NCBI RefSeq assembly: GCF_000166135.1
Contig: NC_014666.1
Coordinates: 2,356,001 to 2,420,000, forward strand
Source of the DNA: Pseudofrankia inefficax
GTDB taxonomy: Bacteria; Actinomycetota; Actinomycetes; Frankiales; Frankiaceae
Direction of reading: 5' to 3'
DNA: 64,000 nucleotides
Shown here: one piece after another, positions 1 to 64,000 of the stretch
Numbering within the stretch: position 1 is the first letter of the stretch
How the letters are laid out: every line of letters starts with the position of its first letter
Made by a program: the position numbers and the translations under genes
Notes under the pieces: model-generated
What the model was told of the DNA's origin: nothing
The model's input: only the letters and a program-made list of their open reading frames with translations
Database searches by the model: none

Positions 1-7
1 CCGCTGA

Positions 8-358
8 CGCCGCGTCCTGACCGACCCGGCGACCGGCACTGTCCTGGACCTCGGCCACCGCAGAGTTCCCACCCCGGCACTCGCTCGACTCGTCCGCCAT
101 CAACAGACCCGCTGCCTGTTCCCCGGCTGCGGCATGCCGGCGACTCACACCGACCTCGACCACACCGTCGCCCATGCTCGCGGCGGCAGCACGGCCCTCG
201 ACAATCTAGGCGTCCTTTGCCGCCACCATCACCGTGCGAAGCATCGCGGTGGCTGGACGCTAGACCAACCACAACCCGGGGTATTCGTCTGGACCAGCCC
301 GGCCCGCCGCACATTCACTACGAATACGACCGCCAACGAGGAAGAAGCCAACCTCTAG
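8..358 (+). pseudogene. HNH endonuclease (DUF222-type) C-terminal fragment, 5' end broken
   Basis: The reading frame from base 8 encodes the typical C-terminal part of actinobacterial DUF222/HNH proteins: an RRVLTDPATGTVLDLG stretch, then CLFPGC, then the HNH core LDHTVAHARGG...DNLGVLCRHHHRAKH, and a closing VFVWTSP motif. An in-frame TGA lies at 5-7, directly before the conserved RRVLTDP. In the other frame bases 1-6 read Pro-Leu, which would join naturally to RRVLTDP if one base were removed, so a single-base frameshift is plausible. An ATG at 134 could start a 74-residue product, but it would begin inside the HNH domain. These proteins are abundant repeated-family genes in actinomycetes; whether they are nucleases of mobile origin is unsettled. 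The fragment is probably non-functional unless upstream sequence restores the frame. Confidence 0.6.
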
Positions 359-751
359 ACCGCCACACGTATGAGCGCCCGCGTTGTTCCGAGGCCGACC
401 CCGCCCGCAATCCCCGTACAGCGGACTGTCGCCGGCATCCGGTGCCCATTTTGACGCCCCTCGCGACAGCAGTAGCCGCCATGAGCCTCATAGATGAGCC
501 CGTCCATCCGCGCGAACCGGCAGCAGCGCCGGGTGGTCGAGCGGGAAATACGAGGGGGGCGGGTAGCCCTCACAACGCTTGGCGCGTGCGGCTTGACTGA
601 ATCTGGGTGAACGCCGTCGTCGGCCGCCTGGGTCTGTCGGTCTGTCGGGTGTGCGTCGTCAGTCGGTGCCCGGAGGCGGTTCCACTACTCTTGGTGGCTG
701 ATCGTCGGTCTTCGACCAGCCTCCTGGGTCGCTGGCGGTCGCGGAGGCCCC
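359..751. other. Intergenic stretch with no supported gene
   Basis: About 390 bases lie between the HNH remnant and the patatin-like gene. The short open frames here are overlapping, lack ribosome binding sites and have no recognisable motif. The last bases contain GGAGG at about 744-748, which serves the patatin gene. Nothing else is supported. Confidence 0.5.
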
Positions 752-2635
752 GTGAGCGCACCCAGAACCCGTGCCGGTGACCAGCCCGACGCCGTCCCAG
801 CCCAGGCGCCCGAGGGCGCGGCCTCGACGCCGCGCGAGCAGTGTGACCTGATCATGCAGGGTGGCATCACCAGCGGCATCGTCTATCCGGCCGCCGTCGC
901 CGAGCTGCATGAACGCTACGACTTCCGGTCCATCGGTGGCGCGTCCGCCGGCGCGATCGGGGCCGCGCTCACGGCCGCGGCCCAGTACGGCGACTACGCC
1001 CGGCGCCGTGACCCGGCCAGGCCGGGCGGGTTCGGGCCGTTGAGCGAGGCGGCCCAGCAGGTCGCGGCGCCGGGCCTGCTCGTCGGGCTGTTCCAGCCGA
1101 CCAGGGCGACCGCGTGGGCGTTCGGGCTGCTGTTCGGCCTGCAGCGCGCGGGGTCGTCCTGGCTGGGGCGGCTGTGGGTGGCGGCCGGCTGGGTTTCCCG
1201 GTACTTCGCCGCGCAGATGCTGATCGCCGGGGGGATCTCGTTCGGCGCGCTGGTCGGCGTCCTCTACGGCTTCGGCGGCAGTCTGGACCGGCAGCGCTGG
1301 TATGGGTGGCTGCTGATCGCGGTGGTCCTGCTCGTCACGTCGTTGCTCGGACTGCTCGCGGCCGTCCTGGTGCGCGCCCTGCGGACCGTTCGCGGGCTGC
1401 CAGGCGACTTCTTCGGAGCCTGTTCCGGTATGCCGGTCGGGCGCGGGGGGCAGGCCGCGCTGACGCCGTGGCTGCACGGCCAGATCCAGCGCTGCGCCGG
1501 CCGCGAGGGGGCAGTGCCGTTGACGTTCGCCGATCTCGCGGGCGGCCGGCGGGCCGACGAGAAGATCGCGCTGGAGATGATGACGACGGACCTCAGCGCC
1601 GCGCAGCCGCTGAGCCTGCCGTTCGCCGAGGGGCAGTTCCTCTACTCACCCGGCGAGTTCGGCCGGCTCTTCCCGGACGACGTGCTGGCCCACCTGGAGC
1701 AGGTCAGCACCCCGGTGCCGACGCCGGAGGGTGTGCTGGGCCCGACCGACCTGCGGACATTCCCCGGGCCCGACCTGCCGGTCATCGTGGCGACCCGGAT
1801 GAGCCTGAGCTTCCCGGGCCTGATCTGCGCGGTGCCGTTGTGGGTCCAGGGGCTTGGCCGCGGCGGGCCGGTCCGGCACTGGTTCTCCGACGGCGGGATC
1901 TCCAGCAACTTCCCGATGCACTTCTTCGACACCTGGCTGCCCACCCGGCCCACGTTCGGCCTCGACCTCGTTCCCACCCCGCGGGCCAAGGGCAAGCGCG
2001 AGCCGGTCCGCGAGCCCGGCGACCCCGCCATGACGGCGACGGTCGCGCCGCCCTCGCCGGGCGGCGGCGCGCCCGTGCGCAGGGTGGCCCAGATCAACAA
2101 TCTGTTCGGTTTCCTCGCCCAGATCCTCGACACGACGCTGAACTGGCGGGACACCCTGCTCGCCGAGCTGCCCGGCTTCTCGGACCGCATCCGGTCGATC
2201 CGCCTGCCCGACGGCACCGGCGGCATCCACCTGACGATGACGCCGGCCCAGATCAACGACCTGGCCGCCAGCGGCGCGGTCGCCGGCCAGAGCCTGCTCA
2301 CCACGTTCGACTGGGACGACCACCTGTTCGCCCGCTACACCCTGCTGATGCGCCAGCTCCAACAGAACCTCGTCGGCGGCGGCCACGCGGACCCGGGCAC
2401 GGTGACGAAGGCGTTCACCCCCGAGTTCCAGCGGCTGCTCGCGAGCCTCGGCGAGGCGGCCGTGCCCGGCGACGGCGCGACGACCTACGACGCGCAGTGG
2501 GGCGTGTCCGCCCGCGACCGGACCCTCGCGCTGCTCGGGCTCGCGACCGGCTGGGCCGCGGCCCAGCCGCTCAGCTTCATCCAGGGCGAGGATCCGACCC
2601 CGCCCCCGGTGATGCGCCTGCGCCCGAAGGTCTGA
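752..2635 (+). CDS. Membrane-anchored patatin-like phospholipase
   Basis: A 627-residue protein of the patatin-like lipid acyl hydrolase family, which uses a Ser-Asp dyad. The oxyanion-hole region GGITSGIVYP is followed by the nucleophile elbow GGASAGAIG (GxSxG) and, near residue 380, by the DGG motif in WFSDGGISSNFP, which supplies the catalytic Asp. Between the two halves sit two hydrophobic spans (roughly residues 150-175 and 185-210: AAQMLIAGGISFGALVGVLYGF and WYGWLLIAVVLLVTSLLGLLAAVLV), so the enzyme is probably held in the membrane. The start is GTG with GGAGG six bases upstream. It stands alone and converges on the deacylase gene, with a shared terminator between them. Substrate is unknown; phospholipid or acyl-lipid hydrolysis is expected from the family. 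At 627 residues it is about twice the minimal patatin domain. Confidence 0.8.
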   Translation: MSAPRTRAGDQPDAVPAQAPEGAASTPREQCDLIMQGGITSGIVYPAAVAELHERYDFRSIGGASAGAIGAALTAAAQYGDYARRRDPARPGGFGPLSEAAQQVAAPGLLVGLFQPTRATAWAFGLLFGLQRAGSSWLGRLWVAAGWVSRYFAAQMLIAGGISFGALVGVLYGFGGSLDRQRWYGWLLIAVVLLVTSLLGLLAAVLVRALRTVRGLPGDFFGACSGMPVGRGGQAALTPWLHGQIQRCAGREGAVPLTFADLAGGRRADEKIALEMMTTDLSAAQPLSLPFAEGQFLYSPGEFGRLFPDDVLAHLEQVSTPVPTPEGVLGPTDLRTFPGPDLPVIVATRMSLSFPGLICAVPLWVQGLGRGGPVRHWFSDGGISSNFPMHFFDTWLPTRPTFGLDLVPTPRAKGKREPVREPGDPAMTATVAPPSPGGGAPVRRVAQINNLFGFLAQILDTTLNWRDTLLAELPGFSDRIRSIRLPDGTGGIHLTMTPAQINDLAASGAVAGQSLLTTFDWDDHLFARYTLLMRQLQQNLVGGGHADPGTVTKAFTPEFQRLLASLGEAAVPGDGATTYDAQWGVSARDRTLALLGLATGWAAAQPLSFIQGEDPTPPPVMRLRPKV

Positions 2636-2636
2636 A

Positions 2637-2663
2637 CGCTCCCGCCGCGTGGCGGCGGGGGCG
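2637..2663. terminator. Bidirectional hairpin terminator between convergent genes
   Basis: CGCTCCCGCCGC (2637-2648) pairs with GCGGCGGGGGCG (2652-2663) over 12 positions with one G-U wobble and a 3-base loop. It fills the 33-base gap between the stops of the patatin gene and the deacylase gene. There is no strong T-tract, as is usual for GC-rich actinobacteria. Confidence 0.7.
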
Positions 2664-2668
2664 TGGCT

Positions 2669-4423
2669 CTATCGGGTCGAGACCGTTCTGGTGTCCCGGC
2701 CGGAGCGCAGCAGCGTGCCTGGGGTGGCGCCGGTCGCCCGGCCGCCGGTGACGATGCGGGTGCCGTTGACGAAGACCGCCTCGACGCCCACCGACCCGGC
2801 GGTCAGCCGGGCGGCCCCGGACGGCAGGTCGGCCACCAGCCGGGCCGGTTCGCTGTCGATGGTCGCCGGGTCGAAGACCACCAGGTCGGCGGCGTTGCCG
2901 GTGGCGACCACCCCGCGCCCGCGCAGGCCGAACGCGGCCGCGGGCTCGCCGGTCATCATCGCCACGGCCCGTTCCAGCCCGACGAGCCTGCGGCCGCGCA
3001 GGCAGTCGCCGAGAAACCGGGTCGGGTAGGGGGCGCCGGCCATCCGGTCGAGATGGGCGCCCGCGTCCGAGCCGCCGAGCAGCACGTCCTCGTGCTGCCA
3101 GGTGCGCGCGCGCAGGGCCCAGGACTCGGGGTTGTTGTCCGTCGGCATCGGCCACAGGACGGTACGCAGGTCGTCGGCCGCGGCGATCTCCACGAGGACC
3201 GCGAAGGGCTCCCGGCCGCGCTCGGCCGCGATGTCCGCGACGACCCGGCCGGACAGGCCGTCGTTCGCGGGGGAGTAGGTGTCGCCGATGACGTAACGGC
3301 CGAAGTCCGTCAGCCGCAGCAGCACCCCGGCCGCCGGGTCGTGGGCCGCGGCCAGCAGCCGTGCCTGGACCGCCTCGTCGCGCAGCGCGTCGACCCGCGC
3401 GGCGATCGGCAGCCGCATGACCTCGCCCCAGCCGGGGATCAGGTGCAGGGCGCAGAAGGTGCCCAGGCTCATGTTCATCGGGACGAGCGTCGGCATCGTC
3501 AGCGCGATCACCCGGCCGCCCAGCTCGCGGGCCCGCCGGGACGCCTCCAGCTGGCGGGGCACTCGCAGCGGCGCCGCCGAGTCGATCGTGAGCACGTTCC
3601 AGTTCAGCGGCCGGCCGGCGGCGGCGGACAGCTCGGCGAGCAGCTCGATCTCGTCGTCGCTGAACATGTCCAGGCAGCCGGGGACGATGCCCTCCAGGAA
3701 GGTCCCCTCGTGCTCGCCGACGGCCCGCGCGAGCGCCAGCAGCTCGTCGCGCTCGGCCCAGCGGGACGCGACCGGCTGGCCGTCGCCGTCGCTGTGGGTC
3801 CCGGACAGGGTGGTGGACAGGCCCAGCGCGCCGGCCTCGAGCGCGGCGTGCAGGCCCGCGGCCATCGCGGCGACGGCGTCCCCGTCCGCGGCCGAGCCGA
3901 TCGCCGCCGGGCCCATGACGTAGCGGCGCAGCGCGCAGTGCCCGAGCAGGAAACCCGCGTTGACGGCGGTCCGCCCGTCGAGCCCGTCGAGGTACTCGGC
4001 GAACGACTCCCAGCCCCAGGCGACGCCCGACTCCAGCGCCTGCAGCGGCATCCCCTCGACCCTGGCCATCATCCGGCGCAGGTAGTCGGCCTCGGCGGGG
4101 TCCGGGCGCCCGTCGCGCGGGCGCAGCGGGGCGAGCGTGAAGCCGCAGTTGCCGCCGAGCACTGTCGTCACGCCGTGCTGGCTGGACGGGCTGGCGCTCG
4201 GGTCCCACCACAGCTGGGCGTCGTAGTGGGTGTGCACGTCGATGAAGCCTGGGCAGACCACCTTGCCTGCGGCGTCGACGGTCTGGGCCGCGTCGCCGGC
4301 CGGCACCGAGCCGGGCGGGCCGACCGTCACGATCCGGCCGTCCCGCACGCCCACGTCGGCGGCGCGGGGCGGCGCCCCCGTTCCGTCGACGAGCTGTCCG
4401 CCGTGTACGACCAGGTCGAGCAT
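2669..4423 (-). CDS. N-acyl-D-amino-acid deacylase family amidohydrolase
   Basis: A 584-residue amidohydrolase-superfamily protein. The N-terminal small beta domain (LVVHGGQLVDGTG ... DGRIVTVG) leads into the metal-binding signature GFIDVHTHYDAQLWWDP, then TTVLGGNCGFTLAP, and later GSDAGAHLDRM, which carries a metal-ligand Asp. This pattern matches the D-aminoacylase/N-acyl-D-glutamate deacylase branch, which hydrolyses N-acyl amino acids to a free fatty acid and an amino acid. ATG start with GGAGGAGG upstream. It is divergent from the lipoprotein/acyl-CoA ligase operon and shares a 375-base control region with it, so a joint role in using an acylated substrate is plausible. The exact substrate cannot be read from sequence; some members act on unrelated cyclic amides. 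Confidence 0.82.
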   Translation of the reverse strand: MLDLVVHGGQLVDGTGAPPRAADVGVRDGRIVTVGPPGSVPAGDAAQTVDAAGKVVCPGFIDVHTHYDAQLWWDPSASPSSQHGVTTVLGGNCGFTLAPLRPRDGRPDPAEADYLRRMMARVEGMPLQALESGVAWGWESFAEYLDGLDGRTAVNAGFLLGHCALRRYVMGPAAIGSAADGDAVAAMAAGLHAALEAGALGLSTTLSGTHSDGDGQPVASRWAERDELLALARAVGEHEGTFLEGIVPGCLDMFSDDEIELLAELSAAAGRPLNWNVLTIDSAAPLRVPRQLEASRRARELGGRVIALTMPTLVPMNMSLGTFCALHLIPGWGEVMRLPIAARVDALRDEAVQARLLAAAHDPAAGVLLRLTDFGRYVIGDTYSPANDGLSGRVVADIAAERGREPFAVLVEIAAADDLRTVLWPMPTDNNPESWALRARTWQHEDVLLGGSDAGAHLDRMAGAPYPTRFLGDCLRGRRLVGLERAVAMMTGEPAAAFGLRGRGVVATGNAADLVVFDPATIDSEPARLVADLPSGAARLTAGSVGVEAVFVNGTRIVTGGRATGATPGTLLRSGRDTRTVSTR

Positions 4424-4462
4424 GGTCGCCTCCTCCCACTCGCGATCCGACAGTAGTCCGGA

Positions 4463-4481
4463 ACCTGACGGGCCGTCAGGT
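4463..4481. promoter_or_regulatory. 19-bp perfect palindrome, candidate operator (site 1)
   Basis: ACCTGACGG-G-CCGTCAGGT is a perfect inverted repeat, 40 bases upstream of the deacylase start. Its core CTGAC-N5-GTCAG recurs 78 bases away at 4543-4557. Size, symmetry and the divergent location fit a TetR- or GntR-type dimer; no regulator gene lies nearby to name. Confidence 0.6.
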
Positions 4482-4542
4482 CCTTCGGGAGCGCCTGCCG
4501 CGACTGCCGCCCGGGCGATCGGGGACGGCGCCCCGTCGTGTG

Positions 4543-4557
4543 CTGACGAACGGTCAG
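4543..4557. promoter_or_regulatory. CTGAC-N5-GTCAG dyad, candidate operator (site 2)
   Basis: Same half-sites and the same 5-base spacing as the palindrome at 4463-4481, but the inner bases are not symmetric. Two copies of one dyad in a single divergent promoter region support a real binding site. Confidence 0.5.
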
Positions 4558-4586
4558 GACTTCGCCGGATTTACTTTCGCCAAAGA

Positions 4587-4600
4587 TGCAACCTGTTCTA
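4587..4600. promoter_or_regulatory. KstR-like operator candidate
   Basis: TGCAACCTGTTCTA matches the published KstR consensus TNNAACNNGTTNNA at every fixed position. KstR is the TetR-family repressor of sterol/lipid catabolism in mycobacteria and rhodococci. The site lies about 200 bases upstream of the lipoprotein/acyl-CoA ligase operon, in a locally AT-richer promoter-like stretch. A single 14-base match can occur by chance, but the downstream acyl-CoA ligases fit such a regulon. Confidence 0.45.
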
Positions 4601-4798
4601 GTCTGTGGCGGCGCTCACGTCACTACGGCGCCTGTCGTGACCGCCGGCGGCCCCGCGCGTCGGCACCGCTCACGGCTGCGCACGGCGGATTGTCAACCGG
4701 ACGGCGCACGCCCCGGCCGCCGCGCGACCGGTCACAGGCCGACCGGTCACAGACCGACCGCAGGACTGACCACGGACGACGACCCACGGAGAGGTCCG

Positions 4799-6220
4799 AT
4801 GGCCCGCAGAAGCTCCCGCCCGTGTCCCGAGAGGCCACACCCGCGCCGCGCCCGCCGTGGCCTGGCCGGGCTGCCGGTGCTCGCGGCAGCCAGCGCGCTG
4901 TTGCTCGTCATCGCTGGCTGCACCAGGTCCACGAACGAGACCGAGACCGGCGGTGGCGACGCCGGCGGGTCACCCACCTCGGCGGCGCCCGCCGCGGCCG
5001 CGGCCGGCGACTTCGGCACCGAGAAGGGGATCTGCGGCCCGGGCTCCGCCCGCACCGCGACCGGCCGTGGCGTGACCGCGTCCTCGATCACCATCGGCAC
5101 CATGGGTGACCCCGGCAGCACCGTCACCCCGGGGCTCGGGCAGGAGTTCTTCGACGTCGCCGACGCGTTCGCCGCCTGGTGCAACAAGGCCGGCGGCATC
5201 AACGGGCGCAAGATCGTCGTCAACAAGCACGACGCCAAGCTCACCGATGTCGCGGCCCGCACCCTGGACGCCTGCCAGACCGACTTCATGTTGGTCGGCG
5301 GCGGCAACGTCCTGGACGCCCCAGGGGTCCAGCCGAGGATCGACTGCAAGCTCGGCGCGATCCCGGCCTATGGCGTCTCCCCGCAGTCGCTGAACGCCCC
5401 GCTCCAGCTGCGCGCGGCGCCGAACACCGCGAACCGTTACCCGGTCGCCGGGTTCCTCGCGATGGCCCGGATGTTCCCGGACGCGATGAACGCGATCGGC
5501 ATCAGCGGCAGCTCGCTCGCGGACATCCGCCCGCAGGGCCTGCGGCTTCAGGAGGCGCTCACCCAGCTCGGCTACAAGGTGGCCGACTACCAGGAGCCGC
5601 CCGCGCTGGTGACGAACTGGCGCCCGTACGTCGAGGAGCTCAAGGGCAAGGGAGTCCAGGGCTACGAGGCGATCGGCGTCCAGGACCTGACCCCGGTGGT
5701 CACGGCGATGAACGACGTCGGCCTGAACCTCAAGTACATGATCATTGAGAACCAGCTCTACGACCCCAAGACCATCGCGGGAGCGAAGAGCACGAAGTTC
5801 CCGCCGACGTGGCTGGTCATGGACCACCTGCCGTTCGAGCTGGCCGCGCAGAGCCCGGTCACCCAGGAGGCCGTCGACCTCGTCCACGCCACGGTCCCGA
5901 ACGCGAAGCTCACCGCCTTCACCGCGCTCGCGCTGAGCTCCTGGGTGCTGTGGGCCAAGTCGGCGACGGCGTGTGGCGACACCCTGACCGTCGACTGCGT
6001 CCTCGCGAAGGCGGGCACGCAGACCGCCTGGACCGCCGGCGGCCTCTACCCGAAGATCGACCTCAAGCCGGGTGAGCAGGAGGTCTCGCACTGCTACCTG
6101 CTGATGAAGGTCACGGCGGACGGCTTCGTCTACGACAAGACCGCGACGGCGCCCAACCAGGGCTTCTTCAACTGCTCGGACAAGAACGTCGTCACACTCA
6201 CCAACCCGTTCACGGCATGA
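4799..6220 (+). CDS. Liv-type ABC transporter substrate-binding lipoprotein
   Basis: A 473-residue secreted binding protein of the branched-chain amino acid type (Peripla_BP_6 family). A basic N-terminus and hydrophobic stretch end in the lipobox LVIAGC (lipidated Cys41), followed by a Ser/Thr/Gly-rich linker and the ligand-binding fold (ITIGTMGDPGS..., AWCNKAGGINGRKI). The frame stays open back to an ATG at 4586, but the ATG at 4799 has GGAGAGG correctly spaced and gives a proper signal peptide. The stop overlaps the next gene's ATG (ATGA), so they are co-translated. No permease or ATPase gene lies in the window, so it must either serve a transporter elsewhere or act as a sensor. In actinomycetes such proteins often sit beside acyl-CoA ligases in lipid or sterol catabolic loci. 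Confidence 0.82.
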   Translation: MARRSSRPCPERPHPRRARRGLAGLPVLAAASALLLVIAGCTRSTNETETGGGDAGGSPTSAAPAAAAAGDFGTEKGICGPGSARTATGRGVTASSITIGTMGDPGSTVTPGLGQEFFDVADAFAAWCNKAGGINGRKIVVNKHDAKLTDVAARTLDACQTDFMLVGGGNVLDAPGVQPRIDCKLGAIPAYGVSPQSLNAPLQLRAAPNTANRYPVAGFLAMARMFPDAMNAIGISGSSLADIRPQGLRLQEALTQLGYKVADYQEPPALVTNWRPYVEELKGKGVQGYEAIGVQDLTPVVTAMNDVGLNLKYMIIENQLYDPKTIAGAKSTKFPPTWLVMDHLPFELAAQSPVTQEAVDLVHATVPNAKLTAFTALALSSWVLWAKSATACGDTLTVDCVLAKAGTQTAWTAGGLYPKIDLKPGEQEVSHCYLLMKVTADGFVYDKTATAPNQGFFNCSDKNVVTLTNPFTA

Positions 6221-7959
6221 CGGCGGGAGCGTTACCCGGGAGTGGACCTCGGCCGGTCAACTTCGCGGACATGCTGGAGCTGGTCGCGGGCGCCGTGCCC
6301 GACCGGCCCGCGCTGGTCGCGGGCGCGGTCCGGCTCACGTTCGGTGAGCTCGACGCGCGGGTCGACCGGGCGGCGCGGCTGCTGCGCGGCGCCGGGGTCC
6401 GGCCGGGCGACCACGTCGGGCTCTACGCGACGAACCGGGCCGAGTGGGTCGAGTCGATGTTCGCCTGCATGAAGCTGCGGGCGACCTCGATAAACATCAA
6501 CTTCCGGTACGTCGTCGCGGAGCTGCGCTACCTGGTCGACAACGCAGACCTGGTGGCGCTCGTGGTCGAGCGGCGCTACCTGCCGACGGTCGCGGGCGTG
6601 CTCGCGGACGCCCCGGCGCTGCGGCTGGTCGTCGTGCTGGAGGACGGGACCGACCCGGCCGACGACGGCGGTCTCGCGGCCCTCACGGGCCCGGGCGGCG
6701 CGCTCGCCGACCGCGGGATCCGGCTGGCCGGCTACGAGGACACGCCGGCCGTAAACACCCCGGCCGACGACAGCCCGGTCCGGGTCCCGCGCAGCGGCGA
6801 CGACCGGTTCATCCTCTACACGGGCGGTACCACCGGGATGCCCAAGGGCGTCATCTGGCGGCACGAGGACCTGTTCCACGCGGCCATCGGCCGTCCCCTC
6901 CCGGACGGCTCGGCGCCGCGGGAACTGGCCGACATCCTGGTGCACACGGCCAGCCCGCCGCTGCACTACCTGGTGATGGCCCCGCTGATGCACGGCGCCG
7001 CCGAGCTGTCGGTGCTGATCAGCATCGGCACCGCGGGGACGATCCTGCTCTGGTGCGGCCGGCACTTCGACCCCCACGACGTGCTGCGGCTGGCCGCCGA
7101 CGAGCGGGCCAGCACGATGACCGTCGTCGGGGACGCGATGGCACGCCCGCTCGCCGACGCGCTCGCGGAAGCCCCCGGCCGCTACGACCTGTCGGGGCTG
7201 CTCGCGTTCTCGAACACCGGCGCGCCGATGTCCCCGCGGGTCCGGGCGGATCTCGCCGCCGCGCTGCCGAACGTCTTCCTGCTGGACTCCTACGGCGCCT
7301 CCGAGTTCGGCCACAACGGCTCCGCCGAGGCCGGCGGGAAGCGCCTGTTCCAGCTGACCCCGGACACGCTGGTCCTCGACGAGAGGCTGGAGCCGGTGGC
7401 ACCGGGCTCGCCGGAGCCCGGCCGCATCGCCCGGCGCGGCAACATCCCGCTCGGCTACTACAAGGACGAGGCCAAGACCGCTTCGACCTTCCTGCGCGAC
7501 GCCCGCGGGGTCCGCTGGGTGGTCCCCGGCGACCTCGCCCTCGTCCGCGCGGACGGCACCGTCGAGCTGCTCGGCCGGGGGAGCGCGGTGGTGAACACCG
7601 GCGGCGAGAAGGTCTTCCCGGACGAGGTCGAGGACGCGCTGAAGTCGCACGGTGCCGTGTTCGACACGGCGGTCGTCGGCGTCCCGGACGAGCGGTACGG
7701 CGAGCGGGTCGTCGCGCTGGTCGCCCTGCGGGAGGCCTCGCCCGGCGGCCCGCCGACGGTCGCCGACCTGATCGCGCACACCCGCCAGCGGGTGGCCGGC
7801 TACAAGGTGCCCAAGGAGATCCATCTCGTGGACGTGATCGCCCGTAACCCGGCCGGCAAGCCGGACACCGTCTGGGCCAGGACGACGGCACTGCGGCTCT
7901 CCCTCGCCGCGGCCGAAGCGCCGGCCGCCGCGCCGGCCCCAGCGGAGGTGAGCGCATGA
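6217..7959 (+). CDS. Acyl-CoA synthetase (AMP-forming), FadD19-like
   Basis: A 580-residue member of the adenylate-forming ligase family, which activates a carboxylic acid to acyl-AMP and then acyl-CoA. The ATP-binding P-loop FILYTGGTTGMPKG lies near residue 210, DSYGASEFGHNGS is the A5 region, and the hinge/A8 region is GRGSAVVNTGGEKVFPDEVED. The C-terminal A10 lysine is in NPAGKPD. Phrases such as SININFRYV resemble mycobacterial FadD19-type ligases of steroid side chains, but this is a by-eye resemblance only. No clear ribosome binding site precedes the ATG; the 4-base overlap with the upstream gene implies translational coupling. A fatty acid or side-chain acid released by the divergent deacylase is a possible substrate. 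Confidence 0.85.
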   Translation: MTAGALPGSGPRPVNFADMLELVAGAVPDRPALVAGAVRLTFGELDARVDRAARLLRGAGVRPGDHVGLYATNRAEWVESMFACMKLRATSININFRYVVAELRYLVDNADLVALVVERRYLPTVAGVLADAPALRLVVVLEDGTDPADDGGLAALTGPGGALADRGIRLAGYEDTPAVNTPADDSPVRVPRSGDDRFILYTGGTTGMPKGVIWRHEDLFHAAIGRPLPDGSAPRELADILVHTASPPLHYLVMAPLMHGAAELSVLISIGTAGTILLWCGRHFDPHDVLRLAADERASTMTVVGDAMARPLADALAEAPGRYDLSGLLAFSNTGAPMSPRVRADLAAALPNVFLLDSYGASEFGHNGSAEAGGKRLFQLTPDTLVLDERLEPVAPGSPEPGRIARRGNIPLGYYKDEAKTASTFLRDARGVRWVVPGDLALVRADGTVELLGRGSAVVNTGGEKVFPDEVEDALKSHGAVFDTAVVGVPDERYGERVVALVALREASPGGPPTVADLIAHTRQRVAGYKVPKEIHLVDVIARNPAGKPDTVWARTTALRLSLAAAEAPAAAPAPAEVSA

Positions 7960-9578
7960 CCACCACGGCCGACCCGACCGTCACGCCCGCGCGGGCGCCG
8001 CAGGTCGGTGACCTCTACCGCCCGTCGTTCCTGCCGGACCTGCTGATCGCCGCGCTCGGGCGCAACCCGGACCGGCCGGCGGTCTACATCGGCGACGTCG
8101 CGCTCACCGCATCCGAGGTCGCCGCCGAGATCAGCCGGTACGCGCAGGCCTACGCGTCGGTCGGCCTGCGGGTCGGCAGCCGGACCGCGATGCTGTCGCC
8201 GAACCGGCCCGAGGTGCTGTTCGCGATGGGCGCGAACATGATCACCGGCTGCCGCTCGACGTCGCTGCACCCGCTCGGCTCGCTTGACGACCACGTCTAC
8301 GTCCTCACCGACGCCGAGGTCGAGACGCTCGTCGTGGACGAGAAGTTCGCCGAGCGGGCGGCCGAGTACGTCCGCCGGGTGCCGACCCTGCGCCAGGTGG
8401 TCACCTTCGGGCCGACCGATCTCGGCCCCAACCTGCTGGAGCTCGCCGCCGGCTTCGAGCCGAAGCCGCTGAAGGCGCCGGACGTCGGCCCCGACGACGT
8501 CGGCGGCCTCACCTACACCGGCGGCACGACCGGCAAGCCCAAGGGCGTCATGGGCACCTACCGCGGCGCCGCCGCCATGACGAACATCCAGCTCACCGAG
8601 TGGCAGTGGCCCGACGAGCCACGGTTCCTGATGTGCACCCCGCTCAGCCACGCGGGGGCCGCCTTCTTCATCCCGGTGCTGCTGCGCGGCGGCTGCCTGG
8701 TGGTGCTGCCCGGCTTCGAGCCCGGCCTGGTGATCGAGGCCATCGAGAAGTACAAGATCAACTCGACCATGCTGGTCCCGACGATGATCTACGTCCTGCT
8801 CGACCACCCGAAGCTCGCCACCACGGACGTCTCCAGCCTGAAGACGATCTACTACGGTGCCGCCGCGATGTCGCCGACCCGGCTCGTCGAGGCGATCGGC
8901 CGGTTCGGCCCGATCTTCTTCCAGTACTACGGCCAGTCCGAGTCGCCGATGACGATCACTGTGCTGCGCAAGGAGGAGCACGACCTGTCCCGGCCCGAGC
9001 GGCTGGCCAGCTGCGGCCGGCCGGTGCCGTGGGTGCGGGTCGCACTGCTGGACGAGGACGGCAACGAGGTCCCGGACGGCGAGCCGGGGGAGATCTGCGT
9101 GCGGGGCCCGCTGAACTGCGGCGGCTACTGGAAGCTGCCCGAGCAGACGGCCGAGCTGTTCCGGCACGGCTGGCTGCACACCGGCGACATCGCCCGCCGC
9201 GACGCCGAAGGCTTCCTCTACATCGTCGACCGCAAGAAGGACATGGTCATCTCCGGCGGGTTCAACATCTTCCCGCGGGAGGTCGAGGACGTGCTCGCCA
9301 CGCACCCGGCGGTGGCCGCGGCGGCCGTCATCGGTGTGCCGGACGAGAAGTGGGGCGAGGCCGTGAAGGCCGTCGTCGTGCGCCGCCCCGGCGTCACCAC
9401 CCCCGAGGACGAGCTCACCGGCGAGCTGACCGCCCTGGTCCGGGACCGCAAGGGCTCCCACCACGCGCCGAAGACCATCGACTACGCCGACTCGATCCCG
9501 GTCAGCCCGCTGGGCAAGCCCGACAAGAAGGCCCTACGCGCCCGGTACTGGTCCGACACCACCCGCCAGGTGAACTGA
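7956..9578 (+). CDS. Second acyl-CoA synthetase (AMP-forming)
   Basis: A 540-residue adenylate-forming ligase with P-loop LTYTGGTTGKPKG, A5 region FFQYYGQSESPMT, hinge DRKKDMVISGGFNIFPREVED and A10 lysine in PLGKPDKK. Its ATG overlaps the stop of the preceding ligase by four bases, and a strong GGAGGTGAG lies in the 3' end of that gene. The two ligases are only distantly alike, so this is not a recent duplication; they may activate different chain lengths or successive intermediates. Third gene of the operon headed by the binding lipoprotein. Confidence 0.86.
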   Translation: MTTTADPTVTPARAPQVGDLYRPSFLPDLLIAALGRNPDRPAVYIGDVALTASEVAAEISRYAQAYASVGLRVGSRTAMLSPNRPEVLFAMGANMITGCRSTSLHPLGSLDDHVYVLTDAEVETLVVDEKFAERAAEYVRRVPTLRQVVTFGPTDLGPNLLELAAGFEPKPLKAPDVGPDDVGGLTYTGGTTGKPKGVMGTYRGAAAMTNIQLTEWQWPDEPRFLMCTPLSHAGAAFFIPVLLRGGCLVVLPGFEPGLVIEAIEKYKINSTMLVPTMIYVLLDHPKLATTDVSSLKTIYYGAAAMSPTRLVEAIGRFGPIFFQYYGQSESPMTITVLRKEEHDLSRPERLASCGRPVPWVRVALLDEDGNEVPDGEPGEICVRGPLNCGGYWKLPEQTAELFRHGWLHTGDIARRDAEGFLYIVDRKKDMVISGGFNIFPREVEDVLATHPAVAAAAVIGVPDEKWGEAVKAVVVRRPGVTTPEDELTGELTALVRDRKGSHHAPKTIDYADSIPVSPLGKPDKKALRARYWSDTTRQVN

Positions 9579-9776
9579 CCCGGTCCCACCGTTGAACTGA
9601 CCCAGCCCCCGTGATGGTCACGGGCGGCTGGGCCCCTCGGCGCGGCCAAAGGGCGTGCGCGGCAACGCGGCCCACGGAAGGATCTGGGAAACGGGCGCCG
9701 CGCGCGGTCCGGACGTCCGCCCGGTCCATCCACCAAGCTGACCAGCGGTTCCGCGGAACCGCGGTGAGGAGTAGCC

Positions 9777-10088
9777 ATGCCCGTCATCGTCGCGACCATG
9801 ATCCCGAAGGCGGACCAGGTCGACGAGGTCCGCGCGATCCTGGTGGAGCTCATCCCCGAGGTGCACCAGGAGCCGGGCTGCAAGCTCTACTCGTTGCACG
9901 AGGCCCCCGGCAAGTTCGTCTTCGTCGAGGAATGGGCCGACGACGCCGCGATGGCCGCGCACGGCGCCGGTCCCGCGATCGGCAAGATGTTCAGCGCGTT
10001 GGACGGGCGCCTCGACGGCCCGCCCGATCTCGTCTTCCTCACCCCGGTCCCCGCCGGCGACCCGGCCCTGGGCCAGCTGCGCGCCTGA
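9777..10088 (+). CDS. Antibiotic biosynthesis monooxygenase (ABM) domain protein
   Basis: A 103-residue single-domain protein with the ferredoxin-like dimeric alpha/beta fold of the ABM/YgiN family: MPVIVATMIPKADQVDEVRAIL..., then EPGCKLYSLHEAPGKFVFVEEWADDAAMAAHGAG. Members include quinol monooxygenases and heme-degrading enzymes that need no cofactor; many are uncharacterised. Start ATG with GTGAGGAG upstream. It lies 198 bases after the second acyl-CoA ligase on the same strand and may be read as the last gene of that group or from its own promoter. Confidence 0.78.
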   Translation: MPVIVATMIPKADQVDEVRAILVELIPEVHQEPGCKLYSLHEAPGKFVFVEEWADDAAMAAHGAGPAIGKMFSALDGRLDGPPDLVFLTPVPAGDPALGQLRA

Positions 10089-10119
10089 GCGACTTCGGCG
10101 GTCTCCGCGCGCTCGCCCC

Positions 10120-10644
10120 TCACCGCTCGTGGCGGCGAAGCGGCGCGCGGAGCCGGCGAATCCCGTAGGTCCTGGCGTATCGCGGGTAGTCGGCGAACCG
10201 CCGCAGGGGCCAGAGCGCATTGGTCCCTTCGGTCGAGCTCGCGTGCAGCAGCAGGAAGTCGTCGCCGACCCGGTCGCCGGTGTGAATGGCCACGTGGTTG
10301 ACCGCGAAGTCGCGGAAGTTCAGCAGCTCGCCGTCCCGGTACCGCGGCACGAACTCCTCCGGCGGCACCGGCGGGTCGGCGACCCCGAACCAGACGAGGT
10401 CGCCGGCCCTGGGCCTTGCCTGGGCGGGCACCGGCTCGAAATGCGCCCGGTCGCGGAACATCTCCAGCGAGCGCAGCGAGGCGGGCAGCCGATGGCCGAA
10501 GAGGTCCTGGAGCACGAGGTGCGCGAGCGCCACGCAGTTCAGCCCGCCCCGCAGGGCCTCGGCGCGGCTCGCGACCCTCGCCGGTCCCCGCGACCACTCG
10601 TACCGGAAGGCCGGGTCGAGGTAGGTCCGGAAGACGTCGTCCAT
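10120..10644 (-). CDS. NlpC/P60-like cysteine hydrolase domain protein
   Basis: A 174-residue cytoplasmic-looking protein without signal peptide. Its order of motifs resembles the NlpC/P60 (C40/CHAP-like) fold: GGLNCVALAHLVLQDLFG (candidate catalytic Cys), RPRAGDLVWFG, NHVAIHTGD (candidate His) and LLHASSTEG. The frame continues upstream, but the ATG at 10644 has GGGAGGTGG at ideal distance. It is divergent from the TerD gene. Family members cleave peptidoglycan peptides or other amide bonds; a secreted murein hydrolase is unlikely here because no export signal is visible. Assignment rests on motif spacing only. Confidence 0.6.
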   Translation of the reverse strand: MDDVFRTYLDPAFRYEWSRGPARVASRAEALRGGLNCVALAHLVLQDLFGHRLPASLRSLEMFRDRAHFEPVPAQARPRAGDLVWFGVADPPVPPEEFVPRYRDGELLNFRDFAVNHVAIHTGDRVGDDFLLLHASSTEGTNALWPLRRFADYPRYARTYGIRRLRAPLRRHER

Positions 10645-10797
10645 GGTCGGCCACCTCCCGGCCGAGCCTAGCGAGCTCCGGGTCAGCGGACCCGCGCTCG
10701 CGCCCCATCGAGTTGCTGGTCCTGTCCCGGGCGCGGCCCGGGTGTGGTTGGCTTGTCTGACCGGTTTCCCTGTTCCGAGGCCACAGGAGGCAACGTC

Positions 10798-11373
10798 GTG
10801 ACCGTCGACGTGACGAAGGGTCGTAGCGTCGCGCTCGGCAAGGATGGCGGCCTCCTCAGGGTGACCGTCGGCCTCGGCTGGGATCCGGCGCCCCGGGGCG
10901 CCGAGGACGACTTCGACCTGGACGCGAGCGCGCTCGCGCTGGGCGCGGATGATCTGATCATCTCGCCGCAGTACTTCGTCTTCTTCAACAACCTGGCCAG
11001 CCCCCGCAACGAGATCGTCCATCTGGGCGACAACCTGACCGGCGAGGGCAGCGGCGACGACGAGCAGATAGAAGTGCACCTGGACGGCCTGTCGACGTCG
11101 GTGGTCCGGGTCGTCTTCGCCGTCACGATTCACAACGCCGACTACCGGCACCAGAGCTTCGGCGACGTGCGTAACGCCTTCATCCGGGTCGTCGACTCCG
11201 GCCACGGCCTTGAGCTGGCCCGTTACAACCTGTCGACCGACGCGGCCACCGAGACCTCGATGCTGTTCGGCGAGCTCTTCCGGGCGAACGGCGGCTGGGG
11301 GTTCCGGGCGCTCGGCCAGGGCAGGACGGACGGGCTCGCCGGCATCGCCCGGCAGTTCGGCTTCGCCGTCTGA
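10798..11373 (+). CDS. terD: TerD-family stress/tellurium-resistance protein
   Basis: A 191-residue protein, the normal TerD length. Calcium-binding TerD hallmarks are present: LGWDP, DDFDLDASALAL, YFVFFNNLASP, HLGDNLTGEG and the repeated SFGDVRNAFIRV. The GTG start at 10798 has AGGAGG at 10784-10789 and gives the standard N-terminus VTVDVTKGRSVAL. TerD proteins are calcium-binding cytoplasmic stress factors linked to tellurite, phage and envelope stress; in Streptomyces they affect differentiation. It converges with the TerD-VWA gene, with a hairpin between the two. Confidence 0.9.
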   Translation: MTVDVTKGRSVALGKDGGLLRVTVGLGWDPAPRGAEDDFDLDASALALGADDLIISPQYFVFFNNLASPRNEIVHLGDNLTGEGSGDDEQIEVHLDGLSTSVVRVVFAVTIHNADYRHQSFGDVRNAFIRVVDSGHGLELARYNLSTDAATETSMLFGELFRANGGWGFRALGQGRTDGLAGIARQFGFAV

Positions 11374-11377
11374 ACGG

Positions 11378-11402
11378 CGCGGCCGGGGCGAGCCCGGCCG
11401 CG
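11378..11402. terminator. Bidirectional hairpin between terD and the TerD-VWA gene
   Basis: CGCGGCCGGG (11378-11387) and CCCGGCCGCG (11393-11402) form a perfect 10-bp stem with a 5-base loop, just after the terD stop and 45 bases beyond the end of the convergent gene. Confidence 0.65.
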
Positions 11403-11446
11403 TGCGCCCAGGTGAGTCCGTCGCCCGTGACCTGGGGGAGGACGCG

Positions 11447-12805
11447 TCAGACTGGGATGCCGGCCGCGCGCGCGGCCTGGAGCCAGACCGGGAACTCCGA
11501 CAGCAGCCGCTGGTAGAGCGCCGCGTCGTCGATCTCGTCCAGGTCGTCCACGGCGAAGAACCCCGCGTTGTCGACCACGCGCCCCGACAGCGTGTCGAGC
11601 TTCTCCAGGATCCCGTACTGCGCCTTGCCGACGCCGACGAACTGCCAGAAGATCGGCAGCTTCGACGCCTGCCGCAGCAGGTCCGCGATCATCCGGTCCC
11701 GGTAGAGCCCGCCGTCGGTGAGCACCAGCACCAGGGCGGGCGGCGGCGACGGAGCCCGGCCGAAGTGGTCGATGATGGCCGCGATGACCTTCTGCTCCTC
11801 GTTCTGGCCGCCGATGCCGTCCCAGTTCGGGATCGGCCAGCCGGCCGCCCGGGCCGCCTCCTCACGAGCGAGCGTCGCCTCCGCGCCGCCCTGGCCGGTC
11901 GTGGCCTTCCGCTGCCGGACGTACAGCGGAATCCAGTCGGCCAGGTAGTCGACCCGCAGCGGTGGCAGTGCCAGCGTCTCGGTCGCGTACGACCAGACGT
12001 CCAGGGTGCCGTCGTCGTCCATGGTCGCGGCGACGGCCGCGATCCGCTCGACGACGCGGCCCACGGTGCCGCGCTTGTACAGCGGCCGCATCGAGCCGGA
12101 CGCGTCGAGGGCGAGCCCCACCCGCGCCTGCTTGCCGGTCAGGCCCTGCTTGGACAGCACGACCTTCACCGCCTGCTTGCGCAGGTCCAGACGTTTGCGC
12201 ATGTCGATCTTCGCGTCGCCGGTCGACGGCAGGTCGAGCGCCTTCGCGGGTGGCGAGACATCCTCGTCGCCGCCGACGTCCACGCCGTAGTCGGTGGCCA
12301 GGCCGGCGAGGCCCGAGGCGTAGCCCTGGCCGACAGCCCTGACCTTCCACGAGCCGGCGCGCCGGTAGAGCTCGACGACGACCAGCGCCTTCTCCGGCCC
12401 CAGCGGCGGCGGGGTGAAGGTGGCGACCTCCTGGCCGGTGGACAGGTCCTTCACCGCGGCCCACACGTCGAGGCCGCCGAAGGTCAGCTCCGGGGTGACG
12501 ACGTCGATCGTCGCTGTCACCACGATCGCCTCGACGTCCGCGGGCTGCCGGGCCGGATCGATCGTCACGACCTCGGCCTGGCCACCGGGGGAGCGCCCGA
12601 TGTGGCGGACCGTGCCGTCCGGGCTGCTCGGCGCGTTGAAAAAGACCATGTCCGCGTCCTCGCGGACCTTCCCGGTCGCCCCGAGCCGCAGCGCGCAGAC
12701 GTCGAGTGACGTCCGGGATCCGGCGGCGCCGGCGGTCCGCCAGCCCACGGTGATCTCGACGGGCCGATCCGGAAGCGCGGTGTTCGCGCCTTTTGTCAGT
12801 TCCAC
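11447..12805 (-). CDS. TerD domain-VWA domain fusion protein (TerF-like)
   Basis: A 452-residue two-domain protein. Residues 1 to about 185 form a TerD domain (LTKGANTALP..., ITVGWRT, MVFFNAPSSPDG, VGQGYASGLAGLATDYGVDV). After a short charged linker, about residues 215-452 form a von Willebrand A domain with an intact metal-ion-dependent adhesion site, DASGSM, and LVLTDGG. This layout is that of TerF-type proteins in tellurium-resistance systems, thought to build metal-binding stress complexes with TerD. GTG start. It converges with terD, giving a compact two-gene Ter module without TerB, TerC or kinase/phosphoribosyltransferase partners in the window. Confidence 0.85.
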   Translation of the reverse strand: MELTKGANTALPDRPVEITVGWRTAGAAGSRTSLDVCALRLGATGKVREDADMVFFNAPSSPDGTVRHIGRSPGGQAEVVTIDPARQPADVEAIVVTATIDVVTPELTFGGLDVWAAVKDLSTGQEVATFTPPPLGPEKALVVVELYRRAGSWKVRAVGQGYASGLAGLATDYGVDVGGDEDVSPPAKALDLPSTGDAKIDMRKRLDLRKQAVKVVLSKQGLTGKQARVGLALDASGSMRPLYKRGTVGRVVERIAAVAATMDDDGTLDVWSYATETLALPPLRVDYLADWIPLYVRQRKATTGQGGAEATLAREEAARAAGWPIPNWDGIGGQNEEQKVIAAIIDHFGRAPSPPPALVLVLTDGGLYRDRMIADLLRQASKLPIFWQFVGVGKAQYGILEKLDTLSGRVVDNAGFFAVDDLDEIDDAALYQRLLSEFPVWLQAARAAGIPV

Positions 12806-12874
12806 GCGCGTAGTATTGCGCGCCGCGCCGCCCCGCCCCGCCCCGTTCTCAGGCGTCGTTCTCAGGTGCCGGCC

Positions 12875-13795
12875 TCAGGCGTCGGCCAACGCCTCGGCCC
12901 ACTCGGCGGCGATGACGCCGAACACGGCCGGGTCGCCGTCGCGGTTCCAGTACGCGGTGGCGACCTGGACGGCGTTCGCGCCCGCCCGCAGGAAGTCGGC
13001 CACGTCGCGGCCGGTCGTCACCCCGCCGGCACCGACGATCTCCACCGACGCGGGCAGCAGCCGGCGCAGCTGACGGACCTGGCCGAGCGCGACCGGGCGT
13101 AGCGCGGGCCCGGCGAGGCCGGCCAGCTCGACCCCGATGACCGGCCGGCCGGCGTCGTCGAACGCGAGACCGTTCGGGAACGTGTTGCTCGCGCAGACGT
13201 AGCGCGGGCCACCGCCCGCCGCGACCGCCGAGGCGAGCACCGCGGCGAGACCGGCGAGCGCCTCCGGATCCGAGAACGGCGAGATCTTCACGCCGTACGG
13301 GACGCGCGTCGGGGCGTCCCGCAGGACCGCGTCGACGGCGGCGAGGACCGCCGCGGTCTGGCCCTCGTCGAAGCAGGCGATCCGCTTCTGGGTGCCGCCG
13401 TCCCAGACGTTCGGGCAGGCGAGGTTGAGCTCCAGCAGATCGACGCCGGTCGGGGCGGCCGCCGCGGCGGACCGCGCGTAGTCGTCCACGCTGAAGCCGG
13501 CCACGCTCAGGATCAGCGGCTTGCCGGCGTCGTGCGCCGCGCGGGCCATCGCCGGCAGCTGCTCGACGTAGTACGCGAGGCCGCGGTTGGGCAGCCCGAG
13601 CGCGTTCAGCGAGAAGCCGTCGCCGGCGTGGTAGGTCGCGCCGGAGTTCCCGGTACGCGCGGCCACGGTGATCGAGCCGACGACGATCGCCGCCGCCGCC
13701 GACCGGGCCAGGTCCTGGACGTCGTCGAGCGACTTGCAGGTCCCGGCGGCGTTCATGACCGGATGCTCGAGGTCGATCCCACACAGCAGCGGCAT
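12875..13795 (-). CDS. Class-1A-like dihydroorotate dehydrogenase family protein
   Basis: A 306-residue FMN-dependent TIM-barrel protein of the dihydroorotate dehydrogenase family. MNAAGTCKSLDDVQDL is the usual start, NLACPN carries a Cys in the position of the catalytic base of class 1A enzymes (class 2 enzymes use Ser), and IVGAGGVTTGRDVADFLRAGANAVQVATAYW is the phosphate/FMN-binding end. It lacks the N-terminal extension of the membrane class 2 enzyme that actinobacteria normally use for pyrimidine synthesis, so it may be a second enzyme with another substrate. ATG start. It is read from its own promoter or after the metallopeptidase gene, separated by a strong hairpin. Confidence 0.8.
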   Translation of the reverse strand: MPLLCGIDLEHPVMNAAGTCKSLDDVQDLARSAAAAIVVGSITVAARTGNSGATYHAGDGFSLNALGLPNRGLAYYVEQLPAMARAAHDAGKPLILSVAGFSVDDYARSAAAAAPTGVDLLELNLACPNVWDGGTQKRIACFDEGQTAAVLAAVDAVLRDAPTRVPYGVKISPFSDPEALAGLAAVLASAVAAGGGPRYVCASNTFPNGLAFDDAGRPVIGVELAGLAGPALRPVALGQVRQLRRLLPASVEIVGAGGVTTGRDVADFLRAGANAVQVATAYWNRDGDPAVFGVIAAEWAEALADA

Positions 13796-13869
13796 GCCGT
13801 CCCCTTCCCCGCGGGCCCCTGCGGCCGACCTCGCGGTCGGCGGCGCCCTCCATCTTGCCTGGAAAGCGC

Positions 13870-13913
13870 CACGGGCCGGCGGCGCGGCTGGGCGACCGCG
13901 CCGCCGGCCCGTG
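13870..13913. terminator. Strong hairpin terminator downstream of the metallopeptidase gene
   Basis: CACGGGCCGGCGGCGCGG (13870-13887) pairs perfectly over 18 bp with 13896-13913 around an 8-base loop. It stands 46 bases past the stop of the minus-strand metallopeptidase gene and before the dihydroorotate dehydrogenase start. Confidence 0.75.
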
Positions 13914-13958
13914 CGGCCGGACAGGCAAAGAGGTACGACGAAACGGGTGGAGCGTGGG

Positions 13959-14756
13959 TCAGCCGAGCACGCCGGTCAGCGGCACGGAGCCGCTCGCGGA
14001 CTGCCCGATCGCGAAGCACTTGGCGGTGTCGTGCCGGTACCCGGTGAGGAAGGCGGCCGCCCGCTGGTCCGGTGTGCCGTGGGCGTCCGGGTCGGACGGC
14101 GACTCCTTGTGGAACCAGCTGTCACCCAGGCTGAAGAAGAGCACCGAGCCCTTGGCGACGTCGACCCCGGGCAGCCGCTTCGCGTCGTGCGAGAACTTCG
14201 CCTCCGTGCCGGCCAGGCAGTCGGCCTGGTTCTCCTCCGACCGCGACACCACGCCGACCCGGTTGGTCAGCCGCGAGACCCGGTGGCCGAGCTCGTGCAT
14301 GAGCACGAACATCGGGAAGGACGGGCCGCCCTGCTGGTAGAGGCGGGCCATGAAGTCCTGGCTGTACGCGACGGTGTCGTCGAGCCGGCAGTAGAACGCG
14401 TTGCCCTTGAAGTCGTCCGCGTTCCGGTCCTGCGCGCCGCACTGGTCGTCGGGAATCTGGCCGTCGCGGTAGACGACGAACCGAGGCGTGGTCCAGACGC
14501 TGCCCAGCTGCTGTGCCCAGTACGTGTTCACCCCGCCCGGGCAGCCGATCGGCCCGGTGATCACCTTCAGCGCGTCGGCCTCCGTGGTCGCGGCGCCACC
14601 GCAGTCGGAGCCGGCCGCGGGCTGGCCGGTCGCCGACGCCGGCGAGGTGGTCGAGGCGGTGGTGGTCGAGTCGACCGGGTTGCAGCCGCTGAGCATTCCC
14701 ACGGACAACGCCACCGAAACAGAGATAGCGGCGAATGCCGCCCATTTCGTTCGCAC
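13959..14756 (-). CDS. Neutral zinc metallopeptidase lipoprotein (YpfJ-like)
   Basis: A 265-residue exported protein. The signal peptide ends in lipobox MLSGC (Cys25). A Ser/Thr-rich linker follows, then a zinc-peptidase domain with the HELGH metal motif near residue 154 and the third ligand in SRSEENQADCLAG, the arrangement of the neutral zinc metallopeptidase family that includes YpfJ. NAFYCRLDDTVAYSQDFM and DPDAHGTPDQRAAAFLTGY also match that family. Substrate unknown; cell-envelope protein quality control is a reasonable guess. It is a single gene followed by a strong terminator. Confidence 0.82.
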   Translation of the reverse strand: MRTKWAAFAAISVSVALSVGMLSGCNPVDSTTTASTTSPASATGQPAAGSDCGGAATTEADALKVITGPIGCPGGVNTYWAQQLGSVWTTPRFVVYRDGQIPDDQCGAQDRNADDFKGNAFYCRLDDTVAYSQDFMARLYQQGGPSFPMFVLMHELGHRVSRLTNRVGVVSRSEENQADCLAGTEAKFSHDAKRLPGVDVAKGSVLFFSLGDSWFHKESPSDPDAHGTPDQRAAAFLTGYRHDTAKCFAIGQSASGSVPLTGVLG

Positions 14757-15013
14757 GCCGCGACCGTACCGGGTACCCGACCGAGCGCCGTTGCCCCGTC
14801 GGGACGGCGACAGTCATCCGCGGTGTCGCCAGTGTCGCGGGGCTGACTGGGTGCTATCCGGGCGACGCGGTCGCGCCACCGACCTCGGGCGGGACGGCCA
14901 GGGCTGGGACAGCGCCAGATGCCGGACTCATGTGGGATCGGGAGTGTAGACCGGTCGATTGTGGGTAATTTCCGGTCCGGGACATCCCCCAGACATTCAT
15001 AACGGGAGAAACA

Positions 15014-15217
15014 GTGGCCGACACGCGGGTCTACACCAGGACGAGTCTCGGAACGATCATCTACCTCGTCATTGGTCTGATCATCACGATTAGCCAGGGC
15101 TACTGGCACATCGACCGGTGGGACGGCCATTTCACGGGCAGCCTGCTCACCGCGATCGCCGCCACCCTTCTCTGGCCGATCTCGCTCTTCTACACCTTCA
15201 TTCTCACCCACCGGTGA
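15014..15217 (+). CDS. Small two-span membrane protein
   Basis: A 67-residue protein with two hydrophobic spans (about 13-28, LGTIIYLVIGLIITISQ; and 43-64, LLTAIAATLLWPISLFYTFIL) separated by a short polar WHIDRWDGHF loop. GTG start with CGGGAGA upstream and an AT-richer leader. Small conserved membrane proteins of this type are common in actinomycetes and have no known function. Its length and a clear ribosome binding site favour a real gene. It converges on the L,D-transpeptidase gene across a perfect hairpin. Confidence 0.65.
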   Translation: MADTRVYTRTSLGTIIYLVIGLIITISQGYWHIDRWDGHFTGSLLTAIAATLLWPISLFYTFILTHR

Positions 15218-15244
15218 CCTTGCGTTCCGCGTGGTCAGTCACCC

Positions 15245-15274
15245 GGATCGGCCGGCCGATGGGCCGGCCGATCC
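15245..15274. terminator. Bidirectional hairpin between convergent genes
   Basis: GGATCGGCCGGCC (15245-15257) pairs perfectly with GGCCGGCCGATCC (15262-15274) around a 4-base loop, between the small membrane protein and the L,D-transpeptidase gene. Confidence 0.75.
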
Positions 15275-15343
15275 GCTGTAGGTAACGAGTTCAGCCCGAG
15301 ATGTGTCGCGCCGCCCAGGGCGCCCTCCTGGCGGACCGTCCGG

Positions 15344-16285
15344 TCAGGTAATCGTGACCGGCGTCCCCACCGGCAACAGGGCGGCGAGTGCGGTGATGTC
15401 GGAGTTACGCAGGCGAATACAACCCATGCTGACGTCGGTGCCCACGCGGTCCGGCTGGTTCGTGCCGTGCAGGCCGATGATGCCGTTGCCGCCGTCGAAG
15501 TTCGTGATGACGTCAGAAAATCCGGAAAGCCCGAACGCGTATGGGCCCCAGGGTCCGGCCGGGTTCGCCGGTTTCAGGAGCTCGGCCAGGTAGAAATGGC
15601 CGAGTGGCGTCGGCGTCGTCCCGGTGCCGATGCCGACCGGATAGACGCCCGAGGGCTTGCCGTCCTTGAAGACGGTGAGTTCGTGGCGGGTTTTGTCGAC
15701 GGTGAGCGCGAACGGGGTCGCCGTCAGCCGGGTGTCCTTGGTCCGGATCCAGCCGGTCGACCCGTTCGGGCGCACCGGCAGCGACACCTGCAGCCAGTCC
15801 GGCTGGTAGTGCTTGACCAGGAGTACCAACGGCGCGCCCTCGGCGTTCGGGTTGGCGAGCGTGCTGGTCGGCTGCTCGGCGGACCGGCCAACCGGCGCGA
15901 CGGCCGGCGCCTGCGTGGCCGGCGGCTGCCGGGCCGGCGGCTCCGAGGTCGACGGCTGCGAGGTCGGTGCGTCGGCGTTCGTCACCGGCGCTGACTGGCC
16001 GAAGACCGGGATGGTGCCGGCTGCCGGCCACGCGACCAGGCTCCACCCCGCCGGAAGATGGGCCGGGTCGAGGCCGGCCGCGCGCGGTTTGGCCACCGGC
16101 CGGGTCGGGCTGGCCGAGACGCTCGGCTTCGGCCCCGCCACCGGCGAATGGCCGCCACCGCAGCCGGCCAGCGCGAGCCCGGCCGCGACCGTCACCGCGA
16201 TGGTCCTAACCGATGCCCGGGCAGCCTTACGGGCCGGCTTCGGCTCGTCCTGTCGACTCGCCGTCGTTCGGTCGCGCCTGCGCAC
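15344..16285 (-). CDS. L,D-transpeptidase (YkuD) lipoprotein
   Basis: A 313-residue exported enzyme. Lipobox LALAGC (Cys42) is followed by a long Pro/Ala/Thr linker and the YkuD catalytic domain with HGTNQPDRVGTDVSMGCIRLRN, giving His273 and nucleophile Cys289. L,D-transpeptidases make 3-3 peptidoglycan cross-links or attach proteins to the wall and are resistant to most penicillins. The middle region (TGWIRTKDTRLTATPF) resembles the small SH3-like segment often found before YkuD. GTG start with GGAGG eight bases upstream. Single gene. Confidence 0.88.
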   Translation of the reverse strand: MRRRDRTTASRQDEPKPARKAARASVRTIAVTVAAGLALAGCGGGHSPVAGPKPSVSASPTRPVAKPRAAGLDPAHLPAGWSLVAWPAAGTIPVFGQSAPVTNADAPTSQPSTSEPPARQPPATQAPAVAPVGRSAEQPTSTLANPNAEGAPLVLLVKHYQPDWLQVSLPVRPNGSTGWIRTKDTRLTATPFALTVDKTRHELTVFKDGKPSGVYPVGIGTGTTPTPLGHFYLAELLKPANPAGPWGPYAFGLSGFSDVITNFDGGNGIIGLHGTNQPDRVGTDVSMGCIRLRNSDITALAALLPVGTPVTIT

Positions 16286-16461
16286 TGCCCGGCCTCCGTC
16301 CGTCGTCCGTCGCAGGCGGCAGGTTACTTGCTGTAGTTGCCGGGAGACGGGCGCGGCGGGGTTCGGGCGGGAACCGAGCGGACACGGCCGCCCGTCCGCC
16401 TCGCGCCGGTATGGAGGCTCGCGCGGGCGCGCCGGGTATGAGTCGATCGCTCGACGTCTGA

Positions 16462-16497
16462 GGACCGGCCCAGGTAGATCCTGACCCGGGCCGGTCC
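16462..16497. terminator. Hairpin downstream of tex
   Basis: GGACCGGCCC (16462-16471) pairs with GGGCCGGTCC (16488-16497) around a 16-base loop, 13 bases beyond the tex stop codon. Confidence 0.55.
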
Positions 16498-16510
16498 CCA
16501 GCGAGTGGGC

Positions 16511-19144
16511 CTACTTGCCGGTGCGGGGCCTGCCGTTCTCGTCGACCAGGCCGGCCCGACGCAGCGCGTCGGCGATCGCGCCGTTCGGCGGGGCAGCGGG
16601 CCGTCCGCCGCGCTGGCCGTTCCCGCGGCTCGTGCCGCCGCGCTGGCCGCCGCCGCCACGTCCGTCGGCGGGGGCGCCGCGGGTGCCGGCGTCCCGCCGT
16701 GGGCCGCGGTTGTCCGCGCCGCGAGCATCTCGTCCGCCGTCCCGGCCCCCTGCCTGGCCGGCGCCGCCGCCGTTCTGGCTACCGCCGGACTGGCTGCCTG
16801 GCCGCCCGCCGCCCGGTTGGCCGCCGGCCGCCTGGCCGCCGCCGCGTGGGCCCGACCGTTGCGCACGTCCCTCACGGCCGCCACCGCCGCCACCGCCGCC
16901 ACCGGTGGCCGCGTCGTCGTCGAGGCGCAGGGTCAGCGAGATGCGCTTGCGGGGCACGTCGACGTCGAGGACCTTGACCTTGACGATGTCGCCCGGCTTG
17001 GCCACCTCGCGCGGGTCGCGCACGAAGGTCTTGGACATCGCCGACACGTGCACCAGGCCGTCCTGGTGGACGCCGACGTCGACGAAGGCGCCGAACGCGG
17101 CCACGTTGGTGACCACGCCCTCCAGCACCATGCCGGCCACCAGGTCGGAGATCTCGTCGACGCCGTCGGCGAAGGTGGCGGTCTTGAACGCCGGCCGCGG
17201 GTCGCGGCCCGGCTTCTCCAGCTCGGCGAGGATGTCGGTCACCGTCGGCAGACCGAAGGTCTCGTCCACGAAGTCGGTCGCCTTCACCGCCCGCAGCGCC
17301 GTCGAGTTCCCGATCAGCCCGCGGATGTCGCCGTTCGTGGCGGTCAGGATGCGGCGCACCACCGGGTAGGACTCGGGGTGCACGGACGAGGCGTCCAGCG
17401 GGTCGTCGCCGTCGGGGATGCGCAGGAAGCCCGCGCACTGCTCGAACGCCTTCGGGCCCAGGCGTGGCACCTCGCGCAGGGCGGTCCTGGTCCGGAACGG
17501 CCCCTTCGCGTCCCGGTGGGCGACGATGTTCTCGGCGAGGGTCGCCCCGATCCCGGAGACCCGGGTGAGCAGCGGCGTCGACGCGGTGTTCACGTCGACC
17601 CCGACGGCGTTCACGGCGTCCTCGACCACGGCGTCCAGCGACCGGGACAGCTTCAGCTCGCTGAGGTCGTGCTGGTACTGGCCGACCCCGATCGACTTCG
17701 GGTCGATCTTCACGAGTTCGGCCAGCGGGTCCTGCAGCCGGCGCGCGATCGAGACGGCGCCGCGCAGCGACACGTCCATCCCGGGCAGCTCCTTCGAGGC
17801 GAAGGCGCTGGCCGAGTACACCGAGGCCCCGGCCTCGGAGACGACGATCTTGGTGAGCTTCAGCTCGCTCGCCGCGCGGACCAGCTCCTCGGCGAGCTTG
17901 TCGGTCTCCCGGGAGGCGGTGCCGTTGCCGATCGCGATCAGCTCCACCTGGTGCGCGGCGCACAGCTTGTGCAGCTTGACCAGGGCCTCGTCCCACCGGC
18001 GGGCCGGCACGTGCGGGTAGATCGTGTCGGTCGCGACGCACTTGCCGGTGGCGTCGACGACGGCGACCTTGACACCGGTCCGGTAGCCAGGGTCGAGGCC
18101 CATCGTCGCCCGAGTGCCGGCGGGGGCGGCCAGCAGCAGATCGCGCAGGTTCGTGGCGAAGACCCGGACGGCCTCGTCCTCGGCGGCCTGGAACAGGCGC
18201 AGCCGCAGGTCGATGCCGAGGTGGACCAGGACGCGCGTCCGCCACGCCCAGCGGACCGTGTCGCCCAGCCAGCGGTCGGCCGGGCGGCCCGCGTCGGTGA
18301 CACCGAACCGGGCCGCGATCGCCGTCTCGTAGCCCGACGGCACCACCGGGGCGGTCGGGTCCGCGTCCTCGGGCTCCGGGTCGAGATCCAGGTCGAGGAT
18401 CTCCTCCTTCTCGCCGCGCAGCAGCGCGAGCACCCGGTGCGACGGCAGCGAGGTGAACGGCTCGTCGAAGGCGAAGTAGTCCGAGAACTTGGCGCCGGCC
18501 TCCTCCTTGCCCTCACGGACCTTGGAGACCACCCGGCCGCGGCCCCACATCCGTTCGCGCAGCTCGCCGATCAGGTCGGCGTCCTCGGCGAACCGCTCGA
18601 CCAGGATCGCGCGGGCTCCGTCGAGCGCGGCCGCCGCGTCCGCGACGCCCTTCTCCGCGTCGGCGTAGCCGGCGGCGGTCGTCGTCGGGTCCAGCGTCGG
18701 GTCGCCCAGCAGCGCGTCGGCCAGCGGCTCCAGACCTGCCTCGCGGGCGATCTGGGCCTTCGTACGGCGCTTCGGCTTGTAGGGGAGGTAGATGTCCTCC
18801 AGCCGGGCCTTCGAGTCGGCGGCGTTGATCTGCGCCTCGAGCGCGTCGTCGAGCTTGCCCTGGGAGCGGATCGACTCCAGGATCGCCGCCCGGCGCTCCT
18901 CCAGCTCCCGCAGGTAGCGCAGCCGCTCCTCGAGCGTGCGCAGCTGCGTGTCGTCGAGGGTGCCGGTCACCTCCTTGCGGTAGCGCGCGATGAACGGCAC
19001 GGTCGAGCCGCCGTCGAGCAGCCCGACGGCCGCCACGACCTGGTTCTCGCGCACCCCGAGCTCGTCGGCGATCCGGCCCTCGATGGACCTCCTGGCAGCC
19101 TCTGTTGGCACAGCGGCGACCTGCACGGTGGACGTCGTCGTCAC
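16511..19144 (-). CDS. tex: Tex-family RNA-binding protein with Gly/Arg-rich tail
   Basis: An 877-residue Tex/Spt6-like protein. The order is N-terminal helical region ([39 protein letters not shown]), YqgF-like domain ([18 protein letters not shown]), helix-hairpin-helix segment ([19 protein letters not shown]) and an S1 domain ([41 protein letters not shown]). Tex proteins bind nucleic acids and influence transcription and ribosome-associated processes. After S1 comes a tail of roughly 120 residues made almost only of Gly, Arg, Gln, Ala and Asp, with many RGG-like steps, well beyond a typical Tex C-terminus. The GTG at 19144 is chosen because GGAGGAG lies just upstream; the frame stays open further 5' without such a site. 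Confidence 0.9.
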
Positions 19145-19178
19145 AGATGATCTCCTCCGGTCCCCACTGATTATGGCG

Positions 19179-19326
19179 GTCGGGCGGAACCGGGCGCGGA
19201 GCGCCCGTCGCCCGACCCGCCTGGTTCGGGCGCTGAGCGCCCTCTCCTGCGTGGTTCGGGGGGAGGGGAGGAGTACGGAGGCGAGTGCTTGTCCAGGGCC
19301 GGTTTCTGGGGCGCGTTTCGCCTGGG
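19179..19326. repeat. Dispersed intergenic repeat, family A, copy 1
   Basis: It starts with a two-level hairpin: outer GTCGGGCG/CGCCCGAC (19179-19186 and 19209-19216) enclosing GGGCGC/GCGCCC. A palindrome GGGCGCT-G-AGCGCCC (19228-19242) follows, then a stretch containing GTGGTTC, GCTTGTCCAGGG and TTCGCCTGG. The same order and much of the same sequence recur at 30675-30820. It occupies nearly all of the gap between tex and the zinc-ribbon gene. Confidence 0.7.
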
Positions 19327-19350
19327 AATCGGTCGTGTCCCGGCTACCCG

Positions 19351-19614
19351 TCAGGCCTGGGCGAGGCGGCCGGTGTCGGCGTGGTCGCGGATGAGGCTGC
19401 TGTCGACGCCCTCGCCGCGGGCGCAGTGGGCGCAGCAGTAGAAGCGGCCGTCGGCCTCGACGCCGTGGCCGCTGATCTTCACACCGCAGTGTTCGCAGAC
19501 CGGGCTCATCGCATGGATCGCGCACTCGAAGCTGTCGAAGACGTGCACGGCGCCCTGGGCGTGCACCTCGAAGCTCATCGCGTAGTCGTTGCCGCAGACC
19601 TCGCACACGGACAC
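19351..19614 (-). CDS. Small two-zinc-ribbon protein of unknown function
   Basis: An 87-residue protein with four CxxC-type pairs: [17 protein letters not shown], and CCAHC near the C-terminus, plus conserved [13 protein letters not shown]. It looks like a small metal-binding protein conserved in actinomycetes; I do not know a function. The GTG at 19614 is preferred over the ATG at 19647 because AAGGAGG lies seven bases upstream of it. It sits between the methyltransferase operon and tex on the same strand and could be transcribed with either, though a repeat/hairpin separates it from tex. Confidence 0.7.
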
Positions 19615-19696
19615 CGCCGCGCCTCCTTCGCCGGGCCGGCCCGTCACCTGACGGGGGGCTGTGGCTACGGACGGTAGCGGCCCGGCTGGGGGCGGG

Positions 19697-21577
19697 CTAC
19701 CCGATGGCCGACGTGGCGGCGCCGGGATCGGCGAGCCGGGCGAGGATGCGGTACGCGTTCGCGCGGTTGCCTCGGGTCAGGAACGGCCGGCTCGCCGCCT
19801 CGGCGACCGCGGCCACCGGCATCAGCGGCGCGAGGGCCGCGAACGCCGCCGCCCGCCGGGCATAGCCGAGCAGCGGGCGGCGCACGTCCCGCCAGGGCAG
19901 GTCGGGCGACGGGCCCAGCAGCTGGAACACCCCCCACCAGGCCAGCGGGGCGTCGCCGGAGATGTGAACCTGCCCGAACTCCACGTGCTCGATGACGAAG
20001 CCGCGCGCGGTCAGCGCGTCGACGAGGTTGTCCGCCGGCAGCAGGTTCAGGTGCTGGGGGATCAGCATCCCGGAGGCCAGCGGCCCATAGGCCCGGAAGG
20101 TCACGCTGTCCGGGTTCGGCACCTCGATGAGCAGATGGCCGCCCGGGCGCAGCGCGAGCGCGGCGGCGTCGAGCTCGGCCCGCGGGTCGCCGGTGTGCTC
20201 CAGGTAGTGGAACATGCTGACCACGTCGTAGCGGCCGGCCAGCGACGGGGCGAGGTCGGGGAACTGGCCCAGGTAGGCGTTCTCGACCCAGCCGCGCCGG
20301 CCGGCCTCCTCGATGCCGTCGCCCAGGTCCAGGCCGTCGAAGACGGTGCTCGGCCAGACATCCCGCGCCAGCAGGCAGAAATGCCCGTGGCCCGCGCCGA
20401 CGTCGAGCCAGGTCCGCGGCGTCGGCGGCACCGAGCGGGCCCGCGCCGGGTGCGAGCCCGGTCCGAAGCCCAGTACCTGCTCCATCGAGTCCCGGCCGAG
20501 CCCGCCGTAGAAGTCGCGGTAGTAGAAGTCGAGGCCCTCCGGCGTCAGCCGCGGGTTCTGGAAGACGTGCCGGCAGTCGGCGCACCGGTCGTAGCGGAAC
20601 CGGCCCGGCTTGACCTGCATGGTGTCGACGCCGACGGTCATCCGGCGCAGCCGGGGACCGCCGCACCACGGGCAGGTGGTCCGGGGCTCCTCCAGGAACC
20701 GCTCGACGCCGGCCGCGAGATCGGCCCGGTAGGCCGCGCGGGCCGCTTCGAGACCGGCCTCGTCGTCGGCGGCGTAGGCCGGAGGTAACGACACCCGCCA
20801 GCGGCCGAGCCGCTCGGTGGCCCGGGTTGGGGCCAGGTCGGCGACCAGCTCGGCGGCGCCGCGGCGCCGAACCAGCGGCGCGGCGAGCAGGTCGGCCCGG
20901 TCGATCCGCACCGGCCCGCCGGCGGCGACGGCGGCCGGCTGCAGCCAGCTGAGCGCGGCCGCGGCGAGCGTCCAGCCGGGCGCCGCCCGCGCCCCGGTGG
21001 CGAGCAGCGCGTCGCGGACCGCCGGGGCGACCAGGCTCGGCGGCTGCCACGCGTAGGCGGCGCGCTGGACGGCGAACCGCTCGGCCCCGGTCCTGGGCAG
21101 TGCCCGCAGCCCCGGCAGCACGGCGAGGGCCGTGGTCGTCGGCGCGTGCCGCTTGAGCACGGCGGTGATCGCGACCAGGTCGGTCTCGCCGAGGTCCTTC
21201 GGGTCCAGTGCGCTGCGGGCGAGGATCTCCCGGTCGACCAGCAAGGCCTGGTAGGCGCCCCGGCCCGGGGTGAGCCGGTTGGCCTGGTAGCTGGTGGTGT
21301 CGACGAGCCGGGCCAGGTCGAGCAGGCGGTCCGGGGTCAGCTGCTCGGGCACCAGGTCGAGCACGTCCAGGCCGTGGCGGCGGGCGTGGGCGCTGGCCGC
21401 GCGCCGCTGGGCCTCGTCGAGGCGGACCCCGCCGACGGTGAGGAAGACGTGCGCGTGGTGCACCGGCTCGTCGGACGGCCCGATGACCGGCAGCGCGGAC
21501 AGCCGGCGCCGCAGCCGGGCGGTGTTGAGGCCGACACCGGCGGCCACGGCCGCCGAGATCCAGGTCCGACGGTTCAC
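19697..21577 (-). CDS. Zinc-ribbon SAM methyltransferase with unrecognised N-terminal region (paralog 1)
   Basis: A 626-residue protein. Residues 1 to about 290 form a region I do not recognise; it begins with a hydrophobic segment (WISAAVAAGVGL) and contains RHGLDVLDLVP, GRGAYQALLVD and AVLPGLRA. A zinc ribbon follows (CPWCGG near 302 and CADC about 30 residues later, then HVFQNP), then a class I SAM methyltransferase domain with motif I WLDVGAGHGHFC near 390, FHYLEHTGDP and LLIEVPNP. Zinc-ribbon methyltransferases of this sort often act on sugars or small metabolites. The whole architecture is repeated in the gene just upstream (21651-23552), and both follow a phosphopantetheinyl transferase gene. 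There is a 73-base gap to the upstream paralog. Confidence 0.75.
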   Translation of the reverse strand: MNRRTWISAAVAAGVGLNTARLRRRLSALPVIGPSDEPVHHAHVFLTVGGVRLDEAQRRAASAHARRHGLDVLDLVPEQLTPDRLLDLARLVDTTSYQANRLTPGRGAYQALLVDREILARSALDPKDLGETDLVAITAVLKRHAPTTTALAVLPGLRALPRTGAERFAVQRAAYAWQPPSLVAPAVRDALLATGARAAPGWTLAAAALSWLQPAAVAAGGPVRIDRADLLAAPLVRRRGAAELVADLAPTRATERLGRWRVSLPPAYAADDEAGLEAARAAYRADLAAGVERFLEEPRTTCPWCGGPRLRRMTVGVDTMQVKPGRFRYDRCADCRHVFQNPRLTPEGLDFYYRDFYGGLGRDSMEQVLGFGPGSHPARARSVPPTPRTWLDVGAGHGHFCLLARDVWPSTVFDGLDLGDGIEEAGRRGWVENAYLGQFPDLAPSLAGRYDVVSMFHYLEHTGDPRAELDAAALALRPGGHLLIEVPNPDSVTFRAYGPLASGMLIPQHLNLLPADNLVDALTARGFVIEHVEFGQVHISGDAPLAWWGVFQLLGPSPDLPWRDVRRPLLGYARRAAAFAALAPLMPVAAVAEAASRPFLTRGNRANAYRILARLADPGAATSAIG

Positions 21578-21650
21578 GGAACCTCCAGCGGGCGGGAGCG
21601 ACTCACTGCGGCCCGGGCCGGCCGGCCACGGGATCCGACGTCGGGAAGCA

Positions 21651-23552
21651 TCACGGCAGCCGGGCCAGAACCCGGTAGGCGTTCGACCGGCGCCCGCCCG
21701 TCAGGTACGGCCGGGCGGCCGCGTCGGCGACGACCATGGCCGGGAACAGCGGCCCGAGCGCGGCCAGCGTCGCCAGCCGCCGGGCCTGCCCACCCGGCGA
21801 CCCGGGCTGGGCCCGCCAGGGCAGGTCCAGCGACGGGGCGAGCCGTTGGCACAGCGCCCACCAGGCGTACATCCCGTCGCCGTCGAGGTGGGCCCGGCCG
21901 AACTCGACGTGCTCGACCCGCAGGCCGCGCGCCGTCAGCGCGTCGACCAGGTTGTCCGCGGGGATCAGGTGCAGATGCTGCGGCGCGAGCCAGCCCGACC
22001 ACAGCGGTCCGTAGACGCGGGCGGAGAGGCTCTCGGGGTTGGGCACCTCGATCAGCAGGTGGCCGCCCGGGCTCAGCGCGGTGATCGCGGCGTCCAGGTC
22101 CGCGCGCGGGTCCCGAGTGTGCTCCAGGTAGTGGAACATGCTGACCACGTCGTAGCGCCCGGCCAGCGACGGGGCCAGGTCGGGCAGCTGGCCGGAGTAG
22201 GTGTGGTCGATCCAGCCCCGCCGGGCCCCCTCCGCCAGGGCCTCGCCCTGGTCCAGGCCGTCGAAGACCGTGGTCGGCCACACGTCGCGGGCCATCAGGC
22301 AGAAGTGGCCCATGCCGGTGCCCACGTCCAGCCAGGTGCGCGGCGTCGGGGGTACCGACCGGGCGCGGGCGAGGTAGCCCGCCCGGCCGGCGTCGCCGAT
22401 GACCTCCATGATCGGTGCGCCCAGGCCGTCGTAGAAGTCGCGGTAGTAGAAGTCCAGGCCCTCGTCGGTGGGGGACGGGTTCTGGAAGACGTGCCGGCAG
22501 TCGGCGCAGCGGTCATAGCGGAACCGGCCTGGCTTGGCCAGCGTCGCGTCGAAGCCATCGGTGACCTTGGTCAGCCGGGCGCCGCCGCACCACGGGCAGG
22601 TGGGCCGCGCCGCGGCGAGAAAGCGCTCGACGCCGCCGGCCAGGTCGGCCTGGTAGATCGCGCGCAGCTCGGCGGCGTGCTCCGCGTCGTCGGCGGGGAA
22701 CGCGTGTGGGCGGGCGAAGCCCCAACGTGCCAGGCCGCCCGAGTCCGCGCCGCCAGGTTCGCCCGGGGTGCGCACCTGGGCGCTGCGGGCCGCCGCGGCA
22801 CCGAGGGCGGACGCGTCGGCGACGAACTCGGCCGCGGCCCGCCGCCGTTGCAGCGGCGCGGTGAGGGCCTCGGCCGGGCGCAGCCGGACCGGCCCGCCCG
22901 ACGCGGCGGCGACGGGCTGCAGCCAGCTGGCCGCCGCCGCCGCGAGCGTCCAGCGGGGGGCGCGGGCCAGCCCACGGGCCAGCGCCAGGTCCCGGACCAT
23001 CGGGCCGAGCGGGCGTGCCGGGTCCCAGCGGGACGTCGCCTGCCGGACGGCCAGCCGTTGCTGGCCCGTCCGGGGCGCGGCCCGCAGCCCGGGCAGCACG
23101 GCGAGACCGGTGGTCAGCGGCGCGTACCGCTTGAGCGTCGCGGTGACGGCGACCAGGCCGACCTCGGTGACCTCCTTGGGGTGCAGCCCCGCGCGGGCCA
23201 GCACGTCCCGGTCGATCAGCAGCGCCTGGTAGGCGCCGCGGCCCGGCGCCAGCCGGTCGGTCCGGTACCGGGCCGGGTCGACCAGCCGGGCCAGGTCGAG
23301 CAGCCGGTCGGGGCTCAGCTCGTCGGGCACGAGGTCCAGGACGTCGAGGCCGTGGCGGCGCGCGTACGCGCTCGCGGCCCGCTGCTGGGCGTCATCGAGC
23401 CGGACGCCGTCGGCCGCCAGGAAGACGTGAGTGTGGTGGACCCGGTCGTCCGAGGGCTCGATCACCGGCAACGCGGCCAGCCGACGGCGCAGCCGAGCCG
23501 TATTGATCACGATCCCGGCGGTCAGGGCCGCTGGCAGCACAGCTCGGTTCAT
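21651..23552 (-). CDS. Zinc-ribbon SAM methyltransferase with unrecognised N-terminal region (paralog 2)
   Basis: A 633-residue paralog of the next gene downstream, alike along the full length, with the same islands RHGLDVLDLVP, GRGAYQALL and AVLPGLRA in the N-terminal region. It has the same zinc ribbon (CPWCGG ... YDRCADCRHVFQNP) and SAM motif I WLDVGTGMGHFC, then FHYLEHTRDP and EVPNPES. It carries a short Ala/Gly-rich insertion before the zinc ribbon that its partner lacks. Its ATG shares one base with the TGA of the phosphopantetheinyl transferase gene (TGATG), so the two are translationally coupled. Conserved catalytic motifs in both copies argue that both are active and may have diverged in substrate. 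Confidence 0.75.
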   Translation of the reverse strand: MNRAVLPAALTAGIVINTARLRRRLAALPVIEPSDDRVHHTHVFLAADGVRLDDAQQRAASAYARRHGLDVLDLVPDELSPDRLLDLARLVDPARYRTDRLAPGRGAYQALLIDRDVLARAGLHPKEVTEVGLVAVTATLKRYAPLTTGLAVLPGLRAAPRTGQQRLAVRQATSRWDPARPLGPMVRDLALARGLARAPRWTLAAAAASWLQPVAAASGGPVRLRPAEALTAPLQRRRAAAEFVADASALGAAAARSAQVRTPGEPGGADSGGLARWGFARPHAFPADDAEHAAELRAIYQADLAGGVERFLAAARPTCPWCGGARLTKVTDGFDATLAKPGRFRYDRCADCRHVFQNPSPTDEGLDFYYRDFYDGLGAPIMEVIGDAGRAGYLARARSVPPTPRTWLDVGTGMGHFCLMARDVWPTTVFDGLDQGEALAEGARRGWIDHTYSGQLPDLAPSLAGRYDVVSMFHYLEHTRDPRADLDAAITALSPGGHLLIEVPNPESLSARVYGPLWSGWLAPQHLHLIPADNLVDALTARGLRVEHVEFGRAHLDGDGMYAWWALCQRLAPSLDLPWRAQPGSPGGQARRLATLAALGPLFPAMVVADAAARPYLTGGRRSNAYRVLARLP

Positions 23553-24388
23553 CAGGCACTGTCTCCGTCCACCCGGTCCTCCGGGCTGATCGCGACCACG
23601 GCGAGGATCAGGCCCTGAGTGACCAGGTACCGGCCGCGCATCGACGTGAGTCGTCGCCCGCCCGGCAGGACCGGGCCCGTCACCAGCAGCTTCGCGGTGA
23701 AGGTGCCGGTCCGTCGTGTCGCGGCGCCGGTGCGTTCCACGTCGCCTGTCGGCCCGCTGTCGTCCGGACCGCTTCCGCCTGGCCCGTGTGCCGCCGGCCC
23801 TTGTGCGGCCGGGCTGGCATCGGCCGGGCGGCCGTCGAGGGTGATCAGCGCGTCCTCGAAGCCCAGCCAGCTCCCGGCCAGCGGGAACCAGGCCTTGTAG
23901 ACGGACTCCTTGGCGCAGAACAGCAGCCGGTCCCAGTGCACCTCGGGCTCGGCCCGGGCCACGGCCCGTACCCAGGAGCTCTCCGCCGGCAGCGCGATCC
24001 GCTCGAAGACCCCGTCCGGCGTCGGACCGTTCGGCTCGGCGTCGATCCCGATGGACAGCACGTCCCCGGCCCGCGCGACGACGGCGGCCCGGTATCCCTC
24101 GCAGTGGGTGATGCTGCCGACCAGCCCGGCCGGCCACAGCGGCTCCCGGTTCGGCCCGGCCAGCAGGGGCGCGGGCGCGACCCCGAGGCGCGCCATCGCC
24201 CGCCGCGCGCACACCCGGCCGGCGGTGAACTCCCGGCGGCGCTTCGGCACGGCCCGGGCGAGCAGCGCCTCCTCGGCGGGGAACAGCTCCGACGGCGACT
24301 CGTCCACGAGCGTCTCCGCCGCGACGGCCTTCGCCGGCACAAGGTCGGCCAGCAGGCTCGCGGCTGCCCCCACTCCTACTTCCGGCAT
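23552..24388 (-). CDS. Sfp-type 4'-phosphopantetheinyl transferase
   Basis: A 278-residue enzyme that transfers 4'-phosphopantetheine from CoA to a serine of carrier proteins. Family signatures are present: GSITHCEGY, SIGIDAEPN (Mg-binding Asp) and FCAKESVYKAW. The FTAGRVCARRAMARLG segment matches the EntD/Sfp group used for polyketide and non-ribosomal pathways. A 40-residue Gly/Pro/Asp-rich insertion near residues 190-235 is unusual. ATG start. It is the first gene of a minus-strand operon with two methyltransferase-fusion genes; no carrier-protein gene is in the window, so its targets are elsewhere unless the unknown N-terminal regions are involved. Confidence 0.88.
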   Translation of the reverse strand: MPEVGVGAAASLLADLVPAKAVAAETLVDESPSELFPAEEALLARAVPKRRREFTAGRVCARRAMARLGVAPAPLLAGPNREPLWPAGLVGSITHCEGYRAAVVARAGDVLSIGIDAEPNGPTPDGVFERIALPAESSWVRAVARAEPEVHWDRLLFCAKESVYKAWFPLAGSWLGFEDALITLDGRPADASPAAQGPAAHGPGGSGPDDSGPTGDVERTGAATRRTGTFTAKLLVTGPVLPGGRRLTSMRGRYLVTQGLILAVVAISPEDRVDGDSA

Positions 24389-24603
24389 ACCGCCAGCTTC
24401 GCACCGCCCGCGACAAGCCTCCGGACCCGGTCGCGCCGCTGGGTGCCGGCACCGGGCCTTGAGCGGGTCCTGTCGGCCTCCGCACGGCCGCGGGCGTGAC
24501 GGAGGCCACGGTCGGCGAGGAGGCGGGCGGTGAGAACCGAACAGGCACCCACATGGTTCGGGCCCCGACCGTGGCCGGGGCGTGGAAGCCCTGAAGCCGC
24601 AGG

Positions 24604-24677
24604 TGGAGCGGGTGACCGGGATCGAACCGGCATGACCAGCTTGGAAGGCTGGGGCTCTACCATTGAGCTACACCCGC
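24604..24677 (-). tRNA. tRNA-Gly (anticodon TCC)
   Basis: On the minus strand the acceptor GCGGGTG (24677-24671) pairs with CACCCGC. The anticodon stem CCAGC/GCTGG encloses CTTCCAA, giving anticodon TCC, and the T loop GGTTCGATCC is intact. After the discriminator T, CCA is encoded in the DNA (24606-24604). Confidence 0.93.
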
Positions 24678-24950
24678 ATGGTGATCGCGTTGAAGCTTAT
24701 CGCAGGGCGAGGCTCGGCGACGATCTGGCGGTCGTCCCTCTTCTGGCCCGACGTTGTGTTCACAGATCGGGGCGAACCGGACCCATCGTGTAGGGGCGGG
24801 CACCCCCTGGTGACCGTAGACGGCGCCCCGGTGGGGTGACCGTGGTGGCCTGCGGGTGAGGTCGGCCCGCCGGCACCGTCCCGGCCGCTCCGAGGCGCCG
24901 CCTCGCCTGCGCGGATGCCGATCATGGGGCGGGCTTGCCGGACTGCTTCA

Positions 24951-25077
24951 CCTTGATCGAGAACTGCGCAGGAAAAAATTGGACAAATTGGGGCGTGGAG
25001 CGCCGTTTTGGCTGCGCGACGGGCGATCAAGGCCTTCCAGCGGGTTGGGAGGCCAGCCTTGATCATTGGTTGCGCAG
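24951..25077. repeat. Three copies of a 21-base element CCTTGATC-N7-GCGCAG
   Basis: Copies lie at 24951-24971 (+), 25012-25032 (inverted) and 25057-25077 (+). Copies 1 and 2 form an inverted repeat with paired ends and a 6-base mismatched interior on each side, spanning an unusually AT-rich patch (GGAAAAAATTGGACAAATTGG). The rest of 24678-25292, about 600 bases between the two tRNA genes, shows no supported gene. Confidence 0.55.
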
Positions 25078-25292
25078 GGGATTCTGGCCAGTCGGGGGAC
25101 TGGTGGAGGTGGGGGCTGGGGTCGGGCTGGTCGGCGCCGGAGGAGTGGCGGGACCGGGGCGGGCTCCGAGCGCCGGCGCGATCGAGCCGACGCGGCCTGG
25201 TGCCGCGGGTTGCTGGTGCCGCGGGTTGACAGTGGTGAGGCCCGGGCCGCGATCGAGGAGCCACCAGCCCGTAGGATGGAGGCGCAACGCCT

Positions 25293-25365
25293 CGGGGCGT
25301 AGCGTAGTGGCTAGCGCGCCTGCTTTGGGTGCAGGAGATCGGGAGTTCGAGTCTCCCCGCCCCGA
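25293..25365 (+). tRNA. tRNA-Pro (anticodon TGG)
   Basis: Acceptor CGGGGCG (25293-25299) pairs with CGCCCCG (25358-25364). Anticodon stem CCTGC/GCAGG encloses TTTGGGT, giving anticodon TGG. T arm GGGAG-TTCGAGT-CTCCC is intact. Length 73 bases without an encoded CCA. Confidence 0.93.
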
Positions 25366-25447
25366 CGTGCTGGCTCACCGTGTTTGCTGACTTCGTCAGC
25401 TGCCCGGGGGCCGCGATATTGCTCCGGGGGGCGACCCCCGGACCCCC

Positions 25448-25855
25448 GGTGTCGAGCTTCGCTCGACTGGGGGGTCGAGGTTGCTTCGCTTCTCGACGGT
25501 CGGCTTGTTCGGCTGGGGTGGGGTGGGCTGGCCTGTGGCCCGCCGGTGTCGAGCTTCGCTCGATCGGGGGGTCGAGGTTGCTTCGCTTCTCGATGGTCGG
25601 CTTGTTCGGCCGGGGTGGTGGGGGGCTTCTGGCCCGTTGGTGTCGAGTTCTGCTCGGCTGAGGGGTTGGGGGCGCCGCGCTTCCTGGTGCGGGTCTGCCT
25701 GGCTGGGGTGGTGGGGTGGCCTTTGGCCCGCTGGTGTCGAGTTCGGCTCGACTGGGGGGTTGAGGTGGCTTCGCGTTCCGGGGTCGGGCTTGCTCGACTG
25801 GGATGCCGGAGTGGCCTTGGCTCGCCGGTGTCGAGCTTCGCTTGACCGAGGGGCT
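25448..25855 (+). repeat. Tandem array of a 94-97 bp hairpin-bearing repeat
   Basis: Five units begin with GGTGTCGAG at 25448, 25545, 25639, 25733 and 25827 (spacings 97, 94, 94, 94; the last is partial). Unit 1 opens with a hairpin GTCGAGC-TTC-GCTCGAC and continues with a second one, GTCGAG ... CTCGAC, around GTTGCTTCGCTT. Later units have point changes, but copy 4 keeps the first stem with a changed loop (GTCGAG-TTCGG-CTCGAC). The period is not a multiple of three, so it is not a coding repeat. It fills the gap between tRNA-Pro and the trigger factor gene. Confidence 0.75.
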
Positions 25856-25971
25856 GTCCGGGGTTGCCGTTTGCTGCACCTACCGGGGGCCGTGAAGCGG
25901 TCCGGGGTCACCGCGTGGCGGTAATCTCGGCGCGTCCCCCGTCCGACGTCGTACCAGGAGACATCCGCGCC

Positions 25972-27390
25972 GTGAAGGCCACCAAGGAGTCACTCAGCCC
26001 GACCAGGGTCAAACTCACCGTCGAGGTGCCCTTCGACGACCTGAAGCCCTCCCTGGACGCCACCTACAAGAAGCTGTCCAGGCAGATCCGGGTGTCCGGG
26101 TTCCGCCCGGGCAAGGTGCCGCCGCGGATTCTGGACCAGCGCCTCGGGCGCTCGACCATCCTCGACGAGGCCCTTCAGGAGGCGCTGCCCCAGTTCTACT
26201 CGGAGGCGGTCGAGGCCGAGGACGTCGACGTGCTGTCGCGGCCGGAGGTGGACGTCACCGAGTTCGCCGAGGGCAGCCCGATCGTGTTCACCGCCGAGGT
26301 GGACGTCCGCCCGCAGCTCGCGCTGCCGGAGGCGGACAGCGTCAAGATCACGGTTGACAAGATCGAGGTCACCGACGAGCAGATCGACACCCAGCTCGGC
26401 TCGATGCGCGAGCGGTTCGCCGTGCTCACCCCGGTCGAGCGGCCGGTCGCCACCGGTGACTACGTGTCGCTCGACCTGTCGGCCACGGTCGACGGCGAGC
26501 CCGTGGAGGACGCCACCGCGACCGGGATGTCCTACGAGGTCGGCAGCGGCAACCTGATCGAGGGCATCGACGAGGCGCTCATCGGCGCGAGCGAGGGCGA
26601 CAGCCGCACGTTCGACACCGAGCTGCTCGCCGGCGACCGGCAGGGCCAGACCGCCCAGGTCACCGCGGTCGTGCGCGGCGTCAAGGAGAAGGAGCTCCCG
26701 GCGCTCGACGACGACTTCGCGACGACCGCCAGCGAGTTCGACACCCTCGACGAGCTGAAGGCGGACCTGCGCCAGCGCCTGGAGCAGACCCGCAAGTACG
26801 AGCAGGTCAACCAGGCGCGGGAGAAGCTGCTGGAGCAGCTGATCGAGTCCGTCGACGTTCCCGTCCCCGACTCGGTGCTGGAGTCGGAGATCGAGGCCAG
26901 GGAGCACCGCCTCGGCCACGACCTGGAGCGTTACGGCGTCGACCGCGAGACCTACCTGAAGACCCTTGAGCAGGAGCCCGAGGAGTTCGACGCGCAGGTC
27001 CGCGAGTCGGCCACGAAGGCGATCAAGTCGCAGTTCATCCTGGACACCGTGGTGCGCGCCGAGTCGGTCGGGATCGACCAGGGCGAGCTGATGGAGCAGA
27101 TCGTCATGCTCGCGCAGCGTTCCGGCGTCGCGCCCGAGCAGTACGCCCAGCAGCTCGCCGGCGGCAACGGCGCCGGGCTGACCGCGCTGATGTCCGACAT
27201 CATGCGCAACAAGGCGCTGCTGCACCTGCTGCGCCAGGCGACCGTCGTGGACGACGACGACAACGCGGTGACCCTGGAGCTGCCCGAGCGGCCGGACCCG
27301 GCGGACCTCGAGGCCTTCGAGGACGACGGTCACGACCATGACCACGATCACGACCACGAGGGTCATGACCACGAGGGCCACGACCACTAG
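25972..27390 (+). CDS. tig: Trigger factor (ribosome-associated chaperone and prolyl isomerase)
   Basis: A 472-residue trigger factor. The N-terminal ribosome-binding domain contains the signature SGFRPGKVPPRILDQR (E. coli GFRxGKxP). The FKBP-type isomerase domain follows (GDYVSLDLSATVDGE, LIEGIDEALIGASEGD), then the helical C-terminal chaperone domain. The last 19 residues (27331-27387) are nearly all His, Asp, Glu and Gly with nine His, an unusual tail resembling metal-binding tails of SlyD or HypB. The GTG at 25972 is chosen because it starts the normal VKATKESLSPTRVKL sequence and has AGGAG upstream. It heads the usual tig-clpP1-clpP2-clpX order, although hairpins separate tig from clpP1. 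Confidence 0.95.
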   Translation: MKATKESLSPTRVKLTVEVPFDDLKPSLDATYKKLSRQIRVSGFRPGKVPPRILDQRLGRSTILDEALQEALPQFYSEAVEAEDVDVLSRPEVDVTEFAEGSPIVFTAEVDVRPQLALPEADSVKITVDKIEVTDEQIDTQLGSMRERFAVLTPVERPVATGDYVSLDLSATVDGEPVEDATATGMSYEVGSGNLIEGIDEALIGASEGDSRTFDTELLAGDRQGQTAQVTAVVRGVKEKELPALDDDFATTASEFDTLDELKADLRQRLEQTRKYEQVNQAREKLLEQLIESVDVPVPDSVLESEIEAREHRLGHDLERYGVDRETYLKTLEQEPEEFDAQVRESATKAIKSQFILDTVVRAESVGIDQGELMEQIVMLAQRSGVAPEQYAQQLAGGNGAGLTALMSDIMRNKALLHLLRQATVVDDDDNAVTLELPERPDPADLEAFEDDGHDHDHDHDHEGHDHEGHDH

Positions 27391-27430
27391 GACGTGACCT
27401 TGGCTCCAGGGCTCGCCCTGGACGTGCCTG

Positions 27431-27488
27431 CCTGTCGGGTTCGACCCGGCAGGACCGTCGGCCCCCGCGGCATCCGCGCGGGGGCCGA
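27431..27488. terminator. Tandem hairpins after tig
   Basis: First stem CCTGTCGGGT/ACCCGGCAGG (27431-27440, 27444-27453; one wobble). Second stem TCGGCCCCCGCG/CGCGGGGGCCGA (27458-27469, 27477-27488; perfect 12 bp). They lie 40-100 bases past the tig stop and probably end or attenuate its transcript ahead of clpP1. Confidence 0.65.
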
Positions 27489-27666
27489 GCTGTTGGTGAG
27501 GCGCAGCCCGTCGGCTCGGCCAGTGCGCGCGGGATCGCGTGGCCCTCTGCCTAGCGCGAACATCGAGCCAGATGGGCCGGAACTGGCGCGGGTCACAGAT
27601 AGTGTCGAGCCGGTCAAGCTGTCGTCGCTCGTGGGCACCGTCCCGGCACGCAACCATCAAGGGGGC

Positions 27667-27684
27667 GTTCGCGGGTACCGGAAC
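27667..27684. promoter_or_regulatory. Imperfect dyad upstream of clpP1, possible ClgR-type site
   Basis: GTTCGCGGGTACCGGAAC has GTTC/GAAC ends and the GTTCGC half-site seen in ClgR boxes of actinobacterial clp promoters, but the inner part is poorly symmetric. It lies 60 bases before the clpP1 GTG. Weak evidence only. Confidence 0.25.
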
Positions 27685-27702
27685 TTCGCGAGTACGGAAG
27701 CC

Positions 27703-27733
27703 AGGTCAGTGAAGCCAGCAGGTCAGTGAAGCC
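27703..27733 (+). repeat. 14-base direct repeat in the clpP1 leader
   Basis: AGGTCAGTGAAGCC occurs at 27703-27716 and 27720-27733, a 17-base period, directly before the GAGGAG ribosome binding site of clpP1. Confidence 0.7.
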
Positions 27734-27745
27734 GAGGAGTCGAAC

Positions 27746-28393
27746 GTGAGTGAGTTCGCAGTGCCGAGTCTGGCCGCGCCGGGTGGCCCCAGCCTCCGGT
27801 CGGCGGGCCAGAGCGGCCCAGGTTTCGACGAGCAGGTCTACAACCGGCTGCTGCGGGAGCGCATCATCTTCCTCGGCACCGTCGTCGAGGACAGCATCGC
27901 GAACGCGATCTGTGCGCAGCTGCTGCTGCTGAACGCCGAGGACCCGAACCGGGACATCTGGCTGTACATCAACTCGCCGGGTGGTTCGGTCAGCGCCGGC
28001 ATGGCGATCTACGACACGATGCAGTTCGTCGAGAACGACGTCGCGACCGTCTCGCTGGGCCTCGCCGCGTCGATGGGCCAGTTCCTGCTGTGCGCCGGCG
28101 CCGCTGGCAAGCGGTACTCGCTGCCGCACGCGCGGATCATGATGCACCAGCCGTCCGGCGGCATCGGTGGTACGGCCTCCGACATCGCGATCCAGGCCGA
28201 GCAGATGCTCTACACCAAGCGGATGATGCAGGAGCGCATCGCCTTCCACACCGGTCAGCCGATCGACCAGATCGAGCGGGACTCCGACCGCGACCGTTGG
28301 TTCACCGCCGAAGAGGCGAAGGACTACGGCTTCGTTGACCATGTCGTCCAGCGGGTGCGCCAGGTGCCCGGTGGCACCCCGTCCGGCCAGTGA
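27746..28393 (+). CDS. clpP1: ATP-dependent Clp protease proteolytic subunit 1
   Basis: A 215-residue ClpP with the full catalytic triad: Ser109 (GLAASMGQF), His134 (MMHQPSGG) and Asp183 ([10 protein letters not shown]). The N-terminal 26 residues are a propeptide-like extension rich in Ser/Gly/Pro. GTG start with GAGGAG upstream. In actinobacteria ClpP1 and ClpP2 rings combine into one mixed tetradecamer that works with ClpX or ClpC1. clpP2 follows after about 60 bases, and clpX after that. Confidence 0.95.
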
Positions 28394-28454
28394 TCTCGTC
28401 GGCGCTCCCACCCTCGTCGGCCCCGTACCACCGCACCTCCCGGAGGGCATGAAC

Positions 28455-29087
28455 ATGTCCCGTTACGAGCAGACCGGCCGCTACGTGCTGCCGAACATCA
28501 TCGAGAAGACGTCCCGTGGCGAGTACGGCATGGACCCGTACTCGAAGCTCCTCAAGGAGCGGATCGTCTTCCTTGGCGTCCAGATCGACGACGTGTCGGC
28601 CAACGACGTCATGGCGCAGCTGCTGTTCCTCGAGTCCGAGGACCCGGACCGCGACATCTCGATCTACATCAACTCGCCTGGCGGGTCGTTCACGTCGCTG
28701 ACCGCGATCTACGACACGATGCAGTTCGTCCGCCCGGACATCCAGACCATCTGCATGGGCCAGGCGGCGTCCGCCGCCGCCGTGCTGCTGGCCGCCGGGA
28801 CCCCGGGCAAGCGGTTCGCGCTGCAGAACAGCCGCATCCTGATCCACCAGCCGTCCGGTTCCGGTGAGGGCCAGTCGAGCGACATCGAGATCCAGGCCCG
28901 TGAGATCCTCCGGATGCGTTCGCTATTGGAGAAAATGCTCGCGGACCACACCGGCAAGGCCGAAGAGGACATCCGCCGGGACATCGAGCGGGACAAGATT
29001 CTCTCTGCCGATGAGGCCAAGGAGTACGGCCTGATCGACGAGGTGATCAAGACCCGTAAGTCGTCCCGCCTGTCGGCTGCCCGCTGA
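28455..29087 (+). CDS. clpP2: ATP-dependent Clp protease proteolytic subunit 2
   Basis: A 210-residue ClpP with triad Ser106 (GQAASAAAV), His131 (LIHQPSG) and Asp180 (RRDIERDK). It forms the mixed protease with ClpP1; in studied actinobacteria ClpP2 is the ring docked by the ATPases. Two start codons are possible, ATG at 28449 and ATG at 28455. GGAGGG at 28442-28447 is almost touching the first but well spaced for the second, so 28455 is used. The gene starts about 60 bases after clpP1 and is probably co-transcribed with it. Confidence 0.94.
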
Positions 29088-29149
29088 CAGGACAGGCGAC
29101 CGTAGGCTGACCTGTATGAGCCGCGCGATAGGGCTCTCACCGGGCGGCC

Positions 29150-29200
29150 GGGCGGGGTACCGTCCCCCGAAGGGGCGGTACGAGGCAGGACAGGCCAGGC
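29150..29200. other. Hairpin region between clpP2 and clpX
   Basis: GTACCG-T-CCCC and GGGG-CGGTAC pair around a CGAA-type loop near 29157-29181, with one bulged T. It may be a weak terminator or processing site separating clpP1P2 from clpX. The rest of the 295-base gap shows no gene. Confidence 0.4.
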
Positions 29201-29382
29201 ACGGGAGGGCGACCTCCCGGCCCCGCCTGAGTGGCGCCCGAGCTGGAGCGCCGGCCCTGGGGCCGGCCGCGGTGGGCACCTGGCAAGGCCAGTGACAGTC
29301 TCGGCACGCGACGACCGGGCGGTGCGAGCCGCCCCCGACTTGCAGGCGACCCCATCGTCTGGACGAAGGGACTGAGTCCTCG

Positions 29383-30674
<1,292 letters not shown>

Positions 30675-30675
<1 letters not shown>

Positions 30676-30820
30676 CGGCCCGAACGGGCGCTGAGCGCCC
30701 GCGGGCCGTTCCGCTGGGTCGGGCGCTGAGCGCCCTCCCCAACGTGGTTCTGCGTCGGGGAGAAGTCTGTGGTGGGCGCTTGTCCAGGGTCGGGATTTGG
30801 GCCGGGTGCCGCTTCGCCTG
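30675..30820. repeat. Dispersed intergenic repeat, family A, copy 2 (also clpX terminator)
   Basis: A two-level hairpin, ACGGCCCG ... CGGGCCGT (30675-30682, 30702-30709) enclosing GGGCGCT-G-AGCGCCC (30686-30700), begins at the clpX stop codon. A second GGGCGCTGAGCGCCC follows at 30721-30735, then GTGGTTC, GCTTGTCCAGGG and TTCGCCTGG. The layout and sequence match 19179-19326; the outer stems differ in sequence in the two copies but pair perfectly in both. Confidence 0.7.
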
Positions 30821-30846
30821 GCGAAAGGCCACCACTTCCGGGCTAA

Positions 30847-30919
30847 GATCGCTGTTTTGGCCCTCTAGTGGTTGTGTTGGGGCCTGGCTCGCGACCACTG
30901 GAGGGCCGAAACGGCGATC
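30847..30919. repeat. Long-hairpin repeat, family B, copy 1
   Basis: A 26-base arm at 30847-30872 pairs with 30894-30919 around a 21-base loop. Every mismatch between the arms is a G-U wobble if read as RNA on the plus strand. The core TTTTGGCCCTC ... GAGGGCCGAAAC is shared with a second copy at 48037-48109. Confidence 0.7.
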
Positions 30920-31078
30920 ATCGGTCCGCGCGCGGCGCCGACCGGGCGCTGGCGCGGACCCGGTTGGCCGCCACCGCCACCGCCCGCTGCGTCCGCCGGT
31001 CGGCGTCGGCGCGTGCCGGGTTCGACGCGCGATGCCCGCGGCGCGATCGCCCAGGCCCGGGGGACGGGAGTCGGCCCG

Positions 31079-31879
31079 TCAGGGCTTGGGGGCTCGGTAG
31101 CCGGCTAGTTGGCGGGCCTGGGCTACCAGGCGGTCGGCGGAGTCCCAGACCTCCACGTCCTCGTCCAGCCAGCCGTCGTCGATCAGCTGGGAGCGCTGGA
31201 CGACGCGCAGCCAGCCCGGCGCGGGGGTGCCGCGCAGCAGCGCGGTCAGCTCGACGGTCGGCACCCAGCCGAACAGGCCGAAGTCGAACGTCGTCGGTGG
31301 CAGCGCGTCCGCGGCGAGCAGCAGGAACAGCGCGTCGGGCTCGGATCCGTCCCGCGGCCGCACCCAGCCCCGGATCTCGGCGGCACCGCGCGGCTGGCCG
31401 TACGCCCAGCCGACCGTCGCCGGGTCGAGCCGCACGTCGACCTTGTCGTGCAGGTTCTGCCGGAACGGGTTGTCCGGGCTGGCGACGTCGACGCAGTCCT
31501 CGGGCGCCGGCAGCGTCGGGGCACTCTCCCGTTGGAAGACGGGCACCGACTCGGCGGGTGCCCGACCGGTGGTCGTGAGCGTCGCCATGATCGGCTGGTC
31601 AGCCTGGCAGAGGTCGACGGCGGCGACCGCCGTAGACCGACCGGCGCGCAGCATCGTCGGCGTCGCGGTGACCGGGGCGTTCGCGGGGGAGCGCAGGAAA
31701 TGCGCGGTGATCGACAGCGGATGATCCCGACCGGTCACGCCCAGCGCGATCCGCGCCGCGAGTGCCAGCAGGTAGCCGCCATGCGGATGACCACCGATGT
31801 CCCACCCCGGCGCGACCTCGGCGGTCCATCGGCCGGATTCGTCGACCGTCGCCGCCGTGGCCTTCTCGAAGTCACCCAC
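31079..31879 (-). CDS. Acyl-CoA thioesterase-family protein
   Basis: A 266-residue double-hotdog protein of the TesB-like thioesterase group. The N-terminal half has the hotdog helix region WDIGGHPHGGYLLALAARIAL, and the C-terminal half has PTTFDFGLFGWVPTVELTALLRG and VQRSQLIDDGWLDEDVEVWDSADRLVAQARQLAGYR, typical of the second hotdog. These enzymes hydrolyse acyl-CoA thioesters; chain-length preference cannot be read. The GTG at 31879 gives the usual N-terminus VGDFEKATA; upstream in-frame sequence has no family similarity. It is divergent from folC and lies where valS is found in several relatives. Confidence 0.78.
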   Translation of the reverse strand: MGDFEKATAATVDESGRWTAEVAPGWDIGGHPHGGYLLALAARIALGVTGRDHPLSITAHFLRSPANAPVTATPTMLRAGRSTAVAAVDLCQADQPIMATLTTTGRAPAESVPVFQRESAPTLPAPEDCVDVASPDNPFRQNLHDKVDVRLDPATVGWAYGQPRGAAEIRGWVRPRDGSEPDALFLLLAADALPPTTFDFGLFGWVPTVELTALLRGTPAPGWLRVVQRSQLIDDGWLDEDVEVWDSADRLVAQARQLAGYRAPKP

Positions 31880-32012
31880 GGCTGCCCACGCTAGCCCGGA
31901 CCCGCCGGAAACGGACCCGACGTGGCAGCCCTCACCCCGGAGGATCCCCCCGGCCTGGGCCGCCTGGCTCGCGTCGGGCGGTGGCCGGTTGGCCGGCGGA
32001 TAATCTTCGGGA

Positions 32013-33440
32013 GTGACGGACAACGGACGAGACGGCTGGCGGCCGGCGAACGAGGACTCGGCCGACGAGGCTGACTTGGCTGACGAGGCCGACGAGGCCC
32101 GGGAGGCCGACGAGGCCCGGGATACCGGTGCCGAGCTGGCGCGGGTCGAGAAGGCGCTGGCCGGACGCTTTCCGCACAAGATGATCCCCGACCTGGACAG
32201 GATTCGGGACCTGGTCGACCTGCTGGGCCATCCCGAGCGGGCCTTTCCGGTGATCCACCTGACCGGCACCAACGGCAAGACGTCGACCGCCCGCATGATC
32301 GACTCGTTGCTCGGCGGCTTCGGCCTTCGCTCGGGCCGGTACACGTCGCCGCACCTGGAGAGCGTCACCGAGCGGATCAGCATCGATGGTCGGCCGGTGG
32401 GCGCGGAGGTGTTCGCCCGCGCCTACGACGATGTCGCGCCGTACGTCGAGCTGGTCGACGGCCGGCACGCCGAGCGGGTCACGTTCTTCGAGCTGCTGAC
32501 CGCGATGGCCTTCTCGGCGTTCGCGGACGCGCCTGTCGACGTCGGGGTGATCGAGGTCGGCCTCGGCGGGACCTGGGACGCCACCAACGTCGTCGACAGC
32601 CTCGTCCAGGTCGTCACGCCGATCTCGCTGGACCACCGGGAGCTCGGTTCGACCGTCGAGGAGATCGCGACCGAGAAGGCCGGCATCCTGCGTCCCGAGG
32701 CCGTGGCCGTCCTGGGCCAGCAGCCGCTCGGCGCGGCCAGGGTGCTCGCCGCGCGGGCCGAGGAGCTGGGCACGACGCTGGTGCGCGAGGGCCTGGAGTT
32801 CGGGGTGGCGCGCCGGAAGGTCGCCGTGGGCGGCCAGCTGCTGACGCTGCGCGGCCTCGCCGGCGACTACGACGAGATCTTCCTGCCGCTGCACGGTGAG
32901 CACCAGGCGCACAACGCGGCCTGCGCACTGGTCGCGGTCGAGGCGTTCCTGGGCGGTGGGGCGAATCCGCTGGACCTGGAGCTGGTCCGGGCCGGGTTCG
33001 CGTCCGCGTCGTCGCCGGGGCGGCTCGAGGTGGTCCGCCGGTCGCCGACGATCGTGCTCGACGGCGCGCACAACGTCGCCGGCACGCAGGCGCTGGTCGC
33101 GGCGCTGGCCGACGGGTTCCAGTTCGACACGTTGGTCGGCGTGGTCGGGGTGCTCGCCGACAAGGACGCCCACGCGATGCTCAGCGTGCTGGAGCCGGCG
33201 TTCGACTCGATCGTCCTCACGCAGAGCTCCTCGCCGCGGGCGCGATCGGCCGACGAGCTGGGGGCCGTCGCGGTCGAGGTGTTCGGCGCCGACCGGGTCG
33301 AGGTCGCGCCCCGGCTGGACGACGCGATCGACGCGGCGGTGCGGCTGGTCGAGGAGGGCGCCGAGCTGGGAGGCGGCGGCGTCGTCGTGACGGGCTCGCT
33401 CACCATCGTCGGCGAGGCCCGCCACCTGCTGGCCCACTGA
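32013..33440 (+). CDS. folC: Bifunctional folylpolyglutamate/dihydrofolate synthase
   Basis: A 475-residue Mur-ligase-family enzyme that adds glutamate to dihydropteroate or folates. It shows the P-loop [35 protein letters not shown], the [14 protein letters not shown] region and [12 protein letters not shown] in the C-terminal domain. The first ~40 residues are an Asp/Glu/Ala run with repeated DEADEAR-like steps, an acidic extension not needed for catalysis. GTG start. ndk follows on the same strand, and the cell-shape cluster comes after that, the usual actinobacterial order. Confidence 0.93.
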
Positions 33441-33584
33441 CGGCCGGTGGCGGCAGATCGGCGGCAAGAGTGGACAGGGTAAGTTGGCGCCAAGCACCGT
33501 GGGTTATGTCGACCCTGTCCGCGCTGGCGGCGGGCGGCACCTGCCACCCATGAGGCGGCACCCGCCACTCAGGACCGTTCACCC

Positions 33585-33623
33585 ACGAACAGTCCAAGAC
33601 ACGAACAGTCCAAGACACGAACA
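33585..33623 (+). repeat. 16-base tandem duplication in the ndk leader
   Basis: ACGAACAGTCCAAGAC occurs at 33585-33600 and 33601-33616, followed by a partial third copy ACGAACA (33617-33623) that runs into the AAAGGAG ribosome binding site of ndk. Confidence 0.8.
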
Positions 33624-33633
33624 AAGGAGTCCA

Positions 33634-34050
33634 GTGTCCGCTGAGCGCACCCTCGTCCTGGTCAAGCCCGACGGCGTCAGCCGCGGCCTTGTCGGGGAGG
33701 TCATCAGCCGGCTCGAGCGCAAGGGCCTGACCCTGGTCGCCGCCGAGCTGCGCACGCTGGAGAAGGCGACCGCCGAGACCCACTACGGCGAGCACGCCAG
33801 CAAGCCGTTCTTCGGCGAGCTCGTCGAGTTCATCACCTCCGGCCCGCTGGTCGCGCTGGTCGTCGAGGGGCCGCGCGCGATCGAGGGCACCCGGGGCCTG
33901 ATGGGCGTCACCGACCCGGTGAAGGCCGTGCCCGGCTCGATCCGCGGCGACTACGCCCTGGAGATCGGCCAGAACCTGGTCCACGGCTCGGACTCGCCCG
34001 AGTCGGCCGCGCGGGAGATCGACCTGTTCTTCCCCGGCCTGAAGGGCTGA
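33634..34050 (+). CDS. ndk: Nucleoside diphosphate kinase
   Basis: A 138-residue enzyme, normal length, that balances nucleoside triphosphate pools by phosphate transfer from ATP through a phospho-histidine. [12 protein letters not shown] and [16 protein letters not shown] form the start, and the active-site histidine lies in [12 protein letters not shown] (family NxxHGSDS). The GTG at 33634 has AAAGGAG upstream. An intrinsic terminator follows. Confidence 0.95.
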
Positions 34051-34067
34051 CCGAGCCCGCAGCCTGG

Positions 34068-34099
34068 ACGCCCGCCCGGACTCTCCGGGCGGGCGTTTC
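34068..34099 (+). terminator. Intrinsic terminator of ndk
   Basis: ACGCCCGCCCGGA (34068-34080) pairs perfectly with TCCGGGCGGGCGT (34084-34096) around a 3-base loop; TTC extends the short T-run after the stem. Confidence 0.8.
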
Positions 34100-34731
34100 A
34101 CATTCCGGGGGTGAGCGCCCGGCCGCGTCGGCGTGGCCGCTGGCGCCGCCGGCCGGACGGTTCGGCGGGGTACGCGCGGCCTGCTGGCCAGGGGGCGCGG
34201 CGAGGTGTGCCGGCCGGGCCGGGCCGGTCCCGGTCTGGGCCGGATGGGTGCCTCGGGTGGCGCCGGGCGGGATGCACCGTCGGCACCATGGGTGACACGG
34301 TCCCGGCGGGCCTGCGGCCTGTCGGTGGGGCGGTCTAGGCTTTCGCTGTCACCGCCGAGAGCGGGCCGGTCATCCCGGTCACTCGAAGAACTGGTGGCTT
34401 GCTCACCCCGGTCACTCGTCATCCCGGTCGGCCGGACCGCCAGGTCCGCCAATGCCGGGCCGTCGAGAAAACCGGGCAATCGGGTTACCAGCACGCTGGT
34501 GGTGGAAACTCGCCGCAGTCCTCGCACGTTGCTCGTGAAACCCTGCAATCTGTTAGTCGTCGCGATTCCGTCGCGCCGGGCGCATCCGGCGTGGATCGCG
34601 GCCCGTGAACACCCCTGAGCCTGAAGAACCCTGATCGTGTTCGAGGTCGCGGGGCCGGTTCAGGCGGGCCCGGCATGCCCGGACCCGGCGCACGGCACCC
34701 AGACCGCATCTCCGGGAAGGTCGGCCCGACG
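34100..34731. other. Long leader/promoter region upstream of mreB
   Basis: About 630 bases without a supported gene. A short phrase CATCCCGGTC is repeated near 34371 and 34431, each beside CGGTCACTCG. Open frames here have no homologous motifs and no good ribosome binding sites. It probably holds the promoters of the mre cluster. Confidence 0.5.
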
Positions 34732-35763
34732 ATGTCCAGTTCCCTGTCCTTCCTCGGCCGTGACATGGCGGTCGATCTCGGCACCGCCAACACGCTCGTC
34801 TACGTGCGCGGCCGGGGCATCGTGCTCAACGAGCCGAGCGTCGTGGCGATCAACACCACCACCACGGGCATCCTCGCCGTCGGGACCGACGCCAAGCGCA
34901 TGATTGGCAGGACGCCGGGCAACGTCGTCGCGGTCCGCCCGCTCAAGGACGGCGTGATCGCCGACTTCGAGACCACCGAGCGGATGCTGCGCTACTTCAT
35001 CCAGAAGGTGCACCGCCGCCGGCACTTCGCCAAACCCCGGCTGGTGGTCTGCGTGCCGAGTGGCATCACCGGCGTCGAACAGCGCGCCGTGAAGGACGCC
35101 GGCTACGAGGCCGGCGCCCGTCGCGTCTACATCATCGAGGAACCGATGGCCGCGGCCATCGGCGCTGGCCTGCCGGTTCATGAGCCGACCGGCAACATGG
35201 TCGTCGACATCGGTGGCGGCACCACCGAGGTCGCGGTGATCTCGCTCGGCGGCATCGTGACCAGCCAGTCGATCAGGATCGCCGGCGACGAGCTGGACAC
35301 CGCGATCATCTCCTACGTCAAGAAGGAGTACTCGCTGATGCTCGGCGAGCGCACCTCCGAGGAGATCAAGATGGCGATCGGCTCGGCGTACAAGCTGCCC
35401 GACGAGCCGAGCGCGGAGATCCGCGGCCGTGATCTCGTCACCGGGCTGCCGAAGACCATCGTCGTGACGGCCGAGGAGATCCGCAAGGCGATCGAGGAGC
35501 CGGTCAACTCGATCATCGACGCGGTCAAGGTGACCCTCGACCGTTGCCCCCCGGAGCTCGCCGGCGACGTCATGGACCGCGGGATCGTGCTCACCGGCGG
35601 CGGCGCGCTGCTGCGCGGCCTGGACGAACGGCTGCGCAACGAGACCGGCATGCCGATCCACATCGCGGACAATCCGCTGCACTCCGTAGCCATGGGCTCG
35701 GGCAAATGCGTCGAGGAGTTCGAGGCTCTTCAGCAGGTCCTCATCTCCGAGCCCCGGCGTTAG
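34732..35763 (+). CDS. mreB: Rod-shape-determining actin homolog MreB
   Basis: A 343-residue bacterial actin. Phosphate-1 motif [12 protein letters not shown], phosphate-2 [15 protein letters not shown] and the adenosine motif [15 protein letters not shown] are all present. It polymerises on the membrane and guides lateral wall synthesis; in Streptomyces it matters mainly for spore walls. The ATG at 34732 is preceded by GGGAAGG; an in-frame ATG 19 codons upstream lacks one. It is the first gene of mreB-mreC-mreD-PBP2-rodA. Confidence 0.95.
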
Positions 35764-36101
35764 TAGTCCGCGAGCAGGGTTCGCCGCGTCGCCGTTGGGC
35801 CCGGCCGGATTTCGTGGGCATTTCGGCGCCGACCGGACAACGGTTCCTCGAAATCGGTGGGGACCGGGAACGCTCGCGGGGTGTGGTTCGTCCGTGCCGG
35901 CGAACGCTTGCCGCGATCGTCGGGAGCCTTGCGTCCGAAAGGCGTGCGGCGGCGGCGATTCGTCACGGGGGATGGCCGGGCTGGGGGGTGCCCGGGGCTC
36001 GCGGCCGCCCGGCGGCCGTGAGTTCGGCGGCCGTGACTTCGGCGGCCGCGGGTAGGGCGCCGTCCCGGCAGCGCGTCGGGTGAGGGGAGTGAGGGGTCGT
36101 C
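35764..36101. other. mreB-mreC spacer with a 15-base tandem repeat
   Basis: No gene is supported. GGCGGCCGTGA(G/C)TTC repeats with a 15-base period at 36011-36025 and 36026-36040 with a partial third copy to about 36050. GAGGGG just before 36102 serves mreC. The gap is long for an mre operon, so mreC may have its own promoter here. Confidence 0.55.
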
Positions 36102-37064
36102 GTGGGTCGTGACCTCAGGCGGTCCCGGGTGGTCGTCGCGGTGCTGCTCGTCCTCACCTTCCTGCTGATCACGATCGACTATCGGACCGGGGAGAGCAGC
36201 GGCGGGCCGCGCGGGTTCCTGCACGGCGTCGTCGGCGGGGTCGAGGGTGGCGTGACCGCGGTGACGCGGCCGGTCGGGCGGACCCTGTCGTCGCTCGCGC
36301 ACCCGAACCGGTACCACGACCGCGCCGACCGGCTGGAGCAGCAGAACGCCGCCCTGCGCCGCCAGCTCGCCGACCAGGGCGCGGTCACCCAGCTGGCCGG
36401 GCAGCTCTCGGCGTTGCGGCTGCTCGCCGACAAGGGCCAGTACACGATCGTGCCGGCCCGGGTGGTCGCGATCGGCGACGTCAGCGGCACCGACTGGACC
36501 GTGACCGTCAACGCGGGCCGGGCCGACGGTCTGGCCGTCGACAAGATCGTCATCAACTCCAGCGGCCTGGTCGGCACCGTCGTCTCGATGACCGAGCACA
36601 CCGCCGTCGTCCGGCTGTTCTGCGACCCGCGCAGCCGGATCGGCGCCCGGCTGGAGGGCACCCAGCTGCTCGGCGCCGTCGCCGGGGGCTCCGGCCCGGA
36701 CAAGCTGGTCTTCACGCTCTACGACGCCTCGTACCAGGTGAAGCCGGGCCAGCGGCTGGTCACGTTCGGCAGCCTGGACTATGTCGCCGGGGTGCCGATC
36801 GGCGAGGTCACCAAGGTGACCGAGGTCAGCGGCCTGTCCCGCACGGCCGAGGTGAAGCCGTTCGTCTCGGTGGGCTCCCTCGACCTGGTCGGCATCGTGG
36901 TCGGCAAGCCGGCGACCGACCCCGGCGACCGCGTGCTGCCGCCGCGGGCGGTCCCGGCGACGCAGGCGCCCGCCGCGCCGCAGGCCGCCGGGCCGCCGAA
37001 CGGCGCTCCCACCGCGAACCCGTCCGCCCCCAGCGCGGCCGGCACGCCGGCCGGGGCGCGGTGA
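36102..37064 (+). CDS. mreC: Cell shape protein MreC
   Basis: A 320-residue membrane-anchored protein. A single N-terminal span (VVVAVLLVLTFLLITIDY, about 10-27) is followed by a coiled-coil (RADRLEQQNAALRRQLADQ) and the paired beta-barrel core (VVAIGDVSGTDWTVTVNAGRADGLAVDKIVINSSGLVG, then GSLDYVAGVPIGEVTKV). The last ~45 residues are Pro/Ala-rich and probably disordered. It scaffolds PBP2/RodA outside the membrane. GTG start; mreD starts four bases after its stop. Confidence 0.92.
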   Translation: MGRDLRRSRVVVAVLLVLTFLLITIDYRTGESSGGPRGFLHGVVGGVEGGVTAVTRPVGRTLSSLAHPNRYHDRADRLEQQNAALRRQLADQGAVTQLAGQLSALRLLADKGQYTIVPARVVAIGDVSGTDWTVTVNAGRADGLAVDKIVINSSGLVGTVVSMTEHTAVVRLFCDPRSRIGARLEGTQLLGAVAGGSGPDKLVFTLYDASYQVKPGQRLVTFGSLDYVAGVPIGEVTKVTEVSGLSRTAEVKPFVSVGSLDLVGIVVGKPATDPGDRVLPPRAVPATQAPAAPQAAGPPNGAPTANPSAPSAAGTPAGAR

Positions 37065-37068
37065 TGCC

Positions 37069-37617
37069 ATGACCGTCCAGCTGTGGGAGCCGGAGAGCGA
37101 CGCGGACACGATCCACCCGCCGACCTTCGCGGCGGTGACGTTCGTGCTGCTGGTGGCCGTGATCGCCCAGGTCAGCGTGATCGCCCGGCTGCCGCTGCCC
37201 GGCGGGGGCCCGGATCTGGTGCTGATGCTGCTCGCCACCGCCGCGCTCGTCCTCGGGCCGGTCAACGGCGCGGTCCTCGGCTTCGTCACCGGCCTGTTCG
37301 GTGACCTGCTGTCCACCCATGTGCTCGGCCAGACGACGCTGGTGTTCCTGCTGGTGGGCTACCTCGTCGGGCTGGTCGCCGACGCGACCGAGCGGTCCGC
37401 CGTCATCGCGCTGGCCGCGGTCTCCGGCGCCGTGGCCGTCGGGATCGTCGCGGATGTCGCGGTGGCGGCGCTGCTGGGCGCCGACGGGTTGTCGAGCCCC
37501 GGCCACACGGTCGTGCGGGCGCTGGCGGCCGCGCTGTACGCCGCGCTGCTCACTCCGTTCCTGTTCCCCGTCTTCACCGCCGGGGTACGCAGGACCAAGC
37601 GGGTGGGGCGCCGATGA
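37069..37617 (+). CDS. mreD: Cell shape membrane protein MreD
   Basis: A 182-residue integral membrane protein with about five hydrophobic spans, including FAAVTFVLLVAVIAQVSVI and LVLMLLATAALVLGP; GFVTGLFGDLLS is a recognisable MreD stretch. It partners with MreC in the elongasome. The gene begins four bases after mreC and its stop overlaps the ATG of the PBP2 gene (ATGA). Confidence 0.88.
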   Translation: MTVQLWEPESDADTIHPPTFAAVTFVLLVAVIAQVSVIARLPLPGGGPDLVLMLLATAALVLGPVNGAVLGFVTGLFGDLLSTHVLGQTTLVFLLVGYLVGLVADATERSAVIALAAVSGAVAVGIVADVAVAALLGADGLSSPGHTVVRALAAALYAALLTPFLFPVFTAGVRRTKRVGRR

Positions 37618-39923
37618 ACGACGGGGTCCGCCTGCGCCTGGTGATCCTGCGCGTCCTCGCCGTCTCCCTGCTGGTGACGCTGGGCGCCCGGCTGTGGGTG
37701 CTGCAGGTGCTCGACGGGGCGCACTACCGGCGGGTCGCCGAGGACAACCGGGTGCGCGAGGTGGTGACGCCCGCGCCGCGCGGGATGATCCTCGACGACC
37801 AGGGCGCGGCCCTGGTCCGCAACCGCACCTCGCTGGTCATCTCGGTGAACCGCTCGACCACCGACCGCCAGCGTGACGGTGGCAAGGCGGTGTTCGAGCA
37901 GCTGTCCTCGGTCATCGGCATGTCCGTCGCCGACATCGAGAAGAAGATCCGGTTCTGCGGGCCGAAGGTGCCGCAGCCGTGCTGGACCGGCTCGCCGTAC
38001 CAGCCGGTCCCGATCGCGAAGGACGCCACTCCGCAACAGGCGCTCGCGATCATCGAGCATCCGGACCGCTTCCCCGGCATCACCGCCGACCTGGAGGCCG
38101 TCCGCGAGTACCCGTTCGGCCCGCTCGCCGCGCACGAGCTCGGCTACCTGGCCCCGGTCAGCCAGAGCCAGCTCGACCAGCAGACCGCGCAGCTGAAGAA
38201 GGACGGCAAGCCCAGCTCCGACGGGACCTACCACCTCAACAGCCTGGTCGGGGTCGCCGGCCTGGAGTCGGTCTACGACACGGCCCTGCGCGGCGTCGAC
38301 GGCGTCCAGGACCTGGAGGTCGACCGGTTCGGCCGGGTCTCGGGCACCGCGTCGAACACGGCGCCGATAGCGGGCGACAACGTGGTCCTCAACCTCGACC
38401 AGGGAGTCCAGGCGGCTGCGGAGCAGGCTCTGCGGGCCACGCTGGACAAGCTGCCGGGTGACGCGAAGGCCCGGACGGCCTCGGCGGTGGTGCTCAACGT
38501 GAAGACCGGCGGCGTGATCGCCCTGGCCAGCCTGCCGTCCTACGACCCGTCGGTGTTCGTCGGGGGCATCTCCCAGCAGGACTACCAGTCGCTGTCCGAC
38601 CCGGCGAACGGCATCCCGCTGCTGTCCCGGGCCTACCAGGGCACCGGCCCGGCCGGCTCGACGTTCAAGATCGTCTCGACCGCCACCGCGATGGGCCTGC
38701 TGGGCGCCAAGCCGGACCAGAAGTTCCCGTGCTCGCCGACGCTGCAGATCGGCAGCCAGACCTTCCACAACTTCGAGGGCGAGTCGGCCGGGCCGATCAC
38801 GCTGCACCAGGCGCTGGTCATCTCCTGTGACGTGATCTTCGACGGGTTCGCCTACGACGAGTGGCTGCGCGACGGCGGCCTGCGCAACGGCAAGGGCCCC
38901 TACCCGCCGGCCGCCGAGAACTTCGTCAAGATGGCCAGGGAGATGGGCTTCGGGTCGAAGTCCGGCATCGACCTGCCCGGGGAGAGCGCCGGCGCCGTCG
39001 TCGACCGGGCGCAGGCTCAGCAGATCTGGAGCGAGCTGAAGGACTCCTACTGCCGCCGGGCCAAGAACGGCTACCCGGAGGAGAAGGATCCGGCGACGGC
39101 CAAGCGCTACCAGCAGTACGCCGCCGAGGCCTGCGTCGACGGCTACCTGTACAACGCCGGCGCGGCGGCCCAGTTCGCCATCGGGCAGGGCCAGTACCTC
39201 TCGGTGAGCCCGTTGCAGCTGGCCGTCGCCTACGCCTCCGTGGCCAACGGCGGGACGGTCTACGAGCCGCAGCTGGCCAAGGCGATCGTCGCGCCGGACG
39301 GCACGGTCGTGAAGCGGTTCGCCCCGGTCGTCAAGAGCAAGGTCGACGTGCCGCCGGATGTGCTCGGCTACATCCGCGAGGCCTTGCACGGCGTCACGAC
39401 CGAACCCGGCGGCACCGGCACCGGCGTGTTCGCCGACTGGCCCAGCAACATCATCCCGATCGGTGGCAAGACTGGCACCGCCGAGGTGGAGGGACACCAG
39501 GACACCTCCTGGTTCGCCTCGTTCGCCCCGGTGAACGACCCGCAGTACGCCGTCGTGGTCTCCGTTCCCGACTCCGGCCAGGGCGCGATGTACGCCGCCC
39601 CGGTGGTGAAGTCGATCTACCAGGCGATCTTCGGCGTGGGCCGGCCGGCGGCGCTGCCGGGTGGGCTGCCGCCCGCCAGCCTGCCGTCGGTGGTCCATGA
39701 CGCCGGGGCGATCGCGGCCCCGCAGGCGAACGGTCCGGCCGGTGCCGTCCCGCCGGTGGCGGCGGGCGCCCTGCCGGACGCCGCGGCGCCAGGCGCCGCC
39801 GGGGGAGCGGTGCTGCCGGCGGCCCTGCGCGCGGGGCCCGCGGCCACCGGCGGGCAGCCGGCCCAGGTGGGCGTCACGTCGGCCGGCGGCCCGCGCGCGC
39901 CGCCGTCCAGCGGCGCCGGGTAG
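37614..39923 (+). CDS. mrdA: Penicillin-binding protein 2 (elongation-specific transpeptidase)
   Basis: A 769-residue class B PBP. An N-terminal membrane anchor (LVILRVLAVSLLVTLGARLWVLQ) is followed by the dimerisation domain with RGMILDDQGAALVRN, then the transpeptidase domain with STFK (Ser349 nucleophile), SCD (404-406) and KTG (619-621). It cross-links peptidoglycan with RodA as glycosyltransferase partner. The final ~100 residues form an Ala/Pro/Gly-rich tail. The ATG overlaps the mreD stop, indicating coupling. A segment around residues 465-515 with three Cys (DSYCRRAKNGYPEE..., EACVDGY) is an insertion often seen in actinobacterial PBP2s. Confidence 0.93.
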   Translation: MNDGVRLRLVILRVLAVSLLVTLGARLWVLQVLDGAHYRRVAEDNRVREVVTPAPRGMILDDQGAALVRNRTSLVISVNRSTTDRQRDGGKAVFEQLSSVIGMSVADIEKKIRFCGPKVPQPCWTGSPYQPVPIAKDATPQQALAIIEHPDRFPGITADLEAVREYPFGPLAAHELGYLAPVSQSQLDQQTAQLKKDGKPSSDGTYHLNSLVGVAGLESVYDTALRGVDGVQDLEVDRFGRVSGTASNTAPIAGDNVVLNLDQGVQAAAEQALRATLDKLPGDAKARTASAVVLNVKTGGVIALASLPSYDPSVFVGGISQQDYQSLSDPANGIPLLSRAYQGTGPAGSTFKIVSTATAMGLLGAKPDQKFPCSPTLQIGSQTFHNFEGESAGPITLHQALVISCDVIFDGFAYDEWLRDGGLRNGKGPYPPAAENFVKMAREMGFGSKSGIDLPGESAGAVVDRAQAQQIWSELKDSYCRRAKNGYPEEKDPATAKRYQQYAAEACVDGYLYNAGAAAQFAIGQGQYLSVSPLQLAVAYASVANGGTVYEPQLAKAIVAPDGTVVKRFAPVVKSKVDVPPDVLGYIREALHGVTTEPGGTGTGVFADWPSNIIPIGGKTGTAEVEGHQDTSWFASFAPVNDPQYAVVVSVPDSGQGAMYAAPVVKSIYQAIFGVGRPAALPGGLPPASLPSVVHDAGAIAAPQANGPAGAVPPVAAGALPDAAAPGAAGGAVLPAALRAGPAATGGQPAQVGVTSAGGPRAPPSSGAG

Positions 39924-40014
39924 CCGGCGCGGCGCACCGGCCGCGTCGGCCGCCGGGCGCGGCCAGACGCACGCCAGCCAAGGCGATCTGCTCGGGCGGA
40001 ACGGAGGAACGGCC

Positions 40015-41247
40015 ATGGACGAGCTGGGTTCGACGGCGCTGCGGTCGTCTCCGGTGGCGCTGCGCGGCAAGATCGGCCAGTTGCGGGACCGGGCCTCCGG
40101 GCGGCACTCGCCGCTGCGCCGGCTCGACTGGCTGCTGCTGGGCGCCGTGCTGGCGCTCGCCGTCATCGGCGCGCTGCTGGTCTGGTCGGCGACCAGCGAG
40201 CGGCTCTCCGTCGCGGGCGGCGACCCGAAGTCGTTCCTCAAGCGTGACCTGCTGAACCTGGCACTCGGCCTGGTGCTCGCCACCGGCGCGATGCTGCTCG
40301 ACTACCGGCTGCTGCGGGCCTACGCGCCGTTCGTCTACCTGGGTTCGCTGGTCGGGCTGATCGCCGTCCTCGTCGTCGGCAGCACGATCAACGGCGCCCA
40401 CTCCTGGATCGTGCTGCCCGGCGGGTTCGAGCTCCAGCCGTCCGAGTTCGCCAAGGTCGCGCTGATCGTCGGCATCGCGATGATCCTCGGAGAGAAGCGC
40501 GACAGCCGGGACGGGGTGCGCGCCGCCCGCCCGGGTGACGTCGACGTCCTCGTCGTGCTCGGCCTCGCCCTGGTCCCGGTCGGCCTGATCATGCTCCAGC
40601 CCGACTTCGGCACCGTGATGGTGCTGGTCTTCGTGATCCTCGGGATGCTGGCCGTCGCCGGCGCGCCCCGCCGGTGGGTGCTGGGCCTGTTCGTGGGCGG
40701 GGTGCTGCTCGGCGCGGCGATCATCGGCTTCCACCTGCTCAAGCCGTACCAGGAGGCGCGGCTGACCTCGTTCGTGTCCGCGAACGCCGCGACGGACTCG
40801 ACCACCGGGTACAACGTCGACCAGGCCAAGACGGCGATCGCCAACGGCGGCTTCTTCGGCCGGGGCCTGTTCCACGGCCAGCAGACCCAGGGCCAGTTCG
40901 TCCCCGAGCAGCAGACCGACTTCGTCTTCACCGTCGCGGGCGAGGAGCTCGGCTTCGTCGGGGCCGGCGGGGTGCTGCTGGCGTTGGGCGTCGTGCTGTG
41001 GCGGGCGCTGTCGATCGCCCGGGACTCCGATGACACGTTCGGTGCCCTGATCGGCACCGGGGTCGTGTGCTGGTTCTCCTTCCAGACCTTCATCAACGTC
41101 GGGATGACGTTGGGGATCATGCCCGTGACCGGTCTGCCGCTGCCGTTCGTCTCCTACGGCGGCTCGTCGATGTTCGCCCAGATGATGGCCATCGGCCTCC
41201 TGCAGAACGTCCGGCTTCGGTCCCGTACCGACCCCTATGCCCTGTGA
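40015..41247 (+). CDS. rodA: Peptidoglycan glycosyltransferase RodA
   Basis: A 410-residue SEDS protein with about ten membrane spans. Family marks include GAHSWIVLPGGFELQPSEFAKVALI, LQPDFGTVMVL, FVPEQQTDFVFTVAGEELGFVG (catalytic region) and GLPLPFVSYGGSSM. It polymerises glycan strands together with PBP2. The frame is open far upstream, but the ATG at 40015 has GGAGG and gives the correct N-terminus. There is a gap of about 90 bases after the PBP2 gene. Confidence 0.93.
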   Translation: MDELGSTALRSSPVALRGKIGQLRDRASGRHSPLRRLDWLLLGAVLALAVIGALLVWSATSERLSVAGGDPKSFLKRDLLNLALGLVLATGAMLLDYRLLRAYAPFVYLGSLVGLIAVLVVGSTINGAHSWIVLPGGFELQPSEFAKVALIVGIAMILGEKRDSRDGVRAARPGDVDVLVVLGLALVPVGLIMLQPDFGTVMVLVFVILGMLAVAGAPRRWVLGLFVGGVLLGAAIIGFHLLKPYQEARLTSFVSANAATDSTTGYNVDQAKTAIANGGFFGRGLFHGQQTQGQFVPEQQTDFVFTVAGEELGFVGAGGVLLALGVVLWRALSIARDSDDTFGALIGTGVVCWFSFQTFINVGMTLGIMPVTGLPLPFVSYGGSSMFAQMMAIGLLQNVRLRSRTDPYAL

Positions 41248-41292
41248 GCGCGGCGATCGTGGGGAACCGGCGGCCCGGCTAAGCTGGGACGC

Positions 41293-43263
41293 ATGTCTGG
41301 ACAGTCGCTGTTCCCGCGTCTGGAGCCGCTGCTGCCCAGGGTGCGCAAGCCCGTGCAGTACGTCGGTGGCGAAGGCAACTCCACGGTCAAGCCCTGGGAG
41401 CCGGCCGCCGTCCGCTGGGCCCTGATGTACCCGGACGCCTACGAGGTCGGTCTGCCCAACCAGGGCATCCAGATCCTGTACGAGATCCTCAACGAGCAGC
41501 CGGACGTGCTGGCCGAGCGGACCTACGCCGTGCTGCCCGACCTGGAGGCGCTGCTGCGCGAGCACGCGGTCCCGCAGTTCACCGTGGACGCGCACCGCCC
41601 GGTCGGGGACTTCGACATCCTCGGCGTCAGCTTCAGCACCGAGCTCGGCTACACCAACCTGCTCACGGCCCTCGACCTCGCCGGCATCCCGCTGCTGGCC
41701 GCCGACCGGACCGACGAGCACCCGCTGGTGATCGCCGGTGGGCACGCGGCCTTCAACCCCGAACCGATCGCGGACTTCCTCGACGCGGCCGTGCTCGGCG
41801 ACGGTGAGCAGGCGGCCCTCGACATCACCGACGTGGTCCGCGCGTTCAAGGCGGCCGGCTCGCCCGGCGGGCGCCACGAGCTGCTGGCCAGGCTGGCCCG
41901 GCGCCGGCTGGTCTACGTCCCGGCGTTCTTCGACGTCAGCTACGGCGCCGACGGCGCGATCGGCGCGGTCACCGCGAACCGGGACGACGTGCCCGCCCGC
42001 CCGGCCAAGCACACACTCGGCGACCTGGACTCCTGGCCGTACCCGAAGGCCCCGCTCGTGCCGCTCGCGGAGACCGTCCACGAGCGGATGAGCGTCGAGA
42101 TCTTCCGGGGCTGCACCCGGGGCTGCCGGTTCTGCCAGGCCGGAATGATCACCAGGCCGGTGCGGGAACGTTCCCTCGACACCATCGGCGCGATGATCGA
42201 CACCGGGCTGACGGCGTCCGGCTTCTCCGAGGTCGGCCTGCTGTCGCTGTCCAGCGCCGACCACAGCGAGATCGGCGAGCTCGCCAAGCAGCTCGCCGAC
42301 CGCTACGAGGGCACCCAGACCTCGCTGTCGCTGCCGTCCACCCGGGTCGACGCCTTCAACGTCACCCTGGCCAACGAGTTCTCCCGCAACGGCCGGCGCA
42401 GTGGCCTGACCTTCGCGCCGGAGGGCGGGTCGGAGCGTCTTCGCAAGGTCATCAACAAGATGGTCAGCGAGGAGGACCTGATCCGCACCGTCAGCACCGC
42501 GTACGCGCAGGGCTGGCGGCAGGTGAAGCTCTACTTCATGTGCGGGCTGCCGACCGAGACCGACGAGGACATCCTCGGCATCGCGGATCTAGCCCGCGAG
42601 GTCATCCGGGCCGGCCGCAAGGCGAGTGGCCACCGCGACATTCGCTGCACGGTGTCCATCGGCGGGTTCGTCCCCAAGTCGCACACCCCGTTCCAGTGGG
42701 CGGGCCAGGCCTCGTGGGAGGTCACCGACCAGCGGCTCAAGCTGTTGCGGGACACGGTCCGCGCCGACCGGGAGATCGCCCGCGCCGTCGGGTTCCGCTA
42801 CCACGACGGCCGGCCGGGGATCATCGAAGGCCTGCTGGCCCGCGGTGACCGCCGGGTCGGCCGGGTGATCGAGCGGGTCTGGCGCGAGGGTGGCCGGTTC
42901 GACGGCTGGAGCGAGCACTTCTCGTTCGAGCGCTGGGAGGCCGCCGCCGCCGCCGAGCTGGAGCCGCTGGGCGTCTCGCTGGACTGGTTCACCACACGTG
43001 AGCGCACGGAGCGGGAGGTGCTCCCGTGGGACCACCTGGACTCCGGGCTGGACCGCGACTGGCTCTGGTCGGACTGGCAGGACGCCCTGCGCGAGTCCGA
43101 GCTCGACGACTGCCGCTGGACCCCCTGCTACGACTGCGGGGTCTGCCCGACGATGGGTTCCCAGATCGAGATCGGCCCCACCCAGCGCAAGCTGCTGCCG
43201 ATCAGCCCGGTTCCCCCGCTGCCGGAGAGGAAGGTCGAGGCCGGTGCCGGCTCGGCGTCCTGA
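41293..43263 (+). CDS. Radical SAM protein with B12-binding-like domain (TIGR03960 family)
   Basis: A 656-residue protein. The N-terminal half is a cobalamin-binding-like fold (MYPDAYEVGLPNQGIQILYEILN, GVSFSTELGYTNLLTALDLAGIPL, VIAGGHAAFNPEP), and the radical SAM centre has CTRGCRFC (Cys274, 278, 281), then TFAPEGGSERLRKVINK and IGGFVPKSHTPFQW. The C-terminus has a Cys cluster, CYDCGVCP. This family is almost always adjacent to a TIGR03936-type gene, as here, and lies next to RNase E/G. The reaction is not established; a tRNA or RNA modification role has been suggested from context. Confidence 0.88.
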   Translation: MSGQSLFPRLEPLLPRVRKPVQYVGGEGNSTVKPWEPAAVRWALMYPDAYEVGLPNQGIQILYEILNEQPDVLAERTYAVLPDLEALLREHAVPQFTVDAHRPVGDFDILGVSFSTELGYTNLLTALDLAGIPLLAADRTDEHPLVIAGGHAAFNPEPIADFLDAAVLGDGEQAALDITDVVRAFKAAGSPGGRHELLARLARRRLVYVPAFFDVSYGADGAIGAVTANRDDVPARPAKHTLGDLDSWPYPKAPLVPLAETVHERMSVEIFRGCTRGCRFCQAGMITRPVRERSLDTIGAMIDTGLTASGFSEVGLLSLSSADHSEIGELAKQLADRYEGTQTSLSLPSTRVDAFNVTLANEFSRNGRRSGLTFAPEGGSERLRKVINKMVSEEDLIRTVSTAYAQGWRQVKLYFMCGLPTETDEDILGIADLAREVIRAGRKASGHRDIRCTVSIGGFVPKSHTPFQWAGQASWEVTDQRLKLLRDTVRADREIARAVGFRYHDGRPGIIEGLLARGDRRVGRVIERVWREGGRFDGWSEHFSFERWEAAAAAELEPLGVSLDWFTTRERTEREVLPWDHLDSGLDRDWLWSDWQDALRESELDDCRWTPCYDCGVCPTMGSQIEIGPTQRKLLPISPVPPLPERKVEAGAGSAS

Positions 43264-43987
43264 GGGCCCGCCACCGCCCCCGGCGGTGGTCCGGCTGCGC
43301 CTGCGGTTCACCAAGCGTGGCCGGGCCCGGTTCCTCTCTCAGCTGGACATCGCCAGGACCTTCGAGCGCGGGCTGCGCCGGGCCCGGGTGCCGATGGCCT
43401 ACTCGGCCGGCTTCTCCCCACACCCAAAGGTGTCGTGGTGCGGTGGCACCCAGACCGGGATCGCGAGCGAGGCCGAGTACGTCGAGCTCGCGCTGACCGC
43501 GGACGTCGACCTGGAGGCCCTGCGGGCCGCCCTCGACGCGGCGCTGCCGCCCGGCCTGGACGTGACGGGCTGCGCCGTCGCCGCAGGTGGGCCGCTCGCC
43601 AGCCGGATCGAGGCGTCCCGGTGGCGGATCCGTTTCCCGGGCGTGCCCGTGGCCGACCTCACGGCCGCCGTGACCGCGCTGCTGGCCCGCGAACGGGTCG
43701 AGGTCGAGCGCACGACGAAGGACGGCCGGCGGACGATCGACGTGCGTGGGGCGGTGATCTGCGCCGTTTGCCGTGCGGAGAGCCACGACTGTGCGATACT
43801 GGAGATGGTTGTGCGGCACACGACGCCCGCTGTACGACCAGACGACGTGTTGACCGCCCTCGGCGTGGTCGCCGTTTCACCGCTGACGTTTCCGGTCCCG
43901 CCGGAGCCAACCAGGCTCGAGCAGGGACTGATCCGGGCGGACGGAACGCTGGCCGACCCGCTGCTGGCGGCCCTTGCTGAAAGCTGA
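43244..43987 (+). CDS. TIGR03936-family radical-SAM-associated protein
   Basis: A 247-residue protein of the DUF2344/TIGR03936 type, with LRLRFTKRGRARFLSQLDIARTFERGLRRARVPMAYSAGFSPHPKVSW near its start. It is the regular partner of the preceding radical SAM protein, and its 5' end overlaps that gene by 20 bases. GTG at 43244 has GGAGAGGAAGG upstream; a second GTG at 43286 would remove only a Pro-rich leader. Function unknown; the pair is a linked unit in many bacteria and is sometimes fused. Confidence 0.85.
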   Translation: MPARRPEGPPPPPAVVRLRLRFTKRGRARFLSQLDIARTFERGLRRARVPMAYSAGFSPHPKVSWCGGTQTGIASEAEYVELALTADVDLEALRAALDAALPPGLDVTGCAVAAGGPLASRIEASRWRIRFPGVPVADLTAAVTALLARERVEVERTTKDGRRTIDVRGAVICAVCRAESHDCAILEMVVRHTTPAVRPDDVLTALGVVAVSPLTFPVPPEPTRLEQGLIRADGTLADPLLAALAES

Positions 43988-44043
43988 CCTCCGGTCAGCC
44001 TCGGCGGGCCGTGATGTCTGCCTGGGGGGACGAGAACCTCTGG

Positions 44044-44059
44044 GCCCCCCGAAGGGGGC
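44044..44059. terminator. Hairpin after the TIGR03936-family gene
   Basis: GCCCCC-CGAA-GGGGGC forms a 6-bp stem with a stable CGAA loop, about 60 bases past the stop codon and 160 bases before rne. Confidence 0.45.
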
Positions 44060-44221
44060 GCGGACTACAGCGATCAGGGCCGGTTGTCGCGTCGACTCAC
44101 GGCTTGATGCAGGGCGTCGCAGGATTACGGCGGGCTTACCCGCCGGACGAGACAGCGGCTTCTGTGCGGTCGCGACTGCCCAACTGGCGGCGCGCCCGGG
44201 AGCCCGGAGGCTTTATATCCC

Positions 44222-47200
44222 GTGCCCGACGACACTTTGACTCCCGGCGACGACAACCTGACAGCGGCCGCGGCGGAGGAATCCACCGCTGCGCCCCGGC
44301 GCCGCCGCGCGGCTGGCCGGCCCGCCGGCCCACCGGCCGAGCTGTCCCCTGACGTCGCGACCACCGCCGTCCCAGCCGTGACCGACGAGGCGGACGAGGC
44401 TCCGGTGACCGCCACGGCGGCCCCGGAGCCGGCGCCCGCCGAGCTCGCGTCCACCGAGACGGCCCCCACCGACACCGCGTCCACCGACACCGCGTCCACC
44501 GAGGACGGGTCCACCGAGACGGTGTCCGACGAGGACGCGCCCGACGAGGACGTGACCGGGCAGGGCGAGGTCGACCAGCCGGCCAGCCCGGCCGTGACCG
44601 AGGCCGACCAGCCGGCTGCGCCGGTCGCGGGCGGGTCGGTCGAAACCGCCCCGGCCGCCGAGCCGGAGCGCAGGCCCCGCACCCGTCGAGCCGTTCGCGC
44701 GGTTCTCACGCCGACCGTCCCGCTGGAGCCGGCCGCCGCGCGGCCTGGCGATGGCGCCGAGCCCGCGGCTGTTCAGCCGAGTGCGACGGCTTCGGCCGAC
44801 GTGGCCGCCTCGACCGACGGGGCCGGCGAGCCGGCCGAGCCGGCGGCGCCGCCCGCCCGGCGGCGGGCACGCGCCGGCCGCCGCGTCGCGTCCGCCCCTC
44901 CGGAGTCACCGGAGACTCCGGCTGCCGGGGAGCCCCAGGAAGCCGCGGTGGCCGCCGCGACCGAGGCCGCCGTTTCCGACACCGCCGTTCCCGACACCGC
45001 TGAGGCGCAGCCCGCGGCCGACGCCGAGAGCGCGCCGCCGGCCGAGGCCGAGCCGGCCGCCGCCCCACGTACGCGGCGCCGACGGGCCCGTGCCGCCGAG
45101 CCGGCAGCCGTGGCCGAGCCGGCTGAGTCCACTGAGTCCGCCGAGCCCGGCGAGGACGCGGGCTCCGCCGAGCCTGCGGCGCAGGCCGCCGAGCCAGCCG
45201 CCGAGCCCGCCGCGGAGACGTCCACCAGGCGGTCGCGGTCGGTGGCTCCGCAGTGGAGCGCGCAGGCGCAGCCGTTCCTGACCGGGTTCGACGCCGAGCC
45301 GGCCGCCCCCCGGATGACCCGGCGGCCGATCACCGCCGTGACCTTCCAGGCCCCCGACCTGGCTGCCCGCGAGCCGGCCGCCCCGCGTGGGCGTGACCGC
45401 GAGGCGGAGCGGCGTCCCGGCCGGCCCGTCCGGGAGGCCGAGGTCGAGGAGACCGAGGAGCCGACCGCCGTCGTCCCCGCGGAGGAGGAGACCAGCCAGG
45501 CCGAGGAGCCCGAGGCGGTCGACGCCGCCGACGCGTCGCTGGACGACGCCGACCTGGCCGGCACCAGGCGCCGGCGCCGTGGCCGCCGTGGCCGCGGCCG
45601 GGCGCGCGGCGAGGACGAGCTCGACGCCTCCGAGGCCGAGGACACCCCCGAGGCCGCCGCTGACACCGACGACGCCCGCGCCCAGTCCGACGACGAGGGC
45701 GACGAACCGCTCGCGCTGGACACGGACGAAGAGGACGAGGACGAGGACGATCGCGCCGGCTCGCGTCGCCGTCGCCGTCGCCGCAGGCGGGCCACGACGG
45801 GCGAGGACGCCTCCGGGGCGCCGGACGACCCGCCGAACACCGTCGTGCACGTCCGCGAGACCCGGCGCGACGACGACCTGGTCCGCGGCGTCAGCGGCTC
45901 GACCCGGCTGGAGGCCAAGCGCCAGCGCCGGAGGGAGGGCCGGGACAGCGGCCGGCGCCGCCCGCCGATCGTCACCGAGGCGGAGTTCCTGGCCCGCCGC
46001 GAGTCGGTCGAGCGCCGGATGCTGGTCCGCCACGCCGGTGACCGCACCCAGATCGCGGTCCTCGAGGACGGCGTGCTCGTCGAGCACTTCGTCACCCGGG
46101 CCAGCTCCGCGTCCTACGCGGGCAACGTCTACCTCGGCCGGGTCCAGAACGTGCTGGCCAGCATGGAGGCGGCGTTCGTCGACGTCGGCAAGGGCCGCAA
46201 CGCGGTCCTCTACGCCGGCGAGGTCAACTACGACGCCTCCGGCCTGGAGGGCAGGCCGCGCAAGATCGAGCAGGTGCTCAAGCCGGGCCAGTCCGTGCTC
46301 GTCCAGGTCTCCAAGGATCCGATCGGCCACAAGGGCGCCCGGCTGACCAGCCAGATCAGCCTGCCGGGCCGCTACCTCGTCTACGTGCCGGACGGCCAGA
46401 ACGCCGGGATCAGCCGCAAGCTGCCCGATGTCGAGCGCTCCCGGCTCAAGAGCATCCTGAAGAAGATCACCCCCGAGGACGGTGGCGTGATCGTGCGGAC
46501 CGCCGCCGAGGGCGCGAGCGAACAGGAGCTCGAGCGCGACATCGAACGCCTGGCCGCGCAGTGGGAGGACATCTCCCGCAAGGCGCAGAAGGCCTCCGCG
46601 CCGGCCCTGCTCTACGGCGAGCCGGACCTCGTCGTCCGAGTGATCCGGGACATCTTCAACGAGGACTTCACCGAGCTGCTCGTGCAGGGCTCGGGCGAGG
46701 CCGAGCAGATCGAGAGCTACGTCGACCTGGTCGCTCCGGACCTTCGCAACCGGGTCCGCCGGCACGTCGGGACGACCGACCTGTTCACCGAGTACCGCGT
46801 CGACGAGCAGCTCGCCAAGGCGCTCGACCGCAAGGTCTGGCTGCCCTCGGGTGGCTCGCTGGTGATCGACCGGACCGAGGCCATGACGGTCGTCGACGTC
46901 AACACCGGCAAGTTCACCGGCAAGGGCGGCAACCTCGAGGAGACCGTCACCAAGAACAACCTCGAGGCGGCCGAGGAGATCGTCCGCCAGCTGCGGCTGC
47001 GCGACATCGGCGGCATCATCGTCATCGACTTCATCGACATGGTCCTGGAGAGCAACCGGGAGCTGGTGCTGCGTCGGCTCACCGAGTGTCTCGGCCGGGA
47101 CAGGACCCGCCATCAGGTCGCCGAGGTGACCAGCCTCGGGCTCGTCCAGATGACCCGCAAGCGGGTCGGCCAGGGCCTGCTGGAGGCCTACAGCGAGCCG

Positions 47201-47914
47201 TGCGCGCACTGCAACGGGCGCGGGGTGCTCATCCACCTGGACGGTCACCACGCCCAGGCGCCTGTCCCGCCGATCCCGGCACCGCCGCTGCGCCGCGCCG
47301 GCCGGCGCGGCTCGGCCGGCGCCGCACCGGCGGCCGAGCTGGACGAGTCGATTCTCGGCGAACCCGAGGGCGTCGACGAGCGGACCGCGAGCCTCGCGTC
47401 CGAGGACGAGGCCGCGGGCGACCGTGACGGCGGCCGCGCCGCCGTGGAGACCGGCGAGGCCGGCACGGCGCGGGAGGGCCGGCGCACCCGCCGGGCCCGC
47501 CGGGCCGCGACGAGTCCCGTCATCGCCGTGGCGGACACGGTCAGCGTCGAGGCGGCCGGGCCCGACGGCACAGCAGCGCAGGCCGGGGCGCCGGTCACCG
47601 AGTCCCACGCCACGGGCTGGCCGGGCGGCATCGCCGGGGCTGGCCAGCACGAGGCGGCCAGCGGCGAGCCCGCTGGTCTCGGCTGGCCGGTCGCCAACGG
47701 GTCTGTCGTGCCGGTGGAGAGTGACCACAAAGCGGGCGTGAACGGCGCGAGCGCCGACGACGCGGGGCCGACCGTGTTCGCGAACTCCGCCGATCCGGAC
47801 AGCGCCGCGGTCGGCTCGGAGTCGGGCGGTGGCCGTGGCCGCCGGCCGCGCCGGGCCTCGCGCCCGGTCGCGAAGCCGGCCGAGTCGGTCGAGGCGACCG
47901 CCTCCGCCGAGTAA
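44222..47914 (+). CDS. rne: Ribonuclease E/G with a long acidic N-terminal extension
   Basis: A 1230-residue RNase E/G. The catalytic core begins near residue 600 (MLVRHAGDRTQIAVLEDG), with S1 domain (YAGNVYLGRVQNVLASMEAAFVDVGKGRNAVLY), DNase-I-like subdomain with VDVNTGKFTGK and DIGGIIVIDFIDM (metal-binding Asp residues), and Zn-link CAHC. It cuts single-stranded RNA for mRNA decay and rRNA/tRNA maturation. The first ~595 residues are low-complexity Ala/Glu/Pro/Asp/Arg with basic clusters ([14 protein letters not shown]-type), and the C-terminal ~200 residues are also disordered. Actinobacterial RNase E often places its flexible arm at the N-terminus, so the layout is expected though long. 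GTG start without a strong ribosome binding site. Confidence 0.93.
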   Translation: MPDDTLTPGDDNLTAAAAEESTAAPRRRRAAGRPAGPPAELSPDVATTAVPAVTDEADEAPVTATAAPEPAPAELASTETAPTDTASTDTASTEDGSTETVSDEDAPDEDVTGQGEVDQPASPAVTEADQPAAPVAGGSVETAPAAEPERRPRTRRAVRAVLTPTVPLEPAAARPGDGAEPAAVQPSATASADVAASTDGAGEPAEPAAPPARRRARAGRRVASAPPESPETPAAGEPQEAAVAAATEAAVSDTAVPDTAEAQPAADAESAPPAEAEPAAAPRTRRRRARAAEPAAVAEPAESTESAEPGEDAGSAEPAAQAAEPAAEPAAETSTRRSRSVAPQWSAQAQPFLTGFDAEPAAPRMTRRPITAVTFQAPDLAAREPAAPRGRDREAERRPGRPVREAEVEETEEPTAVVPAEEETSQAEEPEAVDAADASLDDADLAGTRRRRRGRRGRGRARGEDELDASEAEDTPEAAADTDDARAQSDDEGDEPLALDTDEEDEDEDDRAGSRRRRRRRRRATTGEDASGAPDDPPNTVVHVRETRRDDDLVRGVSGSTRLEAKRQRRREGRDSGRRRPPIVTEAEFLARRESVERRMLVRHAGDRTQIAVLEDGVLVEHFVTRASSASYAGNVYLGRVQNVLASMEAAFVDVGKGRNAVLYAGEVNYDASGLEGRPRKIEQVLKPGQSVLVQVSKDPIGHKGARLTSQISLPGRYLVYVPDGQNAGISRKLPDVERSRLKSILKKITPEDGGVIVRTAAEGASEQELERDIERLAAQWEDISRKAQKASAPALLYGEPDLVVRVIRDIFNEDFTELLVQGSGEAEQIESYVDLVAPDLRNRVRRHVGTTDLFTEYRVDEQLAKALDRKVWLPSGGSLVIDRTEAMTVVDVNTGKFTGKGGNLEETVTKNNLEAAEEIVRQLRLRDIGGIIVIDFIDMVLESNRELVLRRLTECLGRDRTRHQVAEVTSLGLVQMTRKRVGQGLLEAYSEPCAHCNGRGVLIHLDGHHAQAPVPPIPAPPLRRAGRRGSAGAAPAAELDESILGEPEGVDERTASLASEDEAAGDRDGGRAAVETGEAGTAREGRRTRRARRAATSPVIAVADTVSVEAAGPDGTAAQAGAPVTESHATGWPGGIAGAGQHEAASGEPAGLGWPVANGSVVPVESDHKAGVNGASADDAGPTVFANSADPDSAAVGSESGGGRGRRPRRASRPVAKPAESVEATASAE

Positions 47915-48036
47915 CGACTGCCCCGCGAGTCACCGCGCAAGTAGCGGCGGAGCGCGGAGCACTGATGCCCTTGCCCGAGCCGGGGCCAGCCGAGTCAGGC
48001 TGGTCCCGGCAGAGGCGCGCGTGAGCGAGGACTGTT

Positions 48037-48109
48037 GATCGCGATTTTGGCCCTCTGGTGGTTGTTGGTTGGGCCGTAACGCGACCCTGGGAGGGCCGAA
48101 ACGGCGATC
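48037..48109. repeat. Long-hairpin repeat, family B, copy 2
   Basis: Arms 48037-48062 and 48084-48109 match the copy at 30847-30919, with the same core TTTTGGCCCTC ... GAGGGCCGAAACGGCGATC. The outer half of the stem is more degenerate here. It lies between the convergent rne and small membrane protein genes and may act as a terminator for both. Confidence 0.65.
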
Positions 48110-48119
48110 GTGGCTCGTC

Positions 48120-48635
48120 TCAGGCGACGTGGCGTCCGATTCGTGGGCCCGGCGCGGCTGCCGGGCGTTCGCGGCGCAGCGGCCCGCGCCGGCCCAGGCC
48201 CAGGCCCAGGCCCAGATGGTGAAGCCGGCCGGCCGCGGAAGTGGTTCCGGAGGCCGGTGGCGCGGCGTCGGCCCTGGGCGAGGGGTGCCCGGCGGTGTCG
48301 CGGCGGGACAGGGCATCGTGGCCGGCCTCGGCGAGCATCCGGTCGAGGATCGCGCGGGACTGGTGCAGCGCGCCGTCCACCGCCGCCCGGGCACGATCCT
48401 GATCGCCGAGCTGGAGCGCGTAGGTGGCGACGACGAGCGTCTGCACCAGGTCGTCCTGGTCGCCCAGGTGAGCGGCCGCGTCGCCCTGCCTGGTCGCGCT
48501 GATCGCGGCCGAGAGCCGGGCCGCGATCACCGGCCCGTGCAGCATGAGCCAGCAGGCCAGCGGAACCGCCAGAAGGGCGACGAGCGCGACTGTGCCGGCG
48601 ACCCAGGCCACCGTCTCCCACGCCGCCTCGGTCAT
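48120..48635 (-). CDS. Small single-span membrane protein of unknown function
   Basis: A 171-residue protein with one N-terminal membrane span (VAWVAGTVALVALLAVPLACWLML, about 9-32) and a cytoplasmic helical part (LGDQDDLVQTLVVATYALQLGDQDRARAAVDGALHQSRAILDRML). The C-terminal part includes a GLGLGLG run made by four GGCCCA hexamers at 48191-48214, a likely length-variable site. The frame continues upstream to 48728; the ATG at 48635 is chosen because it puts the span at the N-terminus with GGCAGGG upstream. I do not recognise a family. It converges on rne and is placed between rne and rplU. Confidence 0.5.
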   Translation of the reverse strand: MTEAAWETVAWVAGTVALVALLAVPLACWLMLHGPVIAARLSAAISATRQGDAAAHLGDQDDLVQTLVVATYALQLGDQDRARAAVDGALHQSRAILDRMLAEAGHDALSRRDTAGHPSPRADAAPPASGTTSAAGRLHHLGLGLGLGRRGPLRRERPAAAPGPRIGRHVA

Positions 48636-49195
48636 CGCCCTGCCGCCGTGTTCATGTCCGTCCTCCCCGGCCCGCCGGACACCTCCGTCGTAGTCTCCAT
48701 GGTTCCCCGGCGCGTAGATCGTGGCCATGACACGTCTGGATCACCCGGGTGTGATCCGCCGCTAGGCCCGGAGTCACCCGGCTGGACCCGCCGATGTACC
48801 CATCTGGACTGGCTATCAACGCAAAGTAACCAGGAAAGTGGGCAGCTTCCGCGACGTGTGGAGTTCCGTCATCGAGAGGCTGCGACCCGCGCGGAAGGTC
48901 GACACCGGCGGGAGTCGATCGAGCGGTGGCGGTGCGCACCAACGGTCCAGCGACCTGTAAGGTGGAGCGACACGGGGTAGGTTTGGTGCCCACTCCGAAC
49001 GGGCGTGTGCCCGCTACCAGCGTGATGTCAGGTTCAGGCGCCGTCAGGTCGAGGTGCCGACCGGTTGAGGTGTTACCGACCGGGCGAGCGTCTGGAGCGA
49101 GGCCGCCGCGCACGGGTCGTGGGGCGCCCTGAGGAGATCAGCTCGCGCGACGGTCGGTTGATGTGGCGCGCGGGCCACAGGAGCAGGGAGAACTG
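48636..49195. other. Promoter/leader region of rplU
   Basis: About 560 bases between the divergent small membrane protein gene and rplU. No gene is supported. The last part contains AGGGAG before the rplU GTG. I see no known ribosomal-protein leader structure with confidence. Confidence 0.45.
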
Positions 49196-49513
49196 GTGTA
49201 CGCGGTCGTTGCCAGCGGTGGCAAGCAGCACAGGATCGCCGTCGGCGATGTGGTCGATGTCGAGCTTCTGCCGGGTGAGCCGGGCGCGGCCGTGAACCTG
49301 AAGCCAGTGCTTCTGGTCGACGGGGAGTCGGTCACCACCGACCTGGCCGCCTTGGCCGCGGCCGAGGTGACGGCCGAGGTCGTCGGCATCGTCAAGGGTC
49401 CGAAGATCCGGATCCACAAGTTCAAGAACAAGACCGGCTACCACAAGCGGCAGGGTCACCGTCAGAAGTTCACCCGGTTGAAGGTCACCGGCATCGAGAC
49501 CAAGAAGGCCTGA
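49196..49513 (+). CDS. rplU: 50S ribosomal protein L21
   Basis: A 105-residue L21, normal length: [25 protein letters not shown] at the start and [31 protein letters not shown] in the rRNA-binding C-terminal part. The GTG at 49196 has AGGGAG upstream; an in-frame ATG at 49163 would add 11 residues not found in L21. rpmA follows after five bases, then obg and proB. Confidence 0.96.
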
Positions 49514-49518
49514 GCGAG

Positions 49519-49782
49519 ATGGCGCACAAGAAGGGCGCGAGCTCCTCGCGCAACGGTCGTGACTCCAACGCCCAGCGGCTGGGCGTCAAGCGGTTCGGTG
49601 GCCAGTACGTGAAGGCGGGCGAGATCCTGGTCCGCCAGCGCGGCACGCACTTCCACCCGGGCGCGCTGGTCGGGCGCGGCAAGGACGACACGCTGTTCGC
49701 CCTGGCCGAGGGCCACGTTCAGTTCGGCACCCGCGGTGGTCGCCGGGTCATCAACGTGCTCGCGCTCGAGCCCGCGGCCTAG
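49519..49782 (+). CDS. rpmA: 50S ribosomal protein L27
   Basis: An 87-residue L27 beginning [29 protein letters not shown], with the N-terminal tail that reaches the peptidyl-transferase centre; [15 protein letters not shown] is the signature. No cleavable N-terminal extension of the Firmicutes type is present. The start codon follows the rplU stop by five bases. Confidence 0.97.
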
Positions 49783-49923
49783 TTTTCGTTCGCGCCGAAG
49801 CCGCGCTGGGCACGGGGACCGTTGCCTGGCGCGGCTTCAGTCATGTCCGGGCTCCCGCGCGCGAGACCGCGGACGCAACCGTAGTACCGGCCGCAGGGCT
49901 GGCAGACCAGGAGAGGCCAGGCA

Positions 49924-51681
49924 GTGCCGACGTTCGTCGACCGGGTGGTTCTGCACGCCGCCGCCGGTGACGGCGGGCACGGGTGTGCGTCCATCCACCG
50001 GGAGAAGTTCAAGCCGCTGGGCGGCCCTGACGGTGGCAACGGTGGCCGCGGTGGCGACATCCGCCTCGTGGTCGACCCGGGCGTGACCACCCTGCTGGAC
50101 TTCCACTTCCATCCGCACCGGCGGGCCACCAGCGGCCGGCCGGGCCAGGGCTCCAACAAGAGCGGCGCCGACGGCGAGGACATGGTCCTCCCGGTGCCCG
50201 ACGGCACGGTCGTGCTCACGCCGGACGGCGACGAGATCATCGACCTCGTCGGGCTGGGCAGCACGTTCGTGCTCGCTCAGGGCGGCCGCGGCGGCCGGGG
50301 GAACGCGGCACTGGCGTCGTCCAGGCGCAAGGCGCCCGGGTTCGCCGAGCTGGGCGAGCCGGGGGAGAGCCTCGACGCCGTCCTCGAGCTCAAGTCGGTC
50401 GCCGACGTGGCGCTGGTCGGCTACCCGAGCGCCGGCAAGTCGTCGCTGGTCTCGGTGCTGTCGGCGGCCAAGCCCAAGATCGCCGAATACCCGTTCACCA
50501 CACTGGTGCCGAACCTGGGCGTGGCCCAGGCCGGCGACCTGCCGCCCTACACCGTCGCCGACGTGCCCGGCCTCATCCCGGGCGCGAGCCAGGGCCGCGG
50601 CCTGGGGCTGGAGTTCCTCCGCCACATCGAGCGCTGCTCGGTGATCGTCCATGTGCTCGACTGCGCCACCCTGGACCCGGGCCGGGACCCACTGTCCGAT
50701 CTGGACACCATCGAGCACGAGCTGGCGGCGTACTCGGCCGATCTCGCCGGCAGGCCGCGTCTCGTCGTCCTCAACAAGATCGACGTCCCCGACGCCCGTG
50801 AGCTCGCGGAGATGGTCACCGCCGACCTGCGGTCCCGGGGCCTCGAGGTCTTCTCGATCAGCTCGGCGACCCGGGAGGGCGTGCGGCAGCTGTCGCTGTA
50901 CCTCGCCGGGATGGTCGCCGAGCACCGGCGCTCGACGCCGGTCCAGGCGGCGACCCGGATCGTGCTGCGCCCGAAGGCCGTCAACGAGGTCGAGTTCGCG
51001 GTCCGCGCCCTCGACGGCGGGTACGTCGTCACCGGCGCGAAGCCGTTGCGCTGGGTCCGTCAGACCGACTTCACCAACGACGAGGCGATCGGCTTCCTCG
51101 CCGACCGGCTCGCCCGGCTCGGCGTCGAGGCAGAGCTCGCGAAGCTCGGCGCCGAGGCAGGCGCCGAGGTCACGATCGGCGACGTCACGTTCGACTGGGA
51201 GCCGACGCTGTCCGGCCGCGGGGCCCTCGCCCAGTACGCGACCAGCCGGGCCGAAGCCGAGACCGCCGGGGTCGCCACCGTCGGCGGCAGCGGCGCCCGG
51301 CGCGCCACCGAGCCCGTCATGGGCCCGCGCGGCACCGACGACCGGCTGCGTACCTCCGTCCGGCTGACCCGCGCCGAGCGGCTGGCCCGCCGGGCCGGGG
51401 TGGCCGTCGACGAGGACGAGGCGGATGCCGCGTTCGCGTCCGCCGCCGAGGGCGACGAGGTCTTCGTCGACGAGGACGGTGTCGTCACCCGAGCCGTCCC
51501 GCGGGACGCCGGCTGGGACGACGCCGTCTGGAACGAGGACGACGACGAAGACGAGGACGACGCGGACTGGGACGACGACGCCACGGGTGACGACGGCCCG
51601 ACGGTGGTCTGGGTCGGCGACGACGGCCAGGAGACGCCCGGCGCTCCCGCCACAGCCGCCCGGGACGAGGACGAGAGCTGA
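49924..51681 (+). CDS. obg: GTPase Obg (ribosome assembly, CgtA)
   Basis: A 585-residue Obg GTPase. Gly-rich Obg fold at the N-terminus ([31 protein letters not shown]), G domain with G1 GYPSAGKSS near 166-174, G3 DVPGLI and G4 NKID, and a C-terminal OCT domain ([37 protein letters not shown]). After OCT comes a ~150-residue Ala/Asp/Glu-rich tail ending in DEDES. It acts in 50S assembly and stress/development control in actinomycetes. GTG start; proB starts one base after the stop. Confidence 0.95.
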
Positions 51682-51682
51682 C

Positions 51683-52798
51683 GTGCGTTCGTTCGTCCAG
51701 AGCGCGCAACGGGTCGTCGTCAAGGTCGGGTCGTCGTCGCTGACCAGCGCCGCCGGCGGGCTGGACGCCGAGCGGCTCGGCGCGCTGGTCCGAGCCGTCC
51801 GCCCGCTGGCCGGCGGTCGGCTGGTCCTGGTGTCCTCCGGCGCGATCGCCGCCGGTCTCGCCCCGTTGGGCCTGTCGCGCCGGCCGCGTGACCTCGCGAC
51901 GCTGCAGGCGGCCGCGAGCGTCGGGCAGAGCGCGTTGGTGCACCAGTACGCGGAGGCGTTCGGCCAGTCCAGCCACCAGGTCGGCCAGGTGCTGCTGACC
52001 GCGACCGACGTGGTCCGGCGGGCCCACTACCGCAACGCCCGCACCGCGCTCGACCGCCTGCTGGAGCTCGGCATCGTCCCGATCATCAACGAGAACGACG
52101 CGGTCGCCACCCAGGAGATCCGGTTCGGCGACAACGACCGGCTCGCCGCGATCGTCGCCCACCTGGTCTCCGCGGACCTGCTGGTGCTGCTGTCCGACGT
52201 GGACGGCGTCTACGACGCGAACCCCCGGCTCGGGCCGGCGAACCTGGTGCGCGAGGTCCGCTCGGACGCCGACCTCGACGGCCTGTCCGCCAAGGGGACC
52301 GGCACGGCCGGCGTCGGCACCGGCGGGATGGCGACGAAGATCGATGCCGCCCGGATGGCGGCGTCCGGCGGGGTCACCACCATCGTGACGTCGACGGCGA
52401 GGGCGGCCGAGGCGCTGACCGGCGCCGAGGTCGGCACGGTCTTCTACCCGACCGGCCCGCGCCGTGCCGCCCGGCTGCTCTGGCTGGCGCACGCCACCGC
52501 GCCGATGGGCCGGCTGCACCTGGACGCCGGCGCGGTCGCCGCGGTGGTGGGGCGCAGCGCGTCCCTGCTCCCCGCGGGCGTGACCTCGGTGGACGGTGAC
52601 TTCTCCGCCGGGGACCCGGTCGAGCTGGTCGACCCGACCGGGCGGGCCGTCGCCCGCGGGCTGGTCGCCTTCGACGCGGACGAGCTGCCCGGCATGCTCG
52701 GGCGCGGCACCGCCGAGCTGGCCGCCGACCTGGGCCCCGGCTACGACCGCGAGGTCGTCCACCGCGACGACCTCGTCCTCCTGCTGCCCTCCCGCTGA
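51683..52798 (+). CDS. proB: Glutamate 5-kinase
   Basis: A 371-residue enzyme, first step of proline synthesis (glutamate to glutamyl-5-phosphate). The amino acid kinase domain shows VVKVGSSSLT, LVSSGAIAAGL, INENDAVAT, FGDNDRLAAIVA and LLSDVDGVYDANP. The C-terminal ~100 residues form the PUA domain (DAGAVAAVVGRSASLLPAGV ... VARGLVAF). GTG one base after the obg stop, so co-transcribed. Its usual neighbour proA is about 7.9 kb further on, beyond sbcDC and a transporter gene. Confidence 0.94.
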   Translation: MRSFVQSAQRVVVKVGSSSLTSAAGGLDAERLGALVRAVRPLAGGRLVLVSSGAIAAGLAPLGLSRRPRDLATLQAAASVGQSALVHQYAEAFGQSSHQVGQVLLTATDVVRRAHYRNARTALDRLLELGIVPIINENDAVATQEIRFGDNDRLAAIVAHLVSADLLVLLSDVDGVYDANPRLGPANLVREVRSDADLDGLSAKGTGTAGVGTGGMATKIDAARMAASGGVTTIVTSTARAAEALTGAEVGTVFYPTGPRRAARLLWLAHATAPMGRLHLDAGAVAAVVGRSASLLPAGVTSVDGDFSAGDPVELVDPTGRAVARGLVAFDADELPGMLGRGTAELAADLGPGYDREVVHRDDLVLLLPSR

Positions 52799-52843
52799 GA
52801 GCGACGGCCAGGGCCGACCGAGGAGGGACGGCACCCGCCCCGG

Positions 52844-55800
52844 TCAGGCCGTGGTCTCGACGGTGCTGCCGCTGGGTCCCTTGCGGACCTGGATCTGGGT
52901 CGGGATGCGTAGGCGCAGGTCGGCGACGTGGCTGACGACGCCGACGAGACGGCCGCCGGCACGCAGCTCGTCGAGAACGTTCATGACCTCGTCCAGGCTG
53001 TCCGGGTCGAGCGTGCCGAAGCCCTCGTCGACGAACAACGCGTCGATCGCGTGGCCGCCCGCCTCGGCGCTCACGACGTCGGCGAGGCCGAGGGCGAGCG
53101 ACAGCGCGGCCTGGAAGGTCTCGCCGCCCGACAGGGTCGCGGTCGGGCGCGACCGGCCCGTCCAGGCATCCAGCACGAGCAGCCCGAGGCCGGCCTTGCG
53201 GCGCCGGTCGCGGCGTTCGCCGGTGTCGTGGACGAGGGTGTAACGCCCCCCGCTCATCGCCGCCAGCCGGCGGCTCGCCGCGTGCGCGACCTCCTCCAGC
53301 CGGGCCGCCAGCACGTAGCTCGACAGTGGCATCCCGTGCTGGTTGGCCGGGGCCCGGCCGATCGCGAGGTCGGCCAGCTGGCGTAGCTGTGCCGCCGCGG
53401 CCCGGCGTGGGGAGAGGGCCGCGTGCGCGCCGGCGTACTCCTCCACCAGGGCCTCGAGCCGGCGGGCGCGCTGCGCCGCGGTCGCCGCCGTCGCCCAGGC
53501 CTCCTCGTGGGCCGCCTTCGCCGCCGCGGCCGCGCGCTCGTGCTCGTCGAGGCGGGCCGACGGGTCGTCGGCGGCCGCCGCCAGCTCGGGGGCCGCGAGC
53601 CGGGACCGGGCCTGGATCCGCTCGTCGCGGTGCCCCTGGATGCGCGTCTGCGCGTCGGCCAGCCAGTCCGGTTCGCGGACCGCGGCGAGCGCCGCGCCCG
53701 GATCCGCGAACCCCGCCTCCGTCGCCGCCTCCGCCGCGTCCGCGTCGGCCCGGCGGAGCTCGTCACGGGCCTGGGCCGCGGCCCGCACGGCCTGCTCGGC
53801 GTGCGCGCAGGCCCGGGCGAAGCGCGCGACCGCGTCGACCCGGCTCGCCAGGAGGGCCGGGTCGCGCAACGCGGACGGCACCGTCGCCAGTGCCCGAGCG
53901 GCCCGGTCCCGCGCCGCCGCGGCCCGCAGGCCGGCCGCCCGCTCCTCGGCCCGGTGGGTGGCGAGGTCCGCGTGTGCCCTGGTCTGAGCCTCGACGAGCG
54001 CGGCGAGGCCGGCCTGCGCGCCGGTGAGGTCAGCGGCGCTCGACGCGGCCTGGCCCGCCGCCGCGCCGAACGCCCGCGCGACCGCGTCGATCTCGGCGGC
54101 GGTCCGGTCCGGGCCGGCCGCCCCGAGATCGTCCTCGTCGGTGAGCAGCACCGCCTCGTCGAGCAACGTGCCGCGCAGGTCGGCCAGCATCCCGGCAACC
54201 GTCGCCGCGGCGTCGTCGCCGGAGCTGTCCGCGCCGGCTACCGCCGCGTCGGAGGCGCCGCCGCCTGGGCGCGGGCCATCGGCGAGCGCGGCGGGGGAGC
54301 GCAGCAGGGCCGCCAGCAGCGTCCTGACCTGGCCGGTCAGCCCGGCGACCTGGTCTCGCGCCGTGCCGGCGGCCGCCTCGCGCCGGGTGGCCGCCGCGTC
54401 GGCGTCCCGCTCGGCGTCCTTGCTCACGTGGTCGGCGCGGACCTCGGCCGGGTCGGGATGGTCGAGCGCGCCACAGACGGGGCACGGGGTGTCGTCTGCC
54501 AACGCGGCGGCCAGCTCGGCGGTGATCGCGTCGAAGCGCTGCTGGCGCAGCTCGACCGCGCGGGCCCTGGCCCGGGTGGCGCTCGCGGCCGCCTCGGTCG
54601 ACTCGGCGAGTGCCCGCCTTCGCTCGCGGACCGCGTCCGCGAGGTCGGCCAGCTGCTCGGACCGCTCGGTCAGCGCCGGGGCGAGGTGGCCGGCCCGGCG
54701 GGCGGCGTCGGCCTGTTCCTGGGCCGCCTGGCGCCGCGCCGGCAGCGTCGTGGTGATCTCGGCTTCCCGGACGGCGGCGGCCTGGGCGTGCTCAAGGGCC
54801 TCGCGGTCGGCCAGGTCGGCCAGCGCCGCGTCCTCATGGGCGGCGACGAGGACAAGCGCGAGTGGCTCGAGGCGTCCCGACTCGGCGTGCGCGTCCGCGG
54901 CGAGCGCCGCCAGCTCGTCGGCCGTGGCGTCAGCCGTCTCCCGTGGTGGGTCGCCCGCGTCGGGGAGCGCCGCCGCGGCGACAGCGGCCCGGGCCGCGGC
55001 CTGCGCGGTCTCAGCCTGGGCGGCCTGCGCTGCCCTGCGCTGGGTCTCCGCGATGGCGCGGCTGACGGCGCCGGCCCGGGTCGCGGCGGCCAGCTCCGCG
55101 GCGAGCTCCTCGACCTGGGGCGCCTGTTCGTCCAGCTCCGCGAGGCGGCGGAGCAGCTGGGCGCGTTCCTCGGCCCGCCGGACTGCCTCGCGGGTCATGG
55201 CGAGCCCGCGTTCGGCCAGGTCCCGGACCTGCTGCGTCTCGTCTCGGCGGCGGTCGGCCGCCTGGGCAGCCTCGGCGGCGCCGGCGGCGAGCGCGCGGGC
55301 CCAGTCAGGGGCGGGAGGCTCGTCGGTGGCCGTCGCGCTCTCGGTGCCGGCGGGCACGGCGGCCTCGGTGTCGCCGGCTTCCGGCGGGCCCGCCGCCTCG
55401 GTGACCTTGGCGTGGACGCGGTCGAGGTCCTGGCGGGCGAGCCCGTGGTCGTCGGCGGCGCGCTTGGCCCGGTCGGCGAGCCACTGCTCGACCCGCTCGA
55501 ACCGGCCGACGCTGAACAGCTGCTTGAGCAGCGCCTCGCGGGCGTCGTTGTCGGCGTGCAGGAAGTCGGCGAACCGGCCCTGGGGGAGCATCACCACCTG
55601 GAAGAACTGCTCCGGCCGCATGCCGAGATGCCCGTTGACCTCGTGGCCGACGTCCTCGTTGCGGGTGGCCTCGGCCGCCCAGCCCGAGCCGGTCCACCGT
55701 TCCAGCAGCGCGGTCGGGTGCTGGCGCTGGGTGCCGTCGCCGCGCCGCCTCGGCCGGTCCCAGCCGGGCGTGCGGGTGACGCGGAAGCGGCCGGCGGGCA

Positions 55801-56050
55801 CCGAGTACTCCAGCCGCACCCGTGGGGCGACGTCCGGCGCGGCGTGATGGGAGCGCAGGTCGCGCACGCCACGCAGGCCGGGGACGGTGCCGTAGAGCGC
55901 GAAGCCGACGGCGTCGAGCAGGGTCGTCTTGCCGCCGCCGGTCTCGCCGCACAGCAGCACCAGTCCGCCGGCGCCCAGCCGGTCGAGGTCCAGCTCGACC
56001 TCGCCGGGGAAGGCGCCGAACGCGACGAGCTCCAGCCGGTGCGGGCGCAT
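52844..56050 (-). CDS. sbcC: Nuclease complex ATPase subunit SbcC
   Basis: A 1068-residue SMC/Rad50-like ATPase. Walker A GETGGGKTT at 35-43; long Ala/Glu/Arg-rich coiled-coil arms; zinc hook CPVCGALDHPDP near residue 522; C-terminal signature LSGGETFQAALSLALGLADVV and Walker B ALFVDEGFGTLD. With SbcD it opens and cuts hairpins and DNA ends during repair. Its ATG shares a base with the stop of sbcD (TGATG), so the pair is translationally coupled. Length is normal. Confidence 0.95.
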   Translation of the reverse strand: MRPHRLELVAFGAFPGEVELDLDRLGAGGLVLLCGETGGGKTTLLDAVGFALYGTVPGLRGVRDLRSHHAAPDVAPRVRLEYSVPAGRFRVTRTPGWDRPRRRGDGTQRQHPTALLERWTGSGWAAEATRNEDVGHEVNGHLGMRPEQFFQVVMLPQGRFADFLHADNDAREALLKQLFSVGRFERVEQWLADRAKRAADDHGLARQDLDRVHAKVTEAAGPPEAGDTEAAVPAGTESATATDEPPAPDWARALAAGAAEAAQAADRRRDETQQVRDLAERGLAMTREAVRRAEERAQLLRRLAELDEQAPQVEELAAELAAATRAGAVSRAIAETQRRAAQAAQAETAQAAARAAVAAAALPDAGDPPRETADATADELAALAADAHAESGRLEPLALVLVAAHEDAALADLADREALEHAQAAAVREAEITTTLPARRQAAQEQADAARRAGHLAPALTERSEQLADLADAVRERRRALAESTEAAASATRARARAVELRQQRFDAITAELAAALADDTPCPVCGALDHPDPAEVRADHVSKDAERDADAAATRREAAAGTARDQVAGLTGQVRTLLAALLRSPAALADGPRPGGGASDAAVAGADSSGDDAAATVAGMLADLRGTLLDEAVLLTDEDDLGAAGPDRTAAEIDAVARAFGAAAGQAASSAADLTGAQAGLAALVEAQTRAHADLATHRAEERAAGLRAAAARDRAARALATVPSALRDPALLASRVDAVARFARACAHAEQAVRAAAQARDELRRADADAAEAATEAGFADPGAALAAVREPDWLADAQTRIQGHRDERIQARSRLAAPELAAAADDPSARLDEHERAAAAAKAAHEEAWATAATAAQRARRLEALVEEYAGAHAALSPRRAAAAQLRQLADLAIGRAPANQHGMPLSSYVLAARLEEVAHAASRRLAAMSGGRYTLVHDTGERRDRRRKAGLGLLVLDAWTGRSRPTATLSGGETFQAALSLALGLADVVSAEAGGHAIDALFVDEGFGTLDPDSLDEVMNVLDELRAGGRLVGVVSHVADLRLRIPTQIQVRKGPSGSTVETTA

Positions 56051-57489
56051 CAGGCCTCCCCGCGGGCGTCGGGCCAGGCGGCCGTGAGCCGGGCGGCGGT
56101 CAGCGCGTCGGCGAGCAGGGAGCGTTCGTCCTCGTCGGCCGGCGTGCCCCGCGCGAAGTCGACGAAGTCGGCGGCCACGTCGAGGTCGTCGCGGCCCCGG
56201 GTGCGCTGGGTGAACGTCCGGCCGTCGTCGGCGGGCGCGTGCTCGGGCTCGTGGCGCAGCACCAGGGTGTGCGGGAAGCGGGCGCGCAGCCGGCTCATCG
56301 CGTCGACGGGGCGGGCGTCGTCGGTCAGTACCGCGGCCACCAGGTCCTCGGTGTGCTCGCCGTACTCCAGCCGGGTGAGCAGCTGCTCCAGCGGGCCGCG
56401 CAGGATCGTCATCCGCCGGTGCACCGGCACCGGGACAGGTTCGACGCGGGCGAGCCCGGCCGGTCCGAGCTCGACGAGCAGCGACGCCTTCGCGTCCTGC
56501 GTCTCGGAGAAGGAATAGGCCAGCGGCGAGCCGCTGTAGCGCAGGTCGGCCCGGCCGAGGACCCGCTGTGGCCGGTGCAGATGGCCGAGCGCCGCGTAGG
56601 TGATCCCGTCGAACAGGGCGGCGGGCACGTGCGCGGCGCCGCCGACGCTGATGTCGCGCTCGCTGTCGCTGCCGGCCGCCCCGGTGACCCAGGCGTGCGC
56701 GACGACGACCGACCGGGCGCCGGGGTGGTCGGCCAGGTCGGCCCGCACGGCGGCCATCGCCCGGCGCATCGTCCCGGCGTGCGTGAGCGCCGCCGCGCGG
56801 CGGGCCCGGCGACGTCCGTCGTGGAACGCGGGAGGGCGGGGCGCGGCGGGCACCAGGCTCGGGGCGAGCTCGTCCTCGTCGAACAGCGAGACCATGCCCG
56901 GGAAGGGCGGCTCGACCGGCCCCTCGGCCAGGGCCGGGGACGGCGGCCCGGATGCGGGGTCGGTGGCGTCGCCGGGGCCAGTCCCGACCGGCCCCTCGGC
57001 GCCCACGCCCGGGGCCGGGTCGTCGGTGGGGTCGGTTTCCAGCTCGTCGGCGGGGTCGTCCACCACGGGAAGCACGTCGGCGACCGCGGCCGGCTCCAGA
57101 TAGGGGACCGGGTAGACCCGGACCGGGCCGAACCGGTCCTCGACGACCACGGCGGACGCGAGCCGAGCCGGGTCGGTGCGGATGGCGACGCGGGGGTCGA
57201 GCAGCCCGGCCTTGTCGCCGAGGCGTGCCGCGGCGTCGTGGTTGCCGCTGATGACCACCACCCGGGCTCCCGTGTCGCGCAGCCGGGACAGCGCCTCGTC
57301 GAACAGCCGCAGCGCGCCCACCGGCGGGATCGCCCGGTCGTGCACGTCGCCCGCGACCACGACCAGGTCGACCCGCTCGGCGCGGGTCACCTGGACGAGA
57401 TGGTCGACGTACGCGGCCTGCGCGGTGGCGAGGTCGAAGCCGTGCAGGCGACGTCCGAGATGCCAGTCGGACGTGTGCAGGACGAGCAT
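56050..57489 (-). CDS. sbcD: Nuclease subunit SbcD (Mre11-like)
   Basis: A 479-residue calcineurin-like phosphoesterase with the metal motifs HTSDWHLGR, VVAGDVHDRAIPP, VISGNHDAAARL and ALGHLHRPQ. Between residues about 140 and 225 there is an Asp/Pro/Gly-rich insertion (DDPADELETDPTDDPAPG ... FPGMVSLFDEDELAPSL), longer than in E. coli SbcD and probably disordered. ATG start. First gene of the sbcD-sbcC pair. Confidence 0.93.
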   Translation of the reverse strand: MLVLHTSDWHLGRRLHGFDLATAQAAYVDHLVQVTRAERVDLVVVAGDVHDRAIPPVGALRLFDEALSRLRDTGARVVVISGNHDAAARLGDKAGLLDPRVAIRTDPARLASAVVVEDRFGPVRVYPVPYLEPAAVADVLPVVDDPADELETDPTDDPAPGVGAEGPVGTGPGDATDPASGPPSPALAEGPVEPPFPGMVSLFDEDELAPSLVPAAPRPPAFHDGRRRARRAAALTHAGTMRRAMAAVRADLADHPGARSVVVAHAWVTGAAGSDSERDISVGGAAHVPAALFDGITYAALGHLHRPQRVLGRADLRYSGSPLAYSFSETQDAKASLLVELGPAGLARVEPVPVPVHRRMTILRGPLEQLLTRLEYGEHTEDLVAAVLTDDARPVDAMSRLRARFPHTLVLRHEPEHAPADDGRTFTQRTRGRDDLDVAADFVDFARGTPADEDERSLLADALTAARLTAAWPDARGEA

Positions 57490-58272
57490 GCGCGCCTCTC
57501 CCCAGTCGAGCCTCGTTCGGGCGTCCCGCTCCGGTCACGTCGCTACGCCGCGCTGCGCCCATGATCATATGGCCCGGGCCGCGGCGACCCGCGACGCGTG
57601 GCACCACCGGGTGGGCGCGCCGCCGCCCACCCGCCCCGCCCGGCCCGGGGCGGTCACCGTCCGGGCCCGCCGTCGCGGGTGCCCCTCGGGTACGCGGGTC
57701 TGCGTACCCGGAGTGTCGCCTGTGGGCGGACGACGCGGGCCCGGGGGTCGAGCATGCTCGCCTCATGACGCGTTCCGGGCGGCGTGGGCCGGTCGCGGCC
57801 GGGGCGACGCGCCCGGACCGAGTCGTGGCGCCCTTCGTGTGGTCTAACTCACTTTCGATGGCTGGACGGTCAGATCGGCCGGCGCGCGGCGGTCAGACCT
57901 GCGAAGTCGTTCGCCATGCCGGCCAGCCTTCGTGCGCAGGTGCGACCGATGTCTGAGTAAAGACTTGTTGAGCGAGTAAGACAATGAGATAGTGACGCCA
58001 ACCGGAGGAGGGCGGCGTCCACCGCCTGATCAGCCGAAAACCTGATGGCGTCAGAGCGGGACGGCGCCATCATCGAAGGCGCGGAGCCTGGCCACGAACG
58101 TGTCACACCCGGCCAGTACGGTCCGTGCCAGCCAGCGGCGCCGCCCCGGTGGTCGTGCCGCCCGCCCGCGGGCGCCGCGTCAGCCAGATCAGCACCTGCC
58201 CCCGACGGGCCACTGGCCGGACCGCGCCCGTCGTCGCCGAGCCGAGACCGAAAGTCGACCGGGAGAGACACG
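57490..58272. promoter_or_regulatory. Divergent control region between sbcD and the MMPL gene
   Basis: About 780 bases without a supported gene. A perfect inverted repeat CGGGTACGC-N6-GCGTACCCG lies at 57687-57710. An AT-richer patch at 57950-57995 holds the direct repeats GAGTAAAGAC and GAGTAAGAC about 20 bases apart, a plausible activator or repressor site for the transporter. GGAGGAGG at 58004-58011 has no start codon at proper distance. Confidence 0.45.
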
Positions 58273-60528
58273 ATGACCAGTGACCTGGCCGCGGAGGAAC
58301 GCTCCGGGACCGCGCCGCCGCCCCCGCCCGCCGCACCCAGCTCCGGACGCCGCCGGCCGTGGTTCGTCTACGCCTTCGGCCTCGCCGCGCTCGTCGTCTT
58401 CCTGATCGGCGGCGGCGGCTTCCAGTTCCAGGGCAAGCTCAGCCAGGTCCAGAAGAACGACAACGCGTCGTACCTGCCTGGCTCGGCCGAGTCGACGAAG
58501 GTCGACAAGGAGTCGCAGAAGTTCCAGAACATCGCGACGATCCCCGGCTTCATCATCTATCAGCGGGCCGGCGGCCTGACCGGGCCCGACAAGGCGAAGA
58601 TCGCCGCTGACCGGGTCAAGTTCGGCAAGGTCCAGGGGGTGGCGGCCGATCAGGTCGGGCAGCCGCAGTTCTCCAAGAACGACTCGGTGGCTTCGACCTC
58701 GGTGCCGCTGATCGGCAAGAACGGCGACACCGAGGTCAACGGTGACGACCTCAGCAAGACCGAGAAGGCCGTCATCGACGTCGCGAAGGCTGACCTGCCG
58801 GCAGGCCTCGTGGTGCACAGCGCCGGGCCGGGCGGCCTGCTGGTCGCCTTCATCGACGCGTTCGGCGGTCTCGACGGCCAGCTGCTGCTCGCCGCCGGTC
58901 TGGTCGTCATCATCATCCTGCTCGTCGTCTACCGCAGCCCGGTGCTCTGGTTCTTCCCGCTGTTCAGCGCGGCGCTCGCGCTCGGCGTGTCCTCGCTGGT
59001 CATCTACCCGCTGGCCAAGCACGGCGCGCTCACCCTCACCGGCCAGAGCCAGGGCATCCTGTCCGTCGTCGTGATCGGCGCCGGGACGGACTACGCACTC
59101 CTGCTCGTCAGCCGTTATCGCGAGGAACTGCACAACTATCGCGGTCGGATCGACGCGATGATGGCCGCCTGGCGCGGGGCCGCCCCGGCGATCGCCGCCT
59201 CCGGCCTGACCGTCATCCTCGGCCTGCTCTGCCTCAGCCTCGGCGAGCTGAACTCGAACAAGAGCCTCGGGCCGGTCTGCGCGATCGGCGTCGCCTGCAC
59301 CGTCGTGATGATGCTGGTCTTCCTGCCGGTGTTCCTCGTCGTCGTCGGCCGGTGGGTGTTCTGGCCGCGGATCCCCCGGTTCGACAACCACGCCGACGTC
59401 GCCACCCACGGCGTCTGGTCACGGTTCGCCACGAGGCTCGAGAAGCGCTCCCGGCTCGGCTGGATCGGCACCGCGGTGCTGCTGCTGATCTGCGTGGCGT
59501 TCCTGCCGACCCTGAAGACCGGCGGCCTGTCGACGCTGGACACCTTCACCACCCAGCCGGACGCGATCGTCGGCCAGAAGATCTACGACGCCAACTTCGA
59601 CGCCGGCGCCGGCGCCCCGGCCGTGATCACCGCGAAGGCCGACAAGGCTGCCGCAGTGATCGCCGCGGTCTCGAAGATCCCGGGCGTCGACACCAAGCCG
59701 GGTTCGGTGTGCATCGAGGCCGACTACGCCAAGATCGGTGAGCTGGTCCGGTCCGGGGCCGTCACCCCGGCCCAGCTCGCGTCCAGCGCGAGCTGCCCGC
59801 CAGCCTCCCTCCAGGTCAGGCCGTCGCCCGACGGCCGGATCGTGATCGACGCGGCGATCATCTACCGGTACGACACCAAGCAGGCCGAGACCACCGTCCT
59901 GAACATCCGGACCGCGGCGCACGCGGTCCCGGGCGCGGAGGCCCTGGTGGGCGGCTCGACGGCCGTCAACCATGACGTCAACGCGGCCTCCCGCCATGAC
60001 CGCGACCTGGTGATCCCGATCGTGCTGCTCGTGATCCTGATCGTCCTCGGACTGCTGCTGCGGGCGCTCGTCGCGCCGCTGCTGCTGATCGTCACCGTGG
60101 TGCTGTCGTTCGCGGCGGCGCTCGGCGTCTCGGCGGTGGTGTTCAACCACGTGCTCGACTTCGCCAACGCGGATCCGGCCTATCCACTGTTCTCGTTCGT
60201 GTTCCTGGTGGCACTGGGCATCGACTACAACATCTTCCTGATGACCCGGGTGCGAGAGGAGACGCTCACCCACGGCACCAGGGCCGGCATCACCCGTGGC
60301 CTGGCCGTCACCGGTGGTGTGATCACCTCGGCGGGCGTCGTGCTGGCCGCGACGTTCGCGGTGCTGGCGGTGCTGCCGCTGGTCACCCTGGCCGAGATCG
60401 GCTTCACGGTCGCGTTCGGGGTCCTGCTGGACACGATCATCGTCCGGTCGATCCTGGTCCCGTCGCTGTCCCACGAGATCGGCAAGCGGATCTGGTGGCC
60501 GTCGAAGCTCGCCAGGGCCGCCGACTGA
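58273..60528 (+). CDS. MMPL/RND-family membrane transporter
   Basis: A 751-residue RND transporter of the actinobacterial MmpL type. One N-terminal span (PWFVYAFGLAALVVFLIGGGG), an extracytoplasmic domain, five spans, a large loop with GLSTLDTFTTQPDAIVGQKIYDANFDAGAGAPA, a second extracytoplasmic domain and five more spans. Proton-relay motifs GAGTDYALLLVSRYREEL and GIDYNIFLMTRVREE carry the conserved Asp-Tyr pairs. Such proteins export lipids, siderophores or drugs; the substrate is unknown. The ATG at 58273 has GGGAGAG upstream; an upstream in-frame ATG at 58045 lacks one and would add a 76-residue low-complexity leader. It stands alone between sbcD and proA. Confidence 0.88.
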   Translation: MTSDLAAEERSGTAPPPPPAAPSSGRRRPWFVYAFGLAALVVFLIGGGGFQFQGKLSQVQKNDNASYLPGSAESTKVDKESQKFQNIATIPGFIIYQRAGGLTGPDKAKIAADRVKFGKVQGVAADQVGQPQFSKNDSVASTSVPLIGKNGDTEVNGDDLSKTEKAVIDVAKADLPAGLVVHSAGPGGLLVAFIDAFGGLDGQLLLAAGLVVIIILLVVYRSPVLWFFPLFSAALALGVSSLVIYPLAKHGALTLTGQSQGILSVVVIGAGTDYALLLVSRYREELHNYRGRIDAMMAAWRGAAPAIAASGLTVILGLLCLSLGELNSNKSLGPVCAIGVACTVVMMLVFLPVFLVVVGRWVFWPRIPRFDNHADVATHGVWSRFATRLEKRSRLGWIGTAVLLLICVAFLPTLKTGGLSTLDTFTTQPDAIVGQKIYDANFDAGAGAPAVITAKADKAAAVIAAVSKIPGVDTKPGSVCIEADYAKIGELVRSGAVTPAQLASSASCPPASLQVRPSPDGRIVIDAAIIYRYDTKQAETTVLNIRTAAHAVPGAEALVGGSTAVNHDVNAASRHDRDLVIPIVLLVILIVLGLLLRALVAPLLLIVTVVLSFAAALGVSAVVFNHVLDFANADPAYPLFSFVFLVALGIDYNIFLMTRVREETLTHGTRAGITRGLAVTGGVITSAGVVLAATFAVLAVLPLVTLAEIGFTVAFGVLLDTIIVRSILVPSLSHEIGKRIWWPSKLARAAD

Positions 60529-60571
60529 CGGTGACACCCGCGGGCGGCTGACGGCCGTCCGCACCCGGCCC

Positions 60572-60605
60572 GAAGGCCGCGTGGTCAGCCGACCACGCGG
60601 CCTTC
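60572..60605 (+). terminator. Hairpin terminator after the MMPL gene
   Basis: GAAGGCCGCGTGGTC (60572-60586) pairs perfectly over 15 bp with 60591-60605 around the loop AGCC, 44 bases beyond the stop codon. Confidence 0.78.
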
Positions 60606-60713
60606 TCCGTCCGGTCCGGCGCGGGAGAATCCGGGCAGGTAGCCTCGTTGGATGGCGCGCGGCGCCGGCCCCGAGCCGGGTTGCCCTGTTCGCCGCCGAG
60701 AAGGGAACGGGTC

Positions 60714-61970
60714 ATGCAGGTCTCCGCGGACGATGTCCGAGCGAGCGCGGTACGCGCGAAGCAGGCCGCGGCGGTCCTCGCCCCACTGACACGCGCGGCC
60801 AAGGACACCGCCCTGCTGGGCATGGCCGACGCGCTGCTGGCCCGCGCCGACGAGCTGATCCGCGCCAACGCCGAGGACGTCGCCGCGGCGCGGGCGGCCG
60901 GCACCTCGCCCGCGCTGGTCGACCGGCTCACCCTCACCGAGGCCCGGCTGACCGCGATGGCCGACGGCCTGCGCCAGGTGGCCGCGCTCGACGACCCGGT
61001 GGGCGAGGTCCTGCGCGGTCGGGTGCTGCCCAACGGCATCGAGCTGCGCCAGGTCCGCGTCCCGCTCGGCGTGGTCGGGATCATCTACGAGGCCCGGCCG
61101 AACGTCACGGTCGACGCGGCCGGGCTGTGCCTGAAGAGCGGCAACGCGGCGCTGCTGCGCGGCAGTGCCTCGGCCCAGCGGTCCAACGTCGCGCTCGTCG
61201 GCGTGCTGCGCGACGCCGCGGTCGCCGCCGGCCTGCCGGCCGATGCCGTGCAGCTCGTCCCCGGGGTCGACCACGAGTCGGTCAAGCACCTCATGCGCCT
61301 GCGCGGCCTCGTCGACGTGCTGATCCCGCGCGGCGGTGCCGGCCTGATCCGCGCCGTCGTCGAGGAGTCGACGGTGCCGGTGATCGAGACCGGGATCGGC
61401 ATCTGCCACGTCTACGTGGACAAGGACGCCGACCTCGACATGGCGGTGGAGATCGCGGTCAACTCCAAGACCCAGCGGGTCTCGGTCTGCAACTCGGCCG
61501 AGACGCTGCTCGTGCACGCCGACGTCGCCGCGGAGTTCCTGCCGAAGGTGCTCGGCGCGCTCACCGCGGCGGGCGTCACGATCCACGGCGACGAGGCGGT
61601 GCGCGCCGCGGACCCGACCGCGCTGGCGGCGACGGAGGACGACTGGGCGGCCGAGTACCTCTCGCTCGACCTCGCCGTGAAGGTCGTTCCGTCGCTCGAC
61701 GCGGCCGTCGAGCACATCCGTCGCTACGGCAGCGGGCACACCGAGTCGATCGTCACCAGTTCGCTCGCCGCCTCCCGGCGGTTCATCGCCACCTGCGACA
61801 GCGCCGCGATCATGGTGAACGTCTCGACCCGGTTCACCGACGGCGAGCGGTTCGGCATGGGTGCCGAGATCGGCATCTCCACCCAGAAGCTGCACGCGCG
61901 TGGCCCGATGGGCCTGCCCGAGCTGACGTCGACCACCTGGATCGGCATCGGCGACGGTCACCTCGTCTGA
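60714..61970 (+). CDS. proA: Gamma-glutamyl phosphate reductase
   Basis: A 418-residue NADPH-dependent enzyme, second step of proline synthesis. [39 protein letters not shown], catalytic Cys in [13 protein letters not shown] and [31 protein letters not shown]-like C-terminal sequence (here VSTRFTDG) are all present. The ATG at 60714 has GAAGGGAACGG upstream. It is separated from proB by sbcD-sbcC on the opposite strand and the MMPL gene, so it must have its own promoter. Confidence 0.94.
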
Positions 61971-62044
61971 CCGGTTCAGCGTCTCTGACCCGGCTCCGAC
62001 CGGCTCGGCGTCTCTGACCGGCTCGGCGTCTGACCGGCTCGGCG
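61971..62044 (+). repeat. Short tandem repeats after proA
   Basis: The phrase CCGGCTCGGCGTCTCTGA and shortened or altered forms occur four times in a row (61971, 62000, 62018 and 62034). It fills most of the convergent gap to the glycosyltransferase gene. Confidence 0.75.
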
Positions 62045-62109
62045 AGGCCCACCCCGGGCCGGTTCGCGGTCGCTCAGCAGCCGAGAACCGACCCCGGGCC
62101 CGCCGCTGG

Positions 62110-63090
62110 TCAGCCGAGGCGGCGGCGGGTCTCGACGAGCACCGCGCGAAAGCCGCCACCGCCAGCCCGGGCGGAGGCGTGCACGAGATGGTCTTTCACC
62201 AACTCGCCGAAAGAGACCGGGTGGCGGGCGACCATGACGACGGCCTTGCCGGCCGCGGCGGGAATGGCCTGACGGGTCTTCGCCGCCAACATCAGTTCCT
62301 GCCCCGCCGCCTTGAGGCCCAGCACCGCCCGCCAGAACGCCAGCCCGGACCGGCGGGCCCGCTCCAGCTCAATGCTGCTCTGTGTGTGGACGCGTTCGCG
62401 GCGCAGCACGAACGTGATGCCGTCGAGCATCTTCTGGGCGTCGCTTGACGTGTTCGCGCCGTGCATCCGGTACTCCGCGTAGCACTCCTCGGTATCCAGC
62501 ACCGGGTACTGGCGCGCGAGCCGGAGGTATAGCTCGTAGTCGTCGGCGCCCTTCAGCCTGCGGTCCTCCGACCAGCCGCCGGCCGTCGTCAGCAGGGAAC
62601 GGCGGAACAGCACGGTCGAGGGCGGAACGATCCAGGACTGATAGAGCAGCTCCCGGTAGTGATCCCGCCGGACCGCCGGCCGCAGGTCCGCCGCGCCGGA
62701 CTCCCACGGCGCGCCGTCGGCCCTGATCATGCGGTTGCGCCCGGAGACGAACGCGGCGTCCGGTTCCGTGTCCAGGAGTTTGGTCGCGTGTGCCAGCGCG
62801 CTGGGCACCAGGCGGTCGTCCTGGTCGAGGAACACGACGTAGTCGGTGTCCGCCCGCCGCAGGCCGGCATTACGCGCCGCTCCGACGCCCTGGTTCTGCT
62901 GCTTGATCACTTCGACCGTGGGGAACTCGGCCAGGACAGCGTCCGGGTCGTCGGTGGAGCCGTCGTCCACCACAATCACCCGCGCCGGCGGTGGTTCTTG
63001 TGTCAACGCGCTGGTCAACGCGTCACCGAGAAGTGCCGCACCGTTGTAGATCGGCACAATGACGGTGATCGGCAGTGGCTCTGCCGGCAT
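62110..63090 (-). CDS. Family 2 glycosyltransferase
   Basis: A 326-residue GT-A fold glycosyltransferase with ITVIVPIYNGAALL, the nucleotide-binding VIVVDDGSTDDP, NQGVGAARNAGLRRA, the metal-binding DxD-like FLDQDDRLVP and KGADDYELYLRLA. It transfers a sugar from a nucleotide-sugar donor, probably in surface polysaccharide or glycoprotein synthesis; acceptor unknown. No membrane span is obvious. The ATG at 63090 has AAGGAGG upstream; an in-frame ATG 18 codons further 5' does not. Upstream is an AT-rich divergent promoter region shared with the malate synthase gene. Confidence 0.85.
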   Translation of the reverse strand: MPAEPLPITVIVPIYNGAALLGDALTSALTQEPPPARVIVVDDGSTDDPDAVLAEFPTVEVIKQQNQGVGAARNAGLRRADTDYVVFLDQDDRLVPSALAHATKLLDTEPDAAFVSGRNRMIRADGAPWESGAADLRPAVRRDHYRELLYQSWIVPPSTVLFRRSLLTTAGGWSEDRRLKGADDYELYLRLARQYPVLDTEECYAEYRMHGANTSSDAQKMLDGITFVLRRERVHTQSSIELERARRSGLAFWRAVLGLKAAGQELMLAAKTRQAIPAAAGKAVVMVARHPVSFGELVKDHLVHASARAGGGGFRAVLVETRRRLG

Positions 63091-63360
63091 TCCAGCCTCC
63101 TTCTCCGAGGGACACGAGAAGAGTATTCCGTATTTCTCCTTCATTCACGTAGGAGGTCTCGGGAGTCATGTTTCATAATTTACTTCCGTGTGGAAGATAG
63201 GGTCGACATTAACGTGAGTGTTAGGCCGTCTCGACGTGACGTCAGGCAGACCGGATCAGCGGGGAAGTACACCGCGCGCCCGGATATATCTGCCCAGGTG
63301 GCGCCCGTTGGCCCCGGCGGCGGCCAGACTGGGACCTGGCCGGCGAGGGATGGAGGCGCG
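63091..63360. promoter_or_regulatory. AT-rich divergent promoter region
   Basis: From about 63115 to 63225 base composition drops well below the surroundings (for example TCATAATTTACTTCC), fitting promoters for both the glycosyltransferase and malate synthase genes. GGAGG at 63351-63355 serves the latter. Confidence 0.45.
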
Positions 63361-64000
63361 ATGGGTGCGACAGGCGAGTCAGCGGGCGCGACGGACGGCG
63401 TCGAGGTCGAGCGGGAGGTGGCCGGGCTCGACGCCTCGGACGCGGCCTCGCTCGCCGCGGACGTGCTCACCGACGACGCGGTGGCGTTCGTCGCCGGGCT
63501 GCAGCGCGCGTTCGGCGCGCGGCGCTCCGAACTGCTGGCCAACCGGGCCCGGCGGCGGGCCGCGATCGCCGCGGGCGGATCGCTGGACTTCCTGCCCGAG
63601 ACGGCCGAGGTCCGCGCCGGCGCCTGGACGGTCGCCCCACCCGCCCCGGATCTGGCCGACCGCCGCTGCGAGATCACCGGCCCGACGGACGCGAAGATGG
63701 TCATCAACGCCCTCAACAGCGGCGCCCGGCTGTTCATGGCGGACTTCGAGGACGCCAACGTCCCCACCTGGGCGAACTTGCTCGACGGCCAGCGCAACCT
63801 CACCGCGGCGATCGCGGGCACGCTGTCCTTCACCAACCCGGACGGCCGCGTCTACCGGCTCGTCGACCGGCCCGCGACCCTGGTCGTCCGGCCGCGCGGC
63901 TGGCATCTGCCCGAGCGGCACGTCATGGTCGACGGCGCCGCCGTGTCCGGCTCGCTGTTCGACGCCGGGCTCTACCTGTTCCGCAACGCGCGGACCCTCG
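63361..64000 (+). CDS. aceB: Malate synthase A (5' part, runs off the window)
   Basis: The first 213 codons of malate synthase, the glyoxylate-cycle enzyme that joins acetyl-CoA and glyoxylate. The visible part carries FLPETAEVRAGAWTVAPPAPDLADRRCEITGP, MVINALNSGARLFMADFEDANVPTWANLLDGQRNL and VVRPRGWHLPERH, characteristic of the AceB (form A) branch rather than GlcB. ATG start with GGAGG upstream. The catalytic Asp and C-terminal domain lie outside the window. Confidence 0.9.
   Translation, partial: MGATGESAGATDGVEVEREVAGLDASDAASLAADVLTDDAVAFVAGLQRAFGARRSELLANRARRRAAIAAGGSLDFLPETAEVRAGAWTVAPPAPDLADRRCEITGPTDAKMVINALNSGARLFMADFEDANVPTWANLLDGQRNLTAAIAGTLSFTNPDGRVYRLVDRPATLVVRPRGWHLPERHVMVDGAAVSGSLFDAGLYLFRNARTL

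Follow-up and report, generated by a model that had tools for sequence, protein, structure and literature searches.

The window analyzed here, 64,000 nucleotides of the 8,815,781-bp chromosome of Pseudofrankia inefficax (positions 2,356,001-2,420,000), encodes a 4'-phosphopantetheinyl transferase (PPTase) followed by two large fusion proteins, here called winA and winB, which carry a methyltransferase (MT) domain behind an N-terminal region of unassigned family (Table 1). Divergent tig-clpP-clpP-clpX genes come next after this set. The locus thus raises the question of which pathway the two MTs serve, and whether the PPTase belongs to it. The initial annotation, made from the sequence alone, had described two paralogs of ~630 residues with an unclassified N-terminal region, a zinc ribbon and an intact MT, the first of them translationally coupled to the PPTase. 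This description holds: both proteins match Methyltransf_23 and contain the CxxC...CxxC signature, and the sequence GCC-TGATG-AAC joins the PPTase stop to the winA start. Only the three closest genomes, G001 and G002 among them, showed this overlap. winA and winB are separated by about 75 bp and share 66% identity. Two to three tandem copies of winA-type genes occur at the PPTase locus in the genus; Frankia nepalensis CN7 (G003) has three tandem fusion MTs after the PPTase instead of two (L161:2909-9183). An ORF in the window at 24671-25378 (minus strand, start MSQHVGAGRLELPISC) lies antisense to a tRNA-Pro gene (25293-25366, plus strand) and is probably spurious.

Table 1. Features of the PPTase/winA/winB locus (window positions) and of the interrupted fusion-MT gene in genome G016
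Feature	Coordinates	Strand	Basis or remark
PPTase (Sfp-type 4'-phosphopantetheinyl transferase, PptT/Npt-like), 278 aa	23552-24388	-	Pfam 4PPT_N 6.3e-30, ACPS 1.7e-13
winA (fusion of reduced GT-A-like membrane domain, zinc ribbon and SAM methyltransferase), 633 aa	21654-23552	-	stop 21651-21653
winB (tandem paralog of winA, same architecture), 626 aa	19697-21577	-	pocket intact except H528N
TGATG stop/start overlap, PPTase/winA	23550-23554	-	GCC-TGATG-AAC
tRNA-Gly	24604-24677		directly upstream of PPTase
winA residues 5-26, N-terminal membrane-type helix	23475-23540	-	AlphaFold model
winA residues 38-160, reduced GT-A-like alpha/beta domain	23073-23441	-	model; no sequence family
winA residues 180-217, helical hairpin, TM-like in relatives	22902-23015	-	model and hydropathy
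winA residues 319-352, four-cysteine zinc ribbon	22497-22598	-	C319, C322, C349, C352 invariant in 53/53
winA residues 361-550, class I SAM methyltransferase	21903-22472	-	Methyltransf_23 E 2.4e-28
G016 split fusion-MT gene	L138:7518-11301		transposase-like ORF 8533-9813 (minus strand), with N-domain ORF and Zn+MT ORF on either side

Judged by their sequences, both paralogs are catalytically intact methyltransferases. They exceed the Pfam gathering cut-off for Methyltransf_23 (E 2e-28 for winA, 2e-26 for winB) and retain the SAM motifs, and of 16 family-conserved zinc, SAM and pocket positions winA keeps all and winB 15, the exception being H528N, which agrees with the earlier view that the catalytic motifs are preserved in both. 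The structures nearest to the zinc ribbon and MT half are the sugar C-methyltransferases MtmC, TcaB9 and KijD1 (Z 18.5-21 over 224-238 residues; best MtmC with Z 21.2 over 238 residues), in which zinc ribbon and class I MT domain follow each other in the same order. There are also differences to these enzymes: winA ends at their residue 267-268, so that the C-terminal domain of the 394-419-residue targets is absent, Methyltransf_13 of Pfam is matched by neither winA nor winB, and the N-terminal membrane domain is an extra feature. A weak profile alignment (E 0.008, probability 5%) pairs H478 and H526/H528 with histidines that are conserved in Methyltransf_13-type MTs. On the basis of conservation and of this weak C3-methyltransferase alignment, we regard H474, H478 and H526 as putative catalytic residues.

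The N-terminal region had been reported as ~290 unrecognized residues. Residues 1-290 of winA and winB have no counterpart among the Pfam and NCBIfam families, the Pfam matches of 53 homologs include no family for the region, and a PDB sequence search with it gave nothing usable; its extent can be refined, as the AlphaFold model of winA (pLDDT 90 for the whole protein, 93.6 for residues 1-258 alone) predicts a unit of ~258 residues followed by a disordered linker to ~288. In this unit, a TM-like helix precedes an alpha/beta domain (38-160), which is followed by a helical hairpin (180-217) and by a long helix to residue 257. Hydropathy peaks of at least 1.4 occur at the first helix (residues 5-26) in relatives, but not in winA itself. 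Structural searches with the N-domain alone return almost only GT-A enzymes, and all of the top matches are of this kind. Hyaluronan synthases lead the list (Z 10.6, 236 aligned residues, identity 3%), and the top Foldseek matches (best E 0.011) are mannosyl-3-phosphoglycerate synthase, glucosyl-3-phosphoglycerate synthase, RmlT, TarP and similar proteins. The predicted fold of residues 2-257, with helix, alpha/beta core and hairpin, resembles that of hyaluronan synthase and related membrane GT2 synthases, but the core of the N-domain is much smaller and has no sequence-profile match to these enzymes; hhalign against the 13 GT2s of this genome reached a probability of only 0.05. Among the conserved columns no DXD motif is present: the near-invariant ones hold a single aspartate, D73, and only P76, P213 and R236 are invariant. 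The earlier suggestion of a glycosyltransferase-like module therefore fits the predicted fold and probably not the activity, since a GT-like fold without DXD is unlikely to represent an active glycosyltransferase (GT). According to the model, the domain is probably a reduced, non-catalytic GT-A-like membrane domain that lacks sequence homology to GTs. For a role as carrier-protein partner, also proposed previously, no evidence was found.

The genomic distribution of the family provides the pathway context. In total, 80 MT loci were found among 84,980 scanned species genomes. Outside the Frankiaceae, the MT adjoins the GT1-type glycosyltransferase of a Pfa-like operon with the order PKS1-PKS2-ACP-hydrolase-GT-MT at 50 of 58 loci; at the other eight no operon lies within reach, and for three of these (L041, L055, L073) none is nearby on long contigs. 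P. inefficax has such an operon as well (L133; chromosome positions 1,523,000-1,541,742), 0.84 Mb away from winA and winB. Its PKS1 has the domain order NMO(PfaD)-KS-AT-ACP-KR with several ACPs, and its PKS2 the order KS-AT-DH-PPTase, in which the C-terminal PPTase domain keeps the GID and WAAKExxxK motifs; an ACP, a hydrolase, an MGT-type GT and an MT follow. This fits the Type M layout, a PfaD-PfaA fusion and a PfaBC with PPTase domain, as far as it is described in the accessible passages of PMC3098273 and PMC13291983. According to these passages, the Type M secondary lipid synthase is conserved in Frankia ACN14a, CcI3, and EAN1pec and its product is uncharacterised (Shulse and Allen, 2011; PMC3098273), and Renibacterium has the PfaD-A and PfaBC-PPTase fusions too (PMC13291983). 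The layout of the Type M synthase, as given there, is the same as that of the home operon of this MT family; the same passages make no mention of a GT-linked fusion MT, of its degeneration in Frankiaceae or of relocated copies. The link to a small-molecule pathway suspected in the initial annotation is thereby borne out for the family, whose usual home is a lipid/polyketide operon. The idea of a free-standing system of PPTase and MTs is not supported, since the family usually resides in this Pfa-type PKS-ACP-hydrolase-GT operon and PPTase adjacency is confined to one genus.

At eight Streptomyces/Pseudonocardiales loci examined, the same operon slot is occupied by an MT-only protein of 348-357 residues, which indicates that the N-domain is dispensable for the MT as such. 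The finding also bears on the proposal that the N-terminal module is an active GT and that winA and winB are bifunctional glycosyl- and methyltransferases. We consider this very improbable in spite of the GT-A/membrane-synthase-like predicted fold and the GT-A enzymes among the top Foldseek matches, because the conserved columns lack the D-x-D, the alpha/beta part of ~125 residues is well below the size of the matched GT-A domains, the operon already has its GT1, and proteins without the N-domain fill the same slot in many actinobacteria. Three Frankiaceae genomes (G009, G010, which is 63% complete, and G013) contain neither the MT nor the operon GT, and this joint absence ties the two together.

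Several observations concern the surroundings of the family. Two genomes of genus g3 have only a partial match to the operon GT (residues 2-278 or 2-287; G018:C132:13455-14270 and G021:C71:18230-19075) and lack the MT family altogether, so that their Type M operon seems to be decaying. At 22 loci a further related gene of ~300 codons is found nearby, mostly just after the MT (for example L051:11791-12663, L017:11788-12738, and L018:5860-6801); the L051 protein matches GHMP kinases (E 8.6e-8) and the others do so barely or not, so that the gene may encode a sugar kinase acting in this pathway. In Polyangiaceae (Myxococcota), MT family and surrounding operon are both present (L046:10001-11770 in a Byssovorax MAG, and L075), a distribution that points to horizontal transfer between phyla; the gene after the MT in L046 encodes an LCM-type methyltransferase. 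In a genome of another family of the class (G036), the operon GT is followed by a tandem cluster of four MT-only members (L169:5147-11067), two of them with a reported in-frame stop inside the match. With regard to the product, the heterocyst glycolipid (hgl) pathway of cyanobacteria is a parallel, as there a Pfa-related PKS, a glycosyltransferase and a PPTase yield a glycolipid in a nitrogen fixer (see PMC3098273); relatives of the operon described here, however, often occur in non-fixing Streptomyces and Pseudonocardiaceae. The known envelope of the Frankia vesicle is hopanoid (PMC12501873), and a literature search found no link of the operon to vesicle envelope or symbiosis.

Within the Frankiaceae, the MT that remained in the operon has lost its putative active site. 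In 17 genomes H474 (replaced by G, D, or N), H478 (by R), Q525 and H526 are lost, and an 18th genome (G015) shows a partial loss with H416R, H478G and Q525R. All separate copies and all copies from outside the family are intact at the 16 positions apart from single changes, namely H528N in winB and several relatives and G413A in one Streptomyces. Additional losses in the operon copy differ by genus, with H416S and D434G in nearly all members of the genus of P. inefficax and G413R in the genus of G012, G016, G019, and G022, and this pattern suggests that the pocket was lost first and SAM binding later and independently. Of the 18 genomes with a degenerate operon copy, 17 contain an intact copy elsewhere. 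In G007 the separate copy is visible only as a contig-end MT half with intact motif, and in G016, a Frankia genome of 5.43 Mb, it is split by a transposase-like ORF.

Selection on the two halves has changed along with these losses. In pairwise comparisons (the pairs are not independent), degenerate operon copies are on average more similar in the N-domain than in the MT (74 vs. 61% identity; N-domain higher in 53 of 55 pairs), whereas intact copies at the tig locus (57 vs. 68%; 6/66) and operon copies outside Frankiaceae (40 vs. 60%; 0/136) show the reverse. For matched species, the N-domain was the more conserved half in 40/45 pairs of operon copies vs. 6/45 pairs of separate copies. The constraint on the Frankiaceae operon copy has, as judged from these sequences, flipped from the MT half to the N-domain. 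Its dN/dS values of 0.05-0.19 (N-domain) and 0.08-0.31 (MT) indicate maintained proteins under purifying selection; the N-domain of the separate copies evolves faster (0.34-0.37). Decaying pseudogenes are disfavoured as an explanation of the operon copies, because the low ratios extend over both domains.

How the intact copies came to lie outside the operon is indicated by G011, which has two intact tandem MTs in its operon and none found elsewhere in the genome. In a careful tree of 36 rows, its copy 1 groups with the degenerate operon clade (support 99/97) and its copy 2 with winA/winB and the copies of the tig locus (96/93). Joining both G011 copies costs 43.5 log-likelihood units, and their origin by a recent tandem duplication was rejected (AU p 5e-5). 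Since the two copies are split across clades, the window genes appear to go back to a second MT of the operon, which left it. The simplest reading, for a step that rests on one metagenome-assembled genome (G011), would be that the ancestral operon had two MTs, of which the second was transferred to the tig site and remained catalytic, whereas the first kept its place and became inactive. winA and winB both fall into a genus-specific clade of the PPTase locus, and a third intact MT type of P. inefficax (L135), located away from the operon, forms a clade of its own.

We propose, with a probability of roughly 0.6, that winA and winB are relocated, catalytically intact descendants of the second Type M operon MT and act in trans for that pathway. 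Family membership, operon association, degeneration of the operon copy, flipped constraint and tree topology can be read from sequence comparison; from these we infer the substrate, the supply in trans and the docking role as follows. In the ancestor of most Frankiaceae, the second operon MT would have moved to the site beside tig-clpP-clpX, and in the genus of this strain it would have been duplicated and come under the PPTase. The PKS pair would build a long chain on its own ACPs, and the stand-alone ACP, the hydrolase and the GT1 would mediate chain release and glycosylation. The fusion protein might then dock the (glyco)lipid through its membrane-associated pseudo-GT domain, allowing the zinc-ribbon MT domain of winA or winB to methylate the pathway glycolipid in trans, plausibly on the sugar. 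The copy retained in the operon may persist as a partner without catalytic activity, with the stronger selection acting on its N-domain.

The substrate of winA and winB could, however, have changed from that of the operon MT after relocation. A rival reading holds that both left the lipid pathway and now methylate something else, for example a different metabolite that is carrier-bound or located in the membrane; the linked PPTase would then be a sign of the new pathway. Their distance from the operon, the faster evolution of the N-domain (dN/dS 0.34-0.37 vs. 0.05-0.19), the two to three tandem copies in the genus and the H528N shared by winB and several relatives would all fit this reading. 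We nevertheless regard such a neofunctionalization as doubtful, because an intact separate and a degenerate operon copy coexist in nearly all genomes, G009, the incomplete G010 and G013 are devoid of both the MT and the operon GT, and no other biosynthetic gene adjoins winA and winB.

The role of the PPTase can be weighed separately. It contains both the 4PPT_N and the ACPS domain with the catalytic motifs GID (at 114) and KE(S)xxK (KES at 160) and thus belongs to the Sfp/PptT type. It scores below the curated NCBIfam cut-offs of the PptT/Npt models (241.5 vs. 370 and 230.9 vs. 365 bits; Npt E 5.9e-72), and its class is assigned at the superfamily level only. In each of the eight genomes of the genus (G000-G007), a winA-type gene comes immediately after the PPTase, in three cases at a contig end, so that the adjacency extends beyond this strain but not outside the genus: the trio is a genus-level linkage. 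In other genera of the Frankiaceae the PPTase lies elsewhere, away from the MT. As most Frankiaceae genomes encode one 4PPT_N protein, the counterpart of the window PPTase, this enzyme is probably a general PPTase that is merely co-transcribed with the MTs. A PPTase dedicated to the Type M PKS is disfavoured, both because a PPTase domain with intact motifs is already built into PKS2 of this genome and because the window enzyme is the sole 4PPT_N match in most relatives. These points, the differing location in other genera and the tRNA-Gly gene directly upstream somewhat favour a fortuitous neighbourhood, in which a general Sfp-type PPTase landed beside the MTs by rearrangement near tRNA genes and co-transcription has no specific meaning, although the adjacency in all eight genomes of the genus and the stop/start overlap in three speak against pure chance. 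This explanation concerns the PPTase only and is compatible with the proposed origin and function of the MTs. The linkage may serve the co-expression of carrier activation and methylation, and it may equally be incidental. Quite tentatively, one could envisage a split enzyme-pseudoenzyme system, in which the pseudo-GT domain of the dead operon MT is an essential scaffold for PKS and GT and the relocated paralogs, co-expressed with the general PPTase in this genus, catalyze in trans, tuning carrier activation and lipid methylation together.

The Type M operon and each of the catalytic domain classes are of already known kinds. New relative to the searched passages, which leave most subscription journals outside, are the fusion family, its degeneration with flipped constraint, and the relocation. 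If winA and winB act as proposed, a widespread unclassified domain of ~250 residues and seemingly orphan fusion MTs would gain a home pathway, and a tailoring enzyme would be added to the Type M lipid synthase, an orphan system that is conserved among nitrogen-fixing Frankia. Annotation bound to the gene cluster would miss this working methyltransferase, since it is encoded 0.84 Mb away from its pathway. Moreover, the family represents a natural experiment, in which selection on a single domain fusion appears to have flipped from the catalytic to the uncharacterized half, and this flip opens the function of the N-domain to direct testing.
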